The notes beneath the pieces are model-generated. The model was not told the origin of the DNA, searched no databases, and saw only the letters and a list, made by a program, of their open reading frames with translations. From Dehalococcoidia bacterium (GTDB lineage: Bacteria > Chloroflexota > Dehalococcoidia > Tepidiformales > Tepidiformaceae), in the NCBI GenBank assembly GCA_020432045.1, contig JAGQHB010000033.1, positions 1 through 32,579 on the forward strand: a DNA stretch of 32,579 nucleotides, given 5' to 3'. Position numbers and translations under genes: made by a program. This document shows positions 1 to 32,579 of the stretch, in pieces (position 1 is the first letter of the stretch; the number at the start of each line of letters is the position of its first letter).

Positions 1-642
1 AGCTTCGAAGAAATCCTCCAGCTCAAGCCCGACCTCGTCGTCGCGGACTCGGTTATCCACGCCCAGCCCCAGCTCCGTTCCGCAATAGAGGGCCTCGGTA
101 TTCCCGTGATCTTCGCAGGCGCCGAGACCTATGCGCAGGTGCTGCAGGGGGTCGAACTCCTCGGCAAAGTTCTTGACGCAAACGGCAAAGCCACCGAGAC
201 CGTTACTCGCATCAAGGCTGCTCATGACGCCGCAAAGGCTGCCGTCGGCACAACGAGTGTGTCTGCCGTGGTACTCATCGCAGGCCGCGACAACACGCTG
301 TTTGCAGCTAAGAAGACCAGCTACCCGGGCGATATCCTCACCGAACTCGGCGTGGCTAATCCTGCGGCCGACGGCCCCGAAGCAGGGCAGGGCTTCCCCG
401 GCTACACGCTTCTCGCTCCGGAAAGCCTCGTCCAGTACGACCCGGATGTGATCTTCACACTTACTCCCGGGCCGGCCAGCGTTCCGCGGCTCAGCACCCT
501 CATTCCCACCATTCCTCCGTTCAAGTCACTCAAAGCTGTCACGACCAACAAAGTGATCGAGATCCCGGTTGATATCGTGCTCGAAGCGCCCGGCCCTCGC
601 GTTGAGCTGGCGTTCCTGGCCGTCACCGCCGCCGTCAAATAG
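1..642 (+). CDS. Iron-complex ABC transporter substrate-binding protein (FecB/BtuF type), 5'-truncated
   Basis: The frame is open from base 1 and runs into the stop at 642, so the N-terminal part of this gene lies outside the window. The visible 213 residues begin inside the typical segment LKPDLVVADS, followed by the short helix and the strand GIPVIFAG. This is the pattern of helical-backbone periplasmic binding proteins for siderophores, heme or cobalamin. The last third (sequence around PGDILTELGVANPA and YDPDVIFTL) is the usual C-terminal lobe. An FecCD permease and an ATPase follow at once on the same strand, which supports the call. It would capture an iron complex or corrinoid outside the membrane and pass it to the permease. 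The substrate cannot be read from the sequence. The signal peptide is not visible because of the truncation. Confidence 0.88.
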   Translation, partial: SFEEILQLKPDLVVADSVIHAQPQLRSAIEGLGIPVIFAGAETYAQVLQGVELLGKVLDANGKATETVTRIKAAHDAAKAAVGTTSVSAVVLIAGRDNTLFAAKKTSYPGDILTELGVANPAADGPEAGQGFPGYTLLAPESLVQYDPDVIFTLTPGPASVPRLSTLIPTIPPFKSLKAVTTNKVIEIPVDIVLEAPGPRVELAFLAVTAAVK

Positions 643-666
643 CACCGCCATACACCAGGAGCCTTG

Positions 667-1701
667 ATGACAGGGATCGCAGCCGCTGGTTCTCGGGAGC
701 ATGTTTCGTCGCGCTGTTCCGCTCTCCGGCGTCGATCCCTTGTCATCGCCGCGATCGTCATCGCAGCCGCGCTTGGTCTCACCTATAGCAGCCTGGCGTT
801 CGGGGCCGTCACCCTTTCGCCGTCGGAGGTGGTGGGCGGTCTCACATCCTCTTCCGATGTCTTCGCGCGGACGGTCGTCTGGGAGATCCGGTTTCCCCGG
901 CTCCTTGATGCCGTCGTCGTCGGCGCCAGTCTCGCCGTCGCTGGCAGCCTCCTCCAGGGGGTCACTCGCAACCCGCTCGGTGACCCCACGATTCTTGGCC
1001 TGACCGCGGCAACCGGCCTCGCCAGCGCGCTCACGCTCGTACTCTTCCCGGGAGCGCCCCAGACCGCCATGGCCGCGATGAGCTGTGCCGGCGCACTTGT
1101 CGGTGGCTCGCTGCTGTTTGTCATCGCCTGGCGTGGACAGGTCAGTCCGGTCAGGCTCGCGCTCTCTGGAGTTGCACTCTCCGCCTTCTTCGGCGCCATC
1201 ATCATCGGCCTGCTTTCGAGTTCGCGGACCTTCATCCAAACGAGCGTGGGATTCCTGGCCGGGGGCCTCTACGGCGGTGGCTGGAGCGACCTCTATGCGG
1301 CACTTCCCTATGCCGCCGCCGGTTTCGCCCTGGCTATCTTCTTCTCAGGACGCCTCAATATCCTCGCCCTCGGTGACGATGTCGCCTCCGGACTTGGCAT
1401 TCTCACCGACCGGACAAGGTTCGGCGTCCTCGTCGCCGCCGGGCTTCTTACTGCTGCCGCTGTGTCGATTGCCGGCCTTGTGAGCTTCGTCGGACTCCTA
1501 TGCCCGCATCTCGCGCGCTTCACGGTCGGCTCCGACAACAGGCTCGCCATCCCGCTCTCTGCGCTCTATGGCGCACTCCTCGTCGTCGCCGCCGACCTCT
1601 TCGCCCGAATGGTCATCAGCCCGGCCGAGATTCCGTTCGGCATCGTGACAGCCGGCCTCGGCGCGCCCTTCCTCCTCTACCTCGTCAGGGTGCGCGGGTG
1701 A
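667..1701 (+). CDS. FecCD-family ABC transporter permease (iron complex/cobalamin)
   Basis: This 344-residue membrane protein has about nine to ten hydrophobic segments and is the normal length for the FecCD/BtuC family. The N-proximal block RFPRLLDAVVVGASLAVAGS followed by LLQGVTRNPLGDP is the family hallmark. The segment near GLVSFVGLLCPHLAR is the coupling region before the last helices. An ATG at 667 is chosen because AGGAG at 657-661 lies five bases upstream; the TTG at 664 would be too close to it. The gene begins 24 bases after the binding-protein stop, and its TGA overlaps the GTG of the ATPase, so the three genes form one operon. It forms the transmembrane channel of the uptake system. 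Confidence 0.93.
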   Translation: MTGIAAAGSREHVSSRCSALRRRSLVIAAIVIAAALGLTYSSLAFGAVTLSPSEVVGGLTSSSDVFARTVVWEIRFPRLLDAVVVGASLAVAGSLLQGVTRNPLGDPTILGLTAATGLASALTLVLFPGAPQTAMAAMSCAGALVGGSLLFVIAWRGQVSPVRLALSGVALSAFFGAIIIGLLSSSRTFIQTSVGFLAGGLYGGGWSDLYAALPYAAAGFALAIFFSGRLNILALGDDVASGLGILTDRTRFGVLVAAGLLTAAAVSIAGLVSFVGLLCPHLARFTVGSDNRLAIPLSALYGALLVVAADLFARMVISPAEIPFGIVTAGLGAPFLLYLVRVRG

Positions 1702-2483
1702 GACTCTCCGCCGACCACCTCACGCTGGATTACGGTGGCGCCGGTGTCGTCCGCGACGTCAACCTCACCATCGAGTCGGGCGAGTTTGTCGCGATCGTGG
1801 GCCCAAACGGCAGCGGCAAGAGCACCCTCCTTCGCGGCCTCGCGCGGCTCCATCGTCCTCGCAGCGGCCGTGTGCTCCTCGGCGAGAACGACATCCGGTC
1901 GCTCGGTTCGCGCACCGTGGCACGCGTCCTTGCGCTACTCCCCCAGGCGCCGTCCGGCTCGCTTGATCTTACCGTGCGCGAATTGGCCTGGCGCGGACGC
2001 TACCCGCACCAGGGGGTCGTACTCCAACGCGCCCGCCCTGCAGACGCAGACGCCGTCGAATGGGCACTCACGGCGGCGCGTGTCGAGTCGCTCGCCTCGC
2101 GCCCACTGTCGTCTCTTTCTGGCGGCGAACGTCAACGCGCGTGGATCGCCCTTGCACTCGCCCAGCAACCCCGCGTCCTTCTCCTCGATGAACCCACGAG
2201 CTACCTCGACATCGAACATCAACTCGAAGTCATGCAGCTCCTCAGCCGCCTTCATTCGTCTGGCCTTACGGTGATTACGGTCCTCCATGACCTGCTCCTC
2301 GCGTCACGGTTCGCACAGCGCATCATCGCGATGCGGGATGGCGCCGTCGTCCTTGATGGCACGCCGGCCGAAGTACTCGAACCCGCATGCCTGGAGCAGG
2401 TGTTTAATGTCCCCATGATCACGTTTGCCGACCCCGACACCGGTGCCCCTATCGCGATTCCACGCCACGTGGTGCCGGGCTAA
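1698..2483 (+). CDS. Iron-complex ABC transporter ATP-binding protein (FecE/BtuD type)
   Basis: This is a 261-residue ATPase of the iron-complex import group. Walker A is GPNGSGKST at residues 35-43. The signature is LSGGERQRAW, Walker B is VLLLDEPTSYLD, and the H-loop is TVLHD. The open frame extends upstream inside the permease gene, but the GTG at 1698 overlaps the permease stop as GTGA, typical of translational coupling, and starts the protein at the expected distance from Walker A. It would energise the permease encoded just upstream. It ends 17 bases from the end of the convergent flippase gene. No substrate-specific feature is visible. Confidence 0.93.
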   Translation: MRLSADHLTLDYGGAGVVRDVNLTIESGEFVAIVGPNGSGKSTLLRGLARLHRPRSGRVLLGENDIRSLGSRTVARVLALLPQAPSGSLDLTVRELAWRGRYPHQGVVLQRARPADADAVEWALTAARVESLASRPLSSLSGGERQRAWIALALAQQPRVLLLDEPTSYLDIEHQLEVMQLLSRLHSSGLTVITVLHDLLLASRFAQRIIAMRDGAVVLDGTPAEVLEPACLEQVFNVPMITFADPDTGAPIAIPRHVVPG

Positions 2484-2499
2484 CGGCGGCCGATGCCGT

Positions 2500-3801
2500 T
2501 CAGCGCTGACGCGCCAGCCTGAACGCTCTCAGACGTGATAGGACGCTGCGGTAGTCGTCTAGCTCCCGTCGCCCAATGCGAAATACGTCACGCAGTGGCA
2601 AGTGTTCGCTGCGCAGGAACACGGCCAGTGCCCCGGCCATGGCGAGGCTGTATGCCAACGCGCTCGCGAGTGCGGCACCGTCCACGCCCATCAGCGGTAC
2701 GAGTGCCACGGCGAGGATCATGTCCAACACCAGGCCTGCGCCCGCCACGACGGCCGACACCCAGGGCATCCCCCGCTGGTAGGTGTAGAACCCCGAAAAT
2801 GACTGGGCCAGCCCGTACACAAGCACCCCCGGAAGGATGAACCGCAAGGCCGATGCCATCCCGTCGTACTTTGTGAATACGAACGCCTGCAGTGGTTCCG
2901 CGAGGACGAACACCACCGCACAAATCACGCCAAGCAGCACTACCGTATGTCGCATCACCCGTGTCGTCAGCTCAGCGGCAGCCGCACGGTCGAGCGCCCC
3001 AACGTGTGGGTAGGTTGCCAGCGCAAGCGATCCGCTCACCTGCCAGACCGACTCCGCGACGTAGACGGCCAGCGAGTACGTGCCAACACCGGCCCGTCCC
3101 TCGAAGTGTTCCACCACGAAAAGGTCTGCCCGGTAATTTAGGTACGACACACCACTGGAGAGTCCGGCCAGCGCGCCAAATGCCACCATCGCCCGCACCA
3201 GTGCCGCGTCCGGGCGGCCGCCCGCGATGAAGCTTCGCCCCCCCATCGCCCCAAGCACGAGCGAAGCCAGCCATTGCCCGGCCGCATATGCGCCCAGCAA
3301 TGCCTGCGGCGTCCGCATATCGACAATGAACGCCGTAACCCCGATCGCTGTGAGCGCGAGCGCAGGTGGTGCTACGAGTGCAACGTTGTAGCGCACAAGC
3401 CTGTTCATCCCGAGGAAGACCCCGGCCGCGACGCCGTTCACGATCACTGCCGTGGCCGCAAGGGCGACTGGAAGGGCGACATCGCCTGCAATTCCGCCAA
3501 GTGCCGATCGGCCCACGAGCCCGGCTACCAACGCCACGGTGCCAACCATCAGTGCCGGTGATAGCCCGCCTGCGAACACGCGTCCGGGAGGTTCGCGCTT
3601 GTTGGCCACCTGGTAAGCCGCCGAAGCGGTCAGCCCGCCCGTTACCGCGTTGACGATGCCGACAACCGTTAGGCCGAGGACGAACGCACCGTAGCTGTCC
3701 TTCGTCATCGCTCCCTGCGTTAGGAGCACGGTGGCGAGCGCGACCACGAGGTTCACGCCCCGGAACAGGAAGGCGACTGCGCCGCCGAATGCGATCGACA
3801 T
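2500..3801 (-). CDS. Polysaccharide flippase of the MOP/Wzx-like superfamily
   Basis: The 433-residue protein is almost entirely hydrophobic helices, with 12 or more predicted membrane spans and a basic C-terminal tail. The N-terminal layout (FGGAVAFLFRGVNLVVALAT, then YGAFVLGLTVVGIVNAVTGG) matches polysaccharide export proteins that flip lipid-linked saccharide units. The frame is open up to 3870, but the ATG at 3801 is preferred because it sits four bases after the stop of the upstream acyltransferase; the longer start would overlap that gene by about 60 bases. The ribosome-binding site is weak, which fits coupling to the upstream gene. The pair suggests decoration and export of a surface glycan. 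The substrate is unknown, and no glycosyltransferase is present in the window. Confidence 0.82.
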   Translation of the reverse strand: MSIAFGGAVAFLFRGVNLVVALATVLLTQGAMTKDSYGAFVLGLTVVGIVNAVTGGLTASAAYQVANKREPPGRVFAGGLSPALMVGTVALVAGLVGRSALGGIAGDVALPVALAATAVIVNGVAAGVFLGMNRLVRYNVALVAPPALALTAIGVTAFIVDMRTPQALLGAYAAGQWLASLVLGAMGGRSFIAGGRPDAALVRAMVAFGALAGLSSGVSYLNYRADLFVVEHFEGRAGVGTYSLAVYVAESVWQVSGSLALATYPHVGALDRAAAAELTTRVMRHTVVLLGVICAVVFVLAEPLQAFVFTKYDGMASALRFILPGVLVYGLAQSFSGFYTYQRGMPWVSAVVAGAGLVLDMILAVALVPLMGVDGAALASALAYSLAMAGALAVFLRSEHLPLRDVFRIGRRELDDYRSVLSRLRAFRLARQR

Positions 3802-3805
3802 CAGT

Positions 3806-4984
3806 TCACGCCTGCCGCGTCCCGGCCGTGGCCGCGTCGACAACGCTCGGTTCGCCACCCGGTTTCGCAACCACGGATAGGGTCAGCTTTCGCACCAACA
3901 CCCGCGCGGGCTTCTCGATCGCCTCGTACGTAGCGACCGCGGCCACGGCCAACAGCAGTGCGTACAGCAGTAACACGCCGCCTCGCACCACGATATTTGA
4001 CCCCAGGTAGTCGCCCGAAGGCAGGTACTCCCACACAAAACGCTGGACGACCGCATGCGTCATGTACAGCCCGTAGGACGCTTCCCCCGCGTACACAGCC
4101 CATCGCAGGCTGAGCCAGCGACTGAGTACGTCCCGCTCCAGTGCCAACCCGTAGATGAGCCCGCAATACAGCGGCGCCGCCAGCACGGGCGCAATTGAGC
4201 CGATCTCATTCGCTGCCACGGTACCGACAACCGATGCAATCGCGAACGCCGGCGTAATCCGGTCCCATCGCGCATCCGCGGCCCACCCTCGCCGCCAGAC
4301 CAGCAGCAGGAAACAGCCAGCGAGGAACTCCCCAACGATCCGGACACCGATGATGTCTCCCTCTTGGCCCAACCTCGCGATCAGGAGGAACGACGCGATG
4401 TTGAACGCGTGTGCAGCGATCAGCCCGGCCCCGGCCGTTGCCAACGTCCTCACGCGACCCAGCATCAGCGCCACGGCCGGAAAGGCCAGGTACGCCATCC
4501 ATTCCGAGCTGATCGACCACGCCGGGTAATTCCATGCGCGGTTGCCGTCCCAGCCCCACCCATGAATCAGCACCAGCTGCCGTACGAAGTCGGTTGATGC
4601 GATGTTCCTCCAGATGTCGGCCGGGCCCACTCCCGTGATTGACCCGGGCGTGACGATCACCGCGAAGACCGCGAGCGTGAACAGGTGCACCGGGTAGATG
4701 CGTGCCAACCGGAACCCCAGGAAGCGCATCGTAGTGGCCCGGCCGGGCTCCTTCAGCTGCTCCAGGTACGTGTACGTGATGATGAATCCGCTCAGCACGA
4801 AGAACACGTCGACTCCCGCATAGCCACTGTCCATCAGTGGCCACACTGGCTCGCTTCGCGGCATCAGCAGCTTGATATCGGCCCGGAAGTGGTAGAGCAC
4901 CACCCAGGCCGCGGCGAAGGCCCGTAGCCCCGTGAGCGCGCTGAGCATGCTTCGTGCTCGCACTCCACCAACGACGCTCGTCAC
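3806..4984 (-). CDS. Membrane acyltransferase, acyltransferase-3 family (OafA-like)
   Basis: This 392-residue protein has about ten membrane segments. The opening motif LTGLRAFAAAWVVLYHF (residues 17-33, with conserved Arg21 and His32) and then GYAGVDVFFVLSGFIITY are diagnostic for acyltransferase-3 proteins. These transfer acetyl or longer acyl groups to sugars, often on extracellular polysaccharide. The gene starts with GTG at 4984; an in-frame ATG at 4948, nearer to the first motif, is an alternative, and neither has a clear ribosome-binding site. The flippase gene follows four bases after its stop, so the two are very probably one operon. The acceptor molecule is not known. Confidence 0.9.
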   Translation of the reverse strand: MTSVVGGVRARSMLSALTGLRAFAAAWVVLYHFRADIKLLMPRSEPVWPLMDSGYAGVDVFFVLSGFIITYTYLEQLKEPGRATTMRFLGFRLARIYPVHLFTLAVFAVIVTPGSITGVGPADIWRNIASTDFVRQLVLIHGWGWDGNRAWNYPAWSISSEWMAYLAFPAVALMLGRVRTLATAGAGLIAAHAFNIASFLLIARLGQEGDIIGVRIVGEFLAGCFLLLVWRRGWAADARWDRITPAFAIASVVGTVAANEIGSIAPVLAAPLYCGLIYGLALERDVLSRWLSLRWAVYAGEASYGLYMTHAVVQRFVWEYLPSGDYLGSNIVVRGGVLLLYALLLAVAAVATYEAIEKPARVLVRKLTLSVVAKPGGEPSVVDAATAGTRQA

Positions 4985-5053
4985 CAGTTCAATCCCGGGG
5001 CCATCGCGCGATCATCTGTTGGCCAGCCCACCTCCGCAAACAGCCGGAGAACA

Positions 5054-5080
5054 GAGAAGGCCGGCTGGGCCGGCCTTCTC
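5054..5080. terminator. Perfect 12-bp stem-loop, possible terminator of the 533-aa secreted-protein gene
   Basis: The arms 5054-5065 (GAGAAGGCCGGC) and 5069-5080 are exact reverse complements around a three-base loop. The hairpin lies 24 bases past the stop of the secreted-protein gene and about 70 bases before the start of the acyltransferase, both on the minus strand. No T-run follows on the minus strand, so it is either a U-tract-independent terminator or an mRNA 3' end stabiliser. Confidence 0.6.
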
Positions 5081-5103
5081 GAAGAGTGTGCTTGGTCGTG
5101 GTC

Positions 5104-6705
5104 TTAGCCCGGGAAGGCGTTGAACAGACCGTCGTTGTCGCCTGGGAAGATATCGTTCGTCGAAACCGCGATCGCGATGATCGGCTTGTCGGACGTAATC
5201 GTCATCCCGCCCCAGAGGCACGCGGGGTTGGCCCCGAGGCCGTTGTCGCTGTTGGCGTTCTGATAGAACACGAAGCTGCCGGTGATCGTCTTCGACGTGG
5301 TGTACGTTGCGGCTGCTCCACAGCTGCCCGGCGTACTCGTCGTGTCGGTCACTGTGTTCAGGTTCACTGTCGCCGAACCACCGTCAACCGTCGCAACGCT
5401 CACCCAGGTGTTGTAGCCGTCGAAGCCACCACCCTGGCCGATGCGCCGGAAGATGAGCGGCACCTTCGCCGTCGTCGAAGCGCGGTCGACAGGCACGCCA
5501 CTCACGGCCGTGTAGAGGTCTTCGTCGAGGAACGAGCCTGGGGCTGTCATCTTGATCCGGAAGAGCACCGCAGCCACGTCGCGATCACAGGTGACCGTTG
5601 CCGCGCCGAGGAAACCTTCCGGAATCGGGCTGTCAGGCGCATATACGCTGTGGTTACTCGTCCCGTTCGCCGGGATTGTCAGCGGTACCGTGTAGGTTGC
5701 TCCAGCATCTGACTTGTAGAGGATGCTGCAGGTCGCACTCTGCGCGTTCGGGTTGGAAAGGAGGATCTGGCTGTAATAGCCACCGAGCTTCAGTGCGATC
5801 GGGATAATCACGGTGGTACCGAGGTCATCGCCCGCCGCGCCCGGCCCGCTATAGAGGAAGCCGTCGTAGGAGCCCAGCTTCGCCTTACCATCCGACACGT
5901 ACGCGTCCACGGCCACTGTCACCGGTGCTCCAGTCGACGTGACCGTCGCTGACATCAGCTTCCCGGCTGTTGCACCCGGCATTGCCTGCGTTGCTTCAGC
6001 AGGCACGCTGTTGGGGCCGAAGGTGATCTGGCCACCGACCGGCACGCCATAGCCCGTTGTGCAGCCGGCCTGGCCGCTGGGCGCGTCATTGTAGCTGCCG
6101 CCACCCGAAAGGATGGGATCGAATGCGTACTGGATCGTCACGCATGCAATGGCTGAGCCGGTGTTCGCGATCGCGAAGCGCGTCTGGAAGACGCCGCCCG
6201 CGTTGTTCGCGATGAACGGCAGGGTCACTGTGTTTCCGCCGGAGCCGAACGAGTTGTGGACCGAATAGGACTTCCGTCCCGTCCCATTCTGTTCGATGTC
6301 ACGCACCAGCAGCGCGTTGATCGACTGATCCGATGAAAGCACGCCCACGCCGCGGAAGCCCGGCGAAAGGCCGGTGTTCAGCGCCTGGGCAAACGTCCGC
6401 GTTCCGCCGACGGGCACGCCTGTCTCAACGCGGCTTGCTTCAGGAATCAGGACACCGGCGGGCGTATACACGTCCATCGCGATCGTCGCGGCCGCCGTTC
6501 CGTTGTTCTGAGCAATGACCGACGTGTTCTCCTTGCTGTTCGGCAGGAGCGCCGGCATGAACTTCTGGTTTGGTAGGTCCGTTCGCACTATCAGCGTTTC
6601 AGCTGGAGCGGCGCCGGTCTTCGCAAAGACCGTCCCGCTGGCGAGGGTTCCGGTTGCGAGTGCTGCCAGGGCAGCACCAACGAGCAGGGGTCGCATACGC
6701 ACCAT
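5104..6705 (-). CDS. Secreted protein with four beta-rich repeat modules, function unknown
   Basis: The protein has 533 residues and starts with a clear signal peptide: basic MVRMR, then a hydrophobic Ala/Leu stretch ending near VFA. The ATG at 6705 is chosen because GGAG at 6713-6716 lies seven bases upstream; an in-frame GTG at 6711 would abut it. After the signal I see four modules of roughly 100 residues, each opening with strands such as NTSVIAQNNG, QTRFAIANTG, YSQILLSNPN or NTWVSVATVD. Each closes with a segment of the type GVGVLSSDQSINALLVRD, ATVTCDRDVAAVLFRIK or MTITSDKPIIAIAVSTND. This resembles Ig-like adhesion or surface-layer modules. Several Cys in modules 2-4 could form disulfides. 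There is no cell-wall anchor, so it is probably exported and free or S-layer-like. No enzymatic motif is seen. Confidence 0.8.
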   Translation of the reverse strand: MVRMRPLLVGAALAALATGTLASGTVFAKTGAAPAETLIVRTDLPNQKFMPALLPNSKENTSVIAQNNGTAAATIAMDVYTPAGVLIPEASRVETGVPVGGTRTFAQALNTGLSPGFRGVGVLSSDQSINALLVRDIEQNGTGRKSYSVHNSFGSGGNTVTLPFIANNAGGVFQTRFAIANTGSAIACVTIQYAFDPILSGGGSYNDAPSGQAGCTTGYGVPVGGQITFGPNSVPAEATQAMPGATAGKLMSATVTSTGAPVTVAVDAYVSDGKAKLGSYDGFLYSGPGAAGDDLGTTVIIPIALKLGGYYSQILLSNPNAQSATCSILYKSDAGATYTVPLTIPANGTSNHSVYAPDSPIPEGFLGAATVTCDRDVAAVLFRIKMTAPGSFLDEDLYTAVSGVPVDRASTTAKVPLIFRRIGQGGGFDGYNTWVSVATVDGGSATVNLNTVTDTTSTPGSCGAAATYTTSKTITGSFVFYQNANSDNGLGANPACLWGGMTITSDKPIIAIAVSTNDIFPGDNDGLFNAFPG

Positions 6706-6763
6706 TGGCACTCTCCTCTTGTGGAAGTGTCCCCGCGTGCCTATCTCCCGTCAACGAAGACGC

Positions 6764-6790
6764 ATTACACCCACACGCCGGACGTGTAAA
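6764..6790 (-). promoter_or_regulatory. Possible promoter of the 533-aa secreted-protein gene
   Basis: On the minus strand TTTACA (6785-6790) and TGTAAT (6764-6769) each match the sigma-70 consensus boxes in five of six positions. They are separated by 15 bases, shorter than the ideal 17. The -10 box would lie about 58 bases before the ATG at 6705. It is a weak prediction. Confidence 0.3.
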
Positions 6791-6825
6791 CGGATTGTAA
6801 CTTCTTTGTCCCCTTGACCGTGCCT

Positions 6826-7836
6826 CTACGCCATCGCCTTCGGCGCATGCTCCCTCAGCGCCTGCAACACGCGCTCCTCCCGTACCTTCGCGTCCGGGTG
6901 TCCCGAAAGCATCCACAGCGATGCGGTGTCCACGCCTGCGTCCAGGTACTGCTGTACATGCGCCCGTCGTTCGCTCGCATCTCCGCGAATAATCAGCTCG
7001 TTCACGGTCGCCTCCGGGATCGCTGCCAGCGCGCCGCGGCGGTCCCCCGCTCCCCAGGCTTCCCACATCCCTTCCAGCGACGTGCGCCCCAGCCATCGAT
7101 GGAACTGCTGGTACACGCCCACCGTCAGATACGAGGTGATGTGCCGCCGGCAGAACGTGTCTGCCTCCTCCCCTGGGGGATCAACGTTCACCATCAGACG
7201 CGCAACCACCTCGATCGCGTGTGGGTCACGGCCAGCCGCCGTGGCCGCCGCCCGCACGACGCCGACGGACTTTGGGACGTCCGTGGCCGCCAGCCAGTTC
7301 AACGTCACGCCGTCGCCCACTTCCCCCGCGACGCGCAACATCCCTTCTCGCAGCGCCGCGATGTGGATCGGAACCGGCCGCGAAGGCACACGCGAAAGCC
7401 GGTAGCCGTTCACCGAAAACGTCTTCCCCTCGAACACGACTCGTTCGCCTGCCAGCGCCTGCCGCAGGAACGTCGCCATCTCGCGCACCCGTAGGGCCGG
7501 CCTTGCGAACGTCAATCCGTTCCAGGTCTCGACGATCGGTGCCGATCCTGAGCCTATTCCCAGTACGAATCTGCCCGGTGCAATGTCAGCCACGCTTGCC
7601 GCGGACTGCGCCAACGTCGCGGGCCCCCTCGTGAACACGTTCACTGTCGCCGTTCCCAGCCGCATTCCCGTCGTAGCGGCCACGACGCCGAGTGGGGTGA
7701 ATGCGTCGCTGCCGTCCGTCTCTAACGTCCATGCATCCCGGTACCCAAGCCCTTCCATCTCACGGCCGACAGCGCCGAGGGAGCTCATCGGTCCGTCCAA
7801 CGGTAACGAAAGGGCGAGTCGTTTCTCGAATGGCAT
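6826..7836 (-). CDS. LLM-class flavin/F420-dependent oxidoreductase
   Basis: The 336-residue protein has the bacterial luciferase-like TIM-barrel pattern: EGLGYRDAWTLE after strand 1, then a block near RLGTATVNVFTRGPATLAQS. The nucleotide-site segment APGRFVLGIGSGSAPIVE and later RPVPIHIAALREGMLRVAGE follow. This arrangement is typical of F420-dependent members (Mer/LLM family) rather than of FMN monooxygenases, but the cofactor is inferred. The start at 7836 has GGAGG at 7843-7847 six bases upstream; the frame is open to 7905 without a better site. The gene is divergent from a PNPOx-fold protein, another flavin/F420 family, with 124 bases between them, so the two may share control. The substrate cannot be assigned. 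Confidence 0.88.
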   Translation of the reverse strand: MPFEKRLALSLPLDGPMSSLGAVGREMEGLGYRDAWTLETDGSDAFTPLGVVAATTGMRLGTATVNVFTRGPATLAQSAASVADIAPGRFVLGIGSGSAPIVETWNGLTFARPALRVREMATFLRQALAGERVVFEGKTFSVNGYRLSRVPSRPVPIHIAALREGMLRVAGEVGDGVTLNWLAATDVPKSVGVVRAAATAAGRDPHAIEVVARLMVNVDPPGEEADTFCRRHITSYLTVGVYQQFHRWLGRTSLEGMWEAWGAGDRRGALAAIPEATVNELIIRGDASERRAHVQQYLDAGVDTASLWMLSGHPDAKVREERVLQALREHAPKAMA

Positions 7837-7960
7837 GCTGGGCCTCCAATCCCGGGCGTTCCCGGGACTCGGACTATCGCGACCCGCGTCGCGACCCGCA
7901 AGCAAGTCAGCGGGGCGCTAGAATTACGTGCACGGTAAACAATCGTCCAGGAGATCTCTT

Positions 7961-8383
7961 ATGCCTATCGCTCTCACTGACCAGATGCGGGACGAACTCG
8001 CATCAGCCCTCGAAAACCGCGTCCCCGCCCTCGTTGCCAGCGCCTCGCCGTCTGGTGAGCCTGACATCGCCTACAAGGGCAGCGTTATGGTTTGGGATCC
8101 GGAACACCTCGCCTACTGGGAGCGCGCTCACGGCCAGACTCGCCGCAACCTCGAATCCAACCCCGGTGTCTGCGTCCTGTTCCGCAACCCGGAATCCCGT
8201 CTCAGCTGGAAGTTCTTCGGGACCGCCGAAGTGATCTCGTCTGGCGACGTTCGCGACGATGTCATGGGCAGGACGATCCAGGCCGAACTTGACCGCGACC
8301 CTGATCGCAAGGGTGCCGCCGTTGTCATCCGTGTCGACCGCGTAGTACAGGCCGGTCAGGTCATCATGCAGCGAGACGCCTGA
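7961..8383 (+). CDS. Pyridoxamine 5'-phosphate oxidase-fold (FMN/F420-binding) protein
   Basis: This small 140-residue protein has the split-barrel PNPOx pattern: an N-terminal helix, the strand segment PALVASASPSGEPDIAYKGS, then LAYWERAHGQTRRNLESNPG and the strand VCVLFRNPE. Such proteins bind FMN, F420 or heme and often act as general stress or redox proteins. The ATG at 7961 is chosen because AGGAGA lies about seven bases upstream; an in-frame GTG at 7928 has none. It ends 18 bases before the end of the convergent acyl-CoA dehydrogenase gene. The true reaction is unknown. Confidence 0.83.
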   Translation: MPIALTDQMRDELASALENRVPALVASASPSGEPDIAYKGSVMVWDPEHLAYWERAHGQTRRNLESNPGVCVLFRNPESRLSWKFFGTAEVISSGDVRDDVMGRTIQAELDRDPDRKGAAVVIRVDRVVQAGQVIMQRDA

Positions 8384-8401
8384 GCCCAGCGTCCGCATTT
8401 C

Positions 8402-9643
8402 CTACGCGTTCATGACGCCAAAATCGACCGTTTTGCCCGACCGGTAGTCCTGGATAATCCGTCGAGACACCACCATCCGGTGCGTCTCGTCAGGTCCATC
8501 CAGGATCCGGGCCGTGCGCGCCTGCCGGTACATCGACTCCAACGGCGTGTCCCCAGATACGCCCCGGGCGCCATGGATCTGGATGGCCCGGTCGATCACA
8601 TCGTGGAGCACCTGGGCTCCGAAGAACTTGATCGCCGAGATCTCGACACGAGCCTCGCTGCCGGCATCGATCTTGCGCGCCGCGTCCAAGGTCAGCATCC
8701 GCGCTGCCTGGATCTCGACGTACGAATCTGCAATCCAGTTCTGGACGGTCTGCTTTTCGGCCAACGTCGCCCCCTGTACCCGGCGGACGAGCGCATACTC
8801 GACCATCAGGTCGAAAGCTCGCTGCATCTGCCCGAGCCATCGCATGCAATGATGGATCCGCCCTGGTCCCAGCCGTTTCTGTGCGATCCTGAATCCGCTA
8901 CCCGGCTCGCCCAGCGTGTTCGTGACCGGCACTCGCACGTTGTCGTAGACGATCTCGCAGTGTGAACCCTCGGTCTCGCCCATGACAGCCACGTTCCTCA
9001 CCACCCGGAAACCCGGTGTGTCCGCTGGCACGACGATTTGCGTAAACCGCCGGTGAGCCGGCTCGTCCAGCTCCGTCGCCGCCATTACGATTGCGAACGC
9101 GGCCCCTTCTGCTTGCGTCGTGAACCACTTGTGGCCGCTGATCACCCATTCATCTCCGTCCCGCACCGCGCGCGTCTGCAGCGTTGTCGGGTCCGAACCC
9201 GAAACCTCCGGCTCCGTCATCGAATAGCACGAGTAGATCTCGCCCGACACCAGCGGCCGCAGGTACAGCTCCTGGATCTCCTTTGTTCCGAACTGGAACA
9301 GGATCTCGGCGTTGCCAGCGTCTGGCGCGTTCGAACCGAACACCCACGGCGCAAGTGCGCTCCTGCCATAGATCTCGTTCAGATACACGAACGGCATGAA
9401 TCCGATCCCCATGCCGCCGGCTGCACGTGGCAGGTGCCCGGCCCACAGCCCCCGCTCCTTCACCTTCTCCTGCAGGTACTTAAGCCGCTCCGCCTGCCGA
9501 GGGTCTCGTGGTCCATCTGTGAAGAAGGGCTCATTCGGATAGATTTCCGACTGCATGAAGGAGATAGCCTGTTCTCGCAGTGTCTGTATCTCTCCATGCG
9601 ATAGCTGGCGGTTGCTGGCGTGGGCGTTCGTCGATTCGGCCAT
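8402..9643 (-). CDS. Acyl-CoA dehydrogenase family protein
   Basis: The 413-residue length is usual for this FAD flavoprotein family. The FAD/substrate loop CYSMTEPEVSGSDPTTLQTR is followed by WVISGHKWFTTQAEGA. The C-terminal half has QIHGARGVSGDTPLESMYRQ and then ARILDGPDETHRMVVSRRI. The closing motif DGPDETH is the version found in ACAD10/11-like and many actinobacterial or Chloroflexota dehydrogenases, instead of the EGT of the classic beta-oxidation enzymes. It would introduce a double bond at C2-C3 of an acyl-CoA. The start at 9643 has a purine-rich AGAGGGA upstream. No electron-transfer flavoprotein or thiolase gene is nearby, so the pathway is open. Confidence 0.93.
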   Translation of the reverse strand: MAESTNAHASNRQLSHGEIQTLREQAISFMQSEIYPNEPFFTDGPRDPRQAERLKYLQEKVKERGLWAGHLPRAAGGMGIGFMPFVYLNEIYGRSALAPWVFGSNAPDAGNAEILFQFGTKEIQELYLRPLVSGEIYSCYSMTEPEVSGSDPTTLQTRAVRDGDEWVISGHKWFTTQAEGAAFAIVMAATELDEPAHRRFTQIVVPADTPGFRVVRNVAVMGETEGSHCEIVYDNVRVPVTNTLGEPGSGFRIAQKRLGPGRIHHCMRWLGQMQRAFDLMVEYALVRRVQGATLAEKQTVQNWIADSYVEIQAARMLTLDAARKIDAGSEARVEISAIKFFGAQVLHDVIDRAIQIHGARGVSGDTPLESMYRQARTARILDGPDETHRMVVSRRIIQDYRSGKTVDFGVMNA

Positions 9644-9721
9644 GGTGTCCCTCTTGGGGTCAGCGTTCCGGGCACTCTAACCCGGCCGGGCCACGGCCTC
9701 CATCTGCTCCGCCGGTTGCGG

Positions 9722-10621
9722 CTACGCGCCTTCCGCTTCCTCATCCATGGGGTGGTAATGGTGCACGTGGTGTTCGCCGCGGCGCCGCTGTATCCAGCCC
9801 GCAATGAGCCCGTGCCGCGGCGCCCCGGCAAGTGCCGCAAGGAAAAATGCAGTTGAGGCCAGCACGATCGATGCTCCCGCTGCCGTGTCTGCATGGTATG
9901 AACCCAACAGCCCGACAACGCCGCTTAGAAATCCGACAATCGGACTCACCACAAGCATTCGCCCCAGCCGGTCCGTCAACAGGCGGGCCGTGGCCGGCGG
10001 CGTTACCACGAGCGCTAACACCAGCACGTTCCCTACGGCCTGCAGGCTGATCACGATCGTCGTGGTCACCAGCAGCAGCAGCACCATGTCCAGCGTGAAG
10101 ACCGGGTAGCCCGCCGCCCGTGCCATTGTGCTGTCGAAGGCTACAAGTGTGAGCTCCTTCAAGAGGAGTAGCGTTACGCTCAGAACGACCGCTGCCAGCA
10201 CGAGCGTTGTCAGGATATCTGTTGACGAAATCCCGAGAATGTTTCCGAACAGGAGAGACGCGACGTCCCGGCGGAACCCCACCTCGCGGCTGATGAGGAC
10301 CACGCCCAGCGCAAAGAACGCTGCGAACAGGATGCCAATCGCGGAGTCCTCGCTGACGCGGCGATTCCGTCCCAGAAGCCCGATCCCCAGTGCCGTGATC
10401 ACGCCGAACACCAACGCCCCGAGGATCACCGTCTTGTCCACCATGTAACTCAGCACCACGCCGGGAAAAACCGCGTGGGCCAGGGCATCACCGATGAATG
10501 CCAGGCCGCGTAGCACCACAAAGCACCCGACAACACCGCAAACCAGGCCAACGATGGCTACCTCCGCGAGAGCGCGCTGCATGAAACTGAAGGTCCAGGG
10601 CTCAATAAGCCAGGAAATCAT
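9722..10621 (-). CDS. Metal ABC transporter permease (ZnuB/TroC, ABC-3 family)
   Basis: This 299-residue permease has about eight hydrophobic helices and the family blocks CFVVLRGLAFIGDALAHAVF and VVTPPATARLLTDRLGRML. Its ATG at 10621 overlaps the TGA of the ATPase gene as ATGA. The tail is unusual for length and charge: after the last helix comes GEHHVHHYHPMDEEAEGA, with five His and an acidic end. This is likely a cytoplasmic metal-binding tail, a feature known from zinc and nickel transporters in general. It is the third gene of a binding protein, ATPase, permease operon that imports zinc or manganese. Confidence 0.93.
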   Translation of the reverse strand: MISWLIEPWTFSFMQRALAEVAIVGLVCGVVGCFVVLRGLAFIGDALAHAVFPGVVLSYMVDKTVILGALVFGVITALGIGLLGRNRRVSEDSAIGILFAAFFALGVVLISREVGFRRDVASLLFGNILGISSTDILTTLVLAAVVLSVTLLLLKELTLVAFDSTMARAAGYPVFTLDMVLLLLVTTTIVISLQAVGNVLVLALVVTPPATARLLTDRLGRMLVVSPIVGFLSGVVGLLGSYHADTAAGASIVLASTAFFLAALAGAPRHGLIAGWIQRRRGEHHVHHYHPMDEEAEGA

Positions 10622-11346
10622 GCCGGCACCACCGCCACCTGCCCGCCGAACGTGGCCCGGATGATTGGCGCGGTGAACGTATCCTTCGTCTTGCCAAACG
10701 CGACGAGCCGTCCGCGTAACGCTGCCACGTGCGAGCAGGTTGTCGTCACCTCGTCCAGGTCGTGCGTCGCCATCATCACGATCGTTCCACCGGCTGCGAG
10801 GTCCGCAATCACCCGGTGCAGCACCTGCCTGTTCTCCGCGTCAACCCCCGTGAACGGCTCGTCAAGCAGGACCAGTCGTGGCTCCTGAGCCACTGCCCGC
10901 GCCAGGAAAATCCGCTGCTGCTGTCCACCGGAAAACTCGCTGATATGTCTGTGTTCCATCCCCGCGAGCCCCAGCGTTGCCATTGCCGCCAGTGCCAGCT
11001 CCCGGTCCTTCCGTCCGGGCCGCCGTATCCACCCCGCCCGCCGGTACCGCCCCATCAAGACCACATCGAATGCTGTCACCGGGAAATCCCAGTTCACCTG
11101 CTCCCGCTGCGGAACAAATGCCACTGCCAACGGCTGTGAGCGCAGCGGCTTTCCATCCAGCGTCAGTTTGCCGCGCCGAAGGGGCAGTACGCCTGCGATC
11201 GCCTTTAGCAGTGTGCTCTTGCCGCTTCCATTCGGCCCGATCAGCCCCACCACGCTTCGTGGCGGGGCCGCCAGGCTCACGCCACCGAGGACAAAGGTCG
11301 TCCCAAAGCCTGTCACCAGGTCGTCAATTACAAGGCCATCGTTCAC
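10618..11346 (-). CDS. Metal ABC transporter ATP-binding protein (ZnuC/MntB type)
   Basis: The protein has 242 residues with Walker A GPNGSGKST at residues 37-45, signature FSGGQQQRIFLARA, Walker B LVLLDEPFTGVD and H-loop MATHDLDEV. The segment VPQREQVNWDFPVTAFDVV is typical for Mn/Zn import ATPases. The frame is open to 11463 inside the upstream gene. The GTG at 11346 is the only sensible start, 22 bases after the binding-protein stop, with GAGGAGG at 11360-11366, a little far (13 bases) from the start. It powers metal import through the permease whose start overlaps its stop. Confidence 0.93.
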   Translation of the reverse strand: MNDGLVIDDLVTGFGTTFVLGGVSLAAPPRSVVGLIGPNGSGKSTLLKAIAGVLPLRRGKLTLDGKPLRSQPLAVAFVPQREQVNWDFPVTAFDVVLMGRYRRAGWIRRPGRKDRELALAAMATLGLAGMEHRHISEFSGGQQQRIFLARAVAQEPRLVLLDEPFTGVDAENRQVLHRVIADLAAGGTIVMMATHDLDEVTTTCSHVAALRGRLVAFGKTKDTFTAPIIRATFGGQVAVVPA

Positions 11347-11368
11347 GTCGACCGCCGACCCTCCTCGT

Positions 11369-12295
11369 CTATCGAAGCGCCTCGACGATCTTCTCCGCGT
11401 TCGCCAGCAGCATACCCTCGATCGTGTCCGCCCCGGAGCCTGCCGGGCCAAGTGAGTCCGCATACAGGCCCTCGACGATCTTCACGCCCGTGTCCTTCGC
11501 CAGCTGCTCCGCCACCTTCGGGTCCACCGAACTCTCCGCGAAGATCGCCTTTACTCCCTCCTTCTTGATCACGTCTGCAAGTTCCACGAGGTCCTTCGCC
11601 GAAGGCTCCGAAGACGTTGTCAGCGCCGGGATCACCGCTCCGACGAATACAAGGCCGTACCGGTCGAGGAGATAGCCAAGGGCATCGTGATTCGTCACCA
11701 CCTTCCGGTTCTTGTCTGGGATTTCGCTGATGAGTGCCCGGATCTCTGCGTCTGCTGCATCGAGCCGTCCTGCCAGTTCGGTTGCGTTCTGCATGTATGC
11801 GGCCGCATTGGTTTCGTCGATCCGTCCGAAGACCCCGGCCAGCGTCATCGCCATCCGCTTGTCGTTGTCCACGTCGTGCCAGACGTGCGGGTCGTACTCG
11901 CCGCTCCCCGCCCCGTCCGCCTCGTGTCCCTCGCGCAGCACGGGCAGGCCGTCGCTTAGCACCAGCAACTGTTCCTTCGATGCCGACTTCTCCACAAATC
12001 GGTCCAGTCCAAGTCCGATCTGCGCCACTACGTGGGCCCGGTCGATCTTCCGCCGATCTGCCGGCGACAGCTCGAAGGCGTGCACGTCCACGCCGGGACC
12101 GGCGAGCACCTCCAGCTCAATCAGGTCGCCACCGACGGCGTCAGCCAGCGCCCCAACCGCCGACACACTTGCGACCACTCGCAGCCGGTCACCCTGCTGG
12201 AACTCCGGTGCCCCTCCGCCGCCTCCGCACGCCGCCAACCAAAGCGCGCCAGCCGTTGCCACCGTGCCGATGAGTAGCAGCCAGGCAGTCCTCAT
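11369..12295 (-). CDS. Zinc/manganese-binding lipoprotein of an ABC importer (TroA/ZnuA type)
   Basis: The protein has 308 residues and starts with a lipoprotein signal: hydrophobic WLLLIGTVATAGALWLAAC with the lipidated Cys at 23, then a Gly run. Metal ligands of cluster A-I binding proteins are visible: His72 in VDVHAFELSP, His137 in YDPHVWHD, His203 in TNHDALGYLLDRYG and Asp280 in LYADSLG. The His-His-His-Asp set is that of TroA; manganese-specific PsaA-type proteins have Glu at the third place. A short acidic/His stretch (EGHEADGAGSGEYDPH) before His137 is a reduced form of the His-rich loop of ZnuA. Zinc is therefore the better guess, with manganese possible. The ATG at 12295 has AGGAG at 12303-12307, seven bases upstream. 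It heads a three-gene operon. Confidence 0.93.
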   Translation of the reverse strand: MRTAWLLLIGTVATAGALWLAACGGGGGAPEFQQGDRLRVVASVSAVGALADAVGGDLIELEVLAGPGVDVHAFELSPADRRKIDRAHVVAQIGLGLDRFVEKSASKEQLLVLSDGLPVLREGHEADGAGSGEYDPHVWHDVDNDKRMAMTLAGVFGRIDETNAAAYMQNATELAGRLDAADAEIRALISEIPDKNRKVVTNHDALGYLLDRYGLVFVGAVIPALTTSSEPSAKDLVELADVIKKEGVKAIFAESSVDPKVAEQLAKDTGVKIVEGLYADSLGPAGSGADTIEGMLLANAEKIVEALR

Positions 12296-12307
12296 AAACA
12301 CGCTCCT

Positions 12308-12320
12308 GATACTAAGTGTC
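12308..12320. promoter_or_regulatory. Operator-like dyad, copy 1, upstream of the metal ABC operon
   Basis: On the minus strand this reads GACACTTAGTATC, an imperfect palindrome with half-sites of the form GAYAC. It abuts the ribosome-binding site of the TroA-type gene. Copy 2 at 12335-12347 matches it at 11 of 13 positions (GACACTNNGTATC). It is probably a binding site for a metal-responsive repressor; the regulator is not in the window. Confidence 0.5.
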
Positions 12321-12332
12321 TCTGTAGTCCAA

Positions 12333-12362
12333 ACGATACACAGTGTCAGCAAGAGAGCGCAA
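12333..12362 (-). promoter_or_regulatory. Possible promoter of the metal ABC operon
   Basis: On the minus strand TTGCGC (12357-12362) and TATCGT (12333-12338) are spaced by 18 bases. The match to consensus is modest (three and four of six). The -10 box overlaps operator copy 2, and the start point would fall between the two copies, as expected for repression. Confidence 0.35.
12335..12347. promoter_or_regulatory. Operator-like dyad, copy 2, upstream of the metal ABC operon
   Basis: On the minus strand this reads GACACTGTGTATC, with the same half-sites as copy 1 and in the same orientation, 27 bases apart start to start. The spacing is a little over two and a half helical turns. It overlaps the best -10 candidate. 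Confidence 0.5.
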
Positions 12363-12431
12363 CGAGATCTCAATACGCCACGGGCACTCCCTGCTGTAGG
12401 ATTGCCTCCGCACGAAAACCGCGGGGCGACC

Positions 12432-14564
12432 ATGGCCGAAGGTACCGAACCCGGGATTCCCCAGAGTCTTAGCCACTATCGCCTTACCCGGCTGCTCGGG
12501 AAGGGCGGTATGGGCATGGTCTACGAAGGCCGTGACCGTCGCGATGATTCGCGTGTGGCCGTCAAGCTGCTCTATCCGCACCTCGCTACCGATCCGGAAT
12601 TCCGCGAACGCTTCGAGCGTGAGGCGCACGTGGCCGCCCTGCTTCGCTCGCCCTATACCGTCCACATCATCGACTTCGGCCTTGAGCAGGACTGGTACTA
12701 CCTCGTCATGGAGTTCGTCGAGGGCGTCGCCATCTCAGACCGCCTTCGCGAAGGCCCGCTTCCCCCGGCCGACGCCCTCCGCGTTGCAGGCGACGTCGCT
12801 CGCGCGCTCGAAGAGGCAGGTGCCCGCGGCGTCGTACACCGCGACATAAAACCGGAGAACATCCTCCTCACAAACGAAGGCCGCGTGAAGGTTGCCGACT
12901 TCGGCATCGCCCGGCAGGTGGGTGGTGGAAACCTCACGATGGGTGGCGGCTTTGTCGGCACGCCACTCTTTGCGGCGCCCGAACAGGCGACCGGCGATTC
13001 CGACCACCGCTCTGACATCTACTCCCTCGGTGTCACCCTCTATGCCATGCTCACCGGACGGCCGCCCTACAACGGCTCCCCATTCGACGTCATTCAGCAG
13101 CATCGCGCGTCATCCATCCCCATGGGCCCGCTTGCCTACCTTCCCGATCCAATCGTCAACGTGGTCCGCCGCTGCATGGAAAAGCACCCGGCCGACCGCT
13201 ATCAGAACGCAAGCGAACTTGGAGGCGCCCTCGAACGCGCGCGCCAATCACTTTCCACGTGGGGCGGGGCTGAATCCACGGCTCCCGCGCCAGGTCCACC
13301 CCTCCCGCCGGCCTCGACCCCCGCTTCTCGTAGCGGCAGTGGCCGCAGCACGGTCGCCGCCACCCCGGGGCAGACGCCCCCCTCGCCCCCACCACCCCAG
13401 GCCACGCCGCCGCCATCACGCCCAACGGTACTTGCGCCATCAGGCCCGGGAGCTTCAGGTTCGGCAACCCGCATCGCGCCGCCATCTGGTTCGCATCCGG
13501 CGGGGCCACCGGCTCAGATTGCATCGCTTGGCTCCATGCCTCCACCCTCCGGCCCAGTCCAGGCAACCCTCGCCCGGCGCGGGGGAAGCTCCCGCGTCGG
13601 CTGGACCTCGTTCGACCTCGTCCTCGCCGGTGCAGCAGCTACCGTCGCGCTTCAGGCATCCGACCCTTCCAACGCCGTCGAAGTCAGCATGCCTGCCACG
13701 GCCGCTATTCCACCCTCGGGCCAGGTCAGCGTCCCCGTGCGCGTCCGGCCTCGAAGTCGCCGATGGTTCGGTGCGCCCATTGCGCGCCCGTTCTCCATTA
13801 TCGCCTCCGGCGGAGGGGCAGGTGGCGGTACCGGCGGCACCGCCGCGAACGGTCAATTCGATGACATGCCTCGAGGTTGGCCCGTTGTTGGGCCCATCCT
13901 CGGCGTTGCCGCAGGCGTACTCGTTCCGGTTGCGCTCGTCGCGGCGGGCGTTCTTGGGGGCGGGGGCGACACCCCACCCGTCTCCGGGGACGAATCCCCC
14001 ACGCCAAAGCCGACCGCAGTGCGATCGGCGTCGCCATCCGCATCAACGGCCGCCACCGCCACTCCAAGCGCTACGGCTGCCTCGAAGACTGCCACCGCCA
14101 AACCCACAGCCACGCGTCCGGCCCAGGCCACCGCTGCACCCACTGCCACTCCGACATCGCCGCCGCCGACTCGCACGAATACGCCCGCCGGCCCTCCACC
14201 GAACGCAATCGAGGCTGGCACATGGACCTACTCGTTCACCGTTGTCGAAAACACCTGTGCGTTCGGACTGTCAGTCGGTGAGGTATTCGACACGTCGTTC
14301 GATTTCAACGAAGTCGGCAATGGCGACGGCTACATCTCCCCCGGCGAACGCGTCGACGTAATCCAGGAGGGCCAGTTCAACCTTGGCCGGTTTACCTTCT
14401 CCTATCCCGATTTCGATTTCAGCTTCGACGTCGTCGGCAACCAGGGCACCGTCCCCGGGTACGCCTACGTAAGCAACTCCTTTTCCGGGACGAACAGCGG
14501 TACTGCCTCCATCTATGAAACCTACGAAACGAACCCCGAGTGCGAGATCTACGGGACCGAGTAG
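12432..14564 (+). CDS. Transmembrane Ser/Thr protein kinase with extracytoplasmic sensor-like domain
   Basis: The protein has 710 residues. Residues 16 to about 275 are a complete Hanks-type kinase: glycine loop GKGGMGMVYEG (23-33), Lys45 in VAVKLL, catalytic HRDIKPEN (Asp138), DFG at 156-158, GTPLFAAPEQ and DIYSLGVTLYAMLTGRPPY. All key residues are present, so it should be active. A long Pro/Ser/Thr-rich linker follows, then a short beta-rich module ending RVRPRSRRWFG, then one membrane helix near residues 487-510. Outside are a Pro/Thr/Ala stalk and a C-terminal region of about 110 residues rich in aromatic and acidic residues, with two Cys that could pair. That region has no PASTA or other sensor motif I recognise. 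The ATG at 12432 lies 136 bases from the divergent metal-transport operon. The upstream ribosome-binding site is weak. The open frame upstream of 12432 is antisense shadow. Confidence 0.92.
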   Translation: MAEGTEPGIPQSLSHYRLTRLLGKGGMGMVYEGRDRRDDSRVAVKLLYPHLATDPEFRERFEREAHVAALLRSPYTVHIIDFGLEQDWYYLVMEFVEGVAISDRLREGPLPPADALRVAGDVARALEEAGARGVVHRDIKPENILLTNEGRVKVADFGIARQVGGGNLTMGGGFVGTPLFAAPEQATGDSDHRSDIYSLGVTLYAMLTGRPPYNGSPFDVIQQHRASSIPMGPLAYLPDPIVNVVRRCMEKHPADRYQNASELGGALERARQSLSTWGGAESTAPAPGPPLPPASTPASRSGSGRSTVAATPGQTPPSPPPPQATPPPSRPTVLAPSGPGASGSATRIAPPSGSHPAGPPAQIASLGSMPPPSGPVQATLARRGGSSRVGWTSFDLVLAGAAATVALQASDPSNAVEVSMPATAAIPPSGQVSVPVRVRPRSRRWFGAPIARPFSIIASGGGAGGGTGGTAANGQFDDMPRGWPVVGPILGVAAGVLVPVALVAAGVLGGGGDTPPVSGDESPTPKPTAVRSASPSASTAATATPSATAASKTATAKPTATRPAQATAAPTATPTSPPPTRTNTPAGPPPNAIEAGTWTYSFTVVENTCAFGLSVGEVFDTSFDFNEVGNGDGYISPGERVDVIQEGQFNLGRFTFSYPDFDFSFDVVGNQGTVPGYAYVSNSFSGTNSGTASIYETYETNPECEIYGTE

Positions 14565-14623
14565 AAGCCGCTCGCGCCCGTAACCCAATAGTCCGAGCCG
14601 CCAACAGCCCCTACCATGCCTGT

Positions 14624-14699
14624 GGGCCCGTAGCTCAGCTGGAAGAGCAGTGGACTTTTAATCCATTGGTCCAGGGTTCGAATCCCTGCGGGCCTACCA
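14624..14699 (+). tRNA. tRNA-Lys (anticodon TTT)
   Basis: The gene folds into a full cloverleaf. The acceptor arms are 14624-14630 and 14689-14695, with a G-U first pair. The D-arm is GCTC/GAGC, the anticodon stem is GTGGA/TCCAT with loop CTTTTAA (anticodon 14657-14659), and the T-arm is CAGGG-TTCGAAT-CCCTG. Discriminator A and CCA (14697-14699) are encoded. Decayed foreign-looking genes start shortly after its 3' end, so this tRNA may have served as an integration site. Confidence 0.97.
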
Positions 14700-14854
14700 A
14701 TTCAGATTCGTCACCCAAAACGCGTCGAGTCGTCTGTCGGCGAGGGGTCTCCGAATCGGCACCTGCACGGGGTAATTCGGTGATTCTTATCGGTCAGAGT
14801 GCCACCGTCGCAGGCACTTGGGCCTCTGATTACGAATGGGACCACAAATCCTGC

Positions 14855-14909
14855 TACCCCGCCGCTATGCCCGATCGTCTTCATCCATCCGAAAGATAGC
14901 GGCGGGGTA
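14855..14909. repeat. 14-bp perfect inverted repeat in the spacer after tRNA-Lys
   Basis: TACCCCGCCGCTAT at 14855-14868 is exactly complementary to 14896-14909, with 27 bases between. It could form a strong hairpin, or mark a small excised or miniature element. It is followed by no T-run. The rest of the 14700-15118 spacer shows no convincing gene on either strand. Confidence 0.75.
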
Positions 14910-15118
14910 TTGTTCCAGCTGTTCGAAGAGGCGAAGTAGCGACCAGTCCCGGGCCCTTGTGTCACAGCGTAGGAACAGTTGAGCGTCGCGGGCATGCATG
15001 GTGCGTTCGGGCGAGAAAGTCGGGGTTCGCGATGGGGTCGCACCCAATGGGGGTGCCAGCCGACCTCGGCGAACCGGCGGGCGCGCCGGGCCTCCCGGCC
15101 CGTATCCGCTCACGCCGC

Positions 15119-16185
15119 CAGCGTTTTGTTGGTCGTGAGCAGGAGATCACTTAGCTCGCGAGTCGCTTACAAGCCGCCTCAGGGGGCGAACCCGGCGTGG
15201 CGCTGCTAAGTGGGGAGCCCGGCATCGGCAAGTCCTGCCTATTGCGGGAGTTCTCGGACTGGGCACTCGCGGACGGCGGGCTCGTGCTCTCCGGACGTGC
15301 CTCCGACACCGAAGGCATACCCCGTACCTGCCCTTTGTCGAAGTCCTCCGTCAATCTGTCCACGCCTCATCCGACGAGGATCTTCAGCCAACTGTTTCCG
15401 TCGCACCGCAAGTCGACATGCTCCTCCCGGAGATCGTCGCCCGCTTCGGCCCGAAGGTGCGGGAGCGCCTTGCCCCGGAGTCCGAGCGCTAAGCGCTCTT
15501 CCAGGCCGTTTCGGAATTCCTGCTTCACGTCGCCAATTTAACCGGGGCCCGCGGACTCTTCGTCTGCCGCGGCGACGTCCACTTGGCCGATCGCTCAACC
15601 CTGCTCTTGTTTCAGCACCTCGGCCGGCATACGTCCGCTGCCTCCAACTCGCCTCAAGCGACGAGCACTGGCGCGGCCTTGCGGGCCGCGTCGCTATGGC
15701 GGAAGGCACTAGGGTCGCTGCAAAAGGGGCGAGCCCGCGTTCTCGCCTGGATACCGGTGTCTTGCAGCGGGCCGAAACAAACTTCCGGCGCGCGATCGAC
15801 ACGTTCCACCGTTACTGCTTCCCCGGGAGGAGGCCGAGCCCCTCCATTTGGGGGGAAGGCGCTTCCCAAAGCCAGAAAGCGCAGCGGAGCCATTCAGATG
15901 CTTGACGCCGCCATCGAAATCTACCGCCGTCACGTGGCGGGTCAGCGGTTCATCGACCCCGTTGAAGTGGACAAGGTGAAGACGTTGGCCATTGCGCCAC
16001 GGCCCGTCGCGTACCTCGACGGCCTCTCCGCGCGCGAGGTCGAGGCCCTGCGCTTAATAGCGAGGGGCCTGAGCAGCAAAGAGATCGGCGAGGCGCCCGT
16101 CCTGAGTGTGCGCACGGTTGAGCGGCACATCGCCAACGTCTACATCAAGACCAACACCCATGCCCTCGGCCCGCTAGCGAACTGA
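15119..16185 (+). pseudogene. Decayed LAL-type LuxR transcriptional regulator
   Basis: Pieces of one large ATP-binding regulator (LAL/MalT-like, normally about 900-1000 residues) are spread over two frames. The start RFVGREQEIT at 15122-15151 is followed by an in-frame TAG at 15152, then GEPGIGKSCLLREFSDWA with Walker A at 15212-15235. Near 15317-15325 the frame changes, and YLPFVEVLRQSV continues in frame 1. An in-frame TAA at 15490 interrupts ESER-ALFQAVSEFLL. The Walker B region reads GLFVCRGDVHLADRSTLLL, so the usual Asp pair is damaged. Most of the middle and the TPR-like part are missing. The end has a nearly complete LuxR helix-turn-helix, LSAREVEALRLIARGLSSKE and then LSVRTVERHIANVY (about 16020-16150), with a broken tail. 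It cannot make a working regulator, although a short HTH-bearing protein from 15583 is formally possible. Confidence 0.88.
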
Positions 16186-16335
16186 CATCATCCGAAATTG
16201 GTCCCTCGGTACGCACAGTGGATTCGCGCGCCCAGCGCACGCTGCGTACTTCGTGCCAATCCGGCTTTTTCGGCCAAAACGCCACTACCAGAAGTTACGC
16301 AATTCCACGGAAGCGGCGGAGCCTGCGCGAAACGA

Positions 16336-16428
16336 GGATGGGCGGTGCCGGCAGACTCGCCGGACGCCCATCCGCCGAGGGCCCGAGGTGCCCGGCGGGT
16401 CACCCGCTACGCGCAGAAAGGAGATTCT
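16336..16428 (+). promoter_or_regulatory. Structured leader (copy A) of the 183-aa membrane-anchored gene
   Basis: A stem formed by GGATGGGCG (16336-16344) and CGCCCATCC (16365-16373) encloses CCGGC/GCCGG. A second hairpin around GGTGCCCGGCGGGTCACC follows, then the block AAAGGAGATTCT (16417-16428) that holds the ribosome-binding site. The order of blocks GATG, GCCGGAC (16359-16365), GGGTCACCCGC (16397-16407) and AAAGGAGATTCT recurs before the next gene. No known riboswitch class was recognised. Confidence 0.4.
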
Positions 16429-16429
16429 G

Positions 16430-16981
16430 TTGAACGCTCGCACCGCATCCACACAGTCCCTGTCCGGCACCTTTAAGCACGGTGCCGGGCGCATCATCCT
16501 TCTCGCCCTTGGCTCCGTGGTCGTCGCCGCGGCAGTAGTGGCCGCGGTCACCGTGCGCCAGTTAGCGGGAGGCGACTCCCCGTCCGACGTCAGAAGCCAG
16601 GCCAACAGCGCGTTGTACCCCGCCAGCCGCGAGGGTGTCCGCGGCCATGTTGACGCCGACCCATTGCCTGTGGCCGACGGTGAAAGCGCCTCGTCCACGA
16701 GCAGCCCGGCCAACAGCCTGGCGTCGCGCCATTCCGAACGCACTGTCCGCACCACCCACATCGTCGCCAGCCCCGAACAGGCGGCTTCCGTGGCGGACGC
16801 CATCAATGACGCGAACGTGTTCCGTGCCTCAATCGGCGAGTCATTCATGTTCGACACCGTCTTGGTCGTGCGTTCCGACGCGGAGGCCGACGCCGCTCTG
16901 GAAGCCATCGCCTACGGCAACGGCATCCTGGTCGGGCTCGGCGAACCTGAAGAACGCGTCGTGGACCTCCGCGGCAACTGA
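16430..16981 (+). CDS. Membrane-anchored protein of unknown function
   Basis: The 183-residue protein begins with TTG at 16430, supported by AAAGGAG six bases upstream; the frame is open further upstream but carries no other site. A basic N-terminus (NARTASTQSLSGTFKHGAGR) leads into one hydrophobic helix (IILLALGSVVVAAAVVAAVTV, residues about 22-42). The rest would then be outside: a Ser/Asp-rich linker and a compact alpha/beta region with TTHIVASPEQAASVADAIND, FDTVLVVRSDAEADAALEAI and GNGILVGLGEPEERVVDL. This outer part looks like a small folded sensor or inhibitor-type domain, but I do not recognise the family. The next gene encodes a surface repeat protein with a similar leader, so both may be made together for the envelope. 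Confidence 0.68.
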   Translation: MNARTASTQSLSGTFKHGAGRIILLALGSVVVAAAVVAAVTVRQLAGGDSPSDVRSQANSALYPASREGVRGHVDADPLPVADGESASSTSSPANSLASRHSERTVRTTHIVASPEQAASVADAINDANVFRASIGESFMFDTVLVVRSDAEADAALEAIAYGNGILVGLGEPEERVVDLRGN

Positions 16982-16991
16982 TAACGACCTT

Positions 16992-17081
16992 GATGCTCGG
17001 CGAGCGGTGAGTGCCGGACAGGCGCCCGCCGCCGGCCATCCCGAAGCCCCCGCGGGAGGGTCATCCCGCAAAGGAAATTCT
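16992..17081 (+). promoter_or_regulatory. Structured leader (copy B) of the surface repeat-protein gene
   Basis: This copy has the same order of blocks as the leader before 16430: GATG, GCCGGAC (17013-17019), GGGTCATCCCGC (17058-17069) and AAAGGAAATTCT (17070-17081). The intervening bases differ but remain GC-rich and able to pair. The last block holds the ribosome-binding site for the ATG at 17083. Confidence 0.4.
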
Positions 17082-17082
17082 C

Positions 17083-18288
17083 ATGGCAAGCCAACACGGC
17101 TCTTCGCTCCGGAAGCGATGGCTCCCCTTCACGATGCTGGCCCTCATCGCAACGGGCCTGGCTATCACCATCTCGCCTTCACCCACGACGGCCTCCGTTG
17201 CGGCCCAGCCCTATACGTTCACTACGCTCGACGTTCCCGATGCAAAGAACACGTTCGGGATGGGCAACAATGCAAGCGGGGACATTGTTGGCTACTACGC
17301 CGACGCCACCGTGCCATTCCACGGCTTCGTCTTCCGCGCTGGAAAGTTCACCACACTCGACTTCCCCGGGGAAAACGTGGCCTGGACCCAGGCAAATGCC
17401 ATCAACGATGCAGGCGACATCACCGGCCTCTATTCGTTGAAGGCCCCAGCGCCTACCGGAAACGTCCACGGCTTCCTGCTCACCAACGACGGCAAGTGGT
17501 CGAACGTTGACTATCCCGAAGAGGGCCACATCATGTCGGGTGGCGGATACGCCATAACTAATGATCGCACCGTCTTGGGCTGCTTCCACGACGGGAGCCC
17601 GATTACGTCAATGTTCGGCTACAGCGTGGGATCCGGCGGTGCCACCAGGTTCGAATACCCTGCCGCCAGCACTGCCTTCGCGATGCACTACGGTGCGACA
17701 CCCGACGGCAAGACAATTGTCGGCTCATATCGTGCCGGCGGGACCAGCATGGAAAACTGGCACGGCTATGTCGTTGCCGAGGGTAAGACCATTTCCTTCG
17801 ATGTCCCGGGTCAGGTCAGTGCCAACGCGCTTGGCATCCGGCAATCCCCGGACGTCGCCATTGTCGGAACCTACAAGGTGCTCGTCGACAAAACCTGGAA
17901 TCTGCACGGATACGTTGCTGCCACTCACGGCAGCCTCGACCCGGCCAAATGGGACTTCTCCATGGTCGACGTGCCCGGTGCAGCCCAGACCATCGTACGG
18001 GGCATCAACCCTGGTGGAAGCCTGACGGGCACGTACATTGACGCAGCCGGTGTGAACCACGCGTTCGTCGCCGCGCCAGGTGCCGCCACCCCCAGCGATC
18101 CGCCATCGTCCAGCGGGAGCAACCCACCTGCCCCCGCTCCGCCAAACACGGGCACCGGGTTGGCGGAGGACGATTCGGGCCTTTCCGCCTTCAGTCCGGC
18201 CGCGCTTGCAGCTACGGTTCTCGTTCTCGTTGTCCTCGGCGGCTTGGCACTAGCCGTAGTGGGTTCCCGCCGGACCCAGTCTCGCTAA
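17083..18288 (+). CDS. Surface-anchored HAF-like repeat protein with sortase-like C-terminus
   Basis: This 401-residue exported protein has a signal peptide (LRKRWLPFTMLALIATGLAI). The body consists of repeated units such as YTFTTLDVPDAKNTFGMG, HGFVFRAGKFTTLDFPGENV, INDAGDITGLYS, HGYVVAEGKTISFDVPGQVS and INPGGSLTGTYIDAAGVNHA. These resemble the extracellular HAF-type or propeller-like repeats found in environmental bacteria; function is unknown. A Pro/Ser-rich stretch leads to PPNTGTGL, about 20 residues later a hydrophobic helix (AALAATVLVLVVLGGLALAV), and a basic end GSRRTQSR. This is a sorting-signal layout with PPNTG instead of LPxTG. The ATG at 17083 has AAAGGA seven bases upstream. A strong hairpin terminator follows the stop. 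Confidence 0.8.
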   Translation: MASQHGSSLRKRWLPFTMLALIATGLAITISPSPTTASVAAQPYTFTTLDVPDAKNTFGMGNNASGDIVGYYADATVPFHGFVFRAGKFTTLDFPGENVAWTQANAINDAGDITGLYSLKAPAPTGNVHGFLLTNDGKWSNVDYPEEGHIMSGGGYAITNDRTVLGCFHDGSPITSMFGYSVGSGGATRFEYPAASTAFAMHYGATPDGKTIVGSYRAGGTSMENWHGYVVAEGKTISFDVPGQVSANALGIRQSPDVAIVGTYKVLVDKTWNLHGYVAATHGSLDPAKWDFSMVDVPGAAQTIVRGINPGGSLTGTYIDAAGVNHAFVAAPGAATPSDPPSSSGSNPPAPAPPNTGTGLAEDDSGLSAFSPAALAATVLVLVVLGGLALAVVGSRRTQSR

Positions 18289-18316
18289 CCCCGCCTTCGC
18301 CAATCACTACCCCAGA

Positions 18317-18343
18317 GGCTCGCCGACACTGTGTCGGCGAGCC
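18317..18343 (+). terminator. Rho-independent terminator after the surface repeat-protein gene
   Basis: Arms 18317-18328 (GGCTCGCCGACA) and 18332-18343 are perfectly complementary with a three-base loop. A pyrimidine-rich stretch (18344-18356) follows on the plus strand. It lies 28 bases after the stop at 18288. Confidence 0.75.
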
Positions 18344-18359
18344 TCCTTCGCTTTCCTGG

Positions 18360-18830
18360 TCGGGCTCTCAGAACGCCGGGTTTGACATTTGTGCGACAGT
18401 TCAGCCCGTAGAGTTCCTCCGGCGGCAACCCGGTGAATAGTGCAGTAAGGAAGAGAACCTCGTACCGGTGCCTCTCGATTGCCACGACGAAAGCCCTCGC
18501 CTGCTCCTGGTTCACGCTGTGCGCAGGGCGCCGGTGACGGCCCCGGACGGGGTAGGGCCTGAGGTCCGCGTCGAGCTTCGAGGCTACATCTCCCAGCGGT
18601 CACCTTGGCGGAGGCATGCGCAGATGACGGCGTGGACGTTCTTTACGGTCTTGCTGCCAAATCCCTGGGCCTTCGGCAGCACCAGGAGATGGTGGCCGAT
18701 GTTCTCGCTGTCGATGGCGTCGAGCCGCATCCTGCCGGGCTGCGGTCTGATGTAAAGGTCGACCGACGTACCTCTGGTGCCCCGCAGCGGTGAGGGGACT
18801 AATTGGAGCCCCGCCCTCTCGGCAAAGCTG
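18360..18830 (-). pseudogene. Decayed tyrosine recombinase (phage-type integrase) remnant
   Basis: On the minus strand the SAM-like core-binding domain is readable as YIRPQPGRMRLDAIDSENI, then GSKTVKNVHAVICACLRQGD and RWEM, followed by an in-frame TAG. In another frame the catalytic domain starts: QEQARAFVVAIERHRYEVLF and LTALFTGLPPEELYGL. In active enzymes this last motif is TGLRxGELLGL; here the catalytic Arg is Pro. Sequence similarity fades after GVLRARPGKRRR, and the HxxR and Tyr motifs are absent. The gene has lost both ends and is frameshifted. It lies about 4 kb from tRNA-Lys and faces toward it, as expected for an integrase of an old tRNA-targeted element. Confidence 0.82.
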
Positions 18831-18906
18831 TGCGCGATAGCAGCATCGCCACATTCCGCTCCTGGGGGAGCCTCCGATGCTACGCTATGTCTTCAGGAGC
18901 AATTAC

Positions 18907-19293
18907 ATGGCCAACAGTACCCATCGAGCCCAACTCGGTTTCCTCGTGGAGCTCACCCGACCCGTCTGCGACGACGACAAAGATCTCCTGGCAAGGCGGT
19001 ACATCGACATTTACGACAACCTCGTGGGCGAGGTCATCCTCGAGGAGCGGAACCCAATTCACCGGTTTCTACTCGTCGTTCTGGATACCGTCGTTGCCAT
19101 GCATGTCGAGGGAGCACTCCAAAACGATCATCGCATGGCATCCAGGGCGCGCCGCGCCGTACTCACCTACCCCTGGGATACGGAGGTGCCGCCAGGTGTG
19201 GTGAAGTACGGTGATGCGTGGCCCGCGGGAGATCACGTTGCCTACGCGTTCGGCTCGGAAGACCAGGCAATGTTGGCGCAGCAGAGGGCTTGA
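18907..19293 (+). CDS. Hypothetical protein, 128 aa
   Basis: The ATG at 18907 is preceded by AGGAGC with six bases between, a better start than the ATG at 18877. The product is a soluble, acidic protein without signal peptide or membrane helix. Its first half looks helical (LVELTRPVCDDDKDLLARRY, EERNPIHRFLLVVLDTVVAM). The second half has WDTEVPPGVVKYGDAWPAG. I do not recognise a family. It stands alone between the integrase remnant and a stretch without genes, so it may be cargo of the decayed element. Because the neighbourhood is decayed, its being a real gene is likely but not certain. Confidence 0.5.
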   Translation: MANSTHRAQLGFLVELTRPVCDDDKDLLARRYIDIYDNLVGEVILEERNPIHRFLLVVLDTVVAMHVEGALQNDHRMASRARRAVLTYPWDTEVPPGVVKYGDAWPAGDHVAYAFGSEDQAMLAQQRA

Positions 19294-19698
19294 TCCCGAT
19301 TACAGGCGCACCGGCTTTCCCGTATGCGTCGAAAAGCAATGCCAGTTCAACTTTGTCCCGGGTGCAAATGGCAGATCGCTGACTGCGGTTCGAGCAAGCG
19401 GAACGGCATGCGGGAGTGATCGCGAACGTTACTATTGCGGTTCGAGCGCTGCCGGTCATCCTGTCGCTCGCCAGCTATGTTTTCGTCCTGCAAGGCAAGA
19501 CCTGCTGAGTAGGCGAGTGCATCGCCGCTGTGTTCGCCGCAGCCGTCTTACACGCGTCATGGATGGGGATGGACGAGTCAGCCCATCCCGGCACACCCGG
19601 ACAGCGGGCGCGTGGCCCCCAATACACGGGCCGAGTTCGCGACGCGAAGATCTTCAAAGAGCCGGTACACAATATGACTGGTGGCTTCCTGCAGCTTC
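19294..19698. other. Gene-poor spacer, 405 bases
   Basis: No convincing gene is seen. Short frames on both strands have no ribosome-binding site and no familiar motif. One plus-strand frame gives the hydrophobic phrase VIANVTIAVRALPVILSLAS followed soon by a stop, so decayed coding sequence is possible. Confidence 0.5.
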
Positions 19699-20070
19699 TT
19701 ATGATTCCTCTTCGCGCATCACTCCCGACAGCGGCGGATCCGTCCTTGCCCTCTCCTGAGCGCGTAGGCGTCTGATCGTGCTCTCGATGGAATCCGCCAA
19801 CTTGCCCGCCGCACCGGTGAGCGCCTGCTCCCATGTGGCTGCGTGCTCGGTGACTGCGATTGGCCGGTAGCCATCCAGAGCCGCCTCGATCAGGCAGCGG
19901 ATGTCGTCGATGCCGCCCTTCTTGTCGCTATTCTCATCTCGCAAATGAACCGAAACGGTGGTGATTCTGTCGCTGGTTCGGCTAAGAGCCCTCTCCATCA
20001 CGCCGGTCACGTGGGCGATCATTGCCGCGCTGCCTTCGATGTTGCTGTCTGTCTCGACTTGAATCTGCAT
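19699..20070 (-). CDS. HPF/RaiA-family ribosome-associated (hibernation) protein
   Basis: This 123-residue protein has the short HPF/RaiA pattern: MQIQVETDSNIEGSAAMIAH, then helix VMERALSRTSDRITTVSVHL and strand SVHLRDENSDKKGG, followed by RCLIEAALDGYRPIAVTEHA and a C-terminal helix AGKLADSIESTIRRLRAQ. Such proteins bind the decoding centre of the 30S subunit and promote inactive ribosomes. There is no long-form dimerisation domain. The second of two adjacent ATGs (20070) is chosen because AGGAGG is seven bases upstream; the first (20073) is only four away. It follows the baeRF3 gene by 29 bases on the same strand, so the two are probably co-transcribed. It ends with a Glu-rich tail. Confidence 0.85.
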   Translation of the reverse strand: MQIQVETDSNIEGSAAMIAHVTGVMERALSRTSDRITTVSVHLRDENSDKKGGIDDIRCLIEAALDGYRPIAVTEHAATWEQALTGAAGKLADSIESTIRRLRAQERARTDPPLSGVMREEES

Positions 20071-20099
20071 CATCGCTCCTCCTGTGATTGCTGTTGGGC

Positions 20100-21260
20100 T
20101 CAGTATCGGTAGGTGGCGGCAAGCCCGCTATCGGTCGGCATTCGCTCCGACGGAATGACAAGGACCTCACCACCCATCTTTTCGACTAGCTCGGCCAGGT
20201 CGTCGAGCAGGTCATCCACTTGTGGATGCTTCAAATCAGCGATCTCGATATGCCCCGTTGAGCCATCGAGATGGCCCGGGATCTGACGGCCCCACTCGAT
20301 CAGCACTGTGGCGACCCGCCCAGTAGCAGCAGCCTCTGCGACCTGCAAAAGGTCACTGCTGCCAAGTCCCCGTGATTGAGCAAGTGCAAACTCCTCGGAT
20401 CGGGCTGCGAGTCGTGCCTGGTACTGCGGTTCCACAACCGCCCAGGCAGCTCTCCGAAGCTCATCGGCGGAGATCGCGCCGGGGTCGATGAGAGGGCCAT
20501 CTTTCATGAGGAATGGGTTGTGGCTGACCCGCAGAAAAAGATGATGATTCTCCGTCAGGGCCGCCACCATCAGGGGTAGGCCGGAAGGCCGGGAATGGTG
20601 CTCCAGCACGGCACGGTCAACGGCACGGAAGAACCGCACCGCATCGACCTCTGCTTCGTCCTTCCTCCCACCGTGACCGTGGTAGCTCACGGCCCCCGGG
20701 CCGGCCCCACTAAACGAGGTGCCGGCGAGGTGTGGTTCGGTCAGCTGATCACCCAACGCCTCCGTGATCGTCCGCGGGACTCCAGGAGCCAGGTCGATTT
20801 CGTCGAGCGTGTCCCGGTTCCCCTCGAAGAGTTGGATTCGGTCGAGGCTTAATCCCAGGACCTGATAACGATCCGTCGATTGCAATAGACGTCGCAAAGG
20901 CTTGGTGTGAAACGTGTCCGCCACAACCACCAGTTCGACAACCGGGCGCTGTAGCCGGATCACGCGGAAGAACGATGGTCCTCCGAACACGGCCAACCCA
21001 TCCAGGGTGTGGTTCCAGAAAGCATGATCATGACCGAGAGCCTCGAAAGGTTCGAGGATGGCGTCAGCCTCCTCGGCCGGGTATTCCTGTCTGAGCGATG
21101 CTTTCATCTCCCCGACCAGATTGCGAAACCGGATGGGGTCTTGCTGATTGTCCGGGTACCGCCGATGGGTCCTCTGGTAGAGCGAGAGGCACGGTGGCTG
21201 GCGAGCCGCTCCCAACTCGGCCAGGGTACCAGCCGTGGCCGTAATCGTAGTCGGTATCAT
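20100..21260 (-). CDS. baeRF3 family protein (bacterial archaeo-eukaryotic release factor-like)
   Basis: The 386-residue length fits the baeRF3 family. Recognisable segments are PPCLSLYQRTHRRYPDNQQD near the N-terminus and LDGLAVFGGPSFFRVIRL before the middle domain. They are followed by VVVADTFHTKPLRRLLQSTD, YQVLGLSLDRIQLFEGNRDT and RFFRAVDRAVLEHHSRPSGL, then a C-terminal eL30-like part (RVATVLIEWGRQIPG, GGEVLVIPSERMPTDSGLAATYRY). Proteins of this superfamily are distant homologues of eRF1/Pelota, and the related bacterial protein Balon binds the ribosomal A site during hibernation. The GGQ motif of true release factors is not seen. The ATG at 21260 has AGGAGG six bases upstream. The HPF gene follows directly, which supports a role in ribosome hibernation or rescue. 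Confidence 0.85.
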   Translation of the reverse strand: MIPTTITATAGTLAELGAARQPPCLSLYQRTHRRYPDNQQDPIRFRNLVGEMKASLRQEYPAEEADAILEPFEALGHDHAFWNHTLDGLAVFGGPSFFRVIRLQRPVVELVVVADTFHTKPLRRLLQSTDRYQVLGLSLDRIQLFEGNRDTLDEIDLAPGVPRTITEALGDQLTEPHLAGTSFSGAGPGAVSYHGHGGRKDEAEVDAVRFFRAVDRAVLEHHSRPSGLPLMVAALTENHHLFLRVSHNPFLMKDGPLIDPGAISADELRRAAWAVVEPQYQARLAARSEEFALAQSRGLGSSDLLQVAEAAATGRVATVLIEWGRQIPGHLDGSTGHIEIADLKHPQVDDLLDDLAELVEKMGGEVLVIPSERMPTDSGLAATYRY

Positions 21261-21383
21261 CGCAGCCTCCTGTGCCTATTCCCATGGTACGCGCCTTCGT
21301 CGATAGGCCTCTGTCTGCTGTTTCGTGCTACTTCGATTTCGAATCCTGCTTGCCCGATCCGTCCGGGCGGACGGGAGGCTCCT

Positions 21384-21412
21384 GCATCCGGCACCGGGCC
21401 GGTGCCGGATGC
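21384..21412. terminator. Perfect 13-bp stem-loop after dps
   Basis: GCATCCGGCACCG at 21384-21396 pairs exactly with 21400-21412 across a three-base loop. It lies 52 bases after the dps stop (minus strand) and about 120 bases before the baeRF3 start. A smaller hairpin, CCGTCCG/CGGACGG, lies beside it. No T-run is present. Confidence 0.55.
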
Positions 21413-21463
21413 GGCCATCCGTTGACCGAACGTCCCCGCCGCTATCCGACTTTGGCACCGTGA

Positions 21464-21970
21464 TTAGGACAGGTGAGCTTCAAGCATCCACGCCCACTTT
21501 TCGAGTCCTCGAATGACCTCGATGTAGATGTCCTGCGTGACCTGCTCATCATCCGTACTCGTCGCCGAGAGGCGCATCCGCTCCGCGGCGGTGATCAGGC
21601 GGTCGCGTACCGCGCGAGTCAACTCCTCCCAGCCATGCTCGTCTGTGGGGAACGGCCTGATCTCCTCCATGCTTGCGACGTCTGCAATGGTTCCATGCGC
21701 GGTGCCACGCAGGGCCAGGACGCGCTCGGCCACGAGGTCCGCATAGTCACGTGCCGCGAACGTGATCGTGTCAAACAGCCCGTGTAAGCCGACAAAATTC
21801 GGCCCGTGGACGTTCCAGTGGGCCTGCTTGGCTGAGACATGCAGGTCAGTCAAGTAGGCGAGGTTCGTGTTGAGCTCAGCAATGATTTCAGCGCGACGGC
21901 CAGCCGCGAGGGCGCCAACTGGCGCTGTCAGGATTTCGGTCTTGGTAACCACGTTCACATCCAGTCTCAC
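21464..21970 (-). CDS. dps: Dps family DNA-protecting ferritin-like protein
   Basis: The protein has 168 residues, the normal Dps length. The first helix has LNTNLAYLTDLHVSAKQAHW and the core motif HWNVHGPNFVGLH. Ferroxidase residues His51, His63, Asp67, Asp78 and Glu82 are all present; with this start they fall at the same numbers as in the E. coli protein. It would form a 12-subunit shell that oxidises and stores iron with peroxide and protects DNA in starvation. The gene begins with GTG at 21970 without a clear ribosome-binding site; GTG at 21958 is an alternative. It stands alone on the minus strand between hairpins. The next gene on the same strand encodes the baeRF3 protein. Confidence 0.94.
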   Translation of the reverse strand: MRLDVNVVTKTEILTAPVGALAAGRRAEIIAELNTNLAYLTDLHVSAKQAHWNVHGPNFVGLHGLFDTITFAARDYADLVAERVLALRGTAHGTIADVASMEEIRPFPTDEHGWEELTRAVRDRLITAAERMRLSATSTDDEQVTQDIYIEVIRGLEKWAWMLEAHLS

Positions 21971-22395
21971 TTCGTTTTGAGTTGTGGGCGGGACCTGGGT
22001 CCCGCGCGGCTCCGGCCACGGGATCCGTGGCCGGAATGAGAGCCGTAGCGTGTACGTTCACCATGACTCCCTTGCTTCACGTACCGGCAGCCTGGGGCCG
22101 CTTTTTCTCGCCCCGGCAGAGAGGTGTGGCGATAACGCCGCCAACTGGCTCCCCGTCACCATCGCATAGGTGCGCCACATCTGTCTGTCGGAAACTGTCG
22201 GAGGAAGCCAGAGGTGCGCAAAGACGACGACGACCAGGCTGATGAGCGTGAACTGCGCCGAGTGAGGACTGAAGCAGCCGGTACGCAGGCACACCTGGGA
22301 GCAAGTACGGCCCCAATGTTCCTGGGCTCACCCCGATACTGAGAGCAGCTTCGTGCTCTACCGCAGTGAGGCTGACTCAGGTCCGGCAATCCGGC
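21971..22395. other. Spacer between usp and dps with two hairpins
   Basis: TCCGGCCACGG at 22011-22021 pairs perfectly with 22025-22035 (three-base loop). CGGGACC/GGTCCCG lies nearby at about 21989-22004. Both would be in the 5' leader of dps. A minus-strand frame in 22058-22294 has one hydrophobic stretch (FTLISLVVVVFAHLWLP) but no ribosome-binding site, so I do not call it a gene. Confidence 0.5.
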
Positions 22396-23241
22396 TCAAC
22401 TGGTCACTGGCACGATCAGGAGGGCGCGCTTGGAGGAGTGCATGAGCCGGTTGGTGGTACTACCGAGAACCAGCCGCTTGCCAACTCCCTTCCCTGAGGC
22501 AGTTACGACGATGAACCGGGCGCCGACTCGGTCCGCGGTCTGCAAAATGGCGTCGGGTATATATCCGTCAGGCGTGAATGCCTCTTCGCCTGGGCGTACG
22601 ACCGTTGCCAGGTAGCCTTCCGCCTCGTCCTTCGGTGCTTCCAGCAGCTCGGGGGTTACGTACGCGTATGGCAGCGCTCCGCCGTAGTGCGCCATAAAGC
22701 GCCAGCCACGTACAAGGGCAACGTTCGCCTCAAGCTTGGCGGCCAGCTCACGGCCCGCCTCAAGCCCAAGGAGGCTGCGGTCTGAGCCATCCAGCGCAAT
22801 CAGGATCACGTCCGAGTCAGCAGCTAAGGAGGTTCCTTCGCAGGGGACGAACACGACTGGACCCTCTGCGCCTCGCACAACGTTGTCCGCTACCGAGCCA
22901 ATAAGGGCCGCTCGCACGCCACCGCGCCCGTGGCTGGCAATCGCGATGAACCGTGACCCTTCTGCGAAATCCAGGATCGCCGATGCGGCCGATCCAAGAA
23001 CGACCGTTGAGGTGGACACCTTCACGTCGTGGCGAGTGGCGGCTTCCCCCACATACGTGTCGAACCATGCAGCTGCACGCGCGAGGTCAGCCGCAGAGGC
23101 AAGCGACTCCTGGTCGACAGCGTGTATCGCGACCACGTCGAGTGCGTAGGCCCTTGCGATGAGTGCGGCGTAGGGCAGAGCGGCTTCCCCCGCCAGAGAA
23201 CCGTCCAGCGGGACGACGACGCAATCCTTACCTGCGGACAT
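22396..23241 (-). CDS. Universal stress protein with two UspA domains
   Basis: The protein has 281 residues with tandem UspA domains at about 5-133 and 141-281. Domain 1 starts VVVPLDGSLAGEAALPYA and ends with the nucleotide motif SHGRGGVRAALIGSVADNVV. Domain 2 starts ILIALDGSDRSLLGLEAG and ends with ASGKGVGKRLVLGSTTNRLM. Both keep the G-x2-G-x(8-9)-G-S pattern linked to ATP binding. The start has GGGAGG about nine bases upstream. It lies next to dps on the same strand, separated by about 425 bases, so it probably has its own promoter. Usp proteins are induced in starvation and hypoxia. Confidence 0.92.
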   Translation of the reverse strand: MSAGKDCVVVPLDGSLAGEAALPYAALIARAYALDVVAIHAVDQESLASAADLARAAAWFDTYVGEAATRHDVKVSTSTVVLGSAASAILDFAEGSRFIAIASHGRGGVRAALIGSVADNVVRGAEGPVVFVPCEGTSLAADSDVILIALDGSDRSLLGLEAGRELAAKLEANVALVRGWRFMAHYGGALPYAYVTPELLEAPKDEAEGYLATVVRPGEEAFTPDGYIPDAILQTADRVGARFIVVTASGKGVGKRLVLGSTTNRLMHSSKRALLIVPVTS

Positions 23242-24003
23242 ATGTGTGAGCCTCCCATAATGGCTTCATGGCCTCCTGAGGCCGAAGCCCGGGATGTCCC
23301 GCCAAACGCACATAGACTACTCCTACGCGTGCGGCACAAGAAGAGTGCACCGGATAGGGTGGGTCGTGCACTCTCCGAATGGCACTGGGCGGGAGCGGCC
23401 CGGCCCGTGTCCACGCGCACTATTCCGCCGGGCAACCGCAGCAGCCACATCCTGATGAACGCCTCCAGGGTCAGAGAAACGACGGATCAACCTAGGACGC
23501 GCACAACGCTTCAGACGCTCCGATCAAAATCCCGGTCTAGCACGCGATGATTGGCGGTCCACCGACCAGATCGCGCGACTGGATGGACACTCCCAGGTCC
23601 GTGCTACGGCGGCTCATGCGGCCTGTCCGTGAGAGGGTTAGGACCCCGCGCAGCCGCCAACTGGAGCAGGTGTGCGGGAGGCGGATCACGTCGAGCAGAC
23701 CGCCGGCTCATCTACACCTGGCGGGATACCGGATTCCCGTTAACTTGTCGCCACGGGTGTCAGCTGCTCTGATGATCGGGTGCGTTAGTGACCTCCCGGC
23801 TGCCTCAATAGGAATCGGAGGCAACGATGCGAACCGTTTCCATCCCGCCCCACGGGCGTAGGAGTTCGGGAATTTGTGTCGTTGGTTGGCTCCGGGGTGG
23901 ACGACGAAATGCTTGCACTCTCGCTTTCCCGCCTACTGGGAGAGAAGGTAATTGCGCGGGTCGTCGCCCCATCTCTTTGCAACGCTCGAAAGGAGCCGCC
24001 GTA
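23242..24003. other. Long spacer between usp and the GerMN-type gene
   Basis: No convincing gene. AGAGTGCAC at 23342-23350 and its exact complement at 23366-23374 form a 9-bp hairpin about 100 bases upstream of the usp start. An in-frame ATG at 23827 with a good GGAGG site would add 59 residues to the next gene, but they do not look like a signal peptide. The region must hold the promoters of both divergent genes. Confidence 0.5.
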
Positions 24004-24912
24004 GTGATCAGTTCACGGACACCCCTCCTCATGGTGGCAACTTTCGCCGCGTTCTTGTTCACGGGAGTTGCCGGGTTTGGTCCGCGCGATATGCAGCAAG
24101 GCGGGACCAATCTTCCGAAGCGTGCCACTATCCCAATGCTAGCGCAGGACGTCGATTCCGAGTCTGTGACCTCCTTCTCCGTCTACTTCTTCCTGTCGGG
24201 GGTCGAAGAGGAAGGTGGACCGTTTCTTCTCCCCGTCTACCGCGAAGTCCCCGAGACGTTAGGTGTCGCACGAGCGGCTGTTGAGTCACTCATCGCCGGC
24301 CCTCTACTGGACGAGGAAAGTGCGCTGGTCTCCGTTTCTTCGGAAGTCCCGCAGGGGACTCGGCTACTGGGTATCTCAATATCGACAGGGGTCGCCCGGG
24401 TGGACCTCTCTGAGGAGTTCGAGTCGGGAGGCGGTAGCTTCTCTATGCGTGGCCGGCTAGCCCAGCTCGTCTTCACGCTGACACAGTTCCCCGCAGTGAC
24501 CGCCGTGGAGCTACTGATCGAAGGCAAGGTCGCGACCGTATTTTCGGCAGAGGGCCTGGTGATCGATGGTCCCCTGGCGCGGGACGGGTTCGAGGATCTT
24601 CTTCCCGCGATCCTGGTCGAGCGCCCCGCCTACGGTGCTCCCGCTGGAAATCCTTTGCGAATCACCGGTACCGCGAACGTGTTCGAGGCGAGCTTCCTGG
24701 TTAGGCTCCTTGATGGGAGTGGCCGCGTGCTCGTCGAGACACCGGTCATGGCCACCTGCGGGACAGGATGTCGCGGGACCTTCGATGTGACGATTCCCTA
24801 TTCGGTCCCCAGCAAACAGCCAGGAACCCTCATCGCCTGGGCAGCGTCAGCGCAGGATGGATCGCCGCTGAACATCAGGACGTATCCAGTCACGCTTGAG
24901 CCGCCAGAATAG
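24004..24912 (+). CDS. Secreted GerMN-Gmad2 domain protein
   Basis: The 302-residue protein starts with GTG at 24004, preceded by AAAGGAG. A signal peptide follows (SSRTPLLMVATFAAFLFTGV). Residues about 50-185 match the GerMN domain: VYFFLSGVEEEGGPFLLPVY, AVESLIAGPLLDEESALVSV, GISISTGVARVDLSEEF and LAQLVFTLTQFPAVTAVELL. After a linker comes an Ig-like Gmad2 domain (about 205-300) with NPLRITGTANVFEASFLVRL and GTFDVTIPYSV, and a possible Cys pair in ATCGTGCRG. In spore formers GerMN proteins act in the envelope; in non-sporulating bacteria the role is unknown. It is probably exported and soluble or membrane-tethered. It stands alone. Confidence 0.86.
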   Translation: MISSRTPLLMVATFAAFLFTGVAGFGPRDMQQGGTNLPKRATIPMLAQDVDSESVTSFSVYFFLSGVEEEGGPFLLPVYREVPETLGVARAAVESLIAGPLLDEESALVSVSSEVPQGTRLLGISISTGVARVDLSEEFESGGGSFSMRGRLAQLVFTLTQFPAVTAVELLIEGKVATVFSAEGLVIDGPLARDGFEDLLPAILVERPAYGAPAGNPLRITGTANVFEASFLVRLLDGSGRVLVETPVMATCGTGCRGTFDVTIPYSVPSKQPGTLIAWAASAQDGSPLNIRTYPVTLEPPE

Positions 24913-25427
24913 GCCCCGTGACGATCGAGGCTCTGCCGCACCCCTTCCCTGGGCGGCTCGCCATCCTGTTGGACGCGCCGGGAAGCTTGGCAGCTTGATC
25001 CTCCCGGATCAGGTCCAGCCACCCCAACGCCTGGGTCAAACCGCGGCGCACATCAGTCCCGGTCCCAAGCAATCCTTCGATGCCGTCATCTGCTTCTGGC
25101 GTCAACACCATGAGGTGCCAATCAACACGTGCCACGTCGGGAAATGGGCAATATGGATGTCTCCGGCGGCATCGCCGGTCGTTACTGCCCCGTCGCCTCC
25201 TGCGAAGCTGGACGGACAGTAGCGCTCGCCCCGATCTTTCGAGACCATGAATCCTTGCAGGCGGAATTCGCCATTGGAACGGCGGATCGAAGCCGCCCTC
25301 CAGGAACGGGTCGCGCCTGCAAGAGTGAGGCTTACGAAGAGCCACCTCGATCGTACTGCACCGAACTCGTGGGTAAGGGAATCCCTGCCGTTGTTTCCGA
25401 ACCTCGCCTGCTAGAAGGAGTGTTGAT
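24913..25427. other. Spacer without a clear gene, 515 bases
   Basis: Frames in this stretch lack ribosome-binding sites and family motifs. The longest minus-strand frame (to 25345) is Arg-rich and low in hydrophobic patterning, as in random high-GC frames. The last 20 bases hold the GAAGGAG site of the hemerythrin gene. Confidence 0.5.
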
Positions 25428-25895
25428 TTGAATACGAGTGAGACGCTGGCGGCGCTGTTAGAAGAAGAACACCAACAAATCGATCACGGGGTCGCCGCGT
25501 TCGTGTCTGCCGGCGAAAATGAAGATCGGACGAGCCTGCTGTTAAGCGCGATCCAGGCGCTTCGGCGCCACATTTATCTCGAAGAAGCGATGGTCTTTCC
25601 GTCGCTTCGCGCAGCTGGAATGGTTGCACCAGTTTTCGTCATGCTACGTGAACATGGCGAAATATGGCGGGTTCTCGATGAGCTGGAAGCTGGAGTCGCT
25701 GCCAACGCGGGGCGGCCGGCGTTGCTCAATCTCTGTTCGCAGCTGGCCGAAGGGCTCGATTCTCACAACATGAAAGAGGAGCAAATCCTGTATCCGCGCA
25801 CCGATGCCGCCATGACCGAAGGAGCCACGGCCGAGTTGCGAACCTTCCTTGATTCGGGGGAACTGCCGCCGGGATGGGTCTGTGCCAACGCCTGA
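25428..25895 (+). CDS. Hemerythrin domain protein
   Basis: The 155-residue four-helix protein has likely di-iron ligands His15 (EEEHQQID), His48 and Glu52 (RRHIYLEEAMVFP), His76 (REHGEIWRVLDEL), His113 and Glu117 (DSHNMKEEQILYP). It starts with TTG at 25428, supported by GAAGGAG seven bases upstream. Such proteins bind oxygen or nitric oxide at a di-iron site, or help in iron-sulfur repair and iron storage. The C-terminal phrase LDSGELPPGWVCAN is common in this bacterial subgroup. The gene is single; a divergent Crp/Fnr gene lies beyond a 419-base spacer that ends at its 3' end. A second, different hemerythrin is encoded at 30597-31112. Confidence 0.9.
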   Translation: MNTSETLAALLEEEHQQIDHGVAAFVSAGENEDRTSLLLSAIQALRRHIYLEEAMVFPSLRAAGMVAPVFVMLREHGEIWRVLDELEAGVAANAGRPALLNLCSQLAEGLDSHNMKEEQILYPRTDAAMTEGATAELRTFLDSGELPPGWVCANA

Positions 25896-26314
25896 ACCTT
25901 AGGGCCAAGTGTAGACCGGCCCTCATGGTTTCTTTCTTGTACGGGAGGTGGCGCAGCCTCATAGACTCGACCGGCCCATCTCGAGTGCTCGCTAAACCGG
26001 GCTCGGATCCTGCGTCCGGGGAACAACAGTTTGCCTCCCCGGTAGCGGCCAACACTTGGGCAAGGAATGAGGGCGATCCAGCGTGTGGCCGCGCCACGCG
26101 CACCGGCACGGACGCTACGCGGCGGCCATTTCTGCGCCAAGCACGCGCCGGCGCGCGGCAATCTGCTCGTGCTGTCCACGCAGCAACAGCTTCTTGCAGC
26201 GACTCCATTTGCGGCGGAAGCACGGCAGAGCACGTCGAAAGCCAGGCAAAAGTGCCGATCGGCTGGGCCGGCCAACAGAGCCGGGCACGATTCCCGCGCC
26301 TAATCGTAGACTTA
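25896..26314. other. Spacer between convergent hemerythrin and Crp/Fnr genes
   Basis: No gene is seen. Overlapping frames on both strands are Arg/Ala-rich, lack ribosome-binding sites and match no family I know. A short hairpin-like GGCTGGGCCGGCC lies near 26262. Confidence 0.45.
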
Positions 26315-27028
26315 TCAAAAGCTGCGCAGTTCCCGCAGCCGGGCGAACTCTGAATTTATGACTGCATAGCATTCACAGGAAGCATGTTCCAGCCCGCGAC
26401 GGTCTACTATCGTTATTTCGCCCCGGCGGTATTCAACAAGGCCTGTCTTGTGTAGCGAGGCCGCCGACAGTGCAACGCTGGGGCGACTCACTCCAAGCAT
26501 CTGAGCAAGGAACTCCTGCGTTATCCGAAAATCGTCCGCTCCGGCCTGGTCGTGGGTCATCAACAACCACCGGGCGAGGCGCTCGTCTACGTGGTGTGCG
26601 CGGTTACACGCTGCCGACTGTGCGAGGAACGCGAACATCACTCCACTGAAGATACGCATGACCTCGGCGAACGCCGGGAGTCGCCGTATCGCCGAGGCGA
26701 AGTCCTCGGTACGCATTCGCAGGGACTCGCCGGGAAGCTGTGAGACGAGCGCGAGATTCGAATTGTACAGGCCCAGGATGATCGGGACACCAGTTGAACC
26801 CTCCCGTCCCACGGTGGCGAACTCGATCATCATTCCGCTCTCCAGAACGGTCAGCATGGAAATGATCCCGCTCGTCGGGAAATACACATAATCGGGCATT
26901 TCGCCGGCCTCCTGGAGCGTCTCGCGCATCCGCAGGAGGTGTGGCTCCAGCAACGGAATCAGTTGCTCGAATTCAGCTGGCTCGATTGCCGCCAACAGCA
27001 GGTTCTCGGATTGCGACGTGACCGGCAT
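26315..27028 (-). CDS. Crp/Fnr family transcriptional regulator
   Basis: The 237-residue protein has an N-terminal cyclic-nucleotide-binding-like barrel (YVYFPTSGIISMLTVLESGM, EFATVGREGSTGVPIILG), a long helix and a C-terminal winged helix (FRITQEFLAQMLGVSRPSVA, LHKTGLVEYRRGEITIVDR). The barrel lacks the canonical phosphate-binding Arg motif, and there is no N-terminal Cys cluster, so it is neither a typical Crp nor a typical Fnr; the ligand is unknown. The ATG at 27028 is chosen because it starts just before the conserved part. The frame is open to 27127, and neither start has a strong ribosome-binding site. It may control some of the nearby stress genes, but no shared operator was found. 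Confidence 0.86.
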   Translation of the reverse strand: MPVTSQSENLLLAAIEPAEFEQLIPLLEPHLLRMRETLQEAGEMPDYVYFPTSGIISMLTVLESGMMIEFATVGREGSTGVPIILGLYNSNLALVSQLPGESLRMRTEDFASAIRRLPAFAEVMRIFSGVMFAFLAQSAACNRAHHVDERLARWLLMTHDQAGADDFRITQEFLAQMLGVSRPSVALSAASLHKTGLVEYRRGEITIVDRRGLEHASCECYAVINSEFARLRELRSF

Positions 27029-27346
27029 TTGACTTCGCGGCGCGGGCCAGGAGTTGAAGGCCTCCGGCCCGTCCCCAGGCCAAGTATAGCCGCTGGCGCA
27101 AAATCCTGGATATTCGGTGTTTCGCATTTGGGGCGTCGTGCGGACCGCTTAATACGAAGTACCGAACAAGAGCGCGACCTCCCGCCCGGGTGGCCAGTGT
27201 TCCGGTCCTGGTGACCGCCTGGGGCCCCGGCGTCCGCTAGTTTCGGACAGATCGCAGGGACTACGGTCGTGTGCATGGAGGCGACTAGCGACGTCCCGAC
27301 AGCCACCACGGCGTCGAGTCCAGTCGGATCGCAGGAGAAAATAACC

Positions 27347-27589
27347 GTGCAAACTACTGCAGAGGCCATGAAAGTCCACCGGCATCATTGGCTTATCGAC
27401 GAACCGGAAGGTTCCTCAAGCCGGGGTGTTTGCAAGCATTGCCAGGAGAGCCGCTACTTTCGGAACTGGCTGGCAGAGACTGACTTTCTCACATCGAGAG
27501 AGTCACGGGAATTGAGCGCGTCTGCTCACGGCAACGAGGGCCAGTCCGGATACGGGCTCACGCGGAGAAATAGCGAGCGTGAAGGCTAA
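27347..27589 (+). CDS. Small Cys/His protein with CKHC motif
   Basis: The 80-residue protein starts with GTG at 27347, with AGGAG nine bases upstream; the frame is open further upstream. The conserved-looking core is KVHRHHWLIDEPEGSSSRGV followed by CKHCQESRYFRNW. The pattern of His-His-Trp followed by G-V-C-x2-C and an aromatic-Asn segment recurs in small proteins of Chloroflexota and actinobacteria, and suggests a one-metal zinc knuckle. I do not know a function. The tail is polar and Ser/Arg-rich, probably disordered. It is divergent from the Crp/Fnr gene, with about 320 bases between. Confidence 0.62.
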   Translation: MQTTAEAMKVHRHHWLIDEPEGSSSRGVCKHCQESRYFRNWLAETDFLTSRESRELSASAHGNEGQSGYGLTRRNSEREG

Positions 27590-27818
27590 TACTTGTTCGG
27601 AAATGAGAGCGGATACGCGCAAGATGATCGCCTGGTGGTGTGGGATCACGGACTCTGTCTTGAGCATTATCCGGCATGCACCAGGATCGCTTGAGCCCTG
27701 TCGCAATGAAAATCATGGCGGTTCACTCCGCTAATTTGGAACAGACAGCCGGTGCTAGCATGGTCTCGCACCAACACACAAATGAGGGGTCATGATGGGT
27801 TCGTCAAGAGGTGGATCA

Positions 27819-28013
27819 ATGCACACGGTCTTGCTTCGTGATTACCGGGCTCGGCTGGAATCGGAATTGGTTGAAGTCGCGGCCATTCTCGCTGGCATCG
27901 AGGAGTACCCGGCCCCATTCGTACGGGAGCGCGCCACGGGGCTTGGGTCCGCCGGGGTGTTGCCCGCGGAGGAGAACGAATCGGCACTGTCCCAGGGCCA
28001 GCCCATTGGATAG
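27819..28013 (+). CDS. Small hypothetical protein, 64 aa
   Basis: The ATG at 27819 has AGAGG seven bases upstream; an earlier ATG at 27792 has a weaker AGGGG site. The product has an amphipathic helix (LLRDYRARLESELVEVAAIL) and a short Glu/Ser-rich tail. No family is recognised. The good ribosome-binding site and the coherent helix argue for a gene; the short length argues for caution. Confidence 0.4.
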   Translation: MHTVLLRDYRARLESELVEVAAILAGIEEYPAPFVRERATGLGSAGVLPAEENESALSQGQPIG

Positions 28014-28175
28014 GGACCTTATGCCGGCTATCGGTATTCGCGTAGTCGCTTGCTTGTGGAGGATGGGATAGTCCAAAGGTAAAGGTTGGAGCCGCTCCCC
28101 GGCGACACGACGCGGTCTCACTGCGTCTCAGAGCGCACTCCAATCGCTTTTGAATGAGTAACGGAGATGAGGGAC

Positions 28176-28463
28176 ATGACATATATCCGATTATCAGTCG
28201 TCAAGCCGCACCCCGGCTTCGAGCAGCGTGCCCTGGAGCTCCTCGAAGCGCTGTCGGCAGCCACGGCTAACAGCCCTGGGTGGCAGGCCAACTACGTCCT
28301 GCGGCCGCACGACGACAGCGGTGAGGTCGCACGAATCTCCATCTACGACGATGAGTCTTCAGCCGAGCGGGAAGCCGCAACGCCGAGCGTTCTGTCGCTT
28401 CGCTCCCAACTTCTGCTCATCATCGAGCCGGGTCACCGGGAACGCGCGTTCTTCAGCGTCTGA
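28176..28463 (+). CDS. ABM-fold (antibiotic biosynthesis monooxygenase-like) small protein
   Basis: The 95-residue protein starts at ATG 28176, with GGAG nine bases upstream. It shows the dimeric ferredoxin-like ABM pattern: strand TYIRLSVVKPHPG, helix FEQRALELLEALSAATANSP, strand GWQANYVLRPHDDSGEVARI, strand SIYDDESSAEREA and a last strand LLLIIEPGHRERAFFSV. Members include cofactor-free monooxygenases and heme-degrading enzymes. Without the Asn/Trp heme set, the reaction cannot be named. It stands alone. Confidence 0.68.
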   Translation: MTYIRLSVVKPHPGFEQRALELLEALSAATANSPGWQANYVLRPHDDSGEVARISIYDDESSAEREAATPSVLSLRSQLLLIIEPGHRERAFFSV

Positions 28464-29170
28464 CCGTAATCGCCGAAGTTGCTGCGTCCGAAAAAGACGC
28501 CAGAGACGCCAGTTCCTCTGTTCCAGGCACCAGTTCGCGTGAGTCCCGAGCGTATCGCCGCGCATATGTTCCCCTCAGGACCCGTGCAGAAATCCCAGTC
28601 TGCTGGTCGCTGACGGCGTACGAAACCGTCAGCCGCAAGGAAAACATCGACCCGCGGTAGCACATCCGAATGGAACACAACAACCCCCATCCATGACGCT
28701 GACCGCAGGCTTCGCAACCACCATCGCGGGAACTGCCAGTACGCCGGCGGACATCGCACGGCCCTTCACACCGGTTCATGGCAGGCTGCAGGGCGATGAC
28801 CTCGTTGTAGTGGTGGAAACACGTTATTGCCGCAAGCTGCCCCCTCGCATCTGCTACTAATGGACAGACGGGCAAGCGTACCGTGACCTGTATGGCGCAG
28901 AGCGGTTCACGCGGTGAATCCCACGAGCAGTACATCAGTCAGGGCCACGTGGCGACACACTGCCACGCCCGCGGCGAAATCAGTGCGCGAGGTCGAGGGG
29001 CCGAAGCACGACCTCGGTCCATGCTAGAGACGGGATTTCCGGTGGGGATTGCTCGGCCAGGTACCGGCCGCGCCCTGTGGCCGCTTTGCGCAGCACGTGA
29101 CGGTCAAACCACTGCTCAGATCAAATCGTGGATAGCGGCGATTGGTCACACGATTACGGAGGTGTTCAGA
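28464..29170. other. Spacer without a convincing gene, about 700 bases
   Basis: Frames of 55-160 codons occur on both strands but have no ribosome-binding site and no recognisable motif. A 55-codon plus-strand frame from about 28693 begins MTLTAGFATTIAGTA and ends at a TAA near 28860; I rate it unlikely. The 3' end must hold the promoter for the protease operon. Confidence 0.45.
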
Positions 29171-29266
29171 ATGGCAGAGTCGCTGCCCCTCTTTTGCAAG
29201 GCTGGGCCGAGGTGGACGAGAGATAGGGTCGATAGCCCGAGCTTTGTCCGCAGGCCGGGCGGGTAA
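29171..29266 (+). CDS. Possible 31-aa leader peptide upstream of the M50 protease gene
   Basis: GGAGGT at 29158-29163 lies seven bases before this ATG and is one of the strongest ribosome-binding sites in the window. The frame encodes MAESLPLFCKAGPRWTRDRV and stops at 29266, four bases before the ATG of the protease gene. That ATG has only a weak site of its own. Translational coupling through a short leader is likely. No attenuator hairpin was found. Confidence 0.42.
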   Translation: MAESLPLFCKAGPRWTRDRVDSPSFVRRPGG

Positions 29267-29270
29267 CGCC

Positions 29271-30437
29271 ATGCGAGGAGGGAGTTTCCGGATCGCACGA
29301 ATCGCGGGTATCGATATCCAGATCCACGGTTCATGGCTGCTCATTGTCGCACTCGTATCGTGGATGCTCGCCGACGGCGTCTTCCCCGACCGCTACGACG
29401 GCTGGAGCGGCGTCGCATACTGGACCGTCGGGGTGGCCGCAGCTGTCCTCCTGTTCGTCACTGTGCTCGTTCACGAACTCGCCCATGCACTTCTTGCCAA
29501 GCGCCGGGGGCTGCCTGTACCTCGCATCACCCTGTTCATCTTTGGGGGCGTCTCAGAGCTAGGCGGCCAGCCCGAGACGGCGCGGGCTGAGTTCGCAATC
29601 GCTGCTGTTGGCCCGGCCGCGAGCCTCGCCGTCGCGGCAATTTCCGGAACGGTCGCCCTCACGCTCGGAAGCGGCAACGAAAAGGTCGAAGCAGTCTTCG
29701 CGTACCTGGCGACGGTCAACGTCCTCCTCGCCGTATTCAACCTGCTACCGGGTTTTCCGTTGGACGGCGGCCGTGTGCTCCGTTCCATTGTGTGGGGCCG
29801 GACCCGCAGTTTCCGGCGGGCAACCGTCGTTGCCACGCGTGTCGGCGAGATCTTCGCCTATGGGCTCATGATTCTTGGCGTCTACTTCATCCTGATAGGG
29901 TTCCTCTGGAACGGAATCTGGCTCGCGTTCATTGGCTGGTTCCTCCTGAATGCTGCGCGGGGCGAGTCATCGCAACTCCAGCTCGACACCATCCTTCGCC
30001 CGCTTCGCGCGCGGAGTCTGATGCATACGGATTTCATAAGCGTGGTGCCCGGGATGCCGCTCCAAGAAGTCGTCGACAATTTCATGGTGGCCAGGGGTGA
30101 GCGGGCCGTAATGGTCGCGAATGGCGATGCCGTTCTCGGCATCCTTACCGTGAGCGACGTCCAACGCGTTCCCCGGGACGAATGGATGTCGACGCCGGCC
30201 CAGCGGATCATGACACCACGCGAAAAGGTAGAAACGGTTTCCGCTGAGACGCCGGCACTCGATGTCCTCCACTTGCTCGGTGACCGGCGGCTCAACCAGG
30301 TACCGGTCCTTGAAGATGGGCGAATGGTAGGCCTCATCACCCGGCGGGAGCTGCTCGACAAGGTGCAAGTCGCAGGTTCCCTCGCGCCTGACGAGCCATC
30401 CTCCCGGCACGACGCTGACACGCAGTCAGGAAACTGA
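29271..30437 (+). CDS. Site-2 protease family M50 metalloprotease with CBS domain pair
   Basis: The 388-residue protein has six or so membrane segments, then a cytoplasmic CBS pair. Zinc-binding HELAH is at residues 68-72 inside the second hydrophobic region. The second active-site motif GFPLDGGRVLRS (Asp165) replaces the classical NPDG. The segment RITLFIFGGVSELG between them is typical of the SpoIVFB-like M50B group. CBS 1 (LMHTDFISVVPGMPLQEVVD) and CBS 2 (IMTPREKVETVSAETPALDV ending RLNQVPVLEDGRMVGLITRR) can bind adenine nucleotides, so proteolysis may respond to energy charge. The substrate is unknown. The ATG at 29271 follows a small open frame by four bases. Confidence 0.93.
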   Translation: MRGGSFRIARIAGIDIQIHGSWLLIVALVSWMLADGVFPDRYDGWSGVAYWTVGVAAAVLLFVTVLVHELAHALLAKRRGLPVPRITLFIFGGVSELGGQPETARAEFAIAAVGPAASLAVAAISGTVALTLGSGNEKVEAVFAYLATVNVLLAVFNLLPGFPLDGGRVLRSIVWGRTRSFRRATVVATRVGEIFAYGLMILGVYFILIGFLWNGIWLAFIGWFLLNAARGESSQLQLDTILRPLRARSLMHTDFISVVPGMPLQEVVDNFMVARGERAVMVANGDAVLGILTVSDVQRVPRDEWMSTPAQRIMTPREKVETVSAETPALDVLHLLGDRRLNQVPVLEDGRMVGLITRRELLDKVQVAGSLAPDEPSSRHDADTQSGN

Positions 30438-30596
30438 CCGTCAGCGAACGGCACAAGCCCATGCACACACCCGCCGCCGGTGCTGCGACAAGTGCACGGG
30501 CGCCCACTTCAATGATTTCCGTCCCGGCTGACGCCGCCCGGCGCGGGTTTTAACGGCGGAGGTTTGTGCTGGTATTGTCGCGGTCGACCCTCCCCC

Positions 30597-31112
30597 TTAA
30601 ATCGGGGCCGAGCGGGGGAGTCTGGCTTCACTGGCGGCCGCCTCCATCGCCTCAAACATCTGCCCTGCCTCCGACTCCGTGAGACGCTGATCGAGGATGG
30701 GAAGGTAACCCTCTTCCTCTTTGGCGAAGTGCACTTTCACCAGCGCAGATAGACCGTAGAGTACGGCCCGAAGCGCCTTTGCCTGCGCCGGGTCCAGGGC
30801 CGCACCGGACAGGCTCGACCGGAGCGCGCCGAGTTCCTCGGTGAGACGGCGGACCTCGACGTGGTCACGGCTCATCGTCGCCGTCGCCTCGGGTGCTCCC
30901 ATGAGTCTGGCGATGACCGGATAGAGGGCGCGTTCTTCGGCCTGGGCGTGCGGAAGCAGGTGATCGACCAGGAACTCATGCGATTCAGCAACATTGCGTA
31001 GCACGGCCTCTATCGGAGCCTCGCCGACAGAATCTGCTGCTGCTCGCAAACCTGCAATGTGCGGCAGCAGTTCTTTGTGCTCATCGCGCAACGGTTGGGT
31101 AGGGGTCGCCAT
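30597..31112 (-). CDS. Hemerythrin domain protein (second, distinct copy)
   Basis: The 171-residue protein has likely ligands His12 (RDEHKELLPH), His55 and Glu59 (LLPHAQAEERALYP), His84 (SRDHVEVRRL), His128 and Glu132 (KVHFAKEEEGYLP), a full HHE four-helix set. It differs clearly from the protein at 25428: the spacing is longer, and the first helix has the motif common in DUF-type HHE proteins. The ATG at 31112 has GGAAGGA about seven bases upstream. It is convergent with the M50 protease gene, with about 160 bases between. The role is oxygen, NO or iron handling, unproven here. Confidence 0.9.
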   Translation of the reverse strand: MATPTQPLRDEHKELLPHIAGLRAAADSVGEAPIEAVLRNVAESHEFLVDHLLPHAQAEERALYPVIARLMGAPEATATMSRDHVEVRRLTEELGALRSSLSGAALDPAQAKALRAVLYGLSALVKVHFAKEEEGYLPILDQRLTESEAGQMFEAMEAAASEARLPRSAPI

Positions 31113-31240
31113 TTCAGAATCCTTCCTTGTCGAGCGACAGGAGGTCGAACGACGGTCAGAGCCTGCGAATCAGCAAAACAAGGATCGCCCGATGCGCTGA
31201 GTTCCACTGTGGCTGCTCTCGTATCGGGCCGGAACCCCCG

Positions 31241-31744
31241 TCACGATGATTTTTCTAGCTCGATCACCAGTTCCATAGTGCTGCCAATCGTGAACTGCGA
31301 CACCACGCGCAATCCTATCTCGCGGAACTCTCCAACCGGGTCCGGGCCGGAACGGGTGAGACACGTCATGACCTGGTGGAGCCCGCGTGTCTCGGCTTCC
31401 CGCACCAGGATAGCCAGCATTTGAGCCGCACCCGCATACCATTGCTGGTGCGCACCGAGGACCATAAGTCCGACGGATGCCTGTCCAGGCTCCTCCGGCA
31501 ACTCCAACCAGGCCGCTGCCTGCACGGCTCCGTCGGAATCGACCCCGACCGCCACGGTCTCCAGCGCGAGCCGTTCCCGGTCGAGACCGGGCAGAGACCC
31601 TCGTGGTGGGCTGCAAACGTAGTGGGCCCCCGGTTCGGCCAGGAACTTCTCCACTGCTGCCAGCTCCCGCGTGAGAGAGATCCTGTCGAGCAGTCGAGCG
31701 TGGCCAGAACTCATCCCATCACGCGGATGGCTTTCGTCATTCAT
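31241..31744 (-). CDS. GNAT-like N-acetyltransferase family protein
   Basis: The 167-residue protein shows a GNAT-like order: ALETVAVGVDSDGAVQAAAW, then strand VGLMVLGAHQQWYAGAAQML in place of the acetyl-CoA loop. The C-terminal half has ILVREAETRGLHQVMTCLTR, EFREIGLRVVSQFTIGS and MELVIELEKSS. The pyrophosphate loop is poor (no clear Q/RxxGxG/A), so the fold call is moderate and enzyme activity is uncertain. The ATG at 31744 begins just before the polar N-terminus; the longer frame to 31846 has no better site. It lies about 130 bases upstream of the end of nothing else on this strand, followed by the hemerythrin gene. Confidence 0.6.
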   Translation of the reverse strand: MNDESHPRDGMSSGHARLLDRISLTRELAAVEKFLAEPGAHYVCSPPRGSLPGLDRERLALETVAVGVDSDGAVQAAAWLELPEEPGQASVGLMVLGAHQQWYAGAAQMLAILVREAETRGLHQVMTCLTRSGPDPVGEFREIGLRVVSQFTIGSTMELVIELEKSS

Positions 31745-31846
31745 GTATCCACTGTACTCCAGTCCTCGCCATTTGGATTCCGGGGAACCGGGCAACCGCA
31801 ATTGCAATATGCTTACCGGCTGCCCCCTGATCCCTTGCCTGAGCAC

Positions 31847-32450
31847 CTTGCGAGCCTCATTCGAGATTACCGCCCTGGCCCAGAAGCCGTGCCTGGGCCG
31901 CGTGTGGCGTCGCGGCGGCCATTACTACCGGCAGTGGAAGTGCACGGCTTGCCGGCACTGCCATCGAGCAGATAGGCGATCTCGATGCGTTTGCGGGCAT
32001 CGAAATGGTTGCGTCAGGTACCAGGAGGCGAAGGCTCGCGCGATAATCATCGCCGGAACCGGAGCGATGCCATGCCCGCGACACAACTCCAGCGAGAGAA
32101 CGAACGCGGCGGCGCCCCCCACCTCCCTTGGCTGCACCCGCTGCGTTCGCCATGCCCGCCGCTAACGCTTCAGCGAGCGCGCGGGCGCCCTCTCGATGAT
32201 CTCCAGTTCACGATGGATGCTGCCTTCAATGCTGCGTCATGATGCGTCTGCTACAACCTGCACCTGTGTGATGCCCCCGAGCTGCTCCTCGCCCATGACG
32301 CTCGCTGTCACCCACGTGAGCGTCCGGCAGCGGGGGCACGATCCGTCCCCCGGTTTTGACCGGCTCCGCGAGTGTGCCGCGGCCGCCGGTGCATGTCCTG
32401 CCACCTCGACGAGATGTAGGAGAAGGTTGCTGGCGACTGGCGCCACTTCT
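31847..32450. other. Gene-poor right end
   Basis: No convincing gene is seen. A minus-strand frame ending at 32237 gives CPRCRTLTWVTASVMGEEQL, which hints at a zinc-knuckle fragment but has a single CxxC and no clear start signal. Frames around 31857-32165 are Arg/Cys/Ala-rich shadows. The stretch may be decayed mobile DNA, given the repeats that follow. Confidence 0.45.
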
Positions 32451-32454
32451 CCGT

Positions 32455-32560
32455 GTGAATCGCCAGAGTTAATGTCCGGCGAGGGGCGCGGATCGCCAGA
32501 GTGACGCCGGGTACGATCGCCAGGGTGAAGCCGGGATCGCCAGGGTGATGCCGGTCTCCA
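32455..32560 (+). repeat. Four short degenerate direct repeats near the window edge
   Basis: The unit GATCGCCAGGGTGAAGCCGG recurs with small changes: around 32458 (TCGCCAGAGTTAATGTCCGG), 32491 (GATCGCCAGAGTGACGCCGG), 32516 (GATCGCCAGGGTGAAGCCGG) and 32536 (GATCGCCAGGGTGATGCCGG). Spacing is 20-33 bases. Repeats of this kind occur at ends of IS21-type and related elements, so the window may stop at the border of an insertion sequence. Confidence 0.6.
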
Positions 32561-32579
32561 GAAGGTCCTGTTCTTTGAG

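Follow-up and report, generated by a model that had tools for sequence, protein, structure and literature searches.

The window analysed here, a 32,579-nt stretch of a contig from a Dehalococcoidia bacterium (JAGQHB010000033.1), carries a gene pair in which a baeRF3-type protein related to the ribosome-bound factor Balon is followed on the same strand by a short protein of the HPF/RaiA type (Table 1), and judged by homology this pair is likely to form a two-gene ribosome-hibernation unit. The original prediction of such a module has been supported by the Balon-like fold and sequence of the first protein, the HPF fold of the second and the recurrence of their linkage. The idea of a baeRF-HPF linkage is itself not new. 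Burroughs and Aravind (2019) have described conserved baeRF-HPF neighbourhoods and proposed a joint action of both products on the ribosome (PMC6514570), and Helena-Bueno et al. (2024), who named Balon, have found the RaiA gene to be its most frequent neighbour (PMC10901736). The window locus shows the same pairing and leads to the same proposal of joint action; whereas the neighbourhoods published in 2019 come from comparative genomics over several baeRF families, it is one more instance, with a divergent HPF subtype. New here are the membership of the baeRF3 protein in a sister clade of Balon, an HPF subtype below the Pfam threshold, the coexistence of an unlinked true Balon in the same genome and a clade-specific loop motif.

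Gene Arrangement

Both open reading frames have been confirmed on the minus strand, and an AGGAGG precedes each of them, in agreement with the strong ribosome-binding sites originally noted for both genes. The HPF gene begins 26 nt behind the baeRF3 gene when read from its first ATG (20073) and 29 nt behind it when read from the second (20070). Translation more likely starts at the latter, since this is where the orthologue in G402, the genome with the closest relatives of both proteins, begins, and this favours the gap of 29 bases originally proposed. Against the G402 orthologues, the baeRF3 gene has a dN/dS (Nei-Gojobori) of 0.20 and the HPF gene one of 0.36; both are therefore under purifying selection and have been kept.

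Table 1. Features of the baeRF3-HPF locus (coordinates are those of the window)
Feature	Position	Strand	Description
baeRF3-type Balon-like protein	20100..21260	-	386 aa, three eRF1-type domains
Short HPF/RaiA-type protein	19699..20073	-	124 aa, or 123 aa from the ATG at 20070
AGGAGG ribosome-binding site, baeRF3 gene	21266..21271	-	5 nt before the ATG; from sequence
AGGAGG ribosome-binding site, HPF gene	20078..20083	-	ATG 4 nt (first) or 7 nt (second) downstream; from sequence
HGHGG, residues 194-198 of baeRF3	20667..20681	-	Loop before the long middle-domain helix, at the aeRF1 GGQ position; from alignment
Tyr35-Pro36 of baeRF3	21153..21158	-	At the alignment position of His-Pro in Balon
Perfect 29-nt inverted repeat GCATCCGGCACCGGGCCGGTGCCGGATGC	21384..21412	.	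Between dps and the baeRF3 gene; single occurrence in the genome
Dps-type ferritin (DNA starvation protection)	21464..21970	-	Context, outside the unit; PF00210 E 4.4e-16; NCBIfam Dps 122.3 bits (cut-off 114)
Tandem universal stress protein	22396..23241	-	Context, outside the unit; PF00582 E 1.7e-32

Family and Fold of the baeRF3 Protein

The baeRF3 protein matches the Pfam model baeRF_family3 (PF18845) with E 2.9e-48 and 164.9 bits, well past the cut-off of 31.5, and its residues 12-386 align in phmmer over the full length with Balon of Psychrobacter urativorans (8rd8_B, E 8.7e-19); when 26 relatives are combined into a profile, it also reaches the mycobacterial Balon homologue Msmeg1130 (E 1.7e-8) and, marginally, archaeal Pelota (E 0.012). 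The AlphaFold2 model (pLDDT 86, pTM 0.79) is closest to ribosome-bound Balon (8rdw_B; Foldseek E 2.1e-25, VIA-align Z 24.8 over 350 residues), and the rmsd of 8.3 Å suggests that the domains are held at different angles in the model and in Balon. Next in the comparison comes aeRF1 (Z about 15). The aeRF1-type N-terminal, middle and C-terminal domains are all present in the model, residues 12-386 of which can be aligned to 8rdw_B, so the structural check against Balon and Pelota that had been suggested for this protein has returned the complete set of eRF1-type domains, with ribosome-bound Balon as the nearest structure.

Neither the GGQ of the aeRF1 middle-domain loop nor the NIKS of its N-terminal domain has been found in the baeRF3 protein. 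The position of GGQ is taken by HGHGG, whose placement rests on the sequence alignment because the surrounding loop (residues 175-198), next to the helix 199-226, has been modelled with pLDDT <50. An H-x-[HQ]-G loop occurs in each of the 14 proteins in the clade of the window protein and in none of the Balon-side proteins of the alignment, and HGQ is seen in six of seven further Chloroflexota baeRF3 proteins of the larger clade. The loop may be a mere ribosome contact; a hydrolase activity exerted through it is possible but unlikely. In the N-terminal domain, the dipeptide of Balon that aligns with Tyr35-Pro36 presumably is the HP motif located at the decoding centre (PMC10901736), an assignment of residues that we infer from the alignment. 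This position reads YP in the window protein, HP in its closest orthologue (G402), and SP or HP in the Balon-side relatives.

A Divergent Short HPF

With 19.2 bits, the second protein stays below the cut-off of 23.7 of the Pfam model Ribosomal_S30AE (PF02482). Its identity as an HPF despite this score follows from its match to the Acinetobacter baumannii HPF solved on the 70S ribosome (7m4z_v; phmmer E 5.3e-18, 40-43% identity), from homologues scoring above the cut-off in the genomes G061 (28.9 bits) and G246 (30.9 bits), and from its predicted fold. The A. baumannii protein passes as well, and homologues 42-46% identical score 28.9-37.0 bits. The AlphaFold2 model (pLDDT 83) shows the order beta-alpha-beta-beta-beta-alpha and superposes on 7m4z_v with a VIA Z of 16.2 (rmsd 1.5 Å, 101 residues), on E. 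coli HPF (6h4n_x) with Z 15.6 and on the RaiA solved together with Balon (8rd8_D) with Z 15.2. The C-terminal dimerisation domain of long HPFs is absent from the protein; in the model, only a tail (pLDDT 54-57) follows the S30AE domain. Its computed pI of 5.0 is more acidic than that of its relatives, and its second helix holds few lysines. The E. coli HPF and RaiA sequences used alongside for sequence comparison serve for illustration only.

The window protein is of the same subtype as the short A. baumannii HPF and differs from it by an acidic C-terminal tail. For that subtype, binding to 70S ribosomes has been described and 100S particles have not been observed (PMC8263017); by analogy with this homologue, for which it has been shown, the window HPF would bind the 30S subunit. 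A second S30AE protein has not been detected in the window genome, which is 97% complete. In G417, of the same family, an HPF open reading frame (L051:1447-2022) appears by eye to run into a cold-shock-like domain.

Recurrence of the Pair

The order baeRF3-HPF is found again in G402, where the proteins are 80% and 77% identical to those of the window, and in Chloroflexales bacterium ZM16-3 (G061; 57% and 46%), and in G005 an S30AE protein of another type follows a baeRF3 of another subclade. Because the order recurs in these genomes, in one case with a different type of HPF, the pairing is not due to chance. Two overlapping scans of Chloroflexota for the HPF subtype (151 and 400 genomes) have located it in the window genome (G000), G061 and G246, and G402 came to light in a scan of 38 genomes of the family; the subtype lies directly behind baeRF3 in G000, G402 and G061, and in G246 no baeRF3 has been detected. 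Four of the five short HPFs in the surveyed Chloroflexota thus stand behind baeRF3 (G000, G402, G061 and G005, not G246), whereas of the 22 other S30AE proteins, found in 24 genomes and encoded in longer frames (183-254 aa), none is adjacent to a baeRF3.

The relatives have been scanned with the two closest baeRF3 proteins as queries, which has yielded 14 close relatives at >50% identity, namely the window protein, that of G402 and twelve named loci (one of them ZM16-3), the survey outside Chloroflexota covering 12 loci. An adjacent HPF accompanies about four of the 14 (window, G402, G061 and, as a broken copy, L033), where L039, whose downstream side lies beyond the contig end, has been counted among those without. 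In other phyla the majority of close relatives are without a neighbouring HPF, so baeRF3 often occurs without one and the linkage is patchy, not fixed. The suggested check for a conserved linkage in relatives has thus been answered by its recurrence in G402, G061 and G005. The HPF gene behind the baeRF3 of an Opitutae MAG (L033:5860-6140) is frameshifted and shortened, either by assembly error or by decay. Plasmid searches have given separate matches to baeRF3 and to HPF, and no record common to both.

Relation to Balon

Against the NCBIfam Balon model (NF052287), the window baeRF3 reaches 174.5 bits, below the cut-off of 330. In a maximum-likelihood tree, midpoint-rooted and with Balon on a long branch, Psychrobacter Balon and five others, including a second baeRF3 protein of the same genome, form one clade (100/100), and the window protein falls among the other 21 rows, in a clade of 14 (100/99) that includes Desulfobulbaceae, Opitutae, Aminicenantes, Cyanobacteria, Acidobacteria and others. 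The window protein is therefore a sister-clade paralogue and not Balon proper. Its nearest relatives after G402 come from Desulfobulbaceae and an Opitutae bacterium (66-69% identity), and since these are closer than the Chloroflexales protein (57%), the sequence comparison points to horizontal transfer of the baeRF3 gene.

With Balon (P. urativorans AOC03_06830; NF052287; 8rd8, 8rdv, 8rdw), the window protein shares the full-length, three-domain aeRF1-type fold, the lack of both GGQ and NIKS, a THR-x-x-P-x-N-x-QDP segment in the N-terminal domain and RaiA/HPF as a frequent neighbour; it differs in its identity of only 24%, its separate clade, the lower score on the Balon model, a longer middle-domain loop with HGHGG, and YP in place of HP. 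Further features of Balon proper are a bL27 trap and an EF-Tu-binding beta-hairpin. The mycobacterial homologues Msmeg1130 and Rv2629 (8v9j, 8v9k) have the same fold (Z 21.4 and 15.5) and are more distant, at 16% identity.

The second baeRF3 of the genome (contig C4:25584-26660; L003:7534-8667) passes the Balon cut-off with 347.9 bits, and its best Pfam match is PF18845. Consequently, Balon itself is a baeRF3-type protein, and the earlier statement that the biology of baeRF3 is not established has to be qualified. This paralogue resembles the window protein in its Pfam family and length class and differs from it by the HP dipeptide, by grouping with Balon in the tree and by an identity of about 31%; no HPF has been found in its neighbourhood. 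Two to four Balon copies have been reported in 603 species (PMC10901736).

Genomic Surroundings

The dps gene lies 203 nt upstream of the baeRF3 gene, beyond the 29-nt palindrome, which is very stable as RNA and lacks a T run. The palindrome probably separates dps from the pair, and from the distance together with this unique hairpin, baeRF3 and HPF are probably a transcription unit of their own, in which they would be co-transcribed. A promoter or terminator has not been recognised in scans for the sigma-70 consensus and for terminators, and FNR, CRP and DosR-box patterns have had no match within the window. The stress-gene cluster at 21464-31112 holds, besides Dps and the tandem Usp, a Crp/Fnr-type regulator, two hemerythrins and an M50-CBS protease, all within 12 kb of the pair. 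This neighbourhood agrees with the stress-response context in which Balon genes have been described and is reminiscent, as an analogy, of the mycobacterial dormancy or DosR set with its Usp, Balon homologue and hypoxia response. Msmeg1130 and Rv2629 are induced by hypoxia (PMC10901736), the latter as part of a hypoxia-induced gene set (PMC4082495), the HPF/RaiA gene of which, Rv0079, is located elsewhere judging by its locus number.

A small open reading frame on the plus strand (18877-19293), without Pfam match, has been considered for the unit and rejected: it converges on the HPF gene and is kept there only in G402 (83% identical), occurring otherwise only as distant copies on contig C11 of the same genome and in G226. 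At 15197-16185, pieces of a LuxR/AAA-type regulator stand in different frames, which suggests gene decay or a sequencing error.

Proposed Ribosome Hibernation and Alternative Readings

In the proposed mechanism, starvation would induce the pair and baeRF3 would, by analogy with Balon, bind in the A site of 70S ribosomes that stand idle under stress. Its N-terminal domain would be placed at the decoding centre, its middle domain at the peptidyl-transferase centre without hydrolysis of peptidyl-tRNA, and its C-terminal domain towards EF-Tu. The short HPF would sit in the path that mRNA and tRNA take through the 30S subunit, presumably on the same ribosome and at the same time. For Balon and RaiA such a common ribosome has been solved; RaiA has also been seen on about two thirds of the Balon-bound ribosomes of ice-treated cells, and whereas aeRF1 and Pelota have N-terminal domains that leave it no room, that of Balon accommodates it (PMC10901736). 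The product would be an inactive 70S monomer and not a 100S dimer, because the window HPF is devoid of the C-terminal dimerisation domain.

Hibernation is the best reading of the full-length match between baeRF3 and Balon in sequence and fold, of the likeness of the HPF to 7m4z_v (sequence and fold) and 8rd8_D (fold), and of the recurrence of the pair, the purifying selection, the missing GGQ and NIKS and the Dps and Usp neighbours. Several findings count against it: baeRF3 stands outside the Balon clade and below its cut-off, with YP for HP and a differing loop at the peptidyl-transferase centre, the HPF is more acidic than its relatives and below the Pfam cut-off, most close baeRF3 relatives in other phyla have no HPF beside them, and neither promoter nor terminator has been recognised.

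The loop is the starting point of an alternative in which baeRF3 serves ribosome rescue or a special release, clearing stalled ribosomes like Pelota or freeing the peptide by its H-x-[HQ]-G, and HPF stores the freed ribosomes. Both its location where aeRF1 has GGQ, with the motif in every clade member, and the HGQ in most other baeRF3 proteins of the larger clade would suit this reading, and a rescue role has been proposed for the baeRF clade (PMC6514570). We nevertheless consider it unlikely, as GGQ itself is missing, a Gln of other proteins is replaced by His in the window protein, the nearest solved structures are hibernation factors and not Pelota, and the same authors judged most baeRF families inactive as hydrolases (PMC6514570). 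In a variant to which we assign a rather low probability, the larger non-Balon baeRF3 clade with H-x-[Q/H]-G would constitute a separate A-site factor, engaging or cleaving peptidyl-tRNA before HPF locks the emptied ribosome; one genome would then run two programmes of the Balon type, one with a stand-alone Balon and one with a pair that releases and stores.

The remaining alternatives separate the two genes. They could be stress genes that became neighbours by chance in a stress cluster, each acting alone on different ribosomes or under different conditions, as might be argued from the roughly ten of 14 close baeRF3 relatives without an adjacent HPF (with L039, cut off downstream by its contig end, among them), from the HPF of G246 without a detected baeRF3 and from dps and usp adjoining the pair. 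This is quite improbable: order and close spacing are repeated in three lineages and with two types of HPF, and in the surveyed Chloroflexota baeRF3 precedes four of five short HPFs, whereas none of the 22 long-frame ones lies near a baeRF3. It is less probable still, and hardly credible, that the HPF homologue has lost its binding to ribosomes and plays another role, leaving baeRF3 as the sole hibernation factor: its sub-threshold Pfam score, acidic composition and scarce second-helix lysines would agree with this, whereas its identity of 40-43% to a ribosome-bound HPF, the fold similarity to 7m4z_v (Z 16), the purifying selection on its gene and the lack of any other detected HPF in the 97%-complete genome speak against it.

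Implications

Read as a hibernation unit, the locus adds to the pairing known from Balon and RaiA a case from Balon's sister clade, with a divergent short HPF missed by Pfam, in a genome that carries a true Balon as well. If both work, it could be asked at this locus why a cell needs two factors of the Balon type, and whether short HPFs serve specifically as partners of the paired baeRF3 proteins; the conserved H-x-[HQ]-G loop offers a concrete mutational handle.
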